64,000 nucleotides of DNA from Phycisphaera sp. (GTDB lineage: Bacteria > Planctomycetota > Phycisphaerae > Phycisphaerales > UBA1924), in contig CP098402.1 in NCBI GenBank assembly GCA_025916675.1, positions 1,731,205-1,795,204 on the forward strand, in the 5' to 3' direction. Below, in pieces: positions 1 to 64,000 of this stretch. The number at the start of each line of letters is the position of its first letter. Positions within the stretch are counted from its first letter, which is position 1. The position numbers were made by a program, and so were the translations under genes. The notes below the pieces were generated by a model. That model worked only from the letters and a program-made list of their open reading frames with translations, ran no database searches and had not been told where the DNA came from.

Positions 1-633
1 ATCTCGGCCAACCGCATCGCCGACCACCTGCGAGAAGTCAGCGAGAAGGAGGGCGTGCAGGCGGACGATGACCTGTTGGCCGCCGTGGCACGTCTGGGCG
101 CGGGATCAATGCGCGATGCGCTCAGCCTCCTCGATCGGCTGATGGCGGCTGGGGACAAGAAACTCACCCTGGCACGGCTGGAAGAGTTGCTGGGCTTGCC
201 CGATCGTGAATTGATTGGCAAGGTGATCGATGCGATCGCGTCGAGTGATACTCGGCAGGCTCTGGAGGCCGGGGACGAGTTGCTCGGTCTGGGCATCGGA
301 CCCGAACTGGCGCTCGAGACGCTGGCGAATCGGCTCCGGGATCTGATGATTCTCGGTGTGTGTGGCCCGGAAACAACGCTTGTTGAGTTGTCCGATGCCG
401 CCAGGCAGAGCGAGACCCAACGGGCGGGCAACTTCGATGCCCCAGCGCTCTCGCACATGATCGCGCTCTGCGAGACCGCCCAGCGGGTGTGCCGGGAGAG
501 CCCGGCACCACGAGCGATGTTCGATGCGGCGCTGGTGCGGCTGGCGATGGCCGAACGATTCGCCGACCTGACGGCCCTTGCCTCGGGCGGTGGTGCAAGC
601 CGGGTCCCGGAGATGTCGCGGGGAAAAGCCTGA
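1..633 (+). CDS. dnaX: DNA polymerase III gamma-type subunit, 3' part
   Basis: This is the 3' part of the clamp-loader ATPase subunit, open at the window start in frame 1. The visible part contains SMRDALSLLDRL, the conserved sensor-2 region of DnaX, followed by the helical collar domain (about residues 60-190 of the visible protein). Clamp loaders open the sliding clamp and place it on primed DNA. The zero-frame product stops at TGA 631-633, just after the collar, as the short gamma form does in Escherichia coli. The next genes are a small membrane protein and ybaB, and dnaX-ybaB is a widespread neighbourhood. The stop lies four bases after a slippery heptamer, and a proline-rich extension continues in the -1 frame, so two products are likely. 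A sequencing indel is the alternative. Confidence 0.93.
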   Translation: MSANRIADHLREVSEKEGVQADDDLLAAVARLGAGSMRDALSLLDRLMAAGDKKLTLARLEELLGLPDRELIGKVIDAIASSDTRQALEAGDELLGLGIGPELALETLANRLRDLMILGVCGPETTLVELSDAARQSETQRAGNFDAPALSHMIALCETAQRVCRESPAPRAMFDAALVRLAMAERFADLTALASGGGASRVPEMSRGKA

Positions 634-644
634 GGCCGGCGGCC
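609..644 (+). promoter_or_regulatory. candidate programmed -1 frameshift signal in dnaX
   Basis: The heptamer G GGA AAA (621-627) fits X XXY YYZ in the zero reading frame. GGAG at 609-612 lies 8 bases upstream, like the internal Shine-Dalgarno stimulator of E. coli dnaX. GGCC at 634-637 and 641-644 can pair as a short hairpin 6 bases downstream. The zero-frame TGA is at 631-633. All three parts of a bacterial -1 signal are therefore present. Its efficiency cannot be judged from sequence. Confidence 0.65.
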
Positions 645-863
645 GCTCCACCAAGCCCCCCGCTGGCACCCCAACCAACACCGCCCGCAACTCGATCTGC
701 CCCTGCCTCTACCCCTATTGAGGTCGAGCCCAAGCCGCAGCCACGCCCGCAACCCGATCCCGAATCGGTGCCCACGGGCCCGGCCTTGCATGACCATGCC
801 CTTGTTCGCAAGGCCCGGGAGCTGTTTGCGCCCGAGGAATCGCGGGGTCCGGACGGGGTCTAA
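621..863 (+). CDS. dnaX: tau-type C-terminal extension of DnaX in the -1 frame
   Basis: After slipping back one base at 621-627, translation would continue as GKSLRPAAAPPSPP and on for about 78 residues to TAA at 861-863. The extension is a Pro/Ala-rich linker followed by a short helix with HALVRKARELF. It looks like the end of DnaX proteins in other bacteria, where a P-L-V-x-x-x-L-x-L-F segment follows a proline-rich linker. It has no start codon or RBS of its own at a suitable place. It reads best as the long-form tail of DnaX, not as a separate gene. Confidence 0.6.
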   Translation, partial: GKSLRPAAAPPSPPLAPQPTPPATRSAPASTPIEVEPKPQPRPQPDPESVPTGPALHDHALVRKARELFAPEESRGPDGV

Positions 864-918
864 CCTCTGCAACATCGGTGTTTCGTTCACGTCTCGCTTG
901 TACCCGCGGAGCCCTCCC

Positions 919-1278
919 ATGACCCAGAAAAAATCCGGCCTGATCAAGAACATCGTCCTCCTGCTGGTTGTCGTCGCGTGCGGCCTCGGCGCGTGGTACT
1001 TCATCAGCCAGAAGGGCAGCGGCGCGATGAACGAGGCCGACATCCAGGAGTGGTTCGACCACGGCGAGATGGCGTCGGAGGGACTCGATCTCGAGGGCGT
1101 CAAGACCAAGCTGAACCACGATTCTCCCCAGGACATGGGCGAAGGGCGGTACCGGTTCGACATGTCGCACGTGAGCTCGAAGAACACGCTGGTGGTCGAG
1201 GTTGTCGTCCGCGGCGGTCGGGCGGTCTCGCACAATATCGTGGAGCCAGCCCGCGCGTACGCCGACGGTAGCCCGTAA
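919..1278 (+). CDS. small single-pass membrane protein, unknown function
   Basis: This 119-residue protein has one predicted membrane helix at about residues 10-30 (IVLLLVVVACGLGAWYF) and a soluble C-terminal domain of about 85 residues rich in charged and beta-type sequence. The ATG at 919 is chosen because GGAG at 908-911 sits 7 bases upstream; a longer reading upstream overlaps the dnaX tail and is not credible. The basic residues before the helix suggest an N-in topology with the domain outside the cytoplasm. It lies between dnaX and ybaB and is probably co-transcribed with them. I do not recognise the family. Confidence 0.75.
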   Translation: MTQKKSGLIKNIVLLLVVVACGLGAWYFISQKGSGAMNEADIQEWFDHGEMASEGLDLEGVKTKLNHDSPQDMGEGRYRFDMSHVSSKNTLVVEVVVRGGRAVSHNIVEPARAYADGSP

Positions 1279-1302
1279 GGCGGTTGTCACGGGAGGCCAC
1301 GG

Positions 1303-1692
1303 ATGTTTGATCAGATGCGCGCGCTCGGCGCCATCACGAGCCTGATGAAGGATCGCCAGAAGCTGACCGACGCCGCCGCGCGCGTGAAGGATCGGTTGGA
1401 TTCGGCGCGCGTGCAGGGCACGGCCGGCGAGGGCGCGATCGTCGTGACGATGAGCGGCGCGATGAAGGTCGTGAGCGTCCACATCGAGCCGGCGATGGCC
1501 TCGGCGTTCTCTGCCGATGAGGCGAGCCGGCTACTGGCCCAGGACCTGATCGCGCAGGCGACCAACGACGCGATGGCCAAGGCCCAGGCCGTCGCACGAG
1601 AGACGATCGCCGAAGAAGCCAAAGAGCTCGGGCTTCCCGAGGAGCTGAGCTCGCAGCTCGGCGGGCCGTTCTCGTCGGCCCTGGGGCTGTGA
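1303..1692 (+). CDS. ybaB: YbaB/EbfC family nucleoid-associated protein
   Basis: The product is 129 residues and has the YbaB pattern: an N-terminal amphipathic helix, a central strand segment with GEGAIVVTMSGAMKVVSVHI, and a C-terminal helix with repeated A and E residues. YbaB proteins are small dimeric DNA-binding proteins. Their gene usually follows dnaX and precedes recR, but here a Nudix gene follows. GGGAGG at 1291-1296 supports the ATG at 1303. The stop overlaps the next start by four bases (GTGA), so translational coupling is likely. Confidence 0.9.
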   Translation: MFDQMRALGAITSLMKDRQKLTDAAARVKDRLDSARVQGTAGEGAIVVTMSGAMKVVSVHIEPAMASAFSADEASRLLAQDLIAQATNDAMAKAQAVARETIAEEAKELGLPEELSSQLGGPFSSALGL

Positions 1693-2387
1693 GCGTTTCG
1701 CTCGTTCCACTGCGGGCCCCGCTGCGGATTGAAGTATGTGGTTCGCGGCCCGCGCTCGATCCACGCGTTGAACTCGAATGGGCGAAGGCCTGCGCGGGCA
1801 ACCCGCGCTTGTTCGACGGGGAGATCCTGGCGGTCGACTCGATCGACGCTTCGGCTGGGGTGATTCACGCCTCGCCCGATCGCTTCGCCCATGTCGTGTG
1901 CCCGAGGCCGGAACGTCCGACCGAGATCCTGAGCGTGACGGGCGTGATCGAGTCGACGCGTGACGGCGAGCCTTGCGTGCTGCTCGCCCGACGCGGCACC
2001 TCGACGCGGAGCTACCCGGGAATGTGGGAGTTTGCCCCTGCCGGTGGTTTGCATGTGCCCGAGTCGCCGTCGGTGCTTGACCTTAACGGCGTGATGCGCA
2101 CGCTTCGCGCCGAGCTTGCGGAGGAGGTTGGTGTCACGAGCCCGTTGCAAGATGCTCGGGTGGTGGCGTCGGTCGTCGATCGGGCCGCGCGCAGCGTTGA
2201 CATCATCGTGCGTGCAACGATTGGGGGGCCTGCACCGGCGCTGTCGAGCGCCGGCGAGCACGCCTGGGAGTGCGCAGAGGCGCGGTGGGTTGCCGTTGAG
2301 CGAGTCCCGGGCTTTCTTGGATCTGCCCCGGGTGGGGTGATCGAGCCGACGCTGGCCGTCGCTCGGTTTCTTGATTGGGCTCGATAA
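1689..2387 (+). CDS. Nudix hydrolase family protein
   Basis: The 232-residue protein has a Nudix-type core from about residue 75. The box is recognisable but altered: a G-x5-E element (GGLHVPE) is followed, after a longer spacer than usual, by AELAEEVGV, where the Arg of the REUxEExGU consensus is Ala. The acidic EE pair that binds metal is kept. Nudix enzymes hydrolyse nucleoside diphosphates linked to another group; the substrate cannot be told here. The N-terminal 70 residues, with LFDGEIL, resemble the lead domain of UDP-sugar-type Nudix proteins. It starts at GTG overlapping ybaB and ends against the convergent AsmA-like gene with no gap. Confidence 0.8.
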   Translation: MSVSLVPLRAPLRIEVCGSRPALDPRVELEWAKACAGNPRLFDGEILAVDSIDASAGVIHASPDRFAHVVCPRPERPTEILSVTGVIESTRDGEPCVLLARRGTSTRSYPGMWEFAPAGGLHVPESPSVLDLNGVMRTLRAELAEEVGVTSPLQDARVVASVVDRAARSVDIIVRATIGGPAPALSSAGEHAWECAEARWVAVERVPGFLGSAPGGVIEPTLAVARFLDWAR

Positions 2388-5300
2388 TCAGCCCCCACCA
2401 CCGGGCTGCTCGCGCTTGCGGGGGATGCTCAGGAGGTCCTGGAGCGATTCGCCCGGGCGCAAGATCGGGCCGAGCAGTTTGCTCCCTCGGCGTTCGATGA
2501 GCACCCGCGGGGCCGGGCGGATGCTGGGACTGTTGAGCTGGCCGCTCACCCGCCACGGAACCGTCGTCGCTGATCCGAAGCCGGGAACCGAGCGACCAAT
2601 TGCGCTTCCCAGGCCGGTGTTGAACCTGCCCGCTGCCTCGTCGGATAGTGCGGCCATTGGGATCCACACGAGGACGTCCATGGAGTTGGCCGGCAGGTCG
2701 ACCGAGCCCTCGGAATGCAGCGTGAGGTCACCGATCGGCAGGTCAAATGGCTCGTAGTTGATCACCCCATCGACCATGGTGATGTGGATCGGGTCGACCC
2801 GCCGGCCGAGCGAGCCCTTGTCGCGTTGGCCGGTGGCTTTCAGCACACTCGCGAGCACGCTGCTGGTCTTGAACCGAGCCGTGCCAAGCGAGATGGTCAT
2901 CTTCCCCTGGCCCTTGACCCAATCACCATTGGTCGGGATCGAGAGCCCCTCGGTGCGAATAACCGCCGGCCCATCTTCGGGCCGCTTCTCGACGCGGAGC
3001 AGCTCGGGGATGATCTGGCTGAAGCGCTCGGCGATCTCGGGCTTCACCTCGTGGACGGTGAGCAGGGTCTGCGATTCGGGCATCGAGATCACGTGGTTGG
3101 CCAGCCGTCCGTAGCCCGACGCGTCGGCACGTGGCCCGCGCACGCTGAAGCGGAGGTCGGCCTGGGGTGGTTGGCCGGGGATCAGCTTCCCATGCTGGAT
3201 CTCCGCGTCAAGATCGACGACTTCGCCCAGGCTGTCGGCGAGCAGGCCATCGGTGTTCGACATCGCGTCGGCCAAGGCCACGGGCACATCATCGCCCTTC
3301 AGTGTGCCACGGACCTCGGCGGTTTCAAGGCTCAGCCGGCCTTGCACGTCGGTGGGCTTGTTGATCAGCCCGTTCAGTTCGAGCGAGCCGCCTCCGGCCG
3401 TCGCCGCCCGGCTGGTCACGCTGTAGGTGCTCTGCCCGACACGCCGCACGCGGCCCGTGACGGCGTCGAGCTCGATGCTCGGGCGGTCCTTGATGGCGAT
3501 AGTCGCCCCCTGGCCGTTCACGGACGCATCGATGGACACGAGGGTGGGGTCGAGCAGCGCGACCTCACCGGCGAGCGGGTTGCCAACCGCGAGACGCTCC
3601 AGCGTGATCTCGAACGGCTCCACGGAGGCCACCTGCGCCCCGATCGCCGACTCCAGCCACATCGCGTCGGGCGTCCAGGTCAGCATCACGGGCTTGGCCA
3701 GCGTGATCGAGTCGCGCGTGAACTCCGCCTCGATCGGCTGGGCTGTGGCCAGCCGGGGTGTCTGAACGCCAAGCGAGGCGGTCTCGAGCGTCCAAGGCAT
3801 CGCACCCTCGGGTGTCGCGCGGGCGGAAGCCAGCAACTCCACGCGGCCATCGGCACCAAGTGCCCCCTGGATCGCCGTGGCCGCGCCGCCTCCCAACCCA
3901 GCCAGCGCGCCCGAGAGTTCCATGTTCAGTTCGTCGACAACAACCTGCGCCCGAACGGCACCGCGTTCGCCCGATTGCAGCGATGAGGAAAGCGAAGCAA
4001 TCTGCCCTTGGCCGGGCGATTCGAGTACAGCGTTGAGGGAGCCCCGCACGTTCGAGCCGCCGGCCATGGCGCGGCCAACAGAATTCAGATTGCCCTCGAA
4101 CGTGGTGAGTGATATGTCGACACGGTCGCGTTGGCCGGATTCGTCGGGTTGGCCCGTAGGCACATCATTGATCCTGATCAGGTCCTGCGAGGTCAGGCGC
4201 ACGGAGGTGTCGGCAAGACCAGCCGAGAGATCCGCTCCCCCACCGATGGGGAGGGCCGCCGGGCCAAATTCCACCACGATCGATGCTGTGGCGGCCAGCG
4301 TCGAACCGTCAAGTTTCAGCAGGGACGCGAGCCCATCCCAGAGTGCTTTGCTCGGCGTGGCACGCAGCGTCGCGTCGCTCATAGAGAAACCGGTGCGCGT
4401 CAGACCGAGCCCCTCGGCGTTCAGCTTCGTGTGCTGGGCGTCAACCGCGAGCGTGCCGGCAAGCAATCGGTCTTCGGTTGGTTCTATGAGTTTCAGTCTA
4501 GCGTTTGCGCCCGGCCCGATCGCGTCGGCAACCCACTGCTGCAGCGGCCTGCCCGCAAAGTCCATCCCAAACGCACCGGCGAGTTGCGAGGGCGCCGAGA
4601 AGTCGACCGTACCGAGGATGGCTGGGGGACGCTCTGGCGTCACGTCGAGCAACGCGCCGAGGCCGGCGGTGTTCAGGTTCGCGTCGAGGGTGGCGACCTT
4701 ACCGTTGATGGTTGGTTTGGAGGTCAACTCCACGGTGGTCTGGCTGCCGCTCGTGGCGAGGCGCAGCTCCAGAACTTCCACGCCCAGTGTCGGGGCGGTG
4801 GGCGAATGCAGCTTGGCACCATCGGCGCGCAGGGTCGCGCGGGCTGTCGCGGCCTTGAGGTCGGGCTTGAAACCTGCCATCGGCAGCCGGAGTTCGGGCA
4901 CGGTCGCTTGCACGCCCTGGCCGTTTTCCATAAGCCAGCCCTCGGGGAGCCAGGGGGCGGCGATGGCGTTGGGCCGGTCGATGTTGAGCGTAGCGGGCGT
5001 GGTGAGCGTGATGGCCTCGCTGGTCCACGTCGCGCCAGCGACAGCCTGCACATGCGGTGCGTTGATGTTGAGGACGAGGTCGGCGGCCCCTGCCGCCCCG
5101 CGTGCCCACACGAGCGTGGCGTCGATGTTGGGGCCCACGATGCGGGGCACGTCCAGGCCCATCGCATCGAGCGTCGCGAGCCAGGGCTTGGCGGCAAGGG
5201 TCGGGACTCCGTCGAGCGAGACACTCAGGCTCGGAGCCAGCCGTGCGAATGCGCTCACGCCGGGCGTCTGGTCGCCGGCGGTCATGTCGGGGATCGCGCT

Positions 5301-6611
5301 GAGGTCGACCGAGGCGTCGATCTTGACTTGGCCATCGGGCTGGCCGCGCACGCCGGCTTTGGCCAGGGCACTGATCACCAATGGAGCACCAGCGTCGACG
5401 ACAGCCGAGGCTTCGAGGGTGTTCATGCGAACCTCGACCGGCTGGCCATCGGGCCCGGGCACGGTCAGCAGGGTTCGGCCGGCCTGCACACGCATCGTCG
5501 CTTCGGCTTGTTGGAGCTTGGGCGTGTTTCCCTCCATCGGCACGCTCAGGCGTTCGAGGTTCAGGGTGAGCCGGCCCGCTTGGGTGACCTTGACGCCTTC
5601 GCCTGGCATCACGCGCTGGCGGATCACGTCTTCGGCCAGGAATGCCGCGGTGTCGATCTCGACCGTGCCGGGCGATTCGAGCCGGACCGCGCCATCGCGG
5701 GTTTCGAGCGCGAGGTTGGCGTTGACCGTCTGCGAGTTGATCTTGACCCGGGCCTCGGTGGGCATGGCCGAGGCCAGCGTCGCGTCGAGTTCGAGCCCCA
5801 AGCCTCCGCGCGCGGCCACGGTCGCCGCGCGGGCGACGGTGTCGTCGCCGCTTAATGCGCCAAGTGCGGCGGCGGCTTCGGGTGTAAGGCTCTTGATCTT
5901 GGCCGAAGCGGTGCCCGAAAAGTCTTGAAGGCCGATATCGGTGTTCAGGTCGAACGTGCCGTGCGCGGGGGCTTCTTCGATCTCGCGCCTTGCCTTGGGG
6001 TGCTGGGCGGGCATGGTGAGCGAGCCGTTTGCCTTGGCCATGACACGCTGCCCCTCGGCTTCGGCCTCACCCGACAGCCCGGCGATGGCCAGCGTGGGTG
6101 ATCCGACCCTAGTGACCGAGAGGTCGAGCCCGTCGAAGACCACCCGCGCGAAGGGCAACTCGCCGGCGAAGCCCATGTGCTCGGCATCGTCCAGGGCGTC
6201 GGCTTCGGCACCACGCTCGAGGCCGAACGCCCGCTCGATATTCGTGGTGCCGTCTTCGTTGATCTCGACGGTGGCCCATCCATCGACGACGATGTCGCTG
6301 TCGACGCGGCCGTCGAGCAACCCGAGCAGGCCGCCGGCCGTGTGGACCGAGACGCTGGCGACGTGTTGGCCTTGCGGGTCGTAGATCGCGGCGCGCCCGA
6401 CCGAGAGGTCGCCACGCCACGAGAGCGAGACGGCCTCGACCTCGACGCGACCGGGCAGCCCCAGCCGGCTGGCGATCGCTGGAGCTACCGCGCTGGCGAT
6501 GCTCGGGCCAGCCACGGCGACGACGACGAAGAGAACCACGACGCCCACGGCCAGCGCGATCGCTACGCGGCGGACCCTTCGGAATTTACGACGCACGCGA
6601 GCCTCGGGCAT
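2388..6611 (-). CDS. giant AsmA-like membrane-anchored protein
   Basis: This 1407-residue protein has one N-terminal membrane helix at about residues 15-36 after a basic stretch (RRKFRRVRRVAIAL). The rest is a long, repetitive, beta-rich region with many I-D-A and L-x-G motifs, and a C-terminal part resembling the AsmA C-terminal domain. AsmA, TamB and YhdP-type proteins form hydrophobic grooves thought to carry phospholipid between the inner and outer membranes. The start at 6611 is preferred because GGAGGG lies 8 bases upstream; a start 36 bases earlier has no such site. The final 15 residues are Gly-rich. Its size and single N-terminal anchor fit the AsmA-like class, but which subclass is uncertain. 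Confidence 0.75.
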   Translation of the reverse strand: MPEARVRRKFRRVRRVAIALAVGVVVLFVVVAVAGPSIASAVAPAIASRLGLPGRVEVEAVSLSWRGDLSVGRAAIYDPQGQHVASVSVHTAGGLLGLLDGRVDSDIVVDGWATVEINEDGTTNIERAFGLERGAEADALDDAEHMGFAGELPFARVVFDGLDLSVTRVGSPTLAIAGLSGEAEAEGQRVMAKANGSLTMPAQHPKARREIEEAPAHGTFDLNTDIGLQDFSGTASAKIKSLTPEAAAALGALSGDDTVARAATVAARGGLGLELDATLASAMPTEARVKINSQTVNANLALETRDGAVRLESPGTVEIDTAAFLAEDVIRQRVMPGEGVKVTQAGRLTLNLERLSVPMEGNTPKLQQAEATMRVQAGRTLLTVPGPDGQPVEVRMNTLEASAVVDAGAPLVISALAKAGVRGQPDGQVKIDASVDLSAIPDMTAGDQTPGVSAFARLAPSLSVSLDGVPTLAAKPWLATLDAMGLDVPRIVGPNIDATLVWARGAAGAADLVLNINAPHVQAVAGATWTSEAITLTTPATLNIDRPNAIAAPWLPEGWLMENGQGVQATVPELRLPMAGFKPDLKAATARATLRADGAKLHSPTAPTLGVEVLELRLATSGSQTTVELTSKPTINGKVATLDANLNTAGLGALLDVTPERPPAILGTVDFSAPSQLAGAFGMDFAGRPLQQWVADAIGPGANARLKLIEPTEDRLLAGTLAVDAQHTKLNAEGLGLTRTGFSMSDATLRATPSKALWDGLASLLKLDGSTLAATASIVVEFGPAALPIGGGADLSAGLADTSVRLTSQDLIRINDVPTGQPDESGQRDRVDISLTTFEGNLNSVGRAMAGGSNVRGSLNAVLESPGQGQIASLSSSLQSGERGAVRAQVVVDELNMELSGALAGLGGGAATAIQGALGADGRVELLASARATPEGAMPWTLETASLGVQTPRLATAQPIEAEFTRDSITLAKPVMLTWTPDAMWLESAIGAQVASVEPFEITLERLAVGNPLAGEVALLDPTLVSIDASVNGQGATIAIKDRPSIELDAVTGRVRRVGQSTYSVTSRAATAGGGSLELNGLINKPTDVQGRLSLETAEVRGTLKGDDVPVALADAMSNTDGLLADSLGEVVDLDAEIQHGKLIPGQPPQADLRFSVRGPRADASGYGRLANHVISMPESQTLLTVHEVKPEIAERFSQIIPELLRVEKRPEDGPAVIRTEGLSIPTNGDWVKGQGKMTISLGTARFKTSSVLASVLKATGQRDKGSLGRRVDPIHITMVDGVINYEPFDLPIGDLTLHSEGSVDLPANSMDVLVWIPMAALSDEAAGRFNTGLGSAIGRSVPGFGSATTVPWRVSGQLNSPSIRPAPRVLIERRGSKLLGPILRPGESLQDLLSIPRKREQPGGGG

Positions 6612-6689
6612 CAGGGCTTCCCTCCACGCCAAGCGTAGAGCCGGCACGCGGTGGCCGCGAAGGGCGTGAACTCCCCTTCATACGCTGGT

Positions 6690-7502
6690 TTATGGCATTT
6701 CGGTGCTGGGCTTGGGTCGGTTGGCGAACTTGCAGCGTCGCAGGCCGAGCCAGGCGAAGAGCTCGAAGCCGAGGAAGCCCAACACCATGATGCTAAACCC
6801 CGCCGTCGCCAAGACGATTGTCCAGATCTGAGGTGAATCGCCGTTCGGAGAGGGTGCCGGCCAACTGGCTTCGAGTTCGAGCGACCAGACCATCGGCAGC
6901 ATCATGATCGCACCGATTCCCGACACCAACCAGCCGGCCGCGCCATGACGAACGATGCTGTGGGCCAGTTCGGGGTATACACGCCCGCCGCGCTGCGCAC
7001 CGAAGATGACCAAGCCGCGCGCTTCGATCCAGGTCAGCCCGGCAAGCACGACGGCGGCGATTGGTGTCAGCACGACGCCCAGGAGCACGCCCAGCGCGAA
7101 CGCGCCTGGAGCGCTGCCCGGAGTCCACGCGACCGACCCACCGTTGGGCTGCGGCCGCTCGATCTGGAAGACCAGGAGCAGGGCAATGCCCATCAACTGT
7201 CCGAAGGGCAGTGCGGCAAGAATCACTAGAGCCCGGAACCTGGGTGGTGTGGCGGCCAGCGTATCCAGCGTCCGTACCGGGTGCCATACCGTCGTCCACG
7301 ATGTCGCGAGCATGCTTCTGATGCTCGGGTGTTGCTGCCAGGGCGTGCCGGGACGGTTGCTCGGCAGGCTCTTCTCGATCTCTCGCCCACATTCGGGGCA
7401 CACGCCTTCCTCTGGCAGCCCGTCGACGACATAGCCGCACCGCTCGCACAGCAGCGTGTACTGGTCGTCCCAGGCTGGCTTGCCTTGGTGGCCGTCACCC
7501 AT
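6690..7502 (-). CDS. multi-pass membrane protein with N-terminal zinc ribbon
   Basis: The 270-residue protein starts with a four-cysteine ribbon (C19-x2-C22 ... C35-x2-C38, with CPECG), then about five hydrophobic helices spread over residues 80-260. This ribbon ahead of membrane helices is common in planctomycetes and recurs elsewhere in this window (21164 and 46305). The region after the ribbon (SIRSMLATSWTTVWHP) resembles Yip1-type membrane domains, but that is a guess. The internal ATG at 7502 is chosen because it places the ribbon at the N-terminus. It lies 78 bases upstream of the AsmA-like gene on the same strand. Function unknown. Confidence 0.7.
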   Translation of the reverse strand: MGDGHQGKPAWDDQYTLLCERCGYVVDGLPEEGVCPECGREIEKSLPSNRPGTPWQQHPSIRSMLATSWTTVWHPVRTLDTLAATPPRFRALVILAALPFGQLMGIALLLVFQIERPQPNGGSVAWTPGSAPGAFALGVLLGVVLTPIAAVVLAGLTWIEARGLVIFGAQRGGRVYPELAHSIVRHGAAGWLVSGIGAIMMLPMVWSLELEASWPAPSPNGDSPQIWTIVLATAGFSIMVLGFLGFELFAWLGLRRCKFANRPKPSTEMP

Positions 7503-7690
7503 CTCTGCGATCGTACAGCGCCCCTCGGTGGTGGGTTCGAGGGGCCGATAGCCGTCGTGCCGCACCGGGAAGTACCCCCAGCGTATGAAAATTCTTTGGA
7601 GTTGGCCCGCACAACCCTTCAAGCCCGCCAAACCCTGGCCCGATTACACGAACCAGAGGCTTATCCGACCCCAGACATGGGAGTATCCCG

Positions 7691-8134
7691 ATGCTCGAAA
7701 CCGTGAATCACGACCGTGGCCCGATCCCCCTCCGCGAGCGGCGGCAGCATCCGCGTTTCAGCGTGCCGCCGATGTACAGCCCGATCGCGGTACGCACGCT
7801 CGATAGCGACGAGTTCCGCTTCGAGGGCCACGCCTACGACGTGAGCGAAGGCGGGCTCCAGTTCGAGCTCGATCGGCCGTTCGAGCCCGGCACGCGGCTG
7901 GCTTTTCGCATCGAGTTGCCCGGCCCGATGGGCTTTGGTCGTTCGCCCCACGTGGGCCCGGGGCGCGACCTGGGCCCCGGCAGAGCAATCTTCGCGTTCG
8001 CCACGGTGGTGTGGATCGACGACGACGAGTTTGGCCCTGCCCGCATGGCGGCGGTGTTCAACATGTTCTGCCGGGCTGGTGACAAGGACCGGCTGAAGCA
8101 GGCACTCGCGCAGACGATGGCGCGAGCGGCATAA
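7691..8134 (+). CDS. PilZ domain protein, likely c-di-GMP binding
   Basis: The 147-residue protein has the two PilZ signatures: an R-x3-R element in RRQHPR (about residues 17-22) and D-x-S-x2-G in DVSEGG (from residue 50). These residues bind cyclic di-GMP in the PilZ family. There is no attached enzymatic domain, so it probably acts as a small effector. The ATG at 7691 has GGGAG about 8 bases upstream. The gene is transcribed alone, divergent from the zinc-ribbon membrane gene and followed by a terminator hairpin. Confidence 0.85.
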   Translation: MLETVNHDRGPIPLRERRQHPRFSVPPMYSPIAVRTLDSDEFRFEGHAYDVSEGGLQFELDRPFEPGTRLAFRIELPGPMGFGRSPHVGPGRDLGPGRAIFAFATVVWIDDDEFGPARMAAVFNMFCRAGDKDRLKQALAQTMARAA

Positions 8135-9873
<1,739 letters not shown>

Positions 9874-9874
9874 G

Positions 9875-10777
9875 TCAGGCCGCGCCCACGGGCACACCGA
9901 TGATGGCGATGCCCCGGCGGTCGGCCTCGGCGATGACGTCTTCCTTGTCGATCATGATGACGTCACCCGCGGCCAGCGCGAGGCAGCCCGCGCCGGCGTC
10001 GTGCATGCGCTCGATGGTCATCACGCCGATGGTCGGCACGTCGCTCCGGCGGTCGTGCCCGCATCGCGCGCCCTTGCACAGCGTCCAGCCCTTGGCCCGG
10101 CAGAGCATGCCGGCGCGTTCGATCATGCGGTCGGTGCCCTCGACGGCTTCGACGGCGATGATGTCACGCTCGCGGACCGCGACGGCCTGGCCGATGTCCA
10201 GACGCATCAGATCGACCAACTGGGGCCACACGAAATCAACGTCGGCCTGCTGGGCGGTCGTGGGCTGGCGGGTGGTCATGACGCCGGCGTCGGCGAGTTC
10301 CTGGGGGATCGAGGTCGTCGAGTCGAGCAGTTGCACGCCGCAGCGTTCGAGTTCATCGGCGATCGCGCCGAGCACGGCGTAGGAGCGTCGATCATGCCGC
10401 AGCTTCTGGTGCCAGGCGATGAGCGTGCGCATGTCGGGCACGTTGCGCACCATGCGGAGCGGGTCGTGCATGAGCTTGGCCTTGTCGACCTTGCCCACCA
10501 TGATGGCGTGGCGCACGTTCCGCCTGGCCAGGGCCTTGCCCCAGCCGCCGACTCGGAACAGCCCCACCTCGTGGAAGCTCTCGCACATCTCCGGCAGGTC
10601 GGGCTCGTACATGTTCGCCAGACCGATGCCGTGGATGCGGTGGCCGATATCGCGCAATCCCTCGGCCACGATGATCGGCAGGCGGCCGGCACCCGCGATG
10701 AGACCGATGGCCGTCGGCGGGGTGGGCGGATCGGGCAGGATGACCAACGGACGGGGCACTCGGGATTCTCCCAGCAT
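9875..10777 (-). CDS. lpxI: UDP-2,3-diacylglucosamine pyrophosphatase, LpxI type
   Basis: The 300-residue protein matches the LpxI (DUF1009) family: an N-terminal GLIAGAGRLP domain and a C-terminal catalytic domain with TIGVMTIERMHDAGAGCLAL and MIDKEDVI. LpxI cleaves UDP-2,3-diacylglucosamine to lipid X and UMP in lipid A synthesis, replacing the unrelated LpxH. This implies lipid A and a true outer membrane. The ATG at 10777 is preferred over an upstream TTG at 10837 because the family motif begins shortly after it. The methyltransferase gene follows immediately. Confidence 0.9.
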   Translation of the reverse strand: MLGESRVPRPLVILPDPPTPPTAIGLIAGAGRLPIIVAEGLRDIGHRIHGIGLANMYEPDLPEMCESFHEVGLFRVGGWGKALARRNVRHAIMVGKVDKAKLMHDPLRMVRNVPDMRTLIAWHQKLRHDRRSYAVLGAIADELERCGVQLLDSTTSIPQELADAGVMTTRQPTTAQQADVDFVWPQLVDLMRLDIGQAVAVRERDIIAVEAVEGTDRMIERAGMLCRAKGWTLCKGARCGHDRRSDVPTIGVMTIERMHDAGAGCLALAAGDVIMIDKEDVIAEADRRGIAIIGVPVGAA

Positions 10778-10900
10778 GGAACCGGCTCGGCGGTCGGTGA
10801 TTATTGCGCAATCTTCGTAGTGGCCGCGTGATTCCAATCAATAACCGAACAATTGCTGGTCCGTTCAATTCCACGCTCGAACCGGGCCGATGCATAGTCC

Positions 10901-11134
10901 GTGAATCCGAACCACTATTCATCGGCAACCGCCAACTCCGGCGACCAGACCACCCGCACACCCCGTCCATGGATTGGTGTCCGGTTCACGTGTGCCGGGG
11001 CCTACGTGCGGGTGTATCGCGCCCCGGACGCCCCCTGTTACACGGCGCGCTGCCCGCGTTGCAGCATGGTCTGCCGCTTCCCCGTAGGCCCCGGTGGTAC
11101 GAGCACCCGCCTGTTTGATGCCAGTTGCCGATGA
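10901..11134 (+). CDS. small conserved cysteine-rich protein
   Basis: This 77-residue reading frame starts at GTG. Its core, from PWIGVRFTCAGAYVRVY to ARCPRCSMVCRFPVGPGG, resembles small planctomycete proteins with a C-P-x-C pair and a Gly-rich end. The cysteines (single C, then CPRC, then a further C) could bind zinc. It is transcribed divergently from lpxI and overlaps the frame leading into the next gene. The protein is short and the start is unsure, but the conserved-looking core supports coding. Confidence 0.6.
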   Translation: MNPNHYSSATANSGDQTTRTPRPWIGVRFTCAGAYVRVYRAPDAPCYTARCPRCSMVCRFPVGPGGTSTRLFDASCR

Positions 11135-11183
11135 TGCTCCCTTGCAAGGCCGACGCCACCCCGGCCGTCGCGTAAAGTCGCTT

Positions 11184-11747
11184 GTGGCAAACCTCCCCGG
11201 CATCACCATCGGTCGACCCAACGAAACCTGCGCCCGCTCGGGAGAACCCCTGGAGCCTGGCGATCGCATCGTCTCGGTGCTGCTGATGGATCCGGGCGAG
11301 GGTTCGAGCCGGTTGGACGTGGCCGAGGCGGCATGGAGCGACGGCTGGCGACCCACAACCGAATGCGAGACCGTTGCGGTCTGGCGGGGCGTGATGCCCG
11401 CGCCCAAGGACAAGGCCAACGACCGGCCTGTGGACGACGAGGACCTGGTCGCGTTGTTCGATCAGATCGCCGAGCCGCAGGACGACCAGGCCGTCGAGCT
11501 CCGGTACGTGCTGGCGTGGATGCTGGTCCGCCGGCGTCGCTTGCGGTTCGAGGGGCAGCGCAAGGGCCAGTTGCGTGTGCGCCGGGTGACGGCGACGGGT
11601 GGGTACATCGACGATACACCGATCGAGGTGGCCGATCCGGGACTGGACGAGGACCAACTCGAGCAGGCGATGGAACGCGTGGCGGTATTGCTGTTGGGCG
11701 AACCCGAACCGGAAAATGAGAGCCAAGTCACGGGAGACGCGTCATGA
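11184..11747 (+). CDS. conserved hypothetical protein, first of the lipoprotein-RDD-TPR run
   Basis: The 187-residue protein has no signal peptide or membrane helix. Its N-terminus (PNETCARSGEPLEPGDRIVSVL) has the look of a small metal-ribbon or beta-barrel module, followed by acidic linkers and a helical segment with Arg-rich VRRRRLRFEGQRKG near residue 110. I chose GTG 11184; longer frames from GTG 11094 are possible but weak. Its stop overlaps the start of the lipoprotein gene (ATGA), so the two are translationally coupled. I do not recognise the function. Confidence 0.65.
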   Translation: MANLPGITIGRPNETCARSGEPLEPGDRIVSVLLMDPGEGSSRLDVAEAAWSDGWRPTTECETVAVWRGVMPAPKDKANDRPVDDEDLVALFDQIAEPQDDQAVELRYVLAWMLVRRRRLRFEGQRKGQLRVRRVTATGGYIDDTPIEVADPGLDEDQLEQAMERVAVLLLGEPEPENESQVTGDAS

Positions 11748-12652
11748 GGCGGGCCCTTGGGTTGGTGTTGCTGGTCGTGTTCTGCGCGACTGGTTGCAAT
11801 TGTGCTTCAAAGCCCGAGCCAAGCCCGCTCCCCGTGGGTTCGATCGACCTCTCGGCGTACACCTACGAGGAGGTTGCCGCCGCGATGAACCAGCGGGCCC
11901 AGCGGCTTGAGCGGTTCTGGGCGGCGACCACCACGACCGTCTGGTACATCGGCAAGGAAGGTGAGGACGAGGTCGACCAGCTCGAAGGCGACCTGCACAT
12001 CGTCCAGCCCGATCACATCGCCCTGAGCATGCGCAAGATCGGCGTTGACGTCGCCGCCCTTGGTGCCAACGAGCGGTTCTATTGGTACATGGACCTGCTG
12101 GCCGACGATCCGATCGCCTCGATCGGCACGCACGCCAAGGCCGATCCCGATCGCCTGGCGGGCCTGGGCGTGCCGGTGCATCCGCTCGACCTGCTGCTGC
12201 TGCTGGGGTTCTCGAGCGTTCCCGGCGAACCGATGGACCCCGAGCAGCCGCTGAAGCTGTCCCCCAGGGGTGGCAACATCGTGCTCACGGCGCCGGCCCG
12301 TTGGGGCGTGGTCGAGTACACACTCGAGCCCGACACACTAGAGCCCGTGCGGGTGGTGCTCAAACGCGATCCCAGGCTGCCGCCCGTGCTGACGGCCGAC
12401 ATGTTGCGGGGCGGAACACTGTTTACCGATCGCGTGGATCGCGAGTTGCCCGACGTGAGCATCCCCGAGCGGGTGCTGATCGACGTGCCCGAGCTCGACG
12501 CCCGGGTACGCATCCGGTTTCTTGGCGCACAATCGAGCAAGCGGCGGCCCGATGAGCGGGCGTTCGATCTGGGTGATTCGCTCTCGCGCTACGGCGTGCG
12601 GCTGAAGCGCGACCTCGACGTGATGCACGCGCGGCCGGTGGAGCGACGATGA
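11744..12652 (+). CDS. lipoprotein with LolA-like features
   Basis: The 302-residue product has a lipoprotein signal with the lipobox CATGC (Cys18). The mature region carries an N-terminal helix (YEEVAAAMNQRAQRLERFW) and alternating strands (TTVWYIG, GDLHIV, FYWYMDL). This is the order seen in LolA/LolB-like folds that bind lipid or lipoprotein. The fold assignment is an inference. It is coupled by ATGA overlaps to the hypothetical gene before it and the RDD gene after it, so the three are probably made together and act at the envelope. Confidence 0.7.
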   Translation: MRRALGLVLLVVFCATGCNCASKPEPSPLPVGSIDLSAYTYEEVAAAMNQRAQRLERFWAATTTTVWYIGKEGEDEVDQLEGDLHIVQPDHIALSMRKIGVDVAALGANERFYWYMDLLADDPIASIGTHAKADPDRLAGLGVPVHPLDLLLLLGFSSVPGEPMDPEQPLKLSPRGGNIVLTAPARWGVVEYTLEPDTLEPVRVVLKRDPRLPPVLTADMLRGGTLFTDRVDRELPDVSIPERVLIDVPELDARVRIRFLGAQSSKRRPDERAFDLGDSLSRYGVRLKRDLDVMHARPVERR

Positions 12653-14328
12653 ACCGCCCGAGCACCCGATGGTTCGCCGCGCTCGCCACCTGGCTGCTGG
12701 TCGCGGTCGCGGCTCGCGCCCAACTAGCCACGGGCGCATACGCCGATGGCAAGCGTGGCGATGAGCACGCCTGGGCCGTCACGCCATCCACGGTTTCGAG
12801 CGGCTGGGGCTTGTGGCACATCCCGCCGCGTTTCGGGCGGGGCGGGGCAAGGGACGGCGAGGTGCGCATCGTCGATTCGCTCGAACGCCAGCCGGCCGCC
12901 ATCGCGGCAACGCGCGGGCGTGTGTGGATGGCCTTCGCCGGCTCGGGCAATCGCGCGGGCTACGGGTTCCTGACCGCCGCCGTCCAGCGTGGTGCCATCG
13001 ATGGCACGTGGTTCACCGGGACCGGCGGTCGCCTGGCGTCGGCCGCGTATCTCGCAACCAAGGGCAAGGTCATCTCGATGGCCGCGGGGCCTTGGGGCCC
13101 GGTGGTGCTCGTCACACCGAGTGGCGGGCCGACCCAGATCGCGTGGCTCGATCGGGGCACCTGGACGTGGGCCGATGGGCCGGTACTCGTCGGCGAGCCG
13201 TCGCCATCGGTGATCGGCGTCTTGGCCGATCGGACGGTGTGTGTTGCCACGGTTGCCGGCGGATTGGTGTACACCTGGCGTGCGTCCCTGCCAGAGGCCG
13301 AGCCACGATCCGGCGGATTCGAGCTGATCGATCCCGATGAGATCCTGTCACCGGGTACCCAGACCGAGGACGAAGAGACGGCCCCAGCAATCCTGGAATG
13401 GACGCTGGAGACGATCAGCATCGCGAGCGTTGGAGAAGGGGCCCGTGTGGCTGCCGGTCCGGTGGCTATTGGAGCGAGGATCGTGCTTGCGTTGCAGGGG
13501 TACTCGCAGATCCACATCGTCGACGTGGTCGGCTCCCAGGCCAAGACGATCTACTCGGCACCCAAGGGCGGCGTCGCGCTCCTTCCCGCATCTCGGCGCG
13601 GGCTGATCGTGCGCTTGGGCGATGATGCCGAGGGTGCCGAGGGGCGCGCGGCAACGAAGCTGGTCATCGACGAGTTCTCGCTCGACACGGGACGCACGTT
13701 GTACCGGGGGCCAGCCGTCTTCGATGGGCCGGTCTCGCCGAGTGATATCCGTATCCTACTGGTCCTCATGATTCTTGTGAGCGCCACGCTGCTGCTGTTC
13801 ATCGTGCGGACGACCGGCGAGAACACCCCCTTCGTGGCCCCGCCCGGGACGATGCTGGCACCAGCCATGCCGAGGCTGATGGCATCGGTGGCCGACGGAT
13901 TGCTCGCGTTGTTGCTAGGCGGCGAGCTGGCGAAACTGCTGCCCGAGGGCTGGCTGGCGATGCGCATCGGTGCCGACGTGCTCGATTTTGCCCCGCTGAT
14001 CATGGCCCTGGCCTTCGGTTTCGTCGCCGGATCGGTGCTTGAGGCCGCAACCGGCCGCACGCCGGGCAAGCTCATCTTCGGGCTCTTCGTGTCGCGATCG
14101 GGTTCGGTCGACGGGGCCGTTGTCCCGCCCCGCAAGCCGGGCATCGGGGCCTCGCTGGCCCGCAACGCCGTGAAATGGCTGCTGCCGCTGGTCGCGTTCG
14201 CGGGCGCCACGAGCCCCGCTCTGCGACACCGTGGCGACACGATGGCCGGGCTTGGGGTGATCGGCGAGGCCGTCCCGGTGGAGGGTCGTGGACATTCCGA
14301 TCAAGATCAGGGGCCGGACGACCGATAG
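12649..14328 (+). CDS. RDD-family membrane protein with large exported domain
   Basis: The 559-residue protein starts with a signal peptide (cleavage after about residue 24, AARAQ). About 350 residues of probably beta-propeller-like exported sequence follow, then a membrane helix near residue 370 (IRILLVLMILVSATLLLFIV). The C-terminal 160 residues form an RDD domain: RLMASVADGLLALLL, then TGRTPGKLIFGL and SLARNAVKWLLP. RDD domains are membrane modules of uncertain transport function. Fusion to a long exported domain is unusual. It overlaps the lipoprotein gene by four bases. Confidence 0.8.
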   Translation: MNRPSTRWFAALATWLLVAVAARAQLATGAYADGKRGDEHAWAVTPSTVSSGWGLWHIPPRFGRGGARDGEVRIVDSLERQPAAIAATRGRVWMAFAGSGNRAGYGFLTAAVQRGAIDGTWFTGTGGRLASAAYLATKGKVISMAAGPWGPVVLVTPSGGPTQIAWLDRGTWTWADGPVLVGEPSPSVIGVLADRTVCVATVAGGLVYTWRASLPEAEPRSGGFELIDPDEILSPGTQTEDEETAPAILEWTLETISIASVGEGARVAAGPVAIGARIVLALQGYSQIHIVDVVGSQAKTIYSAPKGGVALLPASRRGLIVRLGDDAEGAEGRAATKLVIDEFSLDTGRTLYRGPAVFDGPVSPSDIRILLVLMILVSATLLLFIVRTTGENTPFVAPPGTMLAPAMPRLMASVADGLLALLLGGELAKLLPEGWLAMRIGADVLDFAPLIMALAFGFVAGSVLEAATGRTPGKLIFGLFVSRSGSVDGAVVPPRKPGIGASLARNAVKWLLPLVAFAGATSPALRHRGDTMAGLGVIGEAVPVEGRGHSDQDQGPDDR

Positions 14329-14370
14329 CGATCAGGGCATGCCGATTGCGTGCCCCATCGCGGAGGCGTT

Positions 14371-16815
14371 GTGGCGGCCGACGAGAGCCCTGAAGCTACC
14401 GAATCCAAGGATGCCCCGGGCCAGGACCCGGCGGTGACGCCGTGGCGTGAGATCTGGCAGGTGCCGACTCTCGGCATTTCGGTGGCCGTGCTGGTTATCG
14501 GCCTCGCTGTCACCGCCCTGCATCGGCCCATGCCCGACTACGACGCCCTGATGGCCGGGGCCGAGCGACGGATCGAGGCCCGGCGGTACGTCGAGGCCTT
14601 GGATGTGCTCAATGACAAGCTGGGCCCACTGCTGGATCGACCGTCGTTCACGCCCGAGCACCGGCGGCGGTTCCACACCCTGCGCGCGCGAGCGCTCGCG
14701 ATGGGGCAGGCCGAACTCGCCGTGCGCCAGGAAGCCAACGACCGGAACATCGTGTCGGAGTATCGCGAGGCCGAGCGGCAAGGAGCCGCGCTCCGTCCGC
14801 AGGACGCGTTCTTCCTCGGTCTGGCGTACCTCGGGCTGGGCGAGATCGAGCCCGCGCTCGCGCGGGCCGACGCGATGCCGGCGACAGAACGGCCAAAGCG
14901 GCACGAGCTGTACCGCATGGCCATCGCCCAACCCGACGTGAACACGCCGGGCGGCCGCGAGCAGCTCATCGACTTCGTGACACGATTCGTTTCGGACCCG
15001 ACGCTGGGCATCAACGACCGGGCGTGGGCGGAACTCCACCGCGCCCGCGTGCTGGCCGCGACGGGCGACTATGGGGGCGTGGTCGACCGTCTGCTCCGGT
15101 CGTACCCGCAATGGGCCCAGGCGTCACCCGAGCGACGGGCGGCGCTCAGCATCGAGATGGGGGCGGCGGAGATCGAAGTTGGCGATCTTGAATCGGCCCG
15201 CGCATCGCTCGAGCTTGGTGAGAAGCTGGCCGAGTCACAGTCAACCGAACGCGGGCAAGCGATGGTGCTGCTCGGGCGGCTTGACGAATTGTCCGGCAAT
15301 CCGATGGACGCGCGCGATCGGTACCAGCGTGTGCTTCGTGAGCTCGGGTGGGCACCATCGGCGCAGGCGGCCCGGCTTGGGCTGGCCGAGGTCTACGCGG
15401 CCGAAGACGAGCCCGACCTCGCGATGGACCTCTTCCAGGAGGCGATCGCCGAATTGCACGACAGCGGGCCGGGCGGTGGCATCGATGCGGCCGTCTTGGA
15501 AAACGCGCTGCTGATGCAGCACCAGAACCAGACCGCGGCGGGGCAGATTGCCGAGGCGCTCCGGTACGCTCGCTTGGCCGAGCAGGTGAGCGACGGCGAG
15601 CGTTCGGCGGCGCTGGTGCTGGCCCTGGCCGACGCGAATGCCGCGATGGCCGACGAGCTGATCGAAGCGGCCGGCGGCCAGGTGGATGGCCACGCCGATC
15701 GGATCCTGCTCGATGCGGCCACGCGCGAGGAAGTGCGCATGCACCTTCGCTCGGCCGGCGGGTATTACGCCCTGCACGCCGACCTGCTGACCCTCGATGA
15801 GGAAGCGTTCGAGCGCAGCACGTGGCGCAGCGCGGTGAGTTTTGATCGGGCGGGCGATCTCGATCTGGCCGAGCAGAAGCTCACCACGTTCGTCACGGCG
15901 ATCAGCGAGAGCCCGATGCGGGCCGAGGCAAGGTACCGGCTTGGTCGCATCTACCAGGCCCGCAACCGGCACTCGGCCGCGGAGGAGGCGTTCCGATCGA
16001 TCATCGAAGACGCCAACAACCCGGACACGGGCAAGGGTGTCGGGCCGTTCGCGCTGCGATCGTACGTGCCACTGGCCGAGACGTTGCTGTCCGATGCCAA
16101 TCCGGACAACGACCGCGAGGCGATGTCGTTGCTCGAACGTGTGCTCTCTGGTGGGTTGGTGGGCCCCACGAGCGAGGAATACCGCACGGCTCTGGTGGAA
16201 CTCGGCACGCTGCACTATCGAAGCGGCCAGTACGTGCAGGCCATCGAACGGCTGCGCGAAGCCCTGGCTCGCTACGAGGGCGAACGCAAGGAGCAACAGA
16301 TCCGATTCAGGCTGGCCGATGCGTTCCGCCTCGAAGGTGAACGCATCGGCACCGCGCTCACACAGGCCATGCCCGGCAGTGAACGCCGCGAGCTGCAACG
16401 CATGCGCAAAGATCGGCTCCGAACGGCGATCGAACAATTTGAGTACGCACGCGATGGGCTGGAGCAGATTCGTGATCCGTCGGCTTCGGAACGCGAGGCG
16501 CTCCGGAGCGCGTACTTCTTCCTGGGCGCGTGCGCGTATGACCTTGAAGACTACGAGCTGGCCGTGAAGCACTATGCCGCGGCGCACGCCAAGTACTCGA
16601 ACGACCCGGCGGCGCTCGTGCCGCTGATCCAGATCGTGAGCGCCCGATTGCAACAGGGCGAGATGGCGCTGGCGCGGGCGGCCAACGAGCGGGCGCAGCG
16701 GTTGTACCAGAGCTTCCCCGACACGGTATGGGATGATTCGAGCCTGCCGATGACGCGCGATGATTGGCAGCGCTGGTTCCAGGCCAGCGAGCGGCTCGCG
16801 ACCGCGGGCGGCTGA
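14371..16815 (+). CDS. membrane-anchored TPR-repeat protein
   Basis: The 814-residue protein has one membrane helix at about residues 32-50 and then a long alpha-helical region with many TPR-like A-x3-Y-x3-A patterns (for example YALHADLLTLDEEAFERS and ARYRLGRIYQARNRHSAAEE). GGAGG at 14362-14366 supports GTG 14371 over the upstream GTG at 14350. TPR arrays are protein-binding scaffolds. Placed last in the run with the lipoprotein and RDD genes, it may scaffold their complex outside the inner membrane. It ends four bases before the convergent cysS. Confidence 0.8.
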   Translation: MAADESPEATESKDAPGQDPAVTPWREIWQVPTLGISVAVLVIGLAVTALHRPMPDYDALMAGAERRIEARRYVEALDVLNDKLGPLLDRPSFTPEHRRRFHTLRARALAMGQAELAVRQEANDRNIVSEYREAERQGAALRPQDAFFLGLAYLGLGEIEPALARADAMPATERPKRHELYRMAIAQPDVNTPGGREQLIDFVTRFVSDPTLGINDRAWAELHRARVLAATGDYGGVVDRLLRSYPQWAQASPERRAALSIEMGAAEIEVGDLESARASLELGEKLAESQSTERGQAMVLLGRLDELSGNPMDARDRYQRVLRELGWAPSAQAARLGLAEVYAAEDEPDLAMDLFQEAIAELHDSGPGGGIDAAVLENALLMQHQNQTAAGQIAEALRYARLAEQVSDGERSAALVLALADANAAMADELIEAAGGQVDGHADRILLDAATREEVRMHLRSAGGYYALHADLLTLDEEAFERSTWRSAVSFDRAGDLDLAEQKLTTFVTAISESPMRAEARYRLGRIYQARNRHSAAEEAFRSIIEDANNPDTGKGVGPFALRSYVPLAETLLSDANPDNDREAMSLLERVLSGGLVGPTSEEYRTALVELGTLHYRSGQYVQAIERLREALARYEGERKEQQIRFRLADAFRLEGERIGTALTQAMPGSERRELQRMRKDRLRTAIEQFEYARDGLEQIRDPSASEREALRSAYFFLGACAYDLEDYELAVKHYAAAHAKYSNDPAALVPLIQIVSARLQQGEMALARAANERAQRLYQSFPDTVWDDSSLPMTRDDWQRWFQASERLATAGG

Positions 16816-16819
16816 GTTC

Positions 16820-18421
16820 TCAGGCTCTCGTGACCTCGACCTTGCCGCCAGCGACGTCCTTGATGGCGTAACCCATTGCTGCCAGTTCGTCACGGATCGC
16901 GTCGGAGGCGGCGAAGTCCTTGCTGGCTCGGGCGGCCTTGCGTTGCTCGAGTTTTTCGATGACCGCGGGGTCGGGGGTAAGTCCCGGAGCGAAGAGGCCG
17001 ATGGTGGTGTCGGCAGACTCGGGGCGTTCGAGGGAGAGCACGCCAAGAACGGCGTCGAGTTGCATCAGGATGTCGGCGTCGGCCTTGGTTGGCTCGCTCA
17101 GCTCCCCCACCATCGAGTTGATCGCGGCGACGGCGGCAGCGATGTTCATGTCGTCGTGCATCGCATCGACGAACTCGTCGCGTGCAAGCGTGGACGCTGC
17201 ATTGGCTTCGCCCACCGAACTCGAAGTTTGCACCCTTCGCCACCGCTCGATCATCCGCTGGCTGTCCTTAAGCAATTGCTCGGTGAAGTCCGCGTTCGTG
17301 CGATAGTGTGTACGTGTAAGTGCCAGACGCAGCGCCGCGGGCTCGACGCCCTTGGCGAAGAGGTCTCGGGCGGTGAAGAAGTTGCCCTTGCTCTTGCTCA
17401 TCTTCTGGCCGTCGACGAGCAGGAATCGTGTGTGCAGCCAGTGGCGGGCGAAGGGGGCGTCGTTTGGTTCGGCGTTGAAGGCGCAGCAGCTCTGGGCGAT
17501 CTCGCACTCGTGGTGGGGGAAGATGTTGTCCTCGCCGCCGGTGTGCAGGTCGATGAGGGGTTGGCCGTTCGGCACGTTTCCATCGGGAAAAGCGGCCTTG
17601 GCGAGGACCTCGTAGGCCATGGCCGAGCACTCGACGTGCCAGCCGGGGTAGCCGGCGCCCCAGGGGCTGTCCCATTTCATGAGGTGGGTCGCGTCTTCCT
17701 TCCACAGCAGGAAGTCGGCGGGGTGGCGTTTGGTCTGCTGGTTGGCGTCGTTGATGCGGCCGCCCGCCCCCGAACGGAGGGCGTCGAGGGTGTTGCCGCT
17801 GAGCGAGCCATAGGAGTTGAAGGCGTTGACGCTGAAGTAGACGGCGCGGCTGCCTTGCTCGCCAGTGGCATAAGCGCAGTCGCGTTCGATGAGTCGCTCG
17901 ATGAGTTCGATCATCTTGGGCACGTAGGCGGTGGCGCGGGGCATCATCTCGGGCTCGCCGGCGACTTTGAGCCCGAGCTTGCCCGCGTCTTCGATGAAGC
18001 GATCGGCGTAGAAGGTCGCGATGGCGTAGGGGTCGGCGGGGTCGATGAAGGCACCGGCGGGCAGCTTGCCGGCCTTCTTGGCTTCGAGCAGCCGCGTGCG
18101 GGCGGCGTCCATCTTGTCCTCGCCCCCGCCGTCGGCCTGATCATCGTCGGTCATGTGGCCGACGTCGGTGATGTTCATGGCGTGGCGAACCGTTCGCGGG
18201 CCCGCGTGCTCGTTGCCCTTGGCGTCCTGGATGGTGCACAGCGGGCTCTCGAGCCAGCGGCGGAGTAGGTCGGCGATGAGGAAGGCCCGGAAGTTGCCGA
18301 TGTGGGCGTCGTCGTAGACCGTCGGGCCGCAGGAGTAGAAGGTGACCTCGCCCGGGTTGGTGGCGCGGAAGGGCTCGACGCGCTTCGTGAGGGTGTTGTA
18401 CAGGTGCAGGCTCTTGGGCAT
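16820..18421 (-). CDS. cysS: cysteinyl-tRNA synthetase
   Basis: The 533-residue class I synthetase has FYSCGPTVYDDAHIGN near residues 28-43 (HIGH-type motif and a zinc-binding Cys) and KMSKSKGN near residue 339. It charges tRNA-Cys with cysteine. It is longer than the usual 460-490 residues, with extra segments around GEDKMDAARTRLLEAKK in the early part and LAKAAFPDGNV later. The C-terminus ends in a helical anticodon-binding region. It is divergent from the metallo-hydrolase gene with a 48-base gap. Confidence 0.96.
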   Translation of the reverse strand: MPKSLHLYNTLTKRVEPFRATNPGEVTFYSCGPTVYDDAHIGNFRAFLIADLLRRWLESPLCTIQDAKGNEHAGPRTVRHAMNITDVGHMTDDDQADGGGEDKMDAARTRLLEAKKAGKLPAGAFIDPADPYAIATFYADRFIEDAGKLGLKVAGEPEMMPRATAYVPKMIELIERLIERDCAYATGEQGSRAVYFSVNAFNSYGSLSGNTLDALRSGAGGRINDANQQTKRHPADFLLWKEDATHLMKWDSPWGAGYPGWHVECSAMAYEVLAKAAFPDGNVPNGQPLIDLHTGGEDNIFPHHECEIAQSCCAFNAEPNDAPFARHWLHTRFLLVDGQKMSKSKGNFFTARDLFAKGVEPAALRLALTRTHYRTNADFTEQLLKDSQRMIERWRRVQTSSSVGEANAASTLARDEFVDAMHDDMNIAAAVAAINSMVGELSEPTKADADILMQLDAVLGVLSLERPESADTTIGLFAPGLTPDPAVIEKLEQRKAARASKDFAASDAIRDELAAMGYAIKDVAGGKVEVTRA

Positions 18422-18469
18422 GGGCGATCATAGAACGAACGGGTGGGTGTTTGCGGCGTACGCTGGCTC

Positions 18470-19393
18470 GTGAGTGAGCCGAAGCAGCAACAACCCAGGC
18501 ATCGGCAGGTTTCGTTCGAGTTCCTGGGCACGGGCGTGTCCAGCGGCGTGCCGGTGATCGGCTGCTCGTGCCTCACCTGCACCAGCGGCGATCCCAAGGA
18601 CAACCGGCTGCGGTGCTCGGCGGCGCTGCGGTTTGGCGATGACCGGGGCGAGGAGCGGACCATCCTGTTCGACGCGGGGCCAGACCTGCGTCAGCAGGCG
18701 CTCAGGTCCGGGCTCGAGCGTGTCGACGCGCTGCTGTTTACGCACAACCACGTCGACCACACCTGGGGGCTCGACGAGCTGCGACGGTTCAACACGCTGA
18801 TGGAAGGGCCGGTGGACATCTACGGCAACGACCACACGCTGGACTTCCTGCGGCGGGTGTATGGGCACATCTTCGACGCCAAGAGCAACGTGCAGCCGAG
18901 CTATGTGGCATCGGTTATCCCTCACCGCCTGCTGCCGCTGGTGCCCGAGGAGATGTTCGGCCTGAAGATCACGCCCATCCCGTTGCTGCATGGCAGGCTG
19001 CCGGTGCTGGGGTTTCGTGTCGAAGCGGCCCACTCCACCGTGGCCGGGCGCACCGGGATCGACGAGTTGCTGCCGCTGGCGTATTGCACCGACGTCTCGG
19101 GCATCCCGCCCGAGAGTTGGCCGCTGCTCGGAGGGCTGCGGACGCTGGTGCTTGGGGCACTCCGACCACGGCGGCACCCCACGCACTTCTCGATCGACGA
19201 GGCCGTGGCGGCGGCGGAGAAGATCGGTGCCCAGGAGACGTGGTTCATCCACATGAACCACGAGGTTCGGCACGAGCCGGTGGATCGGGCGCTGCCGGGC
19301 GGCATCCGGCTGGCGTGGGATGGGCTGGTGCTACCGCGGACGCGGGCGGAGGAGCGGAGCGAGGGGGAGTGGGCGCTGGGGTGGCGGGAGTAG
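18470..19393 (+). CDS. metallo-beta-lactamase-fold hydrolase, PhnP-like
   Basis: The 307-residue protein opens with FEFLGTGVSSGVPVIGC and has a cysteine pair (CSCLTC) as in PhnP-type phosphodiesterases. The metal motif THNHVDH lies near residue 91, with a later HMNHEV. This subfamily cleaves cyclic phosphodiesters or related substrates with two metal ions. PhnP acts in phosphonate breakdown, but no phn genes are present here, so the substrate is open. GTG 18470 is chosen because it is the last start before the conserved first strand; the RBS is weak. Confidence 0.85.
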   Translation: MSEPKQQQPRHRQVSFEFLGTGVSSGVPVIGCSCLTCTSGDPKDNRLRCSAALRFGDDRGEERTILFDAGPDLRQQALRSGLERVDALLFTHNHVDHTWGLDELRRFNTLMEGPVDIYGNDHTLDFLRRVYGHIFDAKSNVQPSYVASVIPHRLLPLVPEEMFGLKITPIPLLHGRLPVLGFRVEAAHSTVAGRTGIDELLPLAYCTDVSGIPPESWPLLGGLRTLVLGALRPRRHPTHFSIDEAVAAAEKIGAQETWFIHMNHEVRHEPVDRALPGGIRLAWDGLVLPRTRAEERSEGEWALGWRE

Positions 19394-19402
19394 AAGAGAC
19401 CT

Positions 19403-19491
19403 AACGCAGAGGTCGCCGAGGGGTAGGAACAGAAGCGATCGCCAGGCCGCACCCTCTAGGATCTCCGCGACCTCTGCGTTCAACGCTTCTG
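19403..19491. repeat. interleaved inverted repeats between convergent genes
   Basis: A perfect 14-bp inverted repeat, AACGCAGAGGTCGC at 19403-19416 and its complement at 19467-19480, spans 50 bases. A second 8-bp pair, CAGAAGCG (19430-19437) and CGCTTCTG (19484-19491), has its left arm inside the first loop and its right arm outside. RNA could therefore form a pseudoknot-like pairing. It lies between convergent genes and may terminate both. The arms look like a dispersed intergenic repeat type, but copies elsewhere cannot be checked here. Confidence 0.7.
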
Positions 19492-19493
19492 TG

Positions 19494-19958
19494 TTACTCC
19501 GCCGCCAGATGGATGCTGATCCGCCCCACCTTGACACCCAGCCGCTGCTCGATCTCGTCGATCAACGCTGGGTCGCGGACGCCGGCCATGACGCGGCGGC
19601 TCAGGTCGTCGGGCAGGTCCACCAGCGAGCCGTCGGGGGCCTGGACGTGGGCGTGCTCGTCGGTGATGGCGTCGAAGCGGGTAGGACCGCCCGGCGTCGC
19701 CAGCTTGCGGCACAGGCCGCGCTGGGTCAGGGTCTCAAGCGTGTTGTAGACGGTCGCTAGCGAGATCGTGCCATCGCCAGCCTCCGGGGTAGCCTTGACG
19801 GCGTCATAGATCGCCTCGGCCGTGGGGTGCTCGCGTGTGCCGGCCAGGGCGGCGTAGACGACCTGCCGCTGGCGGGTGCAGCGCAGGCCATGGGCGGCGA
19901 AGAGGGCGCGGTGGTCGGCGTGCGTGGGTGGGCCCTGGTTGTTCGTGGGGTCCGACAT
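19494..19958 (-). CDS. Fur-family transcriptional regulator without the CxxC zinc site
   Basis: The 154-residue protein has the Fur winged helix (GLRCTRQRQVVYAAL, then ISLATVYNTLETL) and a C-terminal dimerisation domain. Residues matching the PerR-type regulatory metal site appear kept: His in EHPTA, Asp in RFDAIT, the HAH pair and Asp in LVDLPDD. The CxxC pairs that hold structural zinc in Fur, Zur and PerR are both absent. It may sense iron or peroxide without structural zinc. The region upstream holds a 21-bp tandem array, which might include its operators. Confidence 0.85.
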   Translation of the reverse strand: MSDPTNNQGPPTHADHRALFAAHGLRCTRQRQVVYAALAGTREHPTAEAIYDAVKATPEAGDGTISLATVYNTLETLTQRGLCRKLATPGGPTRFDAITDEHAHVQAPDGSLVDLPDDLSRRVMAGVRDPALIDEIEQRLGVKVGRISIHLAAE

Positions 19959-20280
19959 CTTGGAGAGATGCTAGGGATGGCGGCCGAACGTGGGCGAGGG
20001 GGGGCGAGACGCCGCAAGCAGTTATCGCACCGGCGGCGGAGCGACATCCGACCGGTCGTCGGTCACCGACGACCGGTCATCGGTCATTCATGACGGCTCA
20101 TCGGTCGCTCATGACCGCTCATCGGTCGCTCGTGACCGCTTCCGAACGATCGGGGACCGCTCCTGGGTGGCTCGGGACCGCTCCCGAACGACCGGGGACC
20201 GCTTCCGGGCCATCGGGGACCGCTCCCGAGCCGTTCGGGCGGTGGTCCGAGAAGGGGGGCGAACCCGAGGATTCGTCGTC
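19959..20280. other. intergenic region dominated by a tandem array
   Basis: This 322-base gap lies between the start of the Fur-family gene and the 3' end of the next upstream gene on the same strand. Most of it (20050-20238) is the 21-bp tandem repeat described separately. The remaining flanks show no open reading frame I would call, no clear terminator and no clean promoter consensus. Confidence 0.7.
20050..20238. repeat. nine-unit 21-bp tandem array
   Basis: Units begin with GAC(C/G)G at 20050, 20071, 20092, 20113, 20134, 20155, 20176, 20197 and 20218, exactly 21 bases apart. The first four contain a GAC..G(N5)CGGTC dyad; later units drift towards GGGACCGCT. Twenty-one bases is two turns of B-DNA, so equivalent positions face the same side. 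It is also seven codons, so a peptide-coding origin is possible, but no credible gene uses it now. Confidence 0.85.
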
Positions 20281-20964
20281 TTAGAGCACGCGGCCGCTCC
20301 GCGCGGCCCGGGCGTACTCGACCAAGTGGGGCGGCGGCGTCCGGGCATGGAGGAAACCATCGATGATCGTCCGGATGCGGGGTGTCAACTCGCCGTGCAG
20401 GTGGCCAAGGCCGTGCAGGGCGCTGTGCAGGCAGGTCGAGGTGCGGCAGGTGTGCAGGATCGTCTCGAGCACCTTCAGGCCCGGCTCGGCCAGGTGGGGC
20501 AACTCGCCGATCGGATGCACCAGGTACTGGAGCTGGTCCATGTCCCAGATCATGTAGACCGCGCCATCGAGGTGCAGGTCGTCCACGAAGTTCTGGTCGG
20601 GATCGGTGCCATGCCCGCAGCACAAGCGGTCGAAGCACCGCGTGTACAGGTTGGCCACCGACGCGACGCATCGGGCCTGCATGGCCGGATCGATTCCACT
20701 AAAGCGGATGTCCTCCCACGAGCCCGAGCCCACGCCGAAGAGAAACCAGACGCCATCGCCGATCTGGTCATCGCTGAACATCGTTTCAAGCTCCGGCGGC
20801 TCGCCGCAGAAGCGGTGCATGTACCGGGCGACGGTGGCGGGCTCGGGCTCCAGGTACGGATTCGCTCCTCGGGGCCCGGCTTGGGGGTGCATGAATTCGG
20901 CGTAGCCCCTGGTGAAGGCGTACTCGATCCAGCCCTCGTACGTCGTCTCGTGTGCGGCTGCCAT
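20281..20964 (-). CDS. conserved-looking hypothetical cytosolic protein
   Basis: The 227-residue protein has no signal peptide or membrane helix. It is rich in aromatic and acidic residues, with several cysteines (RCFDRLCCGHG near residue 130) and a C-terminal helical part (CLHSALHGLGHLHGEL). The ATG at 20964 has GGGGG about 5 bases upstream; an upstream ATG at 21024 lacks one. Composition and codon use match the neighbours. I do not recognise the family. The His/Cys clusters might bind a metal. Confidence 0.65.
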   Translation of the reverse strand: MAAAHETTYEGWIEYAFTRGYAEFMHPQAGPRGANPYLEPEPATVARYMHRFCGEPPELETMFSDDQIGDGVWFLFGVGSGSWEDIRFSGIDPAMQARCVASVANLYTRCFDRLCCGHGTDPDQNFVDDLHLDGAVYMIWDMDQLQYLVHPIGELPHLAEPGLKVLETILHTCRTSTCLHSALHGLGHLHGELTPRIRTIIDGFLHARTPPPHLVEYARAARSGRVL

Positions 20965-21030
20965 CTTGCCCCCGTGCCCGCGCGCAACGCACGCCTTCGA
21001 TCTTTGCGGGACCTTCGCGTGCAACGGCAG

Positions 21031-21060
21031 GGGTCCGCGAGCTTACGCTCGCGGCTCGGA
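21031..21060. repeat. solitary REP-type hairpin
   Basis: CCGCGAGC (21035-21042) and GCTCGCGG (21047-21054) form a perfect 8-bp stem with loop TTAC, flanked by GGGGT and CTCGGA. The layout GGTCCGCG-N-loop-CGCGGCTCGG matches the REP copies flanking the transposase gene at 30.9-31.5 kb. It lies in the gap between two same-strand genes. Confidence 0.75.
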
Positions 21061-21163
21061 CGGAGCGGGCTCGCCCTCTCGCCGCTCTTCCTCCCGCACC
21101 TTCTGCGTGCCCTCCTCGATCGTCTGCTAGGCCTACTCCATGTCGTCGCCCTTGGGGTCGGGC

Positions 21164-21733
21164 TCAGTCGTTGATGGAAAAGCCGTGGCCGGGCAGGTAG
21201 ACGAGGCCGAAGCCCTGGTAGGGCCAAGCCCGATCGCGGTAGGCGTTGTGCTGGCCGTTCATGGATTGGACGTGGGCGATGAAGCGTTGGTCCTCGGCGG
21301 TGATGTGCCATTCGGCAAGCAGGGCACCGGGCATTATGGCGACCAGTGCCAAGCCACCAACCATCGCGATCGTGTGTGCCGAGATTGGGCGGTAGGCGGG
21401 AGGGGCCGACGGATGTTCGCCGCACTCGCAGCAGCGGGCCGCGGTGACGCCCTGTTGGGAGTAGTTGCATCGCCAGCAGCGACCACGACGAGCGCGTCGG
21501 CGGAGCAGCGAGGCATGGCTGGCTCGGCAGAGTTCCACAATGCACCACAGCCACAGCCCGGCGAAGATGCCCGGCACAATCGCGAGCACGAGGATCGCGC
21601 TTGGCACGCCCCGGGGCTCGGGCATGAAGGTCCAGGCACGGAAGGAGCCGTAGAAGTAGAAGCCGAACGCGGCGGGAATGGTGAGGGACGCAAGAGCGAG
21701 GGGCAAGCAATGGACCCAGAAGCGGGCAGGCAT
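21164..21733 (-). CDS. membrane protein with internal zinc ribbon
   Basis: The 189-residue protein has two N-terminal membrane helices (about residues 8-30 and 43-68), then a basic stretch and a four-cysteine ribbon in CWRCNYSQQGVTAARCCECG, then a third helix near residues 122-140. The ribbon is of the same CxxCxY...CxECG type as in the proteins at 6690 and 46305. The C-terminal 40 residues contain a hydrophilic domain. Function unknown. Confidence 0.65.
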   Translation of the reverse strand: MPARFWVHCLPLALASLTIPAAFGFYFYGSFRAWTFMPEPRGVPSAILVLAIVPGIFAGLWLWCIVELCRASHASLLRRRARRGRCWRCNYSQQGVTAARCCECGEHPSAPPAYRPISAHTIAMVGGLALVAIMPGALLAEWHITAEDQRFIAHVQSMNGQHNAYRDRAWPYQGFGLVYLPGHGFSIND

Positions 21734-21750
21734 GATGCAAAGGGTAGCTG

Positions 21751-22902
21751 CTACGACCCCTGACGGGCTTCCTCCTTGCCATTCTCGATCGTCTCTTCGG
21801 CCTCTTCGAGGTCGTCGCCTTGCGGATCGGGCTTGGCTTGCGTGGCCGGGGCGGAGGGCTCGAGGGACAGCGTCACGATCACCGGGTGGTGGTCGGAACC
21901 GATGCCCGGGAGCACCTCCATGCCCATCAGCCGGAAGTGCTCGGACGCGAAGACGTGGTCGATCGGGAAGCGGTACACGCGGCTCTCGGCGCTAAACGAG
22001 TTGTACAGCCCGCGGCCGATGCGTGGATCGAGCAGCCCGCTGACGCGCCGGAAGAGCCTGGTGGTGTGCGACCAGGCCACGTCGTTGAAGTCGCCCGCGA
22101 CGATGGTGGGCGTGTCGCGCCCAGCATCGCGGGCTTGCTTGATCTCCTTGGCGACGGTGATCAGCTCGGCGTCGCGCTGGCCGCTGTCTTCTCGCTCGGT
22201 CTCGCTCGGTCGCTTCAGGCCCGGGGGCTTGGGGTGCAGCCCCCGGAATGAGAGGGTCTCGCCCGAGCGCAGGCGGATCTCGGTATCAATCGATGGCACC
22301 TCATCCTCGACGAGGAACCGGACCCGTGGGTTGATGAGTTCCAGCCGGGAGTACAAGAGCATGCCGTAGTGGTTCTCTTGCGGCTGGAGGACCGTGTGGG
22401 GGTACTCGTCTTGGAGCGCTTCGAGTTGGTCTTTCCACCAGTGCGTGGGCTCGGCCAGCAGCACGACGTCGGGCCGTTTCTCGTCGATCAATCGCAGCAA
22501 GGCGAGGCTCTCGCGGCTGTCGTAGCGCACGTTGAAGATAAGCAGGCGGATGGACTCCTCGTTCGATGGATCGCGTGAACGTTCCATCTGGACCGGCGCG
22601 AGCGGTGTGTAGGGAAAGATGCGGAAGACCTGCCACCCCAGGGCGATGACCAGCAGCGTGGGGATGATGGCTCGCGAGACCAGGCTCGCGAGCGACGGCG
22701 CAGGACCACCGCTCTGGCGGTACGCGAGAACGCCCAGACCGACCTGGGCAAGCAGCACCACGACCATAATCACGACGATCTGGACCCGCGGGAAGTCGAA
22801 GCCCCGAACCCACCACTGGGTGGTCCGGATGAGCGGCATCAGCGTGCACACGCACAAGGCCGAGGCGAGCACCGCGAGCAGGATGCGAAGGGTGAGCAGC
22901 AT
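21751..22902 (-). CDS. membrane-anchored endonuclease/exonuclease/phosphatase-fold protein
   Basis: The 383-residue protein has three N-terminal membrane helices (about residues 3-22, 38-60 and 70-92), then an EEP domain. Domain motifs are LLIFNVRYDS, the Glu in LLAEPTHW, VAGDFNDVAW and the terminal GSDHHPV, so the metal and catalytic residues look intact. Soluble relatives cut nucleic acids or phosphoesters; membrane-tethered ones are widespread and mostly uncharacterised. The C-terminal 35 residues are acidic. The ATG at 22902 is the natural start before the first helix. A degenerate relative lies at 48927. Confidence 0.8.
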   Translation of the reverse strand: MLLTLRILLAVLASALCVCTLMPLIRTTQWWVRGFDFPRVQIVVIMVVVLLAQVGLGVLAYRQSGGPAPSLASLVSRAIIPTLLVIALGWQVFRIFPYTPLAPVQMERSRDPSNEESIRLLIFNVRYDSRESLALLRLIDEKRPDVVLLAEPTHWWKDQLEALQDEYPHTVLQPQENHYGMLLYSRLELINPRVRFLVEDEVPSIDTEIRLRSGETLSFRGLHPKPPGLKRPSETEREDSGQRDAELITVAKEIKQARDAGRDTPTIVAGDFNDVAWSHTTRLFRRVSGLLDPRIGRGLYNSFSAESRVYRFPIDHVFASEHFRLMGMEVLPGIGSDHHPVIVTLSLEPSAPATQAKPDPQGDDLEEAEETIENGKEEARQGS

Positions 22903-23006
22903 GGGGTCTGGAGTGTATCCCTGAGATCGAGGGGCTCCGTAACCAGCCGACGGGCGTAGCGGACAGGTATGCGGAACATCACGGTGCCGAGTTGGTAGCA
23001 TCGGCC

Positions 23007-23948
23007 ATGGTCGAATCAGTGAACGATCAATCTTGGATGCCTGACGCAGCGACAAGCCGGGCGTTTGCCGGGGCGGTCGCGGCGTTTGGGGAGCGGGTGG
23101 ATGGGTTGAGGCCGGTGTCGCAGGACGAGCGCGTGAAGCCCAGATGGCGTCACGACGACGATCCGGAACTGACTCCACCGGTCGTTGAGGCGTACGCCGC
23201 GACGTACCAGATGGTGATCGAAGACCATGCGACGCCTCGGGCACTTGCGGCCGTCCTTTGGTGTGCGGCTTCGAGAAGGACGTATGTGAGCGACCCGGGG
23301 ACGGACATGCTCAACTTCCTGGCCGCACAGTTCAATATCGCGCAGCAGTCCATCGTCTGGCGTTCTCGGTGTCGCATCTGGTACGCTCGACGATCGGCGC
23401 TGGGATCCCTCAGTACCAGGCTGCCAGCCGGATTGAACGCGGCCTTGATTACGAGCGCGCTCGCGGATCGATCCAGCAGAGTGCGGTTCATGGCGGCGCG
23501 GTGTGTGAGCGGTTGCGAAGCCAGGAGCACACTCCCTGCTCTACGGCGCGCTCTTCAGGTCGAGCAGGATGACGCTACCCGAGCGTTCATGAACACGATG
23601 TACCATACATGCGACAAGGGTTGGCACGTTTCCGCCTGCGCCCACGACGAAGACCAGGTGGAACTCTGCCTGCGAACGGTTCGGTCTGGCGCCGGCCTGA
23701 GCCATACATGGCACTCAAAGAAGCTACACGATCGGATCGGGCCCGAGATGCTCGCCACACTGGCTGCGAAGCGGCCAGAACCCTTCCCCGACGGCATCAA
23801 CCCGCTTCCCGCGACGCCCAGCGCTGCTGAGCCAATCTGGTTGCACTCCGTCGCGCATCGCCCGTATGTCGACCCGGGTCTGGCGAACGGTGCCAGCATC
23901 TCCAAGATACTGAAGTCCCGTCACGGAGCGGCACCCGCTCGGACCTAG
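23007..23948 (+). CDS. hypothetical protein with HEAT-like helical repeats
   Basis: The 313-residue protein appears soluble. Its central part has paired amphipathic helices, for example SSRVRFMAARCVSG and RSTLPALRRAL, in the spacing of HEAT repeats, which usually bind other proteins. ATG 23007 is taken over a GTG 15 bases earlier; no strong RBS separates them. The 3' end overlaps the convergent ABC ATPase gene by four bases. Function unknown. Confidence 0.6.
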   Translation: MVESVNDQSWMPDAATSRAFAGAVAAFGERVDGLRPVSQDERVKPRWRHDDDPELTPPVVEAYAATYQMVIEDHATPRALAAVLWCAASRRTYVSDPGTDMLNFLAAQFNIAQQSIVWRSRCRIWYARRSALGSLSTRLPAGLNAALITSALADRSSRVRFMAARCVSGCEARSTLPALRRALQVEQDDATRAFMNTMYHTCDKGWHVSACAHDEDQVELCLRTVRSGAGLSHTWHSKKLHDRIGPEMLATLAAKRPEPFPDGINPLPATPSAAEPIWLHSVAHRPYVDPGLANGASISKILKSRHGAAPART

Positions 23949-24736
23949 TCGACTATGCCCGCCGCCCGCGTCCGAAGCCGCCGGTCCCACTCCACCACGC
24001 CGTCCTTCAGGCGGATGATCCGCTCGCAGCGGTCGGCGACCGAGTCGTCGTGGGTGACCATGAGGATGCTCATGCCCTCGCTGTGCAGCTTCTCGAAGAG
24101 GGTGAGGATTTCCTCGCCGGTGCTCGAGTCGAGGTTGCCTGTGGGCTCGTCGGCCATGAGCACTCTCGGCTCGGCGACGAGGGAGCGGGCGATGGCGACG
24201 CGTTGTTGCTGGCCGCCGGAGAGTTCTCTCGGGCGGTGGCCCAGGCGGTCGCCCAAGCCGACCAGGCCCAGCTTCTCGATCGCCCGCTCGCGGCGTTCGC
24301 TGGCCTCGACGCCCTGGTAGAAGAGGGGGACGGCCACGTTGTCCTCGACGGTGAGCTGGGGGATGAGGTTGAAGGCCTGGAAGACAAAGCCGATAGTGCG
24401 GCCTCGGAACTGGCTGAGCCCCTCGTCGTCCATTTCGTTGATGTCCTTGCCGGCCAGGAGGTACTGGCCCTCGGTGGGCTGGTCGAGGCAGCCCAGGATG
24501 TTCATCAGCGTGCTCTTGCCCGAGCCGGAGGCCCCCATGATGGCGACGTACTCGCCCTGGTGGACGGTGATGTCGACGCCTCGGAGGGCCTTGACCATCA
24601 CCGAGCCATCGGGCTTGTAATAGACCTTCTGCACGCCCTTGAGCTCGGCAACGGTCGGCCGGCCGGCGTAGGGATTGGGGACATCCCCAGATTTGGCGAG
24701 GTTGGAGGCGGGCTCGGCTGTGGGCGGTTGGGTCAT
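23945..24736 (-). CDS. ABC transporter ATP-binding protein, MacB/LolD type
   Basis: The 263-residue ATPase has Walker A GASGSGKST near residue 70, a Q-loop, the signature LSGGQQQR, Walker B VLMADEP and the switch His in MVTHDD. Its closest look-alikes are MacB/LolD-type ATPases, which power export or lipoprotein release with a FtsX-like permease. No permease gene is adjacent, so the partner must be elsewhere. The N-terminal 30 residues are a flexible extension. Confidence 0.92.
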   Translation of the reverse strand: MTQPPTAEPASNLAKSGDVPNPYAGRPTVAELKGVQKVYYKPDGSVMVKALRGVDITVHQGEYVAIMGASGSGKSTLMNILGCLDQPTEGQYLLAGKDINEMDDEGLSQFRGRTIGFVFQAFNLIPQLTVEDNVAVPLFYQGVEASERRERAIEKLGLVGLGDRLGHRPRELSGGQQQRVAIARSLVAEPRVLMADEPTGNLDSSTGEEILTLFEKLHSEGMSILMVTHDDSVADRCERIIRLKDGVVEWDRRLRTRAAGIVD

Positions 24737-24869
24737 CGAGGTACTCTAACCGGCCGCAAGCCGGGCGGTTGGGGTGCAGAACGGGCGTGCGCGGGCTTTC
24801 TTGTCGATAGGAGTGCGCCAATCATGTAGGCCCGGCGGGAGTTTGGCTGCCGCCAGGGTGATATCCCGG

Positions 24870-24942
<73 letters not shown>

Positions 24943-24988
24943 TTCGCAGGTATGTGGCCCCGGTTTGTGGGGCGGATTCGGAGAAAAG

Positions 24989-25660
24989 ATGGCAGTTGCG
25001 ATCTACAAGCCCGGGCAGGGGTACTGGACCCGGGTGATGACGGCGGTGTTCGCGGGCGTGCTGGTGCTGGCCGCGGCGGTGTGGCTGTATGGGCAGGCCC
25101 TGCTCATCCCGCTGCCCGACCGGGCCTGGATCACCACCTACGGCAGCGTCGTCGACTTCGATCCGGGCCAGCAGGTCGAGCTTCTGGGTGAGGCGACCAT
25201 CGGCGAGCGGCCCGTCGTGGGCAGCGCCACCGTGGAAACCGTCGCAACCGGCAGTGATGGCGGCACGATCACGATGGTGGACCCCCAGCTCGAGGAGGGC
25301 ACGATCCGGTCGCAGGTCGGAGCCCTGCGAGCCCAGAGCGGGCAGGTCGCCTCGATTTCCGGCGGCGTGCGCGGGCTGCCGATTGTCGAGCGGATCTACG
25401 TCCAGGGTGGCATGGTCGTGCTGGCGGTGTTGCTCGGGGCGGTCGTCATCGTGTACTTCGTGGCGATGAAGAAGGCGTCGGTGGACTTCCTGATCGCCAC
25501 CGACGGCGAGATGAAGAAGGTCAACTGGTCGACGCGCAAGGACATCCTGAATTCCACCTGGGTGGTGATCGGGGCGTCGGCGCTGCTGGGCCTCTACCTG
25601 TTCGGGTTCGACACCGTCTTCGCCGCGTTCTTTCGGGCCATCCACGTGATCGACATCTAA
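24989..25660 (+). CDS. secE: preprotein translocase subunit SecE, enlarged form
   Basis: The C-terminal 60 residues are a standard SecE: an amphipathic helix with GEMKKVNWSTRKDILNST and one membrane helix (VVIGASALLGLYLFGF). SecE clamps the SecY channel. At 223 residues the protein is far longer than the minimal form of about 60-65. An extra helix (about residues 17-38), a beta-rich domain of about 100 residues, and a second helix (about 142-160) come first. GGAG at 24979-24982 supports ATG 24989. tRNA-Trp lies upstream and nusG downstream. Confidence 0.92.
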   Translation: MAVAIYKPGQGYWTRVMTAVFAGVLVLAAAVWLYGQALLIPLPDRAWITTYGSVVDFDPGQQVELLGEATIGERPVVGSATVETVATGSDGGTITMVDPQLEEGTIRSQVGALRAQSGQVASISGGVRGLPIVERIYVQGGMVVLAVLLGAVVIVYFVAMKKASVDFLIATDGEMKKVNWSTRKDILNSTWVVIGASALLGLYLFGFDTVFAAFFRAIHVIDI

Positions 25661-25740
25661 GCACGACCGGCACCCCGTGCCGTGGCCATCGCCCTGAGGG
25701 GCTGGACTGCCGGCTCTTTTGGGATACGATTCCTCGGATC

Positions 25741-25787
25741 GGCCGTGGACCGCTGTGCAGCGTGTCTGCGGCCGCTGTCTTTTTTTT
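25741..25787 (+). promoter_or_regulatory. structured T-rich leader upstream of nusG, possible attenuator
   Basis: CAGCG (25758-25762) can pair with CGCTG at 25751-25755 or with CGCTG at 25773-25777; the two helices exclude each other. The second is followed within two bases by a run of eight T (25780-25787), so it has terminator form. GGCCG (25741-25745) can also pair with CGGCC (25769-25773). The element ends 28 bases before the nusG start. Attenuation is an inference; the stems are short. Confidence 0.45.
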
Positions 25788-25815
25788 GCGTGTTCTAATT
25801 TTGGAGCAAAGCGCG

Positions 25816-26598
25816 ATGATCGAAGGCGAGCAGACGACCCAGGCCGACGCGAGCACCCCCCCCGCAACCGAAGCCGACGCCCCCACCACGCCCGTGCCCG
25901 CCGAGGCGGCGGCGGAGGCGTCCTCGGTCGAGGCCAAGCCCGAAGCGACGGCCGACAGCACGCCCGAGGCCTCGCCCCCCGCTCCGGAGCAGCCTGCCGA
26001 GGCCGAGAAGGCTGGTACGGAAAGCGATGAGCCCATCGTCCAGCCGGGCATGAGCTGGTTCGCACTTCGGGTTGCTTCCAACAAGGAGAGCTCGGTCCGC
26101 GACACGCTGCTCCGCAAGGTCCAGATCGAGCACAAGACCGAGTTCGTCGGCCGCATCCTGGTGCCCACCGAAAAGAGCCGCACGTTCAAGAACGGCAAGG
26201 TGAAGATCAGCGAGACCAAGCTCTACCCCGGCTACGTGTTCGTCGAGATGAAGCTCGAGGACGACGGCCGCATCCCCCAGGACGTGTTCTTCCTGATCAA
26301 GGAGACCACAGGCGTGGGCGACTTCGTGGGCACGCCGCGGCCGACGCCGCTGGAGTTGCACGAGATCGAGAAGATCCAGCTCAGCAGCCGCGCCCCCGAG
26401 GAAGAGCCCGAGGTTCGCATGAACTTCGTAAAGGGCGAGCACGTGACGATCAAGGAGGGCCCGTTCGAGGGCTACGAGGGAAGCGTCGACGAGTTGCTGC
26501 CCGACAAGGGCCTTGTCCGCGTGCTGGTGACAATCTTTGGTCGGCAGGCGCCCATCGAGATCGAGGAGTGGAAGCTGGGCAAGGCCGACGAGAGCTGA
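25816..26598 (+). CDS. nusG: transcription termination/antitermination protein NusG
   Basis: The 260-residue protein has an NGN domain from about residue 80 (SWFALRVASNKESSVRDTL, then YPGYVFVEM) and a C-terminal KOW domain (FVKGEHVTIKEGPFEGYEG). NusG binds RNA polymerase and links it to Rho or ribosomes. The first 78 residues are an Ala/Pro/Glu-rich acidic extension not found in the standard 180-residue NusG. TTGGAGC at 25801-25807 supports ATG 25816. Confidence 0.95.
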   Translation: MIEGEQTTQADASTPPATEADAPTTPVPAEAAAEASSVEAKPEATADSTPEASPPAPEQPAEAEKAGTESDEPIVQPGMSWFALRVASNKESSVRDTLLRKVQIEHKTEFVGRILVPTEKSRTFKNGKVKISETKLYPGYVFVEMKLEDDGRIPQDVFFLIKETTGVGDFVGTPRPTPLELHEIEKIQLSSRAPEEEPEVRMNFVKGEHVTIKEGPFEGYEGSVDELLPDKGLVRVLVTIFGRQAPIEIEEWKLGKADES

Positions 26599-26620
26599 GC
26601 GACGCTCTAGAGACACGAAG

Positions 26621-26648
26621 AGCCGCGCCTTTGAGCGCGGCTTTTTTT
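26621..26648 (+). terminator. rho-independent terminator after nusG
   Basis: AGCCGCGC (26621-26628) pairs with GCGCGGCT (26635-26642) over a six-base loop and runs into seven T (26642-26648). It separates nusG from the convergent nuoG. Confidence 0.9.
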
Positions 26649-26669
26649 GTTGGTCGAAGATGTGGAGAG

Positions 26670-28433
26670 TTAGAGCTCGACGACGCGCATATCCCCACCC
26701 TTGTTGGCAGCCTTGGGCGGCAACGATACGTCGCTCGCAAATTCCGGCAATCCCGCTTCGGCCATCTGGGTGCGCACGTAGGCGGCGGTGAAGAGCAGGC
26801 CGCGGGGCAGCTCGACCTCGGTGGCCTGGGGCACCTGGCCCGGCCCGTCGTCGACCACGGCCACGTCGGGGCGGCGGAAGTTCGACTCGGGCTTGGCGGC
26901 GATGTAGCCGTCGACGCCGCTCGCGGCCAGCAGGTCGTGGGCGATCTGGCCCTCGGTGCGGGCCATGGGCGGGATGGCGGCGTCGAAGGCTTGGAGCAGG
27001 CCGCGGTGGTTCTCGAACGTGCCGGCCTTCTCGGCCCAGGTCGCGCCGGGCAGCACCACGTCGCTGGCGTCGACCAAGCGGGTGGGCAGGGTGTCGATGA
27101 GCACGGTAAAGCGATCGCTCGCGGCGTCGGCCAGCTCGGCGGGTGCCCAGTCGCTGGGGTAATTGCCGGTCAGGATGAGCGCGCCGGCGTTCTTGATCGC
27201 GTCCAGAAAATCGTGGAACTCGACGGGATCGCTGCCGCAAACGGCCTTGAGTACACGACGCACGCCGCGGGCGTTGGGGGCCTTCTCGGCGACCATGACG
27301 AAGGCGTCGTCGTCATCGACGCTCTTGGTGGGCGGGAAGGCCTTGTCTTCGCCCTTGGTGGGCACGGGGCCGACGGCGAAGATGGCGTTGTCGTCGAGGC
27401 TCTTGGCCAGGGTAGCTAAGGTGTAGGCCTCCTCGCAGGGCAGCATGGGGCTGACCAGGATGGCGAGCTTGCCGCCCTTGTCGGTCGCGGCCTGGATGCC
27501 GTCGAGGGCGGCACGATACGCGCGGGGCCACTCTGCCTCGACCAATGCGCCGTAGCGGCGCGACTTGGGCTCGGTCAGCCGGTCGCTGCGGTGGATGAAC
27601 TTCCAGCCGTAGCGGACCTCGTCGGTGATCCAGAACTTGTTGACCTTCTGGTTCTCGCGCGGCTTGACGCGGTAGACCTTGCCCTCGTTGTGCTCGATGG
27701 AGATGTTGTCGCCGCTGGCGGTGATGCCGTCGATGCTGGAAGTCTTCTTGAGGAACCACACGCGCTGGGCGAAGAGGAAGTCCTTGTCGAGCAGCGCGCC
27801 CACGGGGCACAGGTCGACGACGTTGCCGGAGAGTTCGTTGTCCAGGGCCTTGCCGGGGAAGACGTCGATCTCGCTGCGATTGCCGCGACCGCCGATCATC
27901 AGCTCGCCCGCGCCGGCGATCTCCTTGTCGAACCGCACGCAGCGGGTACACATAATGCAGCGGTCGGCGTAGAGCCAGACGTGCGGGCCCAGGTCCTTCT
28001 TGGCCTGCTTGACCTTCTGCTCCTGGAATCTCGACACGCCGCGGCCGTACTCGTAGCTGTAGTCTTGCAGGAAGCACTCACCGCTCTGGTCGCACACCGG
28101 GCAATCCAGCGGGTGGTTGATGAGCAGGTACTCCATGACGGCCTTCTGGTTGGCGACCGCCTTGGGGCTATCGGTGTAGACGACCATGCCGTCGCCGGCC
28201 TGCGTGGTGCAGGTGGGCTGGAGCTTGCCGCCGGCCTGCGGCTCGAGCTTGTTCTCGTTGCGGGGGTTGGGGGCCCAGATCTCGCCCAGGCAGATGCGGC
28301 ATTGGGCCGGCCGGCTCAGGGCGTCGTGATAGCAATAGAAGGGGATCTCGACATCGTGGGCGTTGGCCACCTGGAGGATGGTCTGCCCGGGCTCGAAGTC
28401 GACGGTGCTGCCGTTGATGGTGATGCTGGGCAT
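26670..28433 (-). CDS. nuoG: NADH-quinone oxidoreductase subunit G
   Basis: The 587-residue protein has the complex I 75-kDa order: an N-terminal 2Fe-2S domain (CYHDALSRPAQCRIC), the His-containing 4Fe-4S motif (HPLDCPVCDQSGEC), a second cluster domain (CIMCTRCVRF and DLCPVGAL), and a molybdopterin-oxidoreductase-like C-terminal domain. It carries electrons through complex I. It is shorter than E. coli NuoG. ATG 28433 is the natural start before SITINGSTVDF. No other nuo gene is next to it. Confidence 0.92.
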   Translation of the reverse strand: MPSITINGSTVDFEPGQTILQVANAHDVEIPFYCYHDALSRPAQCRICLGEIWAPNPRNENKLEPQAGGKLQPTCTTQAGDGMVVYTDSPKAVANQKAVMEYLLINHPLDCPVCDQSGECFLQDYSYEYGRGVSRFQEQKVKQAKKDLGPHVWLYADRCIMCTRCVRFDKEIAGAGELMIGGRGNRSEIDVFPGKALDNELSGNVVDLCPVGALLDKDFLFAQRVWFLKKTSSIDGITASGDNISIEHNEGKVYRVKPRENQKVNKFWITDEVRYGWKFIHRSDRLTEPKSRRYGALVEAEWPRAYRAALDGIQAATDKGGKLAILVSPMLPCEEAYTLATLAKSLDDNAIFAVGPVPTKGEDKAFPPTKSVDDDDAFVMVAEKAPNARGVRRVLKAVCGSDPVEFHDFLDAIKNAGALILTGNYPSDWAPAELADAASDRFTVLIDTLPTRLVDASDVVLPGATWAEKAGTFENHRGLLQAFDAAIPPMARTEGQIAHDLLAASGVDGYIAAKPESNFRRPDVAVVDDGPGQVPQATEVELPRGLLFTAAYVRTQMAEAGLPEFASDVSLPPKAANKGGDMRVVEL

Positions 28434-28624
28434 GGGCGGCGGGTCTTCCGTGAAGGGGCTTTGGGCAGGCCCAGCAGCCGTGCTGTGGCAGGGGCCGGTT
28501 CGGGCCGCATGGTAGCCGCGGGCAGGCCCTGGCATGGCCCAAATACGGATGCCAGTAGTACCTGCAACCCCGACCGATCGGCTGGGTACAAGTTGCCGAC
28601 GGCGTGCCACTCGAACAAGCCGCC

Positions 28625-28652
28625 AGTATACAAAATCCTCCCCGGGGGTCAG
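28625..28652 (-). promoter_or_regulatory. candidate sigma70-type promoter for nuoG
   Basis: On the minus strand TATACT (28630-28625) follows CTGACC (28652-28647) with a 16-base spacer. This would give a leader of about 185 bases for nuoG. It rests on consensus matching only. Confidence 0.35.
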
Positions 28653-28695
28653 ATTCGTGCTTGCGACCTGGCCCCCTCTCTCGATGGGGAACAAG

Positions 28696-28725
28696 AACGC
28701 CCCGGCTCTCGCGAGCCGGGGCGTT
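28696..28725 (-). terminator. terminator hairpin after the SYLF lipoprotein gene
   Basis: AACGCCCCGGCT (28696-28707) and AGCCGGGGCGTT (28714-28725) form a perfect 12-bp stem with a six-base loop, 33 bases past the stop of the minus-strand gene. The T tract on the minus strand is poor, so termination may be partly hairpin-driven. Confidence 0.7.
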
Positions 28726-28758
28726 TGGTGTTTGACAAGTACTCCGATCGAGAACCGA

Positions 28759-29334
28759 TCAGTTGCTGTCCAACGCGGTGTCGATGTCGTTGTAGCTGAA
28801 GTTGTCGATCGTGAAGAACGCACCAATGCCACCCGAGGCGCGGGGGTCGCTCACGAAGGTCGTGTTCTCGGTGAACGAGGCCATGCCGCTGGCACCCAGG
28901 CCCAAGATACCGGCGGCAACCTCGCCGCCGAGCGACCAGCCGCCGCTCTGGAAGCTCTCAAGGGAGGCCTCGTCGGGGAAGAAGATCACGAAGTCGGCAT
29001 ACTCGCCCCAGTAGCCAAGCCCGATGTTGATCCGGGCGTGGCGGCTGTAGCCGAGAACCTCACCGGCCTTGTCGTACACCAGGCCATCGCTGCCGCCCGC
29101 GCCGATCAGCGACCACAGGCCGTTGAACTCGCCGGGGAAGACGGCCCACGCGTGGCTGCTCTGGACCAAGCCGTCAAACTCGGGCTCGGTCTTCGAGAGG
29201 TGGGTGATGGTGGCCTGGCACTCGGCCTTGGTGATGGCATACGCCTCTTCGGTAAGGCCGGTGGCGGCGCAGCCGCCAAGCATCGCACCGGTACCAACGA
29301 TCGAAGCCAACGCAAGAGTCTGAATCGCACGCAT
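28759..29334 (-). CDS. SYLF-domain lipoprotein
   Basis: The 191-residue product has a lipoprotein signal with lipobox LGGC (Cys22). The mature part resembles the SYLF (Ysc84, DUF500) lipid-binding domain: WAVFPGEFNGLWSLIGAGG, then GLVYDKAGEVLGYS, and SLGGEVAAGILGLG. SYLF proteins bind phosphoinositides in eukaryotes; bacterial ones are envelope proteins of unknown role. AGGAG lies about 9 bases upstream of ATG 29334. Confidence 0.8.
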   Translation of the reverse strand: MRAIQTLALASIVGTGAMLGGCAATGLTEEAYAITKAECQATITHLSKTEPEFDGLVQSSHAWAVFPGEFNGLWSLIGAGGSDGLVYDKAGEVLGYSRHARINIGLGYWGEYADFVIFFPDEASLESFQSGGWSLGGEVAAGILGLGASGMASFTENTTFVSDPRASGGIGAFFTIDNFSYNDIDTALDSN

Positions 29335-29437
29335 TGCTATTTCTCCTGTCCTTTGCACTATGCTGAATCACAAGCGGCTGGACCCGGACCCCCGGGTACG
29401 CCTGGCCCCTGCCTGTAGCCTCAGGAAGCCCCTCACG

Positions 29438-30898
29438 ATGACCAAGCCCAACTCGAGCCCGGTCCCGTCCCCGAAGGGTACGCGCGATCTTTATCCGGAC
29501 CAAATGGCCCGGCAGCAATACATCACACGCCTCTGGCGGGACACGGCCATCCGCCACGGCTTCGAGGAGATCAACGGCCCGACCTTTGAGATGCTCGACC
29601 TCTACACCCGCAAGAGCGGCGAGGGCATCGTGAGTGAGCTCTTCCGCTTCCGCCGCGAGGGGGGCGAGGACAACTACGCGATGCGGCCCGAGTTCACCCC
29701 CACCCTGGCCCGGATGTACGCCGCCAGGGCCGCCAGCCTGCCCAGCCCGACGAAGTGGTTCAGCATCGGGCCGTACTTCCGGGCGGAGAAGCCGCAGCGG
29801 GGAAGGTTGCGGGAGTTTTTGCAGTGGAATGTGGATGTGTTGGGGGGAGAACCCCAGACGGACGAGTTCTGGGCCAACGATGCTGAAACCATTTCAGTCA
29901 TGACCATGTGTCTTGGGCACATGGGTTTGCGTTCTCCAGTTCTTGACGTTCATGTCAGTCATCGGTACGCCTTGGAGCAATCGCTTCGGATGTCGGGTGT
30001 TTCCAGTGAGGCAATGAACGTGGCCATTCAACTTGTTGACTCACTCCCAAAACTCTCAGTTGAAGCGGCAGATGCCATGGCTGGGGCAATTGGGCTCGAC
30101 TTGAGTCGATTGGAGTGGATCCTCGGACAACTCGGGGAACACGCTGATTCGTCACAGCGACAAGATTTAGAACTCCTTGATAAAGTCTACGAAGCTGGTG
30201 ATGCCGGCCACATTGCTGTTGACGTAATGGAGTTCTGCGAGCGATTGAACGACCGAGGTTCGGTAATCAGACATTACACTGATATGAGCATTGCCCGCGG
30301 CCTCGCCTACTACACCGGCACCGTGTTCGAGGTCATCGCCGAGGGCGAGCGGGCGATCGCGGGGGGTGGGCGGTATGACAACCTGATCGAGCTGTTCGGC
30401 GGGCCGCCCACGCCGGCGGTCGGGTTTGGCATGGGCGATGTCGTGCTGGGGTTGTTGCTGGATGACAAGGGGTTGATGCCCGGGGGGGCGGAACTCTTGG
30501 ATGCCCTGAGCCGGCCGGGCGCAAGCCTGCGGCCCGAGGCGTTCGTGGTGGCGGGGTCGGAGGACGAGGACGCGCTGGTGGAGCCGTTGCTGGCGAACTT
30601 GCGGCGGGGTGTGGAGCGTGAGGGATTTGAGGGCAAGCCGTGGGCGGCGGATCGGTACGCCGCGCGACCGATGCACGCGCGGCGGACGTACAAGACGACG
30701 CGGAACCTGAAGAAGCTGCTGACCGACGCCGAAAAGCAGCACGCGCGGTTCGCGGTCGTGCTGCATGGGGCCGACAAGGTGCAGGTGAAGGACCTGGATA
30801 AGCGCGAAGAACTCGTGCATGACCGGGGCGACTTCAGCGTCGATCCGGCGAGCAACGCGTACGTCGGCACGGCGATCGCGTCGAGATTGGGTTTCTGA
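29438..30898 (+). CDS. hisS: histidyl-tRNA synthetase with a low-GC internal segment
   Basis: The 486-residue class II synthetase has PKGTRDLYP near the start, motif 2 QRGRLREFLQ near residue 130, the histidine-specific GLAYYTGTVFE near residue 288 and motif 3 GGGRYDNL near residue 308. It charges tRNA-His. Bases 29881-30300, encoding the region between motif 2 and the histidine motif, are about 51% GC by my count, against about 73% in flanking hisS lines. Codon choice changes with it (for example GTT, CTT, TCA, GAT). The frame is intact and the motifs remain, so the gene is probably functional but mosaic. Confidence 0.95.
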   Translation: MTKPNSSPVPSPKGTRDLYPDQMARQQYITRLWRDTAIRHGFEEINGPTFEMLDLYTRKSGEGIVSELFRFRREGGEDNYAMRPEFTPTLARMYAARAASLPSPTKWFSIGPYFRAEKPQRGRLREFLQWNVDVLGGEPQTDEFWANDAETISVMTMCLGHMGLRSPVLDVHVSHRYALEQSLRMSGVSSEAMNVAIQLVDSLPKLSVEAADAMAGAIGLDLSRLEWILGQLGEHADSSQRQDLELLDKVYEAGDAGHIAVDVMEFCERLNDRGSVIRHYTDMSIARGLAYYTGTVFEVIAEGERAIAGGGRYDNLIELFGGPPTPAVGFGMGDVVLGLLLDDKGLMPGGAELLDALSRPGASLRPEAFVVAGSEDEDALVEPLLANLRRGVEREGFEGKPWAADRYAARPMHARRTYKTTRNLKKLLTDAEKQHARFAVVLHGADKVQVKDLDKREELVHDRGDFSVDPASNAYVGTAIASRLGF

Positions 30899-30909
30899 AC
30901 CGTCCTGAA

Positions 30910-30942
30910 CCGAGCCGCGTGCGTGAGCACGCGGACCAACGC
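30910..30942 (-). repeat. REP element, left copy of the RAYT pair
   Basis: This 33-base element is the exact reverse complement of 31490-31522. Its stem is CCGCGTGC/GCACGCGG with loop TCAC (minus-strand sense). It lies 12 bases after the hisS stop and 9 bases before the transposase start. Confidence 0.9.
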
Positions 30943-30951
30943 ACGAGAACC

Positions 30952-31536
30952 ATGGCCGAACCTATCGCCTACTTCTTGACCTGGACGACCCGAGGAAGCT
31001 GGCTTGCCGGTGATCGGCGAGGATCCGTGGATCGTGAACACAATCTGCCGGGCCACCCATACCTTGCCGAAAATGCGCCGCGAGAAACGGCGTTGCGAAC
31101 AGCCAGCCAGCATGAACCTCTTCTGCTCGACGCGAACGCGAGAACAGAGGTTCGTCTTGCCATCGGATCGCTCTGTGAGCATCGCGACTGGAGACTGCTC
31201 GCTGTCAATGTTCGATCGAATCACGTGCATGTCGTTGTCGAGAGCCCCGGATACACACCCGAGCGGGTAATGCAACAGATGAAAGCCTGGGCAACGCGGG
31301 CTCTGCGAGCGGGCGAGGCCATCGATCCGGGCCAGCAGCCTTGGACCCGGCATGGGAGCACGCGATATCTGTGGGACACCGACTCGGTGGCGCGGGCGTG
31401 TGAGTATGTCTTGGAGTTCCAAGAGGGTCCGCGAACTTATGGTCGCGGTTCGGTTGGGCTGGGGCGAACGGATGGTCAGGAATCATCGGGCGTTGGTCCG
31501 CGTGCTCACGCACGCGGCTCGGACGAGCCATCATGA
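30952..31536 (+). CDS. REP-associated tyrosine transposase (RAYT, Y1 family)
   Basis: The 194-residue protein is of the Y1 transposase type: N-terminal AYFLTWTTRGSWLAGD, the metal-binding HUH motif in NHVHVV near residue 88, and a catalytic Tyr in CEYVLEFQ near residue 152. RAYTs are single-copy relatives of IS200/IS605 transposases that nick REP hairpins. ATG 30952 is chosen because an upstream GTG lies inside the REP. The last 35 residues are encoded by two REP copies (31428-31460 and 31490-31522). Its stop overlaps the glycosyltransferase start (ATGA). Confidence 0.9.
   Translation: MAEPIAYFLTWTTRGSWLAGDRRGSVDREHNLPGHPYLAENAPRETALRTASQHEPLLLDANARTEVRLAIGSLCEHRDWRLLAVNVRSNHVHVVVESPGYTPERVMQQMKAWATRALRAGEAIDPGQQPWTRHGSTRYLWDTDSVARACEYVLEFQEGPRTYGRGSVGLGRTDGQESSGVGPRAHARGSDEPS
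31428..31460 (+). repeat. imperfect REP copy inside the transposase 3' end
   Basis: GGTCCGCGAACTTATGGTCG and the following CGGTTCGG give an imperfect stem (CCGCGAAC against GGTCGCGG, one mismatch) with loop TTAT. It has the same order as the other REPs and encodes part of the transposase C-terminus. Confidence 0.7.
31490..31522 (+). repeat. REP element, right copy of the RAYT pair
   Basis: A 33-base perfect inverted copy of 30910-30942, with stem CCGCGTGC/GCACGCGG. It lies within the last codons of the transposase gene and encodes GPRAHARGS. Confidence 0.9.
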
Positions 31537-32732
31537 CCCGCATCCTCCACATCTCCACACGCCTCATCCTCGGCGGCAGCCAGGAGAACACGATCCTGTC
31601 GTGCGAGGGACAGGCTGGGCTCGGGCACGAGGTGCATCTGGCGTATGGGCCGATTTATGGGCCCGAGGGGTCGATGCTGGATCGGGTGAGGGCGTTAGGC
31701 GGCATTGAAACACATGAGGTGCCGCACATGATCAGGCCGGTTCGGCCGGTCGCTGACGTGCGGGCGTACCGCGAACTCAAGGGCCTGATCGATTCGATCA
31801 AGCCCGACGTTGTTCATACGCACTCATCCAAAGCGGGCATACTGGGCCGGCTGGCGGCATGGAAGGCCAAGTGCAAGCCGGCGGTGGTCCACACGATCCA
31901 CGGGCCGCCGTTCCTTCCGGGCAAGGCCGTATCGAACGCGATCTACACCGTGGCCGAGCGGATTGCGGCGAGGCGGTGCGACGCGATCGTGAGCGTGGCG
32001 GACTCGATGACGCGGCAGTTTCTCGAGCGGGGGATTGGTCGACCGGCGTTATACACCACGGTGCGCAGCGGGGTTGATATCGAGCCGTATCTCGCCAGCC
32101 ACCCGACCCGTGACGAGGTGCGCGAGCGGTTGGGCATCGAGCCGCACGAGCTCGTCGTGGGCACGGTCGCACGACTGGCCGAGGACAAGGGGCACGACGA
32201 TCTGCTCGACGCGTTGGGTGAAGACCTGAAGACCAACAACCACTGGAGGTTGTTGTGGGTGGGCGATGGATACCTGCGACAGCGTCTGGAGCAGCGCATC
32301 GAATCAATGGGGCTTGCCGGGCGTGTGGTGTTCTCAGGACTGGTCCCGCCGGCGGATGTCCCAGCCATGCTTCGCGCCATGGACGTGCTGGCCCACCCGA
32401 GTTATCGGGAGGGGTTGCCCCGCACGGTGACCCAGGCACTCCTCGCCGGCGTGTGCCCGGTGGCGTACGACTGCGACGGCACGCCCGAGATCTGCCGTCA
32501 TAAACGGACCGGCTGGCTCATCCCCACCGGCGACAGGGTGGCCCTGGGCGAAGCCGTCCGGCACCTTGCGGCAAAGCCCGATGAACGAATGGCCCTGGCG
32601 GCGGCAGGCAGGGAGGTCGCCGGCAGGGAGTTCAGCGCGGCGGCCATGGTCGCCGGTCTCGAGCACGTGTATCGTCAGGCCCTGTCGGCCCGCGACCTGC
32701 GGGAACCTGACCGGACTGCGAACGACCGATAG
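31533..32732 (+). CDS. glycosyltransferase, GT4-like
   Basis: The 399-residue protein has a GT-B fold: an N-terminal Rossmann domain (ILHISTRLILGGSQENT, then DVVHTHSSKAGILGRLAAW) and a C-terminal donor-binding domain (VVGTVARLAEDKGHDDLLDA, SYREGLPRTVTQALLAG). The E-x7-E type motif of family 4 is present in modified form (EGLPRTVTQ and later GTPE). It transfers a sugar from a nucleotide donor, probably to a cell-surface glycan. Its start overlaps the transposase stop, so it may be translated from the same message. Confidence 0.9.
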   Translation: MTRILHISTRLILGGSQENTILSCEGQAGLGHEVHLAYGPIYGPEGSMLDRVRALGGIETHEVPHMIRPVRPVADVRAYRELKGLIDSIKPDVVHTHSSKAGILGRLAAWKAKCKPAVVHTIHGPPFLPGKAVSNAIYTVAERIAARRCDAIVSVADSMTRQFLERGIGRPALYTTVRSGVDIEPYLASHPTRDEVRERLGIEPHELVVGTVARLAEDKGHDDLLDALGEDLKTNNHWRLLWVGDGYLRQRLEQRIESMGLAGRVVFSGLVPPADVPAMLRAMDVLAHPSYREGLPRTVTQALLAGVCPVAYDCDGTPEICRHKRTGWLIPTGDRVALGEAVRHLAAKPDERMALAAAGREVAGREFSAAAMVAGLEHVYRQALSARDLREPDRTANDR

Positions 32733-32740
32733 CCTCTCCA

Positions 32741-33538
32741 ATGCACCGCCGATTCTCCATGCATCCCCATTTCGCTGGCTGGGTCCTGGGCCTCGCGGCT
32801 GTTGCCATAGCCGGAGGGTGCTCGAGTGGCGGCTCGGACTTCATACCCCCTCCCATCATGGCGCCACCCCCAGCGCCACCGGCTGCCCCTCCCTCGACTC
32901 CTCCAGAAAGCCCGGCGGAATCTCCAACCGGCGGGACCGGCCCTGGAGGCGGTGGCACCGGCTCGACCCCGTACACCGGTTCGATGGACGCGATCGAATT
33001 GCTGGTTCGCTCGGCCATGGCCTATGGCGAGGCAGAGCACTACCTCGACGAAGGGTCCATCATCATCGTGCGGCCAAGCCGACGCCACGAGTACGGTTTT
33101 CGCACGATCTATGAGCGTGATGGCGCGTTCGAATTCATCGTCAACGGCTCGGCAGGCTCGCAGCTCCCCAACTTCGAGGTACGCAAGGCGGGCCAACGCT
33201 TCGAGACCGTGCGATCTGGCACCTATGGCCAGGCTCCCACGCTGGAAGCCGCGATCGTCCCGTTCCAGAACATCATGACCCGGTTCACGACCAACGTGCC
33301 GCGCATCCTTGCGGGCGAGAACTGGGGCCCAGCGAACGACTTCGACACCGCCCGCATCGTGGGCGTCACCAGCGTGAACGGCCGGCCCACCATCATGCTC
33401 GAACTCGAACTGGTCGGGCAGGGCCCCGCAACCGTGTGGCTCGATCAGGCCACGTTGCTGATCCGTCGCATGGACCACGACTCGCCGATCAGCGAAGGAA
33501 CCGTCACGGTGACCTTCAGCCGCCTCGAAGCACGCTAG
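32741..33538 (+). CDS. lipoprotein with proline-rich linker
   Basis: The 265-residue product has a signal with lipobox AGGC (Cys27), then a Pro/Ala/Gly/Ser-rich linker of about 50 residues, then a globular domain from about residue 85. The domain ends in a strand pattern (ATVWLDQATLLIRRMDHD) seen in LolA-like and DUF2092-type lipoproteins. The linker would let the domain reach away from the membrane. The fold call is tentative. Confidence 0.7.
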   Translation: MHRRFSMHPHFAGWVLGLAAVAIAGGCSSGGSDFIPPPIMAPPPAPPAAPPSTPPESPAESPTGGTGPGGGGTGSTPYTGSMDAIELLVRSAMAYGEAEHYLDEGSIIIVRPSRRHEYGFRTIYERDGAFEFIVNGSAGSQLPNFEVRKAGQRFETVRSGTYGQAPTLEAAIVPFQNIMTRFTTNVPRILAGENWGPANDFDTARIVGVTSVNGRPTIMLELELVGQGPATVWLDQATLLIRRMDHDSPISEGTVTVTFSRLEAR

Positions 33539-33557
33539 AGCCATACCCTCGCGGCAC

Positions 33558-34271
33558 ATGGACCTGCGCATCATCAGCCTCGGCACCCTTCCGGCCAACC
33601 CGCTCTGGCACGAGACCTCGCCCGTCCGGACGGGCCACGCGACCACGGTGCTCATCAGCGCGGGCGACAAGCGGATCCTGGTCGACCCGGGCCTGCCCGA
33701 AGTCGCCCTGGCTGCCCGGCTGCACGAGCGGGCGGGCATCCGCCCCACAGCCATCACCGATGTCTTTTTGACGTGCTTCAAGCCCGATATGACTCGGGGG
33801 CTACGACTGTTCGATCACGCCCGATGGTGGATCCACGAGGCCGAGCGCGAGGCTGTCGGCATGCTGCTGGGCGAGATGCTCCGCCGGGCCATGCAAAGCG
33901 GGGATCTGGGCCCGAACGGCGACATCGACCACGATGGTCCAAACCCACTGGACGATCTACGCGAGCGGGTGGCACAACTACGCAATTGCAAGGCGGCTCC
34001 GGACCGGCTGGCCGAGCGGGTGGACCTGTTCCCGCTCCCCGGCACGACTCCCGGCCTCTCCGGGCTTCTGGTAGCCGCGCCAAGCCACACACTTCTGATT
34101 TGTTCTGATGCCATTCCTGACGGGGAACACCTAGCCGCTGGCCGGGTGCTCGACGATTCCGCGGATGTCGAACAAGCGAAGTCTTCTTTTGCCGAAGCTA
34201 TCGAGGTTGCCGATCTTCTCATCTGTGGCCGAGATGGCATGGTCATAAATCCGACCAAGCGGCCATTCTGA
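33558..34271 (+). CDS. metallo-beta-lactamase-fold protein lacking the metal motif
   Basis: The 237-residue protein follows the MBL-fold order: RIISLGTLPANPLW, HATTVLISAGDKRILVDPG, then the position of HxHxDH, a later GTTPGLSG, and CSDAIP. At the metal motif the sequence is FLTCFKPDMTRG, which lacks all histidines, and GTTPGLSG lacks the histidines of the usual GHTPGH. Two-metal catalysis is unlikely. It may bind a ligand or protein, or use other residues. A DUF2325-like gene follows 14 bases later, so the two probably form an operon. Confidence 0.7.
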   Translation: MDLRIISLGTLPANPLWHETSPVRTGHATTVLISAGDKRILVDPGLPEVALAARLHERAGIRPTAITDVFLTCFKPDMTRGLRLFDHARWWIHEAEREAVGMLLGEMLRRAMQSGDLGPNGDIDHDGPNPLDDLRERVAQLRNCKAAPDRLAERVDLFPLPGTTPGLSGLLVAAPSHTLLICSDAIPDGEHLAAGRVLDDSADVEQAKSSFAEAIEVADLLICGRDGMVINPTKRPF

Positions 34272-34285
34272 ACCTATCGTCAAGC

Positions 34286-35899
34286 GTGAGCCAGCCAAAA
34301 TCTGATTCGTTAGCGGAGTTGATCCAGCGTTTCCTCGACGAGCAACTGGAGGCGTCTCCTGCGCTTCGCGATCTTGCCAGGCACCTGGCCACGCTGACAC
34401 TCCAGCGACTCGAGCAGTTGGAGCGGGCCGAAGAATCTCCCCCGGAAGCACCCGCGCCGCAGGCTCCTTCTGGCCCGGCTCCTCCCGCGATCGTTGGTCC
34501 GAGTGCGATCGTGCCGCTGCAGATCGGCAACGCCCGCGTCGACATCCCCGTTACCGGTCCATCGCACACCATCGGGGCTGCGCGCGAGGCGGCGATGGTC
34601 GGACCGTTCCGCCACGACGAAGAAGAAGACTACCTCGAGCGCACGGCCCGAGCCCGATCGATCGATCTCGAACGCATCTCGACCCGATGCCGGGTCAAGG
34701 CGACGTCGTGCAGGCACCAGATCTTGCGTCAGAACCAGGAGCGTGACACACCTGAGGAGTTCGAGTCTCGCCAGGTGATGAACGACCTCATCGCTCAAGC
34801 CAAGACGATCCCAGATTGCTTCCTCTGGATGTTCTTCCGCAAGGGGCTACCCACAAGCGATGAGCAGCTTGAATTGATCGCTCGGTGTTACGAAGCTGTA
34901 GCCGATACGGCCGATTTGTGCCACGCGATCGAGCCCATCGACTACTGGCCCGACGAAGATGCCGTGCGTGAGGCGTTGCAACTGCTCTCGACGACGAGCA
35001 GCGCTCTGCGAGTGTCCCTGGAGCACACCTGGCTCACCCAACCCGACATCGACCAGAACGAGGTGCACCAATGGTTGAAGCTCGTGACGGCCGAGCACCG
35101 CTACCACGTGCGAAACCACATGCAACTCAGCGATCCCGCCGATCCAGAGGTTGATGCACCCGCGGCGCGAGAACTCGCGCGTGAGATGCTCTCGCGGTTA
35201 AAAGATCAACGGGCCCGCCGAGAGAGGGCCGAACGCCTGCTGAAGAAGGCGCTCTACCACGCCCAAAAGATCCGGGACGCAGCCGACTCCCCCTACGATG
35301 AAGAGCCGCCCGATCACGATTGCCAGAAGGTAAACGAGGCGATCGGCGCCCTCATCGCGCTCGATCCGCAAGGGATCGATGGCATGATCCGGGAACTCGC
35401 GGCCATCGCCCTGCCGGAAGCCTTCCCCGCTGGCGTCGAGGCTCACGACCGACTGGTCGCCGCCGCAGCCCAGAACGCGGCAGACTCGAAGCCTCAAAAG
35501 AAGCCGACCGACGAAGACACGCCCCAGGGTCGCACCTGGAGCGACGACGTGCTCCAAGTTCGTAAGCTCTTCGGCGGCGGGCGGATCGTCGTCATCGGTG
35601 GAGAGCCGCGGCGCGACGCCATCGAACGCATGATCGACGCGTTCGAACTCGACGGCGTGGAATGGCCCCAGCTTACCGAACACGGGTCGGCCGAGCCGAT
35701 GCGTGCACCCATCTCCGGCCCGAGCACTCGACTTGTCGTCATCATCATCAAGCTCACCGGGCACGAGCACGCCGACAGGGCCCGAGACTTTGCAAGACAA
35801 GCCTCGGTCCCTCTCGTACACATGCCCGCCGGCTACAACCCCGAGCAGATCGCTGCCGAAGTGCTCAACCAAGCCAGCGGCCAACTCCAATCGACGTAA
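34286..35899 (+). CDS. large cytosolic protein with DUF2325-like C-terminus
   Basis: The 537-residue protein has a helical N-terminus (LAELIQRFLDEQLEA), a Pro/Ala-rich linker (residues 50-75), a long helical middle with RCRVKATSCRHQIL and DCFLWMFF, and a C-terminal alpha/beta domain from about residue 420. That domain has KLFGGGRIVVIGGEPR, then HGSAE, VVIIIKLTGHEHADRAR and VPLVHMPAGYN, an order that recalls DUF2325. DUF2325 proteins have a Rossmann-like fold of unknown function. The GTG start has no strong RBS. No signal peptide is seen. It is convergent with the sugar dehydrogenase gene. Confidence 0.55.
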   Translation: MSQPKSDSLAELIQRFLDEQLEASPALRDLARHLATLTLQRLEQLERAEESPPEAPAPQAPSGPAPPAIVGPSAIVPLQIGNARVDIPVTGPSHTIGAAREAAMVGPFRHDEEEDYLERTARARSIDLERISTRCRVKATSCRHQILRQNQERDTPEEFESRQVMNDLIAQAKTIPDCFLWMFFRKGLPTSDEQLELIARCYEAVADTADLCHAIEPIDYWPDEDAVREALQLLSTTSSALRVSLEHTWLTQPDIDQNEVHQWLKLVTAEHRYHVRNHMQLSDPADPEVDAPAARELAREMLSRLKDQRARRERAERLLKKALYHAQKIRDAADSPYDEEPPDHDCQKVNEAIGALIALDPQGIDGMIRELAAIALPEAFPAGVEAHDRLVAAAAQNAADSKPQKKPTDEDTPQGRTWSDDVLQVRKLFGGGRIVVIGGEPRRDAIERMIDAFELDGVEWPQLTEHGSAEPMRAPISGPSTRLVVIIIKLTGHEHADRARDFARQASVPLVHMPAGYNPEQIAAEVLNQASGQLQST

Positions 35900-35905
35900 G
35901 GCGGC

Positions 35906-37360
35906 TTACGGGCAGCCGGCGACGAACGCGTTCTGGAATGCCAGGAAATCGAACAAGGTGAGCGAACCATCGCCGTCGAAGTCGGCGGCCGGATCGCCAG
36001 CATCGAATAAGTTCTGGAACTCGAGGAAGTCGAACAAGGTCAGCTCCCCGTCCCCGTCGAGATCGGCCAGGCACTGGCAACTGTCGGGAATGCCATCGCC
36101 GTTCACGTCGGCTTCGGCACCCACCGCGATCTCGCAGGCGTCCGACACCAGATCGCCATCGCAGTCATCGATGGGGTCCACCGGCATGACCTTGCGGATC
36201 GTGCCGCCCTGGCTGAGGACGTACAACTCGCCATACGCATCACGACCAAAGCTGATGATGCTGCTCAAGCCGCCAAACTGCGACGTTCGCTCGGTGAACT
36301 CGGTCACGTCGCCATCGACCATGCGAATCGACCACACCCGGTTGGAGCAGTAGTCGGCGTAGAAATATGTTCCCGCGAGTTCGTCGATCTGGCAGCCGCG
36401 GTACACCTGTCCCCCGGTAATGGAACAACCACCCAACACCGAGTGGTCGTAGATCATCACTGGTTCGACAAACGGCGAGGGATCGCAACTCGACGGACAG
36501 GGCAGAGATGTCGAGAAGCACAGATCACCCTCGCGGCACTTCCAGCCGTAGTTCTCGCCACCGGCGCTATCACCGGGTTGGTAGTTGACCTCTTCGCGTG
36601 CGCCCTGGCCCACGTCGGCGATGTACATATCACCATTGGCCGGATCGAAGTCGTTACGATAGTGATTCCGCAGGCCGTAGGCCCAGATCTCTTCCCTGTT
36701 GCCGGTGCCTACGAAGGGGTTGTCCGCGGGGATGGCATATTGCATGCCCGGGTCGGGCGGGCCCAGCACGTCGATGCGGAGGGTCTTGCCGAGCAGGGTC
36801 GTCAGGCGCTGGCCATTGCCCTGGGGATCGCCCCCGCTGCCGCCATCGCCGAGCGCGATATAGAGGTGATCATCGTTGGGCCCGAAATCAATCCAACCAC
36901 CGTTGTGATTGCTGAACGGCTGGTCCTGCGTCAGGATGATGACCCCGCTGTCAGGATCGGCCATGTCGGGGTTCGTATCCGACACGGTGTAGCGGGCGAT
37001 CACGGTATCACCCGCGTTGTTCGAGTAATGCACGAAGACCCAGCCGTCACTGTCGAACTCGGGGCTCATCGCGATGCCCAGCAATCCGCGCTCGCCGAAG
37101 CTAGAGATCAGCCCATCGATATCGAGGAACGGCGTGGGCAGCAACTGCCCGTCGCGCACCACGCGGATGCGGCCGCGCTTCTCGGTCACGAACACACGCC
37201 CGTGGTCGCCTGGGGCGTGGACGAGCGCCGTCGGCTGGTCGAGGCCAGTTAAGAAGACCTCGGTCCGAACATCGACCTGGGCTTGGCTGGTGCTCGCGAT
37301 CAGGCCGGCCGCGGCCAGTAGGACCGGGGCCCGCAACATCTTCGCTGTCGTGCTTTGCAT
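35906..37360 (-). CDS. secreted PQQ-dependent sugar dehydrogenase-like protein with GC-type dockerin
   Basis: The 484-residue protein has a signal peptide (cleavage near ASTSQAQ). Its six-bladed propeller resembles soluble glucose/sorbosone dehydrogenases: GLDQPTALVHAP, GERGLLGIAMSPEF, then AYGLRNHYRNDFDP and GDMYIADVGQG. These enzymes oxidise sugars with PQQ. The C-terminus holds DDCDGD and VNGDGI repeats, then two calcium-binding dockerin modules (DLDGDGELTLFDFL and DFDGDGSLTLFDFL) ending in AGCP. GGAGA lies about 9 bases before the ATG. Confidence 0.85.
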   Translation of the reverse strand: MQSTTAKMLRAPVLLAAAGLIASTSQAQVDVRTEVFLTGLDQPTALVHAPGDHGRVFVTEKRGRIRVVRDGQLLPTPFLDIDGLISSFGERGLLGIAMSPEFDSDGWVFVHYSNNAGDTVIARYTVSDTNPDMADPDSGVIILTQDQPFSNHNGGWIDFGPNDDHLYIALGDGGSGGDPQGNGQRLTTLLGKTLRIDVLGPPDPGMQYAIPADNPFVGTGNREEIWAYGLRNHYRNDFDPANGDMYIADVGQGAREEVNYQPGDSAGGENYGWKCREGDLCFSTSLPCPSSCDPSPFVEPVMIYDHSVLGGCSITGGQVYRGCQIDELAGTYFYADYCSNRVWSIRMVDGDVTEFTERTSQFGGLSSIISFGRDAYGELYVLSQGGTIRKVMPVDPIDDCDGDLVSDACEIAVGAEADVNGDGIPDSCQCLADLDGDGELTLFDFLEFQNLFDAGDPAADFDGDGSLTLFDFLAFQNAFVAGCP

Positions 37361-37546
37361 CTGTGTATCTCCTTCTCGGGGCGGCTCCCACGATCACCGG
37401 GATCGGTGACGAGGCCGCGTGTTTTGGTGGCTCCGCAAGAGACCCTAAAGCACTTGCGAGCGGTCGCGTTGCACTCCACGCCACCCCGACCGGCAATTTT
37501 TTGCGTTTAGCGCGCTATCGGCCACGATTGCGCAAACGAACGCCGA

Positions 37547-39694
37547 TCAGCATCCCGCATCAAACTCGTTCTGGAACGCCAGGAAGTCGAAGATCGTCAG
37601 CGAGCCATCGCCATCGAAGTCCGCAACGGGATCACCCGCATCGAACGCGTTCTGGAACGCCAGGAAGTCGAAGATCGTCAGCGAGCCATCGCCGTCCAGG
37701 TCGGCCCGGCACCCCGTGGTCGCCGGCAGGGCGAGCGTGACCACGCCGGTATCCGACCCCGCGGTTCCGGTCACCCGGAACGTCAACGTGTCGCCGGCGG
37801 TCGCGGCACCATCCATGCTCACCAGCGCGAACGCCCTGCCGTCGTGCCAGAGCAGGTCGGCATCGCCCGAGGGCGCGCCGATGATCTCGTACGACACGCT
37901 GGCCGGGTCATCCCGAACCGTGGCGGGCAACGAGACGAGCACGCTCTGCCCCTGCTCGATCACGCGCGTGTAATCGTGCGCCGATGGCGCGACAGCTGCG
38001 CCGGGTGTGCCCTCGCTGATCGTAATCGTGTGGCGGTCGGAACGGGCCACACGCCCATCCGCGTACGTCGCCTCCGCCCACACGGTGCTCGGGCCTTCGC
38101 CGAGGTTGGTTCCAAAGAGGTCCACGCCACCCGCTGAACTATTGATCGCCGCCAGCACCGCACCGGCGCGAACCAATCGCACTTCGGTCGCGGTCGGGGC
38201 GTTGAGGTTGAAGGTCACTCGAGTGCGAAGCTCACCGGCGGTCACGCTCGGGGTCAGGCTGGGGAGGCGTCCCTGGTTGTCTACGGTCACCATCGTCGTC
38301 GCGCTGCCGCGCGATTCGAGCAGTGTGTCGTCGTAGCCGATGACACGGACCTCGTTCACGCCGTCGGGCAGCAGGGTCGTGTCGAGCTGGAATTGCCCGG
38401 TCGCGCCCGTCTCAGCGACGGTCACGCCGTTGGCCATCAGCACAAAGCGATCGACGCTCGCGCCGGGCTTGGCCGTCGTGCCCATGACACTGAAACTCTC
38501 GACGCCGGAAACCGTCGAGCCAAGGCCCACGATCGATACGTCGGGGATGTACGTGAACGGCCGCGCGAGCGGGTCGCCGATGAACTGCACTTGGAAGGGC
38601 ACGAACCCGATGCTGCGAAGGTAGGCCTCGCCCATCGTCGCACCCTGGTCGTAGAAGTAATGGAATCGCGCGTGGGGGAACTTGCCCGTGTAATTGCAAG
38701 GTTCCTCGACCGTGCCCGAGCTGCCCACCGCACCCTTGGCGATCCAGCGGCTCATCTTCGTCTGGCTTCCCGTACCGAAGTGGCCGGCAAAGCTCGTCAG
38801 GTGGTCGGCGAAGGCAGCGGGCCCGAAGCCAAAATCGCCAGCGTCGATCGGCGGGTTCGCCACGCCGGTCATGATGCCCGCGGCGGTCACGCCCCCGGTG
38901 GGCACCACGCCGTCCTGCTGCACGGCGCTCGTGCCCTTGCTGGTGAGCGCGGCAATCACCCCGGCATACTGGGGCTGGCGCACGTTGCGGGCCGCATCGG
39001 TCGTGTTCATGAAGTAGTACGTGTCGCCCGAGCCGCCGGGGGAAGCGCCGTCCGCGGCGACCGAGCGGGCGATCATGTCCACCACCTCGTCGATGGTGTT
39101 GCCACGCTCGCCAGTCCAGCCCAGCACCGCGCCGATGTACGACTGGCGCGCCAGCGACGACGTGCTGGGGTTGCCCGCCGCGTACTCGATCTCGCTGTCG
39201 AACGCCCGGGGCTCGCCGGCGGGCCGGCCGAACGGCTGCGGTCTCGTGACGCCAAGGCCGCCTGCCAGAACCTCATCGGCGTAGAACGCCATCGTGTACC
39301 CGCTCGAGATGCCAAAGTTGTTGACCGGTGCGCATCCATCGGCGACGGTCGTGGATGCACCCATGCGGTATTGCGAGGGCGGCGCGACGATGACATAATC
39401 GGCGCGGTCCGCGATGCCGCGCGCGGCGATCTCGCCGAACAGGGCTTCGAGGTTGTCGTCACGGAAGGCGGTGAAGTCCGCCGCTTCGGGCGTCATATAC
39501 AGAACCGCCGTCTCGGGCAGACCTCGCGCGGCGATGTACTCGTTGGCCGCCCGCATCGCCTCGGGCGAGCTCGGGTCGACCACCAGCACCGCGTGCTCGG
39601 CCACACCCGGGCCCGCGAACCCGGCGCGTGCGATCAGCATTCCGATAGCGGCAGCCGAACAGGCCGGCTTTCGTGCGAATCCGTTCTCAAACAT
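37547..39694 (-). CDS. secreted TIGR03790-type protein with GC-type dockerin
   Basis: The 715-residue protein has an N-terminal region that may be an export signal, then a domain of about 370 residues with VVDPSSPEAMRAANEYIAAR and DYVIVAPPSQYRMG that resembles TIGR03790. About 200 residues of beta-sandwich-like sequence follow, then two near-identical dockerin modules (DFDGDGSLTIFDFLAFQN) ending in AGC. The modules contain an exact 46-base direct repeat (37567-37612 and 37648-37693). TIGR03790 proteins are common in planctomycetes; their role is unknown. GGGGAGA precedes the ATG. Confidence 0.8.
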   Translation of the reverse strand: MFENGFARKPACSAAAIGMLIARAGFAGPGVAEHAVLVVDPSSPEAMRAANEYIAARGLPETAVLYMTPEAADFTAFRDDNLEALFGEIAARGIADRADYVIVAPPSQYRMGASTTVADGCAPVNNFGISSGYTMAFYADEVLAGGLGVTRPQPFGRPAGEPRAFDSEIEYAAGNPSTSSLARQSYIGAVLGWTGERGNTIDEVVDMIARSVAADGASPGGSGDTYYFMNTTDAARNVRQPQYAGVIAALTSKGTSAVQQDGVVPTGGVTAAGIMTGVANPPIDAGDFGFGPAAFADHLTSFAGHFGTGSQTKMSRWIAKGAVGSSGTVEEPCNYTGKFPHARFHYFYDQGATMGEAYLRSIGFVPFQVQFIGDPLARPFTYIPDVSIVGLGSTVSGVESFSVMGTTAKPGASVDRFVLMANGVTVAETGATGQFQLDTTLLPDGVNEVRVIGYDDTLLESRGSATTMVTVDNQGRLPSLTPSVTAGELRTRVTFNLNAPTATEVRLVRAGAVLAAINSSAGGVDLFGTNLGEGPSTVWAEATYADGRVARSDRHTITISEGTPGAAVAPSAHDYTRVIEQGQSVLVSLPATVRDDPASVSYEIIGAPSGDADLLWHDGRAFALVSMDGAATAGDTLTFRVTGTAGSDTGVVTLALPATTGCRADLDGDGSLTIFDFLAFQNAFDAGDPVADFDGDGSLTIFDFLAFQNEFDAGC
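37567..37693. repeat. 46-bp exact direct repeat in a dockerin pair
   Basis: Bases 37567-37612 and 37648-37693 are identical, 81 bases apart start to start. They encode the two DGDGSLTIFDFLAFQN modules of the TIGR03790-type protein. DNA-level identity suggests recent duplication or gene conversion of the module. Confidence 0.85.
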
Positions 39695-39924
39695 TTCTCG
39701 TCTCCCCTGGCGGCGGTGGCCGCTCTCTTATCCATGTTCCCACAAAACCGCGCCGTATGCAACCCCATTCGCGGCCAAACTTCCCTAGCAGCACCGGACT
39801 TCCCGCATAGAAACGACAATTTATCTTCGATTTGGGTAGAGTTTGGTATTGCGTTCGGGCGAGATTTCGACGAAGGTATGGAGGTAGAGGTCTGCGAGGA
39901 GGCTGGCCGTGAGGGGTTCATGCC

Positions 39925-40428
39925 ATGCAAGTCCAGGTCTGTCGCCATGCCGAGGCAGAGTCGCAGTCCGTGACCGGGCTCGATGTCGACCGTCCGCTCA
40001 CGCGTGAGGGGCGGCTCCAGGCCCGATATCTTGCTGGTCTGCTGAGCGGCACACAGCCGGGCCTGCAGCCGAGGCGGCTATTAGCGAGCCCGGCCGTCCG
40101 CACCCAGCAGACAGCGCGAGCCATCGCCGACGAGTTGGGACTCTCGATCACCACGCTCGACGACCTGCTCCCCACATGCCCCGCCGGCGCGGCGATCGCC
40201 GCGATCGCGAGCCATGCGGATGGCGCGCCGGTGTTGCTCGTCGGGCACAACCCCACGGTGACGGCGGTGGTTTCAATCTTGCTGCACGGACCGAGCGCGG
40301 GCGTGCATCTGCCCGGGCCCGCGCTGCGCACGGGGCAGATGGCCACCATCCATGCCGACCAGGAGATCACGCCGGGCGAGTGCAGGCTGATCGACCTCCA
40401 CCGCTACGAGCCCGCCCTCGCGTCGTGA
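39925..40428 (+). CDS. SixA-like phosphohistidine phosphatase
   Basis: The 167-residue protein has the histidine-phosphatase core: the catalytic RHAEAE near residue 7, RPLTREGRLQA, the second Arg in SPAVRTQQTA and the second His in LVGHNPTV. SixA removes phosphate from phosphohistidine of phosphotransfer proteins. There is no signal peptide. GAGGGG lies before the ATG at 39925. The 230-base gap upstream, shared with the divergent TIGR03790-type gene, is AT-richer than its surroundings near 39810-39860 and probably holds both promoters. I see no other structure in it. Confidence 0.88.
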   Translation: MQVQVCRHAEAESQSVTGLDVDRPLTREGRLQARYLAGLLSGTQPGLQPRRLLASPAVRTQQTARAIADELGLSITTLDDLLPTCPAGAAIAAIASHADGAPVLLVGHNPTVTAVVSILLHGPSAGVHLPGPALRTGQMATIHADQEITPGECRLIDLHRYEPALAS

Positions 40429-40432
40429 GTGG

Positions 40433-40975
40433 CTATCGCCGCCGCCCGCACCATCCGCATGCGCCGCGTTCTCCGATGGGTCCGCCGCACGCCGTGCATA
40501 ATTTCTCGGGCGCGCCCATGCTCATCAGCTCATCGGAAGACGGTGAGGCTTCATAGCACACGTCGAGCGCCTCGGGGCCGTGCTCGCCGACGATGAGACC
40601 CGCAACATCGACCGGCTCGCTACAACTCGGGCACGCCTCCAGCGAGGCGTCCAGTGGGAGGGTTGTTGAGCAATTCGGACACGATGGGGCCATCGCAGGG
40701 GCGAGGACGCTGAGGTCGGGCAACGCCTGATCGTCGAGTTCGCCATCGAGTTCGACCGGGTCTTTCCCCCATTGCTCGAGCAAGTAGGACGCCAATTTGG
40801 CATCGGCATCGGTCGCCAGCACGACCTCGTACGTACCGCTGTTGCGAAACGAAAATACGGACGCGTCGGTGTTGCCCCCCACTACCTGCGCGGGTACGCC
40901 GTTCTGCACCAGATAATCCCGTGCCGCCACGGCGTGCATGGCCGATCGGAATCGGAATGGGGGGCCTTTGCGCAC
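40433..40975 (-). CDS. DUF2007-like protein with two zinc ribbons
   Basis: The 180-residue protein has an N-terminal DUF2007-like domain (HAVAARDYLVQNGVPAQVVG, then LATDADAKLASYLLEQW), a central linker, and two Cys4 ribbons (CPNCS...CPSCSEP and CTACGGP...CGWCG). DUF2007 is a small ferredoxin-like fold. GTG 40975 is chosen with GAGG about 6 bases upstream; an ATG 15 codons later is also possible. It lies 15 bases after metG on the same strand and ends five bases from sixA. Confidence 0.7.
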   Translation of the reverse strand: MRKGPPFRFRSAMHAVAARDYLVQNGVPAQVVGGNTDASVFSFRNSGTYEVVLATDADAKLASYLLEQWGKDPVELDGELDDQALPDLSVLAPAMAPSCPNCSTTLPLDASLEACPSCSEPVDVAGLIVGEHGPEALDVCYEASPSSDELMSMGAPEKLCTACGGPIGERGACGWCGRRR

Positions 40976-40989
40976 GCGAACCTCGTTCC

Positions 40990-42585
40990 TCAAGCCTGGG
41001 GGGCGGCCTCTTCGGTATCGGCCCGCATGAACAACCCCTGGCCCTTGATGACGGGCGTACCGGGCTTGAGCCCGTGCTCGCCACGCCACGCCGAATGGGC
41101 ATCCAGTTCGCCATTGCCCGGGGTGCCCGCCCCGAGCATGTCGAGCACGGCCTTGGCCTTTTGGGGCATGAATGGCAGCATGAGCACCGCAGCGATCCGT
41201 AACGCCTCGGCGCAATTGTACAAGATGAGCGCGAGATCGGCATACTGCGGATCGTCGGGCCCGCCGACCTTTTTGGCCAGGCGGAACGGCTCGGTGTTGT
41301 TGATATACCCGTCGATGGCCGTCACGATCGCCAAGCCCTGATGCCCCGCGCCGTGGAGATCGACCAATCCGAAGTAGTCGCGTGCGGTCTGCACGTGGCC
41401 CGTGGTCAAGGTTGGCCAATCGATGCCCGCGTGGACCGTGGCGTCGCGAGCGTCGGGCACCTTTCCGCCGAAGTACTTATGGATCATGTTCACCACGCGG
41501 CTGGCGCAGTTGCCCAGGCCGTTGGCCAGTTCGGCGTTGTAGATGTCCACGAAGTTCGCGTGCGCGAAGTCGGCGTCGGTTGCGCCGAGCGGACCCTGCG
41601 TGGCCAGATACCACCGCACCGCGTCGACCGAGTAGCGATCGCCGTACGCGCGGAGCTGGTCGATTTCGATGAAGTTGCCCATGCTCTTGGACATCTTGCG
41701 ACCTTCGGCCACGAAGTACGCGTGGGCGTACACGCAGCCAGGCAGCGGCTCGTCCATGGCCATCAGCATTGCCGGCCACACCACCGCGTGGAACCACAGG
41801 ATGTCCTTGGCCAGCAGGTGCATCGACGCGGGCCAGTAGTGCCGCCGCTCGGGCGTGTCGACCACGGTCAGGTAGTTGCACAGCGCCTCGATCCACACGT
41901 ACACGCGGTGGCCGGGGTCGTTGGGCATGCGGATGCCCCAATCCTCGGCGCCGTCGTCCTTCACCGCCCGGCTCACCGGAACGTCTTGAAGCCCCTGCCT
42001 CATTCGGCCCAGTACCTCGTTGCGGCGGGCCTCGGGCTGGACGAACCTCGGGTGGGCGTCCAGGTATTCGCTCAGCCGATCTTCATAGGCCGAGAGCTTG
42101 AAGAAGTAGTTCTGCTCAGTGCGTTTCTCGAGCGGCTTGCCACTCACCGGGCCCTTGTAGTCGTGGGCCTTGGCGACCGACTCGGTGACATACTCCTCCT
42201 GCCCCGGGTCGTACCAACCGACGTAATCTCCCAGGTAGATGTCGCCGCTGTCGACCAGCTTCTGGATGTACGCGCTGGCCCGCGTCTTGTGCCGGTCCTC
42301 GCTCGTTCGGACGAAATCGTCCTGCGAGAGTTCCATGAACTCGAACGCATCTCGGAAGGCCTGGGCATTGCGATCGGCCCATTCCTGGACGTCCACACCG
42401 GCTTCCTTGGCACGATCGATCACCTTCTCGGCGTGCTCGTCGGTGCCGGTGAGCATGAGCACGTCGTCGCCATCAAGGCGATGGAAGCGCGCCACGACAT
42501 CGGCCAGCAGCGTGGTGTAGCAGTGGCCGATGTGCGGACGGTCGTTGACGTAGTAGATGGGCGTGGTGACGTAGAAGGTCGGCAT
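40990..42585 (-). CDS. metG: methionyl-tRNA synthetase
   Basis: The 531-residue class I enzyme has TPIYYVNDRPHIGHCY near residues 8-23 and KMSKSMGN near residue 296. It charges tRNA-Met. The connective region has no CxxC zinc knuckle cysteines (GWYDPGQEEYVTES instead). There is no C-terminal tRNA-binding (OB) domain. The alpha-helical anticodon domain is present. It is probably transcribed with the downstream DUF2007-like gene. Confidence 0.96.
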   Translation of the reverse strand: MPTFYVTTPIYYVNDRPHIGHCYTTLLADVVARFHRLDGDDVLMLTGTDEHAEKVIDRAKEAGVDVQEWADRNAQAFRDAFEFMELSQDDFVRTSEDRHKTRASAYIQKLVDSGDIYLGDYVGWYDPGQEEYVTESVAKAHDYKGPVSGKPLEKRTEQNYFFKLSAYEDRLSEYLDAHPRFVQPEARRNEVLGRMRQGLQDVPVSRAVKDDGAEDWGIRMPNDPGHRVYVWIEALCNYLTVVDTPERRHYWPASMHLLAKDILWFHAVVWPAMLMAMDEPLPGCVYAHAYFVAEGRKMSKSMGNFIEIDQLRAYGDRYSVDAVRWYLATQGPLGATDADFAHANFVDIYNAELANGLGNCASRVVNMIHKYFGGKVPDARDATVHAGIDWPTLTTGHVQTARDYFGLVDLHGAGHQGLAIVTAIDGYINNTEPFRLAKKVGGPDDPQYADLALILYNCAEALRIAAVLMLPFMPQKAKAVLDMLGAGTPGNGELDAHSAWRGEHGLKPGTPVIKGQGLFMRADTEEAAPQA

Positions 42586-42628
42586 GGCGCAAGTGTATGG
42601 CTCGCGCCGCGCCGGCTCTCATCCGCTC

Positions 42629-43510
42629 TCAGCCATCGTCGGGCTCTGGCGCCTTGGCGGTGCCGACCCTTGCCATCTCGGGCAGCTTGATCGGCGGCAG
42701 CTTCTCGCCCAGGGCCTTGGAGAACTTGAAAAGGTCCATATCCTCCATCGAGTCCATGAGTGCGATCATGGCGTCAATCCTCGCCTCATCGCTACTGGCC
42801 TGCTGGACGGCTGCCAATTCGCTGGAATAGGCCGAAGCGTCCAGGCCGGCCGCTTCGACCGCTGCCCGGGCGTTGGGCGCGCCGCGGACGGCCACCGAAC
42901 GGAACATCCGCAGGGCGTCATCGGTCAGGCTGGTCATGGTCGTACGGGCCATGAGCAGTTGCATCTGGCGCTGCTGGTCCTCGGCGGCCTCGGCCATGAT
43001 GCCCTGCGCGACGTGCTCGCTACGAGCCCGGGCGTAGTCCTGAACGATCTGGCGGTTCGTCTCGCCCTGCTCGTTAGTCAGCACGCCCTCGGTGGTCAGG
43101 TACGACGACAGCTTGGTCGTCGAGCCCAGCGCCTTCATGACCTCCGAGGCGTACGCCAAGCCGGCGCGCTCCTCGATGTCGATGGTCTCGAACAGACCCT
43201 TGGCGGCCTCGAGCGCCAGATCGGGGTTCTCGATCACCAGATTCTGGATGTCGGCCAGCCACGCGCGGACGCCTTCTTCGATGCTCTCGCGCTGGTCGAC
43301 CGAGAGCGTGGGGTTCGCCGTCAGGGCGGCGATATCGAGCCACGTGTCCGGCGCAATCGGCGCACCGTCGTCGTCAACGGTATAAATCTTCTCAAACGCG
43401 GGCTGCTGGGCTTGCTGCCCCCCCGGGGGCGGCGCCAATTGGCCAAACGCCGGCATGCCCACACCCAGCACCAACATCCCGACCGACAAACTCAAGATAC
43501 TCCGCTTCAT
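42629..43510 (-). CDS. secreted helical protein, unknown function
   Basis: The 293-residue protein has a signal peptide (cleavage after GMPAFGQ near residue 23), then a Pro/Gly/Gln-rich spacer and a largely alpha-helical mature region with many Ala, Glu and Asp residues. GGGGAG about 8 bases upstream supports ATG 43510. It lies after the secreted protein gene at 43619 on the same strand, 108 bases away, and both share a DGxP/EGE start of the mature region. They may be distantly related. No family recognised. Confidence 0.7.
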   Translation of the reverse strand: MKRSILSLSVGMLVLGVGMPAFGQLAPPPGGQQAQQPAFEKIYTVDDDGAPIAPDTWLDIAALTANPTLSVDQRESIEEGVRAWLADIQNLVIENPDLALEAAKGLFETIDIEERAGLAYASEVMKALGSTTKLSSYLTTEGVLTNEQGETNRQIVQDYARARSEHVAQGIMAEAAEDQQRQMQLLMARTTMTSLTDDALRMFRSVAVRGAPNARAAVEAAGLDASAYSSELAAVQQASSDEARIDAMIALMDSMEDMDLFKFSKALGEKLPPIKLPEMARVGTAKAPEPDDG

Positions 43511-43618
43511 CGAACTCCCCTTCTCGCCGAGCGAGATGACTCCAACATGTCCCCAGCGAGACGTGTCCCCAGCGAAACCTGCGCCGGACATTCTTAGCGC
43601 CGGTCGCGTCGGTGTGAT

Positions 43619-45490
43619 TCAGCCCTCCGGCGGAGCCCCGGTCGTCGGAACGGGCGTCTTGTCCTCGAAGTACCCCGGCTCGGGGGCCTCGTAGCCAGTC
43701 CGCTTCTCGATGAGCTCGCGATGGGCCTCGAGGGGCAGCTTGACGGCCACCTCCCAGAACTCGGCCGCGGTCATCGGGCCATCGGCGGCCACCACGTCCT
43801 TGATCGCCTCGGCCGCCTCATCCTCGAGGTCGAGTTCGGCCAGCGCGCCACGGAAGTCGGGATCGGTCACCCGCAGCTGGCGGGCGTAGCTGGCCTTCGC
43901 GTCGCGGATGATCTGCTGGAGCCGCCATGGGCGCTTGATGTTGCCCGGCAGCGCGACATCTGGGTCGTTCATGGTCTCGTCATCACGCACCATCTTGAGC
44001 AGTTCAATGCGGGCATCGAAGATGTGGGCGGCGTCGTACTCGTTGGCGATGCGCGCCATCTCGACCAGCGAGTCCCATTCCATCGCCTCGCGGATCCGAA
44101 CATCGTTATGGAACGTGGATGGCGCGGGCAGCTTCTCGTTCAGCCAGGCGCCGTACATCAGGCTCGAATACGACCACTCCGCGTTGAGGACCGCCTGGGC
44201 AAGCGGGCCCTCTTCGACCGGACCATGCTTGGCAGCTTCAACCAATAACTCGTACAGCCGCAGCGCCTGCTCATCAAACACGCGAGCGCGGTCCTCAATC
44301 AGGACCTCGAGTTCCTTGACATCGTCCTCCGAGAGCATGCCTTCGGCCAGCATCAGTTCGTAGGCCTCGGCATAGCTGGCACCCTGGAGCCGGATCGCCT
44401 CGCCATCGTCGCCGCGCCGCATGATGCCGGGACCTTCCCCCTTGGGAACGCGGAGGTTTTCGAGGTCCTCATCGGTGTAGTTAAACTTGCCCTCGGCATC
44501 GGCCTGCACGTCGCCCTGCGCGGTGATCTGTTGCTTCCGCGGTCCCGCGTTGCCATTGCCGGCATTGCCATTATTCGCCTGCGGCCCCGCCTCCTGGGTC
44601 TCTTCCTGCTCCTGCCGAGCCAGGGCGGTGAGTGCTTCCTCGCCTTCGGGGCTGGGGAAACGCACTTCGAGCTGGGTGTGGTCGAACACGAAGGCGGAAA
44701 GCTGCGCATCGGTGAGCTCGGACATCGCCGCCCAGTAGCCGTCGCTCTTGACGGTGTCGGCGAGTTCCGGGTGGGCCTGGATGAGCGCCTCGTCGCCGCC
44801 ATAACGCTTCTTGAGCATGCGGGCCGCATCGGCGATCACGTCGCGTTGCTGGAATCGCTGCAAGATGGTGGAATCACGAAGCATGACCTCGGAGACCTCG
44901 GTCCCCTCCGCTTCGGCCAGCAAGACTTCACGCTCTTCGGTGACCCGTGCCAGGTTGTATTGGCGGACCACGTCATTCAGATCTGTGTAGATACCACGCG
45001 TGACGTTCTTGCGAACCTCGGCATCAACGACGAACGCACCACGCCGCCCGAAGTCACCCAGCGAAGCCATCACGTGGCGACCGAAAGCGTCGTACTCGAC
45101 CTCCTCGCCGTTCCGCCAGGCCTCAAGCGATCTCACGATCTTGTCCGTGTTCGGCACCGCGGCCCTGAGCAACTGGTCGTCGCGCTCGGCCATGATGCGT
45201 TCGAGCACGCGACGCTGGGCGGCCGGTAGGTCCATAACCATGATGGCCTTACGAGCCGGATCGCCCTCGATCCAGATCACCTCGCCCTCGGCGTTGCGTT
45301 CAAGGATGCTCGGCAGTTCACGAGCCTTGGGAGGCGCGGGCGCGAACGGATCGCTCTCCTGAGCAGGCTGGTTACCGGGTGAGTTCTGGCCGAGTGCGGC
45401 CGGCGATCCCACAGCCAACGCCGCGCCAGCGAGCGCCCCCACGAACATCCGGAGCCTCAAACCATCTTTAGCATTCTCCCGATTCTTCAT
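43619..45490 (-). CDS. secreted helical protein with Asn/Gly-rich insert, unknown function
   Basis: The 623-residue protein has a signal peptide (ALAGAALAVGSPAALGQ, cleavage near residue 35), then long helical segments rich in Glu, Ala and Arg (for example LQRFQQRDVIADAARML). A NNGNAGNGNAG insert near residue 290 looks like a flexible linker. GAGGAGA about 8 bases upstream supports ATG 45490. It is probably transcribed with the gene at 42629. No family recognised. Confidence 0.7.
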   Translation of the reverse strand: MKNRENAKDGLRLRMFVGALAGAALAVGSPAALGQNSPGNQPAQESDPFAPAPPKARELPSILERNAEGEVIWIEGDPARKAIMVMDLPAAQRRVLERIMAERDDQLLRAAVPNTDKIVRSLEAWRNGEEVEYDAFGRHVMASLGDFGRRGAFVVDAEVRKNVTRGIYTDLNDVVRQYNLARVTEEREVLLAEAEGTEVSEVMLRDSTILQRFQQRDVIADAARMLKKRYGGDEALIQAHPELADTVKSDGYWAAMSELTDAQLSAFVFDHTQLEVRFPSPEGEEALTALARQEQEETQEAGPQANNGNAGNGNAGPRKQQITAQGDVQADAEGKFNYTDEDLENLRVPKGEGPGIMRRGDDGEAIRLQGASYAEAYELMLAEGMLSEDDVKELEVLIEDRARVFDEQALRLYELLVEAAKHGPVEEGPLAQAVLNAEWSYSSLMYGAWLNEKLPAPSTFHNDVRIREAMEWDSLVEMARIANEYDAAHIFDARIELLKMVRDDETMNDPDVALPGNIKRPWRLQQIIRDAKASYARQLRVTDPDFRGALAELDLEDEAAEAIKDVVAADGPMTAAEFWEVAVKLPLEAHRELIEKRTGYEAPEPGYFEDKTPVPTTGAPPEG

Positions 45491-45716
45491 CCCCGATGTC
45501 TCCTCAATCAGTCTCTCGCTGCCCGGCTGGCGGGAACTCTGCCCCTGGAGCTTCCGGTGGGTTGCCGAGAGTGCCCGGCCTGCCGGCTCCACATCATTGC
45601 CACCCCTACCGCCCCGACCAACCGGCCGGTCTTGGTAAATAGCCAAACGTGTACCAGCCATTACGTCGGCTCAACCCTCCCGGCGGTCAAGCGGACTGTT
45701 CCCCTATCGTGCCCAC

Positions 45717-46301
45717 ATGGAGTCGCCACACGCCCCAGCCCGTCCGACCCCCGCCCAGGCCTCGAACGACCTAGCCGCCCGCGTGGCCGAAGCCTGCCTG
45801 CTCCGCGGCACGTTCACGCTGCGGTCGGGTCGGACGAGCTCGTACTACCTCGACAAGTACAAATTCAGCACGAGGCCAGAACTTCTCGGACCCGTGGCCG
45901 ACCTGCTGGCCGAGCGAGCCAAAGTGCTCCTCGAACCCCACGCCGGCAAGGCCCAGCGTCTGGCAGGAGCCGAGCTTGGCGGCATCCCGCTGGTGACGGC
46001 CTGCGCCCTGCGACTCGGCCTGCCCTCGATCTTCATTCGCAACGCCAAGAAGGACTACGGCACCGCCAAGCAGCTCGAAGGCGAACTGAATCCCGGTGAT
46101 GCGGTCGTGTTCTTCGAGGACGTTACCACCAGCGGCGGCCAGTCGGTGGAAGCCGTGAACACCCTGCGCGAGGCCGGGGCGACGGTCGCGGGCGTCATCA
46201 CCACGATCGACCGGCAAGAGGGCGCCCGCGAGGCCATCGAGGCCACGGGCGTGCCGTTCCACGCGATCTTCACCAAGGCCGACCTGGGCGTGACCGAGTA
46301 G
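45717..46301 (+). CDS. pyrE: orotate phosphoribosyltransferase
   Basis: The 194-residue protein has the PRPP-binding motif VVFFEDVTTSGGQS near residue 130 and an upstream AGAELGGIPLVTA loop. It makes orotidine 5'-phosphate from orotate and PRPP in pyrimidine synthesis. The N-terminal LLRGTFTLRSGRTSSYYLDK is typical of the family. It is divergent from the secreted-protein genes and ends four bases from the convergent zinc-ribbon gene. Confidence 0.95.
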   Translation: MESPHAPARPTPAQASNDLAARVAEACLLRGTFTLRSGRTSSYYLDKYKFSTRPELLGPVADLLAERAKVLLEPHAGKAQRLAGAELGGIPLVTACALRLGLPSIFIRNAKKDYGTAKQLEGELNPGDAVVFFEDVTTSGGQSVEAVNTLREAGATVAGVITTIDRQEGAREAIEATGVPFHAIFTKADLGVTE

Positions 46302-46304
46302 GCG

Positions 46305-46988
46305 TCAATACGCCAGATCGGTCAGCGAGAACATGACTACCAGGAAGGCGACCAATCCCAGCCCGAGCACCGCGTCACTCCGTTGCCGGGGCAGATCGTC
46401 CTCGAACCGGCGTCGCCACCAGCGCCAGGCCGAGTAGGCCACGTAGAGCAAGCCGGCGACCGAAAAGAGGGCCGGGGAATTCGTTTTCGTAGCCTTGAAT
46501 GCGATGATCGCGGCCGGTGCCACCAAGGCGGGCAGCATGATGCCGTAGCCGAGTACTTTCGCCGTCGGCGCGGTGAGGCCGCGCATATCCCGCTCGCTGA
46601 TGCCCGGCCCGACGTTTGACTCGGTAAACTCGTAGTGGACCTGGGTGCGAACGATCAGTTCGAGATCCTCGCCGCACTCGGGGCAGCGGTCGCCGTCGGC
46701 ACCGGCCAGGTCGTATGAGCAACGCGGGCAGGCCAGACCGGTCGGCCGCACCAGCTCCGAGAACCGCCGCCCCCGAACGCCGATGCGTGTGGCCGCGATG
46801 CCCTTGTCCCGCTTGGCCGCGCGCACCATCGCGAACAACACGCCGGCCGCGGCGACGGGGGCCAGGACCAGAACGGGCGGGAAGAACAAGCCCCAGAGGA
46901 CCAGCGGCGCGAGCGCGAAGAGCCCGAAGGCCATCGCGCCGATCAATGCCCAGAGGCTGACGTGCGCCGTCGCGGGGCGCTCATCCAC
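46305..46988 (-). CDS. membrane protein with zinc ribbon
   Basis: The 227-residue protein has two N-terminal helices (about residues 10-50), a four-cysteine ribbon in ACPRCSYDLAGADGDRCPEC near residue 85, and about three further helices in the C-terminal half. It is the third protein of this ribbon-plus-helices type here. GTG 46988 is preferred with GGAGG about 7 bases upstream. It overlaps the upstream gene by eight bases, so the run 48848-46305 is probably one operon. Function unknown. Confidence 0.7.
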   Translation of the reverse strand: MDERPATAHVSLWALIGAMAFGLFALAPLVLWGLFFPPVLVLAPVAAAGVLFAMVRAAKRDKGIAATRIGVRGRRFSELVRPTGLACPRCSYDLAGADGDRCPECGEDLELIVRTQVHYEFTESNVGPGISERDMRGLTAPTAKVLGYGIMLPALVAPAAIIAFKATKTNSPALFSVAGLLYVAYSAWRWWRRRFEDDLPRQRSDAVLGLGLVAFLVVMFSLTDLAY

Positions 46989-47871
46989 CGCCAAGCCTCC
47001 AGACCGCCTCGCGCAAGCGCCAGCGCCGCAGCCGGTCGGCCTGGGCCAGCAGCTGCGTGTCGGCGTGAACCAACCGCACGATCCCGGTGTTGTCTTTCAG
47101 TGCAAGGTCGAGTACAAAATCATGGATCCGCGGCCCGTCCTGGTGGGTCCAGCGCCGATCGATGTGCCCCGACAGGTTGCGGGCCCGCTGCCACTTGCGG
47201 TCGAGTTCTTCATGGGGCACGCCCGCCAGCCCTTCGGTGGGTGGCAAGAGCATGTGTCGCCGGGCCATGCCTTGAAGCCCGGCCACGTCGTGCCGATCGA
47301 TCGCCCTGTAGTCGGCGCGGTCCCGAACGCGCTGGCGGCCGAGCGGGCCATCATGGCCGGTCGCACGCCAGCCATGGGCGGCCAGCAACCCATCGAGCGC
47401 CGCGTTGGGGTCATCGGTGCCCAGCACCTCCGTGGTGATCACATCGAGCCGGCGCTGTGCCAGTTGGCGTGTGTACCGACGCATGCCTACCGGATCGTCC
47501 GCATCGAATCCCGCCAGCGCGGCGTGCAACGACCGCTTCCGGTCGGGCGGCACACCCTCGATCAGCCCCCTCGCTCTGGCCCGCACCAGTTCTTCCAGCA
47601 CCGCATCGAGGACCACCGCCCGGCTCGGCGGCTCACCCGCACCGCGCGAGATCTCCAGCAGGAGCGCGAGCGTCACCGCCCACCGCTCGGCATCACCCTC
47701 GTCACCAGCCACGCGGGCCACGCTCCGCTCCATTTCGACCCGCCCTACGAAATCGATCCCGAGCGGGCGAACATAGGCAAACACGTCCTCGTGCTGTGCC
47801 GAGACATCTTGACGCTTGCCCATCGCGCCGGCGACTACGACAACCAATACCAAGACAACGGCCCACCTCAT
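46981..47871 (-). CDS. exported helical protein, paralogue of the upstream lipoprotein
   Basis: The 296-residue protein has a short hydrophobic N-terminus (AVVLVLVVVVAGAMG, an uncleaved anchor or signal). The mature helical region shows a similarity to the gene at 47868: KRSLHAALAGFDADDPVG against KTGLREAFEGLDTNDPAG, and LKDNTGIVRLVH against AEDSTGVLKVLL. Tandem duplication and divergence is likely. The ATG overlaps the upstream stop (ATGA). Function unknown. Confidence 0.65.
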   Translation of the reverse strand: MRWAVVLVLVVVVAGAMGKRQDVSAQHEDVFAYVRPLGIDFVGRVEMERSVARVAGDEGDAERWAVTLALLLEISRGAGEPPSRAVVLDAVLEELVRARARGLIEGVPPDRKRSLHAALAGFDADDPVGMRRYTRQLAQRRLDVITTEVLGTDDPNAALDGLLAAHGWRATGHDGPLGRQRVRDRADYRAIDRHDVAGLQGMARRHMLLPPTEGLAGVPHEELDRKWQRARNLSGHIDRRWTHQDGPRIHDFVLDLALKDNTGIVRLVHADTQLLAQADRLRRWRLREAVWRLGGG

Positions 47872-48848
47872 CGCAGGCCCTCGATCGCCCCAGCAATCCG
47901 CTCCCGCAGCCGCGCATCATCATCGCACGAGTCGGGAGCCTCGCCAAGCAACACCTTGAGTACGCCCGTCGAGTCCTCGGCCTGCCGCTGGCGCAATCGC
48001 AGCGTGATGGCCGAACGCGACGGCTTCTCCCATCCATCGGCCAGGGCACGCGAGAACGCGAAGGCCTCCCGTGTCACGCGGTCGATGCCCTCGGCTGTCC
48101 CGAGCGCCGCACCGGGAACGTACCGCCCGGCCACGGCCCGGACCGCGGATGGACCATCCGCACCGCGCAACCGCGATCGCAACGCTTCGACACGCGCCGC
48201 GGTAGTTTCGGTCATCGCACGCATCCGGCCGGCCGGGTCGTTGGTATCCAATCCCTCGAATGCTTCGCGGAGCCCGGTCTTGCTCGCGGTCGCCAGCGCG
48301 ATCGTCATTGGGGCGGCGTCGGGTTGATCCATCGCGTCGAGCGCACGCTCGATCATCTGGGCCGAGGCCTCCGCCGCCGAGGGCAGGCCCCACGCCGACA
48401 GCTCCTGTGCCAATTCCAGCAGGTTCTCCAGTTCGGACGCCGCTGCATTGGGATACCCGGCGGCCAGCAACCTGGCGGACTCGGCACGCAGGACCATCGC
48501 GCGTCCCCGCGCCCCTGCCAACGCGCGGATCTGGGCTGAAGTCACCCGCTCGGCCAACGGATCGGCGGCGGCTGCGGGCTTGACGACCCCGGGCAATTCG
48601 CCGATCTGGTGCCGGGCGGCCTCGATCTTCGGCGCCAGCTCCGCCCACTCCAGCGTCGGGTGGCCCGGCGGGCTGGTCTGGTAGCTCGCCTGGGCAATAG
48701 CCTCGACGAGATCCGCATCGATCGATCCCCGGGCCCCGGGCGTTGTACCAACCGGCACCGGGGCACCGGCCGCCGGCGTGGGCGACTCGCCGCAACCCAG
48801 CAGCAGACACCATCCAACCATGACCAGAGCCAGCACACCTCGCACCAT
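47868..48848 (-). CDS. lipoprotein, paralogue of the downstream exported protein
   Basis: The 326-residue product has a lipoprotein signal with lipobox LLGC (Cys19) and a helical mature region rich in Ala and Arg. It shares two motif blocks with the protein at 46981. ATG 48848 has AGGG about 5 bases upstream. It is the first gene of a three-gene minus-strand run with overlapping stops and starts. No family recognised. Confidence 0.7.
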   Translation of the reverse strand: MVRGVLALVMVGWCLLLGCGESPTPAAGAPVPVGTTPGARGSIDADLVEAIAQASYQTSPPGHPTLEWAELAPKIEAARHQIGELPGVVKPAAAADPLAERVTSAQIRALAGARGRAMVLRAESARLLAAGYPNAAASELENLLELAQELSAWGLPSAAEASAQMIERALDAMDQPDAAPMTIALATASKTGLREAFEGLDTNDPAGRMRAMTETTAARVEALRSRLRGADGPSAVRAVAGRYVPGAALGTAEGIDRVTREAFAFSRALADGWEKPSRSAITLRLRQRQAEDSTGVLKVLLGEAPDSCDDDARLRERIAGAIEGLR

Positions 48849-48926
48849 CAGAAACCCTATCGGCCTGTGCAGCCCGAGCGCTCGCAAGGCCGATGGCCTG
48901 AGCACAGAATTTCCTCGCCAGCGCCC

Positions 48927-50147
48927 ATGACCGAACCCCCACCACCATCCAAGCCACAGGCTCAATCGGGGCCACGGCGCTGGCGTCGCCGGTGCCGTGT
49001 GGCCCTGGCATGGGGGTTCCGTCTGGCCTTGTTCGCCCTCGTCCTGGCATTCCTGGCGGGCCGGATCTTCACCGACCACCACTATTGGAGCCAATGGCTG
49101 TTCTGGACGCCCCCCGAGGCCTGGCTGCTGGCCATCTGGCTGCTCGCGATCACCATCACGCTGCTGGAACCACCGGGCAGGGGCTGTTGGTGGGCGCGGC
49201 TGGGCCCGCTCGTCGTTGCCGCCATGGCCTTGCTGCACGTCGCGTTGGCACACTGGCACCTGCAGAACGCCCTGTTCCGCACGCCGGGCCCCACCACCCT
49301 GCGGGTGTACCACTGGAACGCGACCGAGGCCACCGACGAGGCGCTGCACGCCTTCCTGCGAGAGTCCGACCCCTTCGCGATCCGCCGCGGTTCGCCGGCT
49401 GTGGTCGTGCTGGCCAACCCACCGCTCAGGCTGGACTGGTCCGACATCGTGCGGATGCTCGCGCCCGAGGCTATCGCCCCATCGGACACGCGCGATCACG
49501 TGCGCCGTGGCGGGCGGTTCGTCTTCATCAGTGGAGAGCCCATCTCCGCCTCGGGCTGGGCCTCGCTGGGCCTCGATGCCAAGACGCCCGAGCCGGGCCT
49601 GCTCGACCATGGCACCGCGATGTTCGCGCAGGTCGATCTTGATTCGGGCCCGATCGTGATCTGGGGTTTCGACTGGCCGAGCGACCCCAAGCGTGGGCGC
49701 ATGGCGTACGTCGAGCCCTCTCTGGACGCGATCGCCAAATCCACGCATTGGACCTTCACGCCCACCGCGGCCGGCCCCCTGCAACGGGAACGCCACACCG
49801 GCTTCCCCGACGCCGACGTTGTCATCGGAGACTTCAACACCGGCCGGGGGTCGAACGCCATCTCGGCTCTGCTTCCGGGCATGGTCAGCGCTCACACCCA
49901 AGCCGGCATCGGTCCGGATTACGGCTGGCCTCGCTTCGTGTTCGACGGCAAACGCGACCGCAAGACCATCCCCTTCCTCGGGCTCGATCAGGCCTTCGTC
50001 CGCCCCGATGGATGGCGCGCGACCGCCTACCGCATGCTCGACCTGGGCGTCGGCACGCACCGCGCTCAGGAGTTGATCATCACTCGGGCAAAGTCGGATC
50101 AAGCGTCGCCGGGGACTCCGCCGGCGGTTCGGGCAGCAGCGAACTGA
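48927..50147 (+). CDS. membrane-anchored EEP-fold protein with altered active site
   Basis: The 406-residue protein has three N-terminal helices (about residues 26-45, 60-78 and 88-108) and an endonuclease/exonuclease/phosphatase-like domain: VYHWNATEATDEALHAF, VVIGDFNTGRGS, LGLDQAFV. The usual terminal SDHxP is replaced by GTHRAQELIIT, and the early Asn/Glu positions are weak, so activity may be lost or changed. It is related in layout to the protein at 21751. The last 68 bases lie antisense to the convergent GT-C gene. Confidence 0.7.
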   Translation: MTEPPPPSKPQAQSGPRRWRRRCRVALAWGFRLALFALVLAFLAGRIFTDHHYWSQWLFWTPPEAWLLAIWLLAITITLLEPPGRGCWWARLGPLVVAAMALLHVALAHWHLQNALFRTPGPTTLRVYHWNATEATDEALHAFLRESDPFAIRRGSPAVVVLANPPLRLDWSDIVRMLAPEAIAPSDTRDHVRRGGRFVFISGEPISASGWASLGLDAKTPEPGLLDHGTAMFAQVDLDSGPIVIWGFDWPSDPKRGRMAYVEPSLDAIAKSTHWTFTPTAAGPLQRERHTGFPDADVVIGDFNTGRGSNAISALLPGMVSAHTQAGIGPDYGWPRFVFDGKRDRKTIPFLGLDQAFVRPDGWRATAYRMLDLGVGTHRAQELIITRAKSDQASPGTPPAVRAAAN

Positions 50148-51633
50148 CTGGCGTCTGGTTCTTCCCCTGCCGCCAATGGCTGATCTCACGCTGCCAGAGC
50201 ACCGCGGCCGTGGTGGCAGCCATGCCGACTGCGAGCACCACGATTGGAACGAGTTGGGCCTTGGATGTGCGCCTCGGGGTCGCCCCACGGCTACTCACGG
50301 CGACCGTTGTTGCTATCGCCAGAAAGAGCAACGCGAACGGCTCGTGGTACCGCTGCCAGACCTCAGAGCTCGCCCCTTGTGCGATGCCGAATCCAGCGAA
50401 CAAGCTCCCAAGTATCCAACGCTCCCGCGCCCGAACGCACGCGAGGATCACGACGAGCAAGCCCGCACCCACGGCCGCCACGACCACGATCAGCGGGTTG
50501 CACTCGCCAATCGGCCCGAGCACGTTGAGCTTGTCGGCCGCGCTCCACACCAGGCCCGCCCGGCCGGCCTTGGGGGCGGGCGTCGTGGGCACCAGTGCGA
50601 CAACAAGAGCCGCAACTACGCCACTCGCGATCATCCAAGGCATCGCGCGACGGAGCGTGCCCTTGCATCGGCCACGCCAGCCTTCCTCACCGACACCCAG
50701 CATTGCGGGCAGAAAGAACACCGACAGCCCGCCAAGCATCACGAGTTGCAATGCGAGATTCGAGGGATTGGCGCCATCGTACTGGCCCTGGAACTCGGGG
50801 GGCACCAAACCACCCCACACACGGTACAGGTACACCAACGACGCGATGGCCGGGAGCGTGGCGAGTGCCATTGGTGCGAGGTTCCTGGTGCGCCCTGATA
50901 CCCCCACCCACGGCTTGCCGCACGCCGGGTCGCTGGGTACTTCTCTCAACCAGGCCGCCACCCAGAGTGGGGCAGCAAGGTACAGCAGGTTCTGCCTGGT
51001 CCATACCGCGAGCAACAAGCCCGCACCCAAGACAATCGCCCACATGCCCCTGGGTGGGCACAGCAACGCGGCAAGCGCGAGCAAGTACACCCACATCCAC
51101 CCCGCATTGTCGGCCAGCATCCAGGCACTCGAGTTGGTGACGTAGACCGAGGCCATGATCGGCGCGACCAGCACCGAGCCGAGCACCGCCCCGCACCGCC
51201 TGCCCAGCAAGAACCCGAGGCCCGCGAAGATCGCGACACTCAAAGCCAACGCAACGAGCCTGAGTCCCGGATCGCCCATTCCGGTCAGCCGGACCACCCC
51301 CGCAAGCACCCAATGGAAGCCGGGCGTCATGGCGATGAAGTGATCGGGATACGTCAGGTGAAAGACCGGCCACGTTGGCACCATCGCGTCGATGGTGTGC
51401 TCGTGGAACAACACCTGATCGAAGGTTGCCCGACCACCGGCGTAGCGGACATTCAGTGCGGCGATGGGCGAGAGCAGGAGCCCATACAACACCGGCAGCA
51501 CCATCGCCATCCAAAAATGGCGGGCCTGAAATGCACCAGTGATGTGCTCGGGATTGGGCTCGGTTTCGGTGATGCGAACTCTCCGAGTCCAGGCCACGCA
51601 GAACGGCTTGGGGGTTGGACTTACCGGCCCCAA
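50080..51633 (-). CDS. polytopic GT-C glycosyltransferase-like protein
   Basis: The 517-residue protein has about twelve membrane helices. The first periplasmic loop has RYAGGRATFDQVLFHEHTID, an acidic and His-containing loop as in GT-C transferases (it recalls Alg10-type enzymes). These enzymes take a sugar from a polyprenyl-phosphate donor outside the membrane. The start is uncertain: TTG 51633 is used, GTG 51597 is an alternative. It overlaps the gene at 48927 by 68 bases. Next to the UbiA-type gene, it may use a lipid-linked sugar. Confidence 0.7.
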   Translation of the reverse strand: MGPVSPTPKPFCVAWTRRVRITETEPNPEHITGAFQARHFWMAMVLPVLYGLLLSPIAALNVRYAGGRATFDQVLFHEHTIDAMVPTWPVFHLTYPDHFIAMTPGFHWVLAGVVRLTGMGDPGLRLVALALSVAIFAGLGFLLGRRCGAVLGSVLVAPIMASVYVTNSSAWMLADNAGWMWVYLLALAALLCPPRGMWAIVLGAGLLLAVWTRQNLLYLAAPLWVAAWLREVPSDPACGKPWVGVSGRTRNLAPMALATLPAIASLVYLYRVWGGLVPPEFQGQYDGANPSNLALQLVMLGGLSVFFLPAMLGVGEEGWRGRCKGTLRRAMPWMIASGVVAALVVALVPTTPAPKAGRAGLVWSAADKLNVLGPIGECNPLIVVVAAVGAGLLVVILACVRARERWILGSLFAGFGIAQGASSEVWQRYHEPFALLFLAIATTVAVSSRGATPRRTSKAQLVPIVVLAVGMAATTAAVLWQREISHWRQGKNQTPVSSLLPEPPAESPATLDPTLPE

Positions 51634-51710
51634 AGCCCGATTGTTACGCTAGGGGCCGCCCGAGGCCGATCTGGTCCCACAAGGCCGCCGATGAGCCCGC
51701 GTGAGAAAAC

Positions 51711-52850
51711 ATGACCGAAGCCCCCGACCACGCCAATACCAGTTCCGATAGCATCGGCACGGCTGGCGTCCGGCGTGAGCCGCTATGGACAGCATTGCTC
51801 CGTTTGGCGCGGCCCAAGCAATGGGCCAAGTCGGTGTTCGTCGCGGTCGGCCCGTTCTTCGGCGGTGCGACCGCCATCGACGAAATCTGGGGCGTCGTGC
51901 TCGCCATGGCCGCCTTCGCCCTGGCCTCGAGTGGTTGTTACGTGGTCAACGACCTCCGCGATACCGAAGCCGACCGCCTGCACCCCCGCAAGCGGCGCCG
52001 CCCCATCGCCTCGGGCCGCATCACCGCGAGCACCGCCCGCCTCTACGCGATCTCTCTCTGGATAGCCGCCGCGGCCTGTGTTGCGGCATTGGGCCCCATC
52101 CTGGGATCGACCAACGCCCTGGCCCTTGGCGGGTTGCTGGCGCTGTACATCCTCAACGTCACTACCTATAGCCTCAAGCTCAAGGGCGTGCCCGTGCTCG
52201 ACGTCCTGAGCCTCGCCTTAGGGTTCGTCCTGCGCGTGCTGGGCGGCTGTGCGGCCGTTGGCATCACCCCGAGCACCTGGCTGCTCAACGTCACGCTCTT
52301 CCTGGCCATGTTCCTGGCCTTCGGTAAGCGGCTTGGCGAGCGCCGGACCCTCGGCGGCGATGCCACCGCGGCCCGAGCCGTCCAGGGCGTCTACACCGAC
52401 GAGCTCCTCCGCATGATGGTGGTCGTGACCGCCGTGGCGATGCTGCTGACCTACGCCGGGTACGTCCAGGACAACGAGTCCAGATTTGTGTGGATCTTCG
52501 GAGGCCGCTCGCTGGGCATGGGTGATTCCCCCCGCCTGGGCATGAACCTGCTCTGGCTGACCATGCTCCCGGCCACATTCGCGGTGCTGCGTTGCATCAT
52601 CTTGCTTGAGCGGGGTGACTACGACGACCCGACGGAACTGGCGACCAGAGATAGGGATTTCCAGCTTGCTGCCCTCGTGTTTGGCACTCTGACCGCGGTC
52701 CTGGTGCTCTGGGCCGGTCCGGCGGAACGGCCCCATCCGGATAGCCCGCCCGGAATAACCGACTCGATGCAAGAGTCCGATTACTCGATGGCCGATGAGG
52801 AACCTGAGAGGTTCTCGGCCGTCCAACTGGGCGGTCGCCCTGTGGGCTGA
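51711..52850 (+). CDS. UbiA-family prenyltransferase, decaprenyl-phosphate phosphoribosyltransferase-like
   Basis: The 379-residue protein has about eight helices and the Asp-rich motif NDLRDTEADRLHPRKRRRP near residue 80, as in UbiA enzymes that act on polyprenyl phosphates. LRLARPKQWAKSVFV and the R-P-I-A-S-G tail match decaprenyl-phosphate 5-phosphoribosyltransferase (DPPR synthase)-like members. Such enzymes make ribose- or arabinose-linked lipid donors. The C-terminal 55 residues are polar and extra. It is divergent from the GT-C gene. Confidence 0.85.
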   Translation: MTEAPDHANTSSDSIGTAGVRREPLWTALLRLARPKQWAKSVFVAVGPFFGGATAIDEIWGVVLAMAAFALASSGCYVVNDLRDTEADRLHPRKRRRPIASGRITASTARLYAISLWIAAAACVAALGPILGSTNALALGGLLALYILNVTTYSLKLKGVPVLDVLSLALGFVLRVLGGCAAVGITPSTWLLNVTLFLAMFLAFGKRLGERRTLGGDATAARAVQGVYTDELLRMMVVVTAVAMLLTYAGYVQDNESRFVWIFGGRSLGMGDSPRLGMNLLWLTMLPATFAVLRCIILLERGDYDDPTELATRDRDFQLAALVFGTLTAVLVLWAGPAERPHPDSPPGITDSMQESDYSMADEEPERFSAVQLGGRPVG

Positions 52851-53072
52851 CGTTTGTCGCATTGGCCCTACGACCAAGAAACCGCCCGATTGGGCCCTCA
52901 CGAGAGCAAGATGGGCCGCCCCGGCGCGTCCCCCATAGGATCAAGAACACGGACGTAGAACCCCCGGCCGGCCTTCGGGCCGCCACAGGGGATTGGCAGG
53001 CCACTGGCCCGGGGGCGTCCCGCCCCTGGCACCGGCCACCGCGGAAGCCTTCACACACGGAGTACAAGGATC

Positions 53073-55811
53073 ATGAGGAACACGATGAGCGGAAAAGGCA
53101 TCGTTGGTGTCGCGGCTGCGCTTCTTGCCGTTGCCGGTCAGGCCTACGGCCAAGACAAAGGCGATCTGCCGGCATTCGAGAAGGTGAGCGAGGGCTACGA
53201 GCAGGTGGTCACCACCGCCGATGGCAAGAGCTTCTTTAACATCTGGAAGCGCGAGAAGGACGGCCAGTTGCTGGCCGAGCTGCCCCGCGGCTTCGAGCGG
53301 CAGAAGCACTTCTTTGCCATGACGATGGGCTCGGGCGACATCTTCGCCGGCCTGCAGTCGGGCGATCTTTACGCCTATTGGAAGAAGTATGACAAGCGCC
53401 TCGCGCTGATCCAGCCGCAGACCGAGGTCCGCGCGGGCGGCGACAAGGGTGTCGAGAAGGGCATCGATCGTATTTTCACCGATCGCGTGCTGCTCGAGGT
53501 TCCGATCGTTGCCAAGGGCCCCAACGGCCAGCCTGTGATCGACCTTGACCAGCTCCTGGTCAACAACGCGGGCACGTTCTTCGGCGGCCGCGCCGCACGC
53601 CTGAACTCGCGACTGGCGACCATCAAGACGGCCAAGGCCTTCCCCGAGAACGTCGAGATCGCCATCGAGGCTCCCGACGCGAGCGGCCGGTTTGCCATCT
53701 ACCACTACTCCATCAGCAACATCAAGGGCACCCCGGGCTACAAGCCCCGCGAGGCCGACGAGCGCGTGGGCTTCTTCACCACCAGCTATCGCGACTTCTC
53801 CGAGATGGACGGCTCGCAGATGTGGACGCGGTACGTCAACCGCTGGAACCTTGAGAAGGCCGACCCGAGCCTGAGCAAGAGCCCGCCCAAGCAGGCCATC
53901 GTGTACTACATCGACCATCAGGTGCCGGTGAAGTACCGCCGCTGGGTGCGTGAGGGTGTTGAGTACTGGAACAAGGCCTTCGAGGAGGTCGGCATCGTCG
54001 GCGCCATCGAGGTCGTGTACCAGGACGCCACCACGGGTGCCAACATGGAGAAGGACCCCGAGGACGTCCGCTACAACTTCATCCGCTGGCTGACCAACGG
54101 CATCGGCACGGCCATCGGCCCAAGCCGCGTGAACCCCAAGACCGGCGAGATCCTCGACGCCGACGTCGTGCTGACCGACGGCTGGATCCGCGCGTACTGG
54201 TTCCAATACAACGACCTGCTGCCGCAGGTGGCCATCGAGGGCTTCGGCCCCGAGACGCTCGCCTGGCTGGACGAGAACCCCCAGTGGGATCCTCGGGTGC
54301 AGATGGCCGCTCCTGAGCAGCGTGAGTACATCATCGCCCAGCGCGAGGCCCGCGGCCCGCTGCCATACGGCGGCCACCCGGCCATGATGGCCCGTGAGGC
54401 CCAGGATGGCTCCATCTCGGACGCCGTCGCCGCCTATCAGGTCACCGGTGCCTGCAACATGGCCCACCTCAAGGCCATGAACATGGACGTCGCCCGCCTG
54501 AGCGGCGAGGTCCTGGGGCTATTCGAGACCGAGGCCAAGGAAGGCGTCGACATGCTCGACGGCGTGCCCGAGTGGTTCGTCGGTCCGGCGCTCGCGCACC
54601 TGGTTGCCCACGAGGTTGGCCACACCCTGGGCCTTCGCCACAACTTCAAGGGCTCGGCCGTGTTCACCATGGACGAGATCAACTCCGAAGAAGTCAAGGA
54701 CAAGCACCCGTTCTCCACGACCGTGATGGACTACAACCCCATCAACATCAACATGGAGTCCGGTGAGATCCAGGGCAACTACGAGGTCATCGACATTGGT
54801 GCCTACGACAAGTGGGCCATCGAGTACGGCTACACCGACGGCAACCTCGACGAGGTACTCAAGAAGGTTGAAGATCCCAACCTGGCGTACGCAACCGACG
54901 AGGACACGTGGGGCCCCGACCCCCTGGCCCGGCGCTACGACCTCTCGGCTGATCCGTTGGATTACGCCGAGAACCAGATGCGTCTGGCCCGCGAGCTTCG
55001 CAGCCAGATCCTCGACAACTTCGTCAAGGATGGCGACAGCTGGGCCCGCGCCCGCCGCGGGTACAACATCACCCTGGGCCAGCACATCAACTCGGTCAGC
55101 ATGATGGCCAACTGGATCGGCGGCACGTTCCAGAGCCGCGCCAAGAAGGGCGACCCGGGCGATATGGCTCCCTTGACCCCGGTGCCCGCCGACCAGCAGC
55201 GCAAGGCGCTCAACTTCGTCATCAACAACACGTTCTATGACGATGCCTACGGCTTGACGCCCGAGTTGCTCAGCAAGATGACCGTGGACAAGTGGTACGA
55301 CGGCGGCGGCATGGGTTCCATGTTCGAGGAGCCTGCCTTCCCCATCCACGACCGCATCCGCGGCATCCAGTCGTCGGCTATGACGATGGTGCTCAACCCG
55401 ACCACGCTCGACCGCGTGTTCAACAACGAGATGCACGTCGATGGTGACGAAGACTTCATCACGCTGGCCGAGATCATGAAGACCGTGAAGGACGCGGCCT
55501 GGAAGGAGCTGAAGGAGGGCGGCAGCGGCGACTACAGCGATCGCAAGCCCATGATCAGCTCGCTTCGTCGCGGCCTGCAAGGCCAGCACATCGATCGCCT
55601 GATCAGCCTGACCAACCGGGGCTTCCCCGGCGCGTCGGGCGCGGCCCTGGCCAACGTGGCCAACCTCCAGCTCCGCGAGCTCCGCCAGGAGATCGACGGC
55701 GCGGTGAAGAAGGGCAAGAGCTCGATGGACACCTACACCAAGGCCCACCTCATGGACGCGAGCGACCGCATCGGCCGCGCCCTCGAGGCCCAGTACACCC
55801 AGACCCGCTGA
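53073..55811 (+). CDS. secreted zinc-dependent metalloprotease
   Basis: The 912-residue protein has a signal peptide (AALLAVAGQAYGQ), then a long domain of the DUF5117/DUF4953 type and a metzincin-like active site HEVGHTLGLRH near residue 513 (HExxHxxGxxH). A Met downstream in TTVMDYNP fits the Met-turn. It cleaves proteins outside the cell. AAGGA about 5 bases before the ATG is the RBS. In the 222-base gap upstream I see only a small TTCG hairpin (52969-52982). Its message ends at the hairpin at 55847. Confidence 0.88.
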   Translation: MRNTMSGKGIVGVAAALLAVAGQAYGQDKGDLPAFEKVSEGYEQVVTTADGKSFFNIWKREKDGQLLAELPRGFERQKHFFAMTMGSGDIFAGLQSGDLYAYWKKYDKRLALIQPQTEVRAGGDKGVEKGIDRIFTDRVLLEVPIVAKGPNGQPVIDLDQLLVNNAGTFFGGRAARLNSRLATIKTAKAFPENVEIAIEAPDASGRFAIYHYSISNIKGTPGYKPREADERVGFFTTSYRDFSEMDGSQMWTRYVNRWNLEKADPSLSKSPPKQAIVYYIDHQVPVKYRRWVREGVEYWNKAFEEVGIVGAIEVVYQDATTGANMEKDPEDVRYNFIRWLTNGIGTAIGPSRVNPKTGEILDADVVLTDGWIRAYWFQYNDLLPQVAIEGFGPETLAWLDENPQWDPRVQMAAPEQREYIIAQREARGPLPYGGHPAMMAREAQDGSISDAVAAYQVTGACNMAHLKAMNMDVARLSGEVLGLFETEAKEGVDMLDGVPEWFVGPALAHLVAHEVGHTLGLRHNFKGSAVFTMDEINSEEVKDKHPFSTTVMDYNPININMESGEIQGNYEVIDIGAYDKWAIEYGYTDGNLDEVLKKVEDPNLAYATDEDTWGPDPLARRYDLSADPLDYAENQMRLARELRSQILDNFVKDGDSWARARRGYNITLGQHINSVSMMANWIGGTFQSRAKKGDPGDMAPLTPVPADQQRKALNFVINNTFYDDAYGLTPELLSKMTVDKWYDGGGMGSMFEEPAFPIHDRIRGIQSSAMTMVLNPTTLDRVFNNEMHVDGDEDFITLAEIMKTVKDAAWKELKEGGSGDYSDRKPMISSLRRGLQGQHIDRLISLTNRGFPGASGAALANVANLQLRELRQEIDGAVKKGKSSMDTYTKAHLMDASDRIGRALEAQYTQTR

Positions 55812-55846
55812 TCGCCTGATCTTCGGACACTGAGTTCATACAAACG

Positions 55847-55877
55847 AACGGCCCCGCTTCGCAGCGGGGCCGTTTTT
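55847..55877 (+). terminator. rho-independent terminator after the metalloprotease gene
   Basis: AACGGCCCCGCT (55847-55858) pairs with AGCGGGGCCGTT (55863-55874) over the loop TCGC and runs into a T tract (55873-55877). Confidence 0.9.
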
Positions 55878-55909
55878 CGCTCACGGTCTACGAGCCTGGG
55901 GAACCCGGC

Positions 55910-56782
55910 TTACTCGCAGCCGGCGTCAAACTCGTTCTGGAATGCCAGGAAGTCGAAGATGGTCAGGTCGCCATCGCCGTCAAAGTCCGCGAGCGGGTCG
56001 CCGGAGTCAAACAGGTTTTGGAACGCGAGGAAGTCGAAGATGGTGAGCGAGCCATCGCCATCGAGGTCGGCCCGACACCCACCGCCAGCGGCGAACAGCA
56101 GCGATTGCACGAGCATCAGATCGCCATCGGTGCCGATGTCCCAGAAGCTGGCCGAGACCGTGCTGGGAGGCGGGTAAAAGCCCAGATCGACACGATTAGG
56201 ATTCGCCCCAATAGCCACGAGCACACGGCCGTCGTCCCACTCGGCGATCGCCGTCGCACCGGGGTTCAGATCGGTCACGTTCGGGCGGAAGCTCGACGTG
56301 CCACCGAAGAAGCTGGCCACACCATCCATGATGGGATGGCTCGGATCGAGGATGGCACCCAGCGAGGCGGGGCCCGACTGGTTGCCTGAGCGCGGGACGA
56401 TGACTTCGTAGTCCGGGTTGCCGCGCCAGCGGCCCGAAATATCGCGGTCGGTGGTCGTGCTGCTGTTGGCAAACACGGCCACGACGACACCGCCGCCGCC
56501 GTCGACGTAGTCGGCGAGGTTATCGCCGAAGGCAACAGGATCAGTCGGCGTCAAGTTGGTCCACACGATGACTGAGTCGAAGGCCTCGAGCTCGGCCAGC
56601 GTGGGCGTGGTCGACTGGAGGTCGATGTTGGTCACACTGTCGAACGCCCCGCTATCCTGGAGGACCGTCTCGACGCCCGAAGCGCCAGCGCTGCCCGCCG
56701 CCGCGACGATGGCCACGTCCTGGGCCAAGGCCGTCCCGGCCAGCCCCACGAGTGCTGCGATGCTGATCACTTGCTTGTACAT
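55910..56782 (-). CDS. secreted GATase-like protein with GC-type dockerin
   Basis: The 290-residue protein has a signal peptide (AALVGLAGTALAQ), then a domain of about 210 residues with DVAIVAAAGSAGASGVETVL and SVIVWTNLTPTDP that recalls ThuA-like class I amidotransferase folds without an evident nucleophile Cys. It ends in two dockerin modules (DLDGDGSLTIFDFL, DFDGDGDLTIFDFL) and AGCE. AGGAGG about 7 bases upstream supports ATG 56782. The 140-base gap before it shows a possible TTGCGT-N17-TATCTT promoter. Confidence 0.75.
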   Translation of the reverse strand: MYKQVISIAALVGLAGTALAQDVAIVAAAGSAGASGVETVLQDSGAFDSVTNIDLQSTTPTLAELEAFDSVIVWTNLTPTDPVAFGDNLADYVDGGGGVVVAVFANSSTTTDRDISGRWRGNPDYEVIVPRSGNQSGPASLGAILDPSHPIMDGVASFFGGTSSFRPNVTDLNPGATAIAEWDDGRVLVAIGANPNRVDLGFYPPPSTVSASFWDIGTDGDLMLVQSLLFAAGGGCRADLDGDGSLTIFDFLAFQNLFDSGDPLADFDGDGDLTIFDFLAFQNEFDAGCE

Positions 56783-56922
56783 GAAATACCTCCTTGAACG
56801 CCGCGAGATCGGCGTCTGCGTTTTCTGCGCCAGGGTATTCTCACGAAATAGTCCCCGAGCTGCCCTCCAAGATACCAGGAATCGACCCAATACGCAAGGC
56901 CATTTTGGGTGGTATAGAGATA

Positions 56923-57747
56923 TCAACCGCGGCGGTTGATCGGCGCCTGCTTTCGGGCGAAGCGGTCGAATGCGGCGTCGGCCAGCCTCGGGAACGTGCT
57001 GAGCGCCCCCAGCCCCAGCCGGCTTGGCAGGCTCGTCCAGACCTCGGTCTTGGGCTTGTTGAGGCACGCCACGACGGCCCGGGCTACACGCTCGGGCGGC
57101 TGGATGAACGCCTTGGGCGTGTTCGACACGATGTCGCTGCCGCCGCTTCGACGCTGGACCCCTTGGGAAAATTCCGTGCGCGTGCCGATGGGGTGGACGG
57201 TCGAGACGTGGATGCCCAGCGACTTGAGCTCGTGCCGCATCGCCCGGCCGACGTGCCACTGGGCGGCCTTGGTGGCGCAGTACGCGCCGTAGCCGGGGAT
57301 GGCCATCTTACCGATGCTGCTCGAGCAGATCAGCACGTGGCCCGCCCGTCGCTCGACGAACCGCTCGACGGCCGGATGGATGGTGTTGAGCGTGCCGAAG
57401 AAGTTGGCCTCGAAGATCTCGCGCATTTGGTCGTCGGTCGTCTCGTGGATGGGGCGCTCGAAACCAAAGCCGGCATTGGCGAAGACGGCGTAAAGCGGGC
57501 CGAGTTCGGCCTCGGCCTTCTCGATGAACGCCCGGCATTGGTCGATGCTCGTGACGTCTGTTTGAACAGCGATCGCGGTGCCGGCGGTTTGCTCGATTTC
57601 TCTGGCAACGTCTTCGAGTTTGTTCACGCGGCGTGCGCACAGGGCGACCGGCATGCCCGCTCGGGCGCAGGCCAGGGCGGTCGCCTTGCCGATGCCGCTG
57701 CTGGCTCCGGTGATGGCGATGGGCTTGCCGGTCAGATCAATCGCCAT
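56923..57747 (-). CDS. short-chain dehydrogenase/reductase
   Basis: The 274-residue SDR has the NAD(P) motif GASSGIGKA near residue 14, NAGFG, Ser in CSSSIGKM and the catalytic YCATK. It oxidises or reduces an unknown hydroxyl or carbonyl substrate. Its start overlaps the murJ stop by 11 bases, so it belongs to the envelope cluster upstream. An N-terminal extension from 57876 overlaps murJ more and is rejected. Confidence 0.9.
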   Translation of the reverse strand: MAIDLTGKPIAITGASSGIGKATALACARAGMPVALCARRVNKLEDVAREIEQTAGTAIAVQTDVTSIDQCRAFIEKAEAELGPLYAVFANAGFGFERPIHETTDDQMREIFEANFFGTLNTIHPAVERFVERRAGHVLICSSSIGKMAIPGYGAYCATKAAQWHVGRAMRHELKSLGIHVSTVHPIGTRTEFSQGVQRRSGGSDIVSNTPKAFIQPPERVARAVVACLNKPKTEVWTSLPSRLGLGALSTFPRLADAAFDRFARKQAPINRRG

Positions 57748-59320
57748 CCGATGCCCCCCCGCGGTGTAGCACGCGTGCCAACTCACGATATCCCATGGCC
57801 CACGCGGCCGAAGCATAAGCCAGCCCACCAACCGTGACGCAGACCGCCAGTCGCGCGGCGCGTTCTGCCCACGCATCCGGCGATGGCCACAACAGCAGCA
57901 CCGCGCCCACCGCGATAGCCATGATCATGACCGATGGCACGACCTTCCACCCACGCCGCCACGTCTTGCCAACAACATCCACGCTGTGCTTCCGTGCCAG
58001 CACAACCAAAAGGATAACCGTCTGCATGCCCGCGGCGGTGGCGGTCGCCCAGGCCAACCCGGCCTCGCGGAGCAGCCAGATGAGCGAGAGGTTCAGCACC
58101 AGATTGACACCGAGAGCGAACAGCGAGATGAACGCCGGGGTGCGTGTGTCGCCCATCGCGTAGAACGCCCGCGTGAGCAACTGGTTGCAGGCGTAGGCCC
58201 ACACGCACGAGGCGTAGCCGATCAGGACCACCGCGGCCCGCTGGGCGCCGCCCTCGCTGAAGCCGCTTCCGCCCCCAAAGAGCGTGTGGGTCAGGTCGCC
58301 CGACACCAGCATCAAGCCAACGCTGGCCGGCAGTGCGATGGCAACCGAGAGCGAGAGCGCATCAACGAGCGCCGCCTGGAATCCTTCACGCTGCCCGGCG
58401 AGCCGGCTGAGCAATGGGAACGCCGCCGTCGCCACGGCAACACCAAACACGCCGAGTGGGAACTGGTACAGCCGCTGCGCGTAAAAGAGGATCGCGTTGG
58501 ATTGCTTGTCGAGCGGGTACGCGAAGCCGAACATGGTCGCGCCGAACCAGATCGGCCACATCGCGAGCACGACGTCGAGCAGGGCGCTGGCCTGGAGCGT
58601 CCCCAGCCCGATGATCGCGCCGGCCCACCGCCGCACCAGGTTCCGAACGCTCTGCCCAACGCCCGCGATCACACGCGTCCACTTCACGTGCGACCGCAGC
58701 GCCCAGAGACTCCACACCACCTGGAACACGCCCGACAGCACTACGGCCGCGCACAGCAGCATGGCCGCCGACTCCACGCTCGCGTTCTGACGCATCGCGT
58801 GCACACCTGCCGCACCGAGCACGCACAGGTTGAGCACGATGGGCTGGGCCGCGGGCGGGCCGAAGCGGCCGTGCGTCTGGAGCACGCCCGCGAGCATCGC
58901 CGCGATGCAGATGAGTGGCATGAATGGCAGCGCGATCATCACCAGCAGGATCGAGAAATGCCGCACCCCGCCCGGCTCGGCCATCGATAGCGCAAGCCAG
59001 AGGCCGAGTTCGCCCAGTACGGCAAGCCCGGCGGTCACCAAGCCCAACAAGGCCACCGTGAAGGTCGCGAATCGGTCCGCGGCCCTCGGGTCTTGCTCGA
59101 CCAAGGAGGCATACTCGGGCACGAACGCCGCTGCGAGTGCTCCTTCGCCGAATAGGCGGCGGAATGTATTGGGAACCGCGAAGGCCGCCGCGAAGGCCGA
59201 GCCAACGGCGGTATCGCCGAAGAGCCGGGCGGTCACGACGTCGCGCACGAGCCCCAGCACGCGCGAAAGCAGCGTGAGCGAAGAGATCACGCGGAACGCG
59301 CGAGAGAGAGCCCCGCTCAT
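57737..59320 (-). CDS. murJ: lipid II flippase MurJ
   Basis: The 527-residue protein has about fourteen membrane helices and the MurJ/MviN signature: SSLTLLSRVLGLVRDVVTAR, NTFRRLFGEGALAAAFVPEY and a later Q-x-A-F-Y segment (LTRAFYAMGDTRTPAF). It flips the peptidoglycan precursor lipid II. It sits between the SDR and VanZ-like genes, overlapping both. Peptidoglycan synthesis fits what is known of planctomycetes. Confidence 0.93.
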   Translation of the reverse strand: MSGALSRAFRVISSLTLLSRVLGLVRDVVTARLFGDTAVGSAFAAAFAVPNTFRRLFGEGALAAAFVPEYASLVEQDPRAADRFATFTVALLGLVTAGLAVLGELGLWLALSMAEPGGVRHFSILLVMIALPFMPLICIAAMLAGVLQTHGRFGPPAAQPIVLNLCVLGAAGVHAMRQNASVESAAMLLCAAVVLSGVFQVVWSLWALRSHVKWTRVIAGVGQSVRNLVRRWAGAIIGLGTLQASALLDVVLAMWPIWFGATMFGFAYPLDKQSNAILFYAQRLYQFPLGVFGVAVATAAFPLLSRLAGQREGFQAALVDALSLSVAIALPASVGLMLVSGDLTHTLFGGGSGFSEGGAQRAAVVLIGYASCVWAYACNQLLTRAFYAMGDTRTPAFISLFALGVNLVLNLSLIWLLREAGLAWATATAAGMQTVILLVVLARKHSVDVVGKTWRRGWKVVPSVMIMAIAVGAVLLLWPSPDAWAERAARLAVCVTVGGLAYASAAWAMGYRELARVLHRGGASDGD

Positions 59321-59712
59321 GGCTGGGGTGCCTCTGGATGATCGAACATTCTCAGAGTAAAGAACACCAAGAGCGACGCGAGGATCGCGCCGGCTGCATT
59401 CGCCACCATGTCGGTCAGATCGAACACCCGCTCGAATATCGGCAAGGCCTGGGAGGATTCATCGGCAACGGCATAGCCCATCCCCACCGTTATGAGCACC
59501 AGCAGGTCGCCCAGCCGCCGCGCATCGCCGGCGAAGCCCGTGAGCCCGAGCAAGAACGTCCATAGCCCGAAGGCCGCCATATGGATCAGCAGGTCCAGCC
59601 GCCAGCCGGGCACCACATTGACGTCGACGCCGGGCTTGTGTGTCGCCACGAACAGCACCACCGCGTACGCGACAAACACGACGCGGAGCAGCAGCCGGTG
59701 GCGTCCGATCAC
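59317..59712 (-). CDS. VanZ-like membrane protein
   Basis: The 131-residue protein has four helices and the VanZ pattern [44 protein letters not shown]. VanZ-like proteins are small membrane proteins of uncertain role, some linked to teicoplanin resistance. GTG 59712 overlaps the ParA stop (GTGA) and its own stop overlaps the murJ start, so it is in one transcript with both. Confidence 0.8.
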
Positions 59713-60731
59713 GACGCGTGCTGCTGCTGGCTGGGCGGGGTGACGATCTCGGGGGTCTCGGGCTCGGGGGTCTGGGCCTGCTCTTCTTTGCCCGCATCGG
59801 CCACATCGGTGGCATCGGCGGGTGGTGGCTTGGCCGGTGCGGGCATCATCGCGGGAGACGCCGGATCGATCAACGCCACGAAGTGCTTGGCCAGCGCCGC
59901 GTAGTCGCGAGCGCCGGCGGCCTGGGGCGCATAATCGAAGATCGACTGACCGAAGCTCGGGGCTTCGGCCAGCTTGATGTTCCTCCGAATCGGTGGCCAC
60001 AGCACGCGGGCCCGCTTCCAGGGCACGTCACGCTCTCGGCCCTCGGCGAAGAACGCCTCCATGTCGCCCACGACCTCTTGCGTGTGGCTGGCCTGCTGGT
60101 CGTACATGCACAGCACCACGCCGGCGACTTTCAGCTGGGGACGGACCTGCTGGGCGACCAGCCGCACGGTCTCCAGCAACTTGCCCACGCCGTGGAGCGC
60201 CAGGAAGTGGGCTTGCATCGGGATGACGACCTCGTCCGCAGCCGCAAGCCCGTTGAGGGTGAGCAGGCCCAGGCTGGGCGGGCAATCGACGAGCACAACG
60301 TCGATAGGCTGAGCATCGCAGGCGGCATCGATGGCCAGCCGGAGGCGATGATGCCGCCCATCGGCCTGGGCCAGTTCGGTCTCGACACCGGCAAGGTCGG
60401 TCTCGCTGGGCAGCAGCCACAGGTTCTCACCCGCGGGGGTGATACCAACGGACTTGGGCTCGAGCAGGGCGTCGTACACGGTGGCCGGCCGGTCGTCGCC
60501 ATCGACCGCCACACCCAGGTGCAGCGTGGCGTGGGCCTGGGGATCGAGATCGACCAGCAGCACCCGCTTGCCCAGCCGCGCGAGTGCGGCCGCGAGATTT
60601 ACGGCCGTGGTCGACTTGCCAACCCCACCCTTCTGGTTCATCAGGGCGAAGACCTTGGGCCGACCGGATGGTCCGGAATCGGGCACGACTGGCGATTGAT
60701 CTGGGGTTGGGCTTTGCGGATCGCTATCCAT
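59709..60731 (-). CDS. ParA/Soj-family ATPase
   Basis: The 340-residue ATPase has a deviant Walker A KGGVGKST at residues 34-41 preceded by a Pro-rich N-terminus, [23 protein letters not shown] and [14 protein letters not shown] as in Soj/ParA. ParA proteins move DNA or protein cargo along the nucleoid. No parB gene is adjacent, so it may be an orphan ParA serving envelope or other cargo. The C-terminal 45 residues are a Pro/Ala/Glu-rich tail. It overlaps the VanZ-like gene. Confidence 0.9.
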
Positions 60732-60782
60732 CGCGCGATTCTATCGCCCGGATGCCGCCTGTCTGGCCCGAATTCGGACGAC

Positions 60783-62132
60783 TCAGGACGCCGACCGCTT
60801 GGGCCGCTTCGCGGTGTCGATAGCCAACGAGGCCTCGCTCTCGATCGACTGCCGCCGGCTGACCTTGATGGCCGTCACGCCCACGTAGCACACGACAATA
60901 AGCGCCAGGCCGTAGACCACGCGGGCGCGGCTGAGGCTCATGGCCAGCCCCAGGGCCGTGAAGCAGGCCGTGATGCCGTACAACGCCAGCACGGCTCCCT
61001 TCACGCCCAGGCCCCGCTTGAGCATGTGGTGCAGGTGCTGGTCGTCGGCCTCGGTGACGCTCTTGCCGCTCATCCGCCGCCGCACGATCGCCAGCACGCT
61101 GTCGATGATCGGCACGGCGAACATCATGAGCCCGGCCAGCACCAGGTGGGTCTGGCCCATGTCTCCCAGCGTCAGGATGATGACGATGGTGCAATAGCCC
61201 AGCAGCATCGAGCCGCAATCGCCCAAAAAGATCGACGCCGGGTTGAAGTTGTGGGGCAGGAAGCCCATGCACGCGCCCAGCACCGCCAGGCACAGCACGA
61301 GACGCTGGGCGTCGCGCGGGCCCTGGTCGATAACCATGAGCGAGAGCGCCAGGATGGTCAGCCCGATGACGGTGATGGTTGTTGTGCCGGTGAGCAGGCC
61401 GTCGAGCCCGTCGATGAGGTTGGCCGCGTTGCACGCACCAATGACGAACACCGCGATCACGATCGCGCCGGACCAGTACACGACGTTGAGTTCGAGCGGC
61501 ACCTCAAGCCCCGGGATGGGGACGTAGAAGATCAGGTCGCTATTGGCGACGAGATCAAGACGCACGAGGATTTCACCCACCGGGCGCAGCACGCCTTGAG
61601 CGACCTTCACGCCCACGTTTTCGATGGCCAGCGCCGCCGCGGCCACGAGCTGGCCGCTGATCTTCAGGCCGGGCCGGATGCCAACGGCGTCATCGAGCAA
61701 TCCAACGATCACGATCACCGTCATGCCGAGCAGCACACTGATGGGCACGACGCCGTGGTAATCGCCATCGACCAGGTGCTCGCTGGGATAGACCACGCCC
61801 AGATCGCCCCAGGCCGTGGCCAGGTAGCTCACCAGCGTGCCGCCCATGATGCCGAGGAACACCGCGAGCCCACCCAGGTACGCCACCGGGATGCGGTGGA
61901 CCTTGCGCGGATCGCTCGGGCGGTCGATAATTCCAGATCTCAATGCGATCTTACGAACGATCGGCGTCGCCACGATCGTGATCACGAAGGCCGCCACGAA
62001 CACCCAGATATAGCGATGGAAGATCGCCAGCCCGGTTGTGGCCAACCCATCCGCGGCTTCGACGGCTTCCTCGATGGGAGCATCGCCGAGTGGTGGCATC
62101 CCATGCATCGCCATGGCCAGGAGTTCGCTCAT
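60783..62132 (-). CDS. WecA-type polyprenyl-phosphate glycosyl-1-phosphate transferase
   Basis: The 449-residue protein has about eleven helices and the MraY/WecA motifs DRPSDPRKVHRIPVAYLGG, NAANLIDGLDGL, FLPHNFNPASIFLGDCG and HHMLKRGLG. It transfers a sugar-1-phosphate (WecA: GlcNAc-1-P) to undecaprenyl phosphate, the first step of surface glycan assembly. It overlaps the epimerase gene and is followed by parA after 51 bases. Donor sugar is inferred. Confidence 0.9.
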   Translation of the reverse strand: MSELLAMAMHGMPPLGDAPIEEAVEAADGLATTGLAIFHRYIWVFVAAFVITIVATPIVRKIALRSGIIDRPSDPRKVHRIPVAYLGGLAVFLGIMGGTLVSYLATAWGDLGVVYPSEHLVDGDYHGVVPISVLLGMTVIVIVGLLDDAVGIRPGLKISGQLVAAAALAIENVGVKVAQGVLRPVGEILVRLDLVANSDLIFYVPIPGLEVPLELNVVYWSGAIVIAVFVIGACNAANLIDGLDGLLTGTTTITVIGLTILALSLMVIDQGPRDAQRLVLCLAVLGACMGFLPHNFNPASIFLGDCGSMLLGYCTIVIILTLGDMGQTHLVLAGLMMFAVPIIDSVLAIVRRRMSGKSVTEADDQHLHHMLKRGLGVKGAVLALYGITACFTALGLAMSLSRARVVYGLALIVVCYVGVTAIKVSRRQSIESEASLAIDTAKRPKRSAS

Positions 62133-63145
62133 CGCGACACCCCCGCCGAGCCCATGGCTTCGGCCACGGCAAGGATGGTCGAATTCAGTTCATGCTCGGG
62201 CTCGAAGTCGATGGCCTGCCGCAAGCGTGCCAGGTGGGGCTCGCGACGCCGCAGATCCTCGAACCCAGGGCCGTAGGCCTTGTCGTAGGGCACCAGTTCG
62301 ATATCCGATGCCGATCCGAGCACTTCCACGACCGTGCGTGCCAGCTCAAAGATGCTGATGGCCTGTTCGCTGCCCACGTTGTAGATGCGGCCGTGGGCTT
62401 TGGCCGTTCCGACCAGATCAACGAGCGCCCGTGACACGTCACGAACATCGCAGAAGCATCGGACCTGCTCACCGTCGCCGAAGACGCGGAGGGGCTCGCC
62501 CGACAGAGCCGCGCTCACGAACCTCGGGAGCACCATCCCGTACCGACCAACCTGACGGGGGCCCACGGTGTTGAACAACCGTGCCACAACCACGCCCAGC
62601 CCGCTGTTGCGATGGTGCGCGAGCGCGAGGTACTCGTCGAGCGCCTTCGAGCACGCGTACGACCAGCGGGTCGCGGTCGTGGGCCCATACACCACGTCGT
62701 CGTCCTCGTGGAATGGCACCCGCTCGCTCTTGCCATACACCTCAGAACTGCTGGCAATGAGCACGGCTGGCGCACCAGCCTTGCCACGTGCAGCGTATCG
62801 CAGCAAGGCGCTCGTCTGCTCGGTATTGGTCTCGATGCTACCGATCGGGTCGGCAATCACCAGTTCGACGCCCACCGCGGCGGCCATGTGGTAGATCTCG
62901 TCGAACTCGCCCGAGTCGCCAGCCGGCCCGTGCAGCCAATCCCGGAGATCGGCATGCCTAAAGGCCAGGCGGCTATGGGATTCGGGCAGATTCGTGCGGA
63001 TACCGGTGGACAGATCGTCGACCACGACCACAGAATCACCGCGCGACAGCAGCCGTTCCACCAAGTGCGAGCCGATGAAGCCCGCGCCGCCGGTGACCAG
63101 CACCCGGCGAGTTCGTCCCGTCGGGTTGGCAGCACCTTCACGCAA
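62129..63145 (-). CDS. NAD-dependent sugar-nucleotide epimerase/dehydratase
   Basis: The 338-residue extended SDR has VTGGAGFIGSHLVERLLSRG near residue 18, a diphosphate-binding DDLSTG segment, Ser in IASSSEVYG and catalytic YACSK. It resembles UDP-sugar 4-epimerases, decarboxylases and dehydratases. The product probably feeds the WecA-type transferase whose gene overlaps it. Which sugar is unknown. Confidence 0.88.
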   Translation of the reverse strand: MREGAANPTGRTRRVLVTGGAGFIGSHLVERLLSRGDSVVVVDDLSTGIRTNLPESHSRLAFRHADLRDWLHGPAGDSGEFDEIYHMAAAVGVELVIADPIGSIETNTEQTSALLRYAARGKAGAPAVLIASSSEVYGKSERVPFHEDDDVVYGPTTATRWSYACSKALDEYLALAHHRNSGLGVVVARLFNTVGPRQVGRYGMVLPRFVSAALSGEPLRVFGDGEQVRCFCDVRDVSRALVDLVGTAKAHGRIYNVGSEQAISIFELARTVVEVLGSASDIELVPYDKAYGPGFEDLRRREPHLARLRQAIDFEPEHELNSTILAVAEAMGSAGVSR

Positions 63146-63195
63146 GGCCGGACCTCTCCTCCACCACCCGAGCCTACGCGGCCGGGCGACCGAAC

Positions 63196-64000
63196 TCAGC
63201 CCTTGGCCTTCGCCTTGGCGGTGTAGCTGTGGCCAGCCCGGAGGTTGTCACGAAGGTATCCACCGCTCGCGCTGCGAGCGGCGTTGACCAGCACCCCCAG
63301 GTAGCGGGCGGGCTGCTCGTCGAGCTCACGCGAGAGGCGGCCGATCTGGCCCCGGGTCTCGCCGAAGGCCTTGGCCACCAGCATCGACGCGTCGACCACC
63401 TGGGCCAGCGACTGGGCATCGCCCGACACCGTGGCTGGGGCAACGTCGAGGATGACGAAGTCGGCCTCGGTCGCGGCCTGATTGATGAGCTTGGCGATCG
63501 CGCCCGTGGCGAGCGCTTCGAGCTTGCGGTCGCTGGGCTCTCCCGAGGTGATCACGCGCAGGTTGGGGTTGCCCGTCGCTTGAGCGACCTCGGACAGTGG
63601 TGCGCCCGCGAGGACCTCACCCACGCCCGGCCCCATGGGCAACCCGAACACCTCGTGCAGGCGGGGCCGGCGGATGTTCGCATCGATCAGGATCACGCGG
63701 TTCTCTGCGGCCGCCAGCGACTCGGCCACATTACTGGCCACCGCCGTCGCGCCCGAACCGGGCATGGCGGGTACCACCAGAAGGGTCTTGAACCCGCCCG
63801 CCTTCATGCGCTTGAGGACCGCGCCACGCACGTGCCGGTAGCTCTCGCTCATGGCCGTGAGTGGCTGCTCTGCGAACACACGCTCAGGCGTATCGATGCG
63901 AGCGGGATCCTCACTCGCGTGCGGCACCATGCCGAGAATGCGAACACTGGGCAGCGCGGCAATGTCGGCCGGGCTCTTCACACGCTGGTCGATCATCTCA
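63196..64000 (-). CDS. BY-kinase-like polysaccharide co-polymerase, C-terminal part, degenerate Walker A
   Basis: The visible 268 residues are the C-terminal cytosolic half of a Wzz/BY-kinase-type protein; the frame runs off the window end, so the N-terminal Wzz domain lies outside. The linker (VKSPADIAALPSVRILGMVP) leads to a CpsD/CapB-like domain. Its P-loop is MPGSGATAVASN, where GEGKST has become GSGATA with no Lys; Walker A' is VILIDANIRRP. The C-terminus has only scattered Tyr (GGYLRD, HSYTAK), not the Tyr cluster of active kinases. ATP-dependent kinase activity is therefore doubtful; scaffold function is more likely. Confidence 0.85.
   Translation of the reverse strand, partial: EMIDQRVKSPADIAALPSVRILGMVPHASEDPARIDTPERVFAEQPLTAMSESYRHVRGAVLKRMKAGGFKTLLVVPAMPGSGATAVASNVAESLAAAENRVILIDANIRRPRLHEVFGLPMGPGVGEVLAGAPLSEVAQATGNPNLRVITSGEPSDRKLEALATGAIAKLINQAATEADFVILDVAPATVSGDAQSLAQVVDASMLVAKAFGETRGQIGRLSRELDEQPARYLGVLVNAARSASGGYLRDNLRAGHSYTAKAKAKG

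Follow-up and report, generated by a model that had tools for sequence, protein, structure and literature searches.

A predicted -1 frameshift signal where the dnaX zero frame ends in Phycisphaera and its family

The dnaX locus at the start of the window

The window, that is, the whole stretch of 64,000 nucleotides of Phycisphaera sp. DNA that was analysed, starts inside dnaX, whose zero frame is closed by a TGA at 631-633. This frame matched TIGR02397 with 373 bits and holds the DnaX core, with DNA_pol3_delta2, DNAX_ATPase_lid and DNA_pol3_gamma3 above the Pfam cut-offs. The gene probably starts at a conserved MAYTAL 504 nt 5' of the window, from which the zero frame would run for 378 amino acids. 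The features at the locus are as follows.

1-633, + strand: dnaX zero frame, 3' portion, coding for the predicted short, gamma-like form, by TIGR02397 and Pfam domains
609-612, + strand: Shine-Dalgarno-like GGAG, 8 nt before the heptamer
621-627, + strand: slippery heptamer G_GGA_AAA in the zero frame, G (621), GGA (622-624), AAA (625-627)
621-863, + strand: predicted -1 extension, 80 codons from the heptamer, ending at TAA 861-863
631-633, + strand: zero-frame stop TGA of the predicted short form, beginning 4 bases past the last heptamer base
635-642/660-667, + strand: arms of a predicted hairpin, with inner arms 645-647/654-656, -18.8 kcal/mol
789-839, + strand: HDHALVRKARELFAPEE, conserved tail helix of DnaX read in the -1 frame, by genus and family comparison

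A preliminary description of this DNA had claimed a zero-frame G GGA AAA heptamer, a GGAG upstream of it and a stop four bases after it, and all three were found at the positions given above, the homopolymer stretch at the site being G4A4. It had also claimed a downstream hairpin; this is indeed predicted, its 5' base being the eighth base after the heptamer, but taken alone it does not fold better than shuffled sequence (z -0.56, with 55 of 200 shuffles folding at least as well), and a score over a shorter stretch gave z -1.39 at the site against z -1.67 for its downstream control stretch. A Pro-rich linker and a tail helix had been described for the -1 frame, and both are present, the linker first and then the tail; a globular domain that most of the family's extensions carry between the two was not found in this genus. 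By coordinate count the predicted long form has 455 amino acids (377 zero-frame and 78 -1 residues). The window's own -1 extension gave no match in the Pfam or NCBIfam libraries. An Rfam match at 779-819 was below threshold (E 0.38) and was taken as chance, not as a real RNA element. Further 3' of dnaX, at 919-1692, lie a small open reading frame with a membrane-like stretch and a second open reading frame, which we take to be YbaB/EbfC-like.

In all four genus members compared (the window and three others) G_GGA_AAA stands one codon ahead of TGA and the -1 extension is open for 71-80 codons, with a homopolymer stretch of G3A4 in the other members versus G4A4 in the window. Since the three others share G_GGA_AAA, TGA and an open -1 frame, a single-base sequencing error, which had been named as a possible source of the layout, is not a reasonable explanation. 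GGAG was found in three of the four, the member without it being L225 (genome G134). A stem lies at the same position 3' of the stop in each of the four members; genome G023 has A-U where the window stem has C-G, and G-C where the window stem has G-U. Structure z-scores for the four were -1.4 (window), -5.1, -1.9 and -3.1, and because a control stretch farther downstream was about as low in the window (z -1.7) and in L225 (z -2.9), such single-locus scores are little proof.

Predicted slip site, stimulators and tail across the family

A search of 100 genomes of the family found dnaX in 96, four genomes giving no match at the threshold used. The family set comprised 95 dnaX loci, of which 94 were readable to the zero-frame stop; L037, whose frame runs past the contig end, was left out, and the set does not include the dnaX of G008 or of G093, both interrupted by contig ends, or the second dnaX place in G031. 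An in-frame X_XXA_AAA no more than 28 nt before the zero-frame stop was present in 87 of the 94 readable loci, and the remaining seven have the tail in the zero frame. Shine-Dalgarno-like motifs and structure were counted in 82 of 85 signal-bearing loci (L022, L063 and L072 were too short), with the later additions L316 and L317 standing outside these counts. The site was A7 in 69 of the 82, G_GGA_AAA in 12 and C_CCA_AAA in one, its last base being A in every case. The zero-frame stop fell 0 or 3 nt past the heptamer in 79 of the 82 genes, and the run was exactly 7 long in 64 of the 65 loci of the A7 group. Other in-frame XXXAAAN heptamers numbered nine among the 31,409 zero-frame codons of these genes, and each of the 82 (chosen, from 92, for having one) carries a heptamer near its stop; judged on these sequences, the configuration of heptamer and stop is far beyond chance. 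All 13 family loci with a non-homopolymeric XXXAAAA have the tail in the -1 frame, and on the quick tree the site changed between A7 and XXXAAAA at least seven times, which together point to tandem tRNA slippage.

The window genome encodes tRNA-Lys UUU and CUU and tRNA-Gly UCC and CCC; an ARAGORN check took in the genes of this genome only, covering 37 of its 46 tRNA matches. Allowing a single mismatch at most, the arm pattern of tRNA-Lys CUU occurs in 89 of the 100 family genomes. Where AAG is read by a CUU tRNA, an AAG site like that of E. coli would be expected to slip poorly, which may be why the last base of the family's sites is always A.

The 16S rRNA of the window genome has the 3' end GGATCACCTCCTTTCT. 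A Shine-Dalgarno-like motif at -16 to -6 was present in 53 of the 82 family loci, compared with 0-5 of 82 in four control windows and with 2 of the 55 A9-A10 loci outside the family (p 2.5e-14, optimistic like the p values below, as related loci are not independent); the strict motif is absent from 29 of the 82. For 3' structure the family gave z -1.69 (n=82) versus -0.12 in the A9-A10 loci (n=55; p 2.8e-10), and was also lower than in the controls (paired p < 1e-11). The helix-opening probability in the family was 0.25 at nt 6 and climbed to 0.68-0.88 over nt 7-16, and A10 loci gave a weaker pairing peak at nt 7-10 (0.48-0.64, 23 loci). As far as predicted folds go, the downstream structure signal is strong at the level of the family, and the window's own hairpin is by itself weak evidence.

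The DnaX tail was called in the -1 frame for all 79 family loci with a complete -1 extension, the window included, by a profile trained on 76 family -1 tails, so that these calls are partly circular. With the heptamer in 87 loci and the tail in -1 in these 79, the alignment of relatives' dnaX that the preliminary description had proposed came out in its favour. The same profile also recognises the end of the zero frame in six family loci with a single frame and in several other planctomycetes; it made no call for 38 of the 156 tree rows, many A10 loci among them. Open length by itself was dropped as a criterion for the tail frame, since +1 frames are open by chance in GC-rich DNA. In Pfam, the extensions of three relatives gave one DnaX_C and one DUF3646 match, both below the curated cut-offs; both families are annotated as tau C-terminal domains. 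In NCBIfam, the extensions of two relatives both matched DnaX C-termini (PRK14965; E 2.8e-7 and 1.8e-7), the match of L079 being overlapped by a TonB model at the Pro-rich linker, to which it may owe something.

A structure model of the L079 extension (pLDDT 83.8, pTM 0.54) was used for a fold search of the PDB, in which E was below 0.001 only for the two chains of one entry, SirA/DnaA domain I; E. coli tau stood fourth and seventh at E ~0.02, with low TM-scores and an rmsd of 11-14. Tau domain V and DnaA domain I have a common fold. With tau matching this poorly, we call the globular tail domain 'domain V-like' only tentatively. A profile of this domain, which lies between linker and helix, finds it in 60 of the 79 family extensions and in none of the four of the window's genus (window 621-863, L076, L078 and L225), and 15 further family extensions lack it or match weakly.

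The zero frame holds the tail in six family loci that have runs of 7-9 A (L007, L020, L041, L056, L091 and L092); L315, with A9 and a tail read from translation, is the seventh. The run is A9 in L056, L092, L091 and L315, and the first three of these sit inside the family tree, as if the slippage type had come back there from the ribosomal one. In L020, where A7 is in heptamer phase, the zero frame encodes tau and the -1 frame closes 20 nt past the run; this locus may be a family member with the E. coli orientation.

Relatives outside the family and the direction of change

The 65 readable loci from the order and class are a non-random sample: every order locus detected outside the family was taken (18), together with the 30 class loci that scored best and further class loci chosen mainly for short zero frames. 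In this sample the run was A10 in 46 loci and A9 in nine, at the junction of DnaX core and linker. All three phases occur among the runs of the outside-family loci, and those tails that were called are in frame 0, -1 or +1. Stops are often close by in other frames in the A9-A10 loci (among L177-L206, L207-L224 and L227-L245). The ribosomal type is also met outside the family: three loci of the order (L211, L215 and L217) carry an A7 or G_GGA_AAA site and have their tail in -1. Short dnaX zero frames with A9-A11 near the stop and with 108-208 open codons in the -1 frame were also seen in the Bacteroidota and Clostridia, in L132 (Halpernia humi), L142 (Chryseobacterium lathyri) and L155 (a Clostridia MAG).

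Trees of 156 DnaX cores placed the family on one side of a branch with support of 93 (quick tree) and 98 (fast tree), and the family's first branch in the fast tree holds A9, A8 and A7 loci with zero-frame tails. Over the 118 rows for which the tail frame was called, it changed 15 times, three of these changes being within the family. The pattern, on trees with no inferred root, suggests that A9-A10 is the older state within the class. As a state of the whole phylum it is weakened by the 29 dnaX loci from other classes, because 20 of these have neither a run of at least 7 nor a heptamer; the other nine were A9-A11 (five), A8 (two), CCCAAAG (one) and unreadable (one).

We lean towards a history in which the slipping machine changed within one class, from RNA polymerase at A9-A10 to the ribosome at A7 and then repeatedly to G_GGA_AAA or C_CCA_AAA. 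The Shine-Dalgarno-like element and helix would have been gained along this path, with tau mostly kept in -1 where the tail had formerly drifted between frames, and the window's genus would later have lost the globular domain and kept the signal. In that genus the frameshift may now add just a linker and a short helix.

Predicted mechanism, rival explanations and known dnaX systems

Very probably, -1 ribosomal frameshifting at G_GGA_AAA makes a tau-like DnaX here, the product itself being a prediction from sequence. On meeting the heptamer, the ribosome would hold Gly and Lys tRNAs in its P and A sites and, aided by the downstream helix and the upstream Shine-Dalgarno-like element, both tRNAs would re-pair one base back, on GGG and AAA. 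Ribosomes that do not slip would meet the stop one codon on and release a 378-amino-acid short (gamma-like) DnaX, and those that slip would read 78 more codons to give a 455-amino-acid long (tau-like) DnaX with the tail helix. The occurrence and efficiency of the slip, the presence of both forms in the clamp loader and the binding partner of the tail are what we infer beyond this. The claim of the preliminary description that the zero-frame stop ends the short form and the -1 frame gives the longer one is supported as a layout, in which the parts known from E. coli would act with the outcome reversed.

Ribosomal slippage predicts an in-phase heptamer whose XXX triplet may vary and stimulators set at a fixed distance, and slippage by RNA polymerase predicts a long homopolymer in any phase with no stimulators. 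By their sequences, the family fits the first set of predictions and the sampled relatives outside it fit the second. Transcriptional slippage of the Thermus type, in which RNA polymerase would add or drop bases and the altered mRNA would yield the long form, is described at A9 in Thermus dnaX (PMC1088944), has been proposed for reversed dnaX with runs of 7-10 A (PMC3711429) and would suit the A9-A10 runs of most sampled relatives outside the family. For the family itself we hold it to be improbable: the G4A4 of the window and G3A4 of the other genus members are not 8-9 identical bases, the runs of the A7 group keep to exactly 7 with a single exception, and this explanation gives no role to the Shine-Dalgarno-like element and the fixed-spacing helix, both of which the family has and the A9-A10 loci hardly have.

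Less probable still is that the gene end has decayed, the -1 tail being the remnant of a frameshift mutation and the short form alone being made. The genus tail is short, lacks the globular domain and is only 50-65% identical between members versus 83-91% for the zero frame, as decay would have it, but the last helix is nearly invariant in all four members while the linker drifts, the heptamer and an open -1 frame are kept in all four, and the layout recurs in 87 of the 94 readable family loci. That ribosomes terminate and then reinitiate in the -1 frame, to give a separate tail peptide, has the least chance of the three, for although a Shine-Dalgarno-like element lies upstream of the stop and 25 of the 82 family loci have a -1 ATG, GTG or TTG within 30 nt of it, there is no such start in the other 57 or in the window, and the in-phase heptamer is left without a role.

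If ribosomal frameshifting at these sites is real, it would be needed for the long subunit of the replicative clamp loader in these bacteria, and annotation as a single open frame would truncate dnaX in most of the family. The clade would then offer natural variants of one site (A7, G_GGA_AAA and C_CCA_AAA, with A9-A10 in relatives), allowing tests of how recoding passes from RNA polymerase to the ribosome with two products kept.

The dnaX of E. coli resembles the window in its heptamer, upstream Shine-Dalgarno element, downstream stem-loop and a stop right after, but there the shift gives gamma and the zero frame is tau, whereas in the window the shift would give the long form. The E. coli heptamer is A_AAA_AAG, in contrast to G_GGA_AAA in the window and to an A-site AAA in 82 of 82 family sites, and E. 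coli is described as having a single lysine tRNA (PMC5009743), unlike the window genome with its UUU and CUU. In the account given in PMC4066793, G_GG.A_AA.A is cited from earlier studies as inefficient in E. coli and is ranked elsewhere among the more efficient heptamers used by IS elements. Thermus thermophilus dnaX likewise gives two DnaX forms from one gene at the junction of core and linker; as described in PMC1088944, it has A9 with tau in the zero frame and it is RNA polymerase that slips, and in many genomes selection against runs becomes visible at a length of nine. Its layout resembles that of the relatives outside the family and not that of the window.

The closest precedent is in Antonov et al. 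2013 (PMC3711429), who list 17 reversed two-ORF dnaX genes from 12 genera, in which, as in the window, the zero frame is the short form and a -1 shift is needed for tau. Nine of the 17 are given with A10 and three with 9, 8 or 7 A, the authors' proposal being transcriptional slippage; Atkins et al. 2016 place the reversed order in 'many fewer bacteria' (PMC5009743). The 17-gene set may overlap with the present loci. In contrast, the sites of the family are A7, G_GGA_AAA or C_CCA_AAA, with a Shine-Dalgarno-like element and helix that point to the ribosome. No report on dnaX recoding in this planctomycete clade was found in the open literature. Reversed dnaX has thus been known since 2013, and what is new here is its spread across a family, the site G_GGA_AAA and the way the family differs from its A10 relatives.
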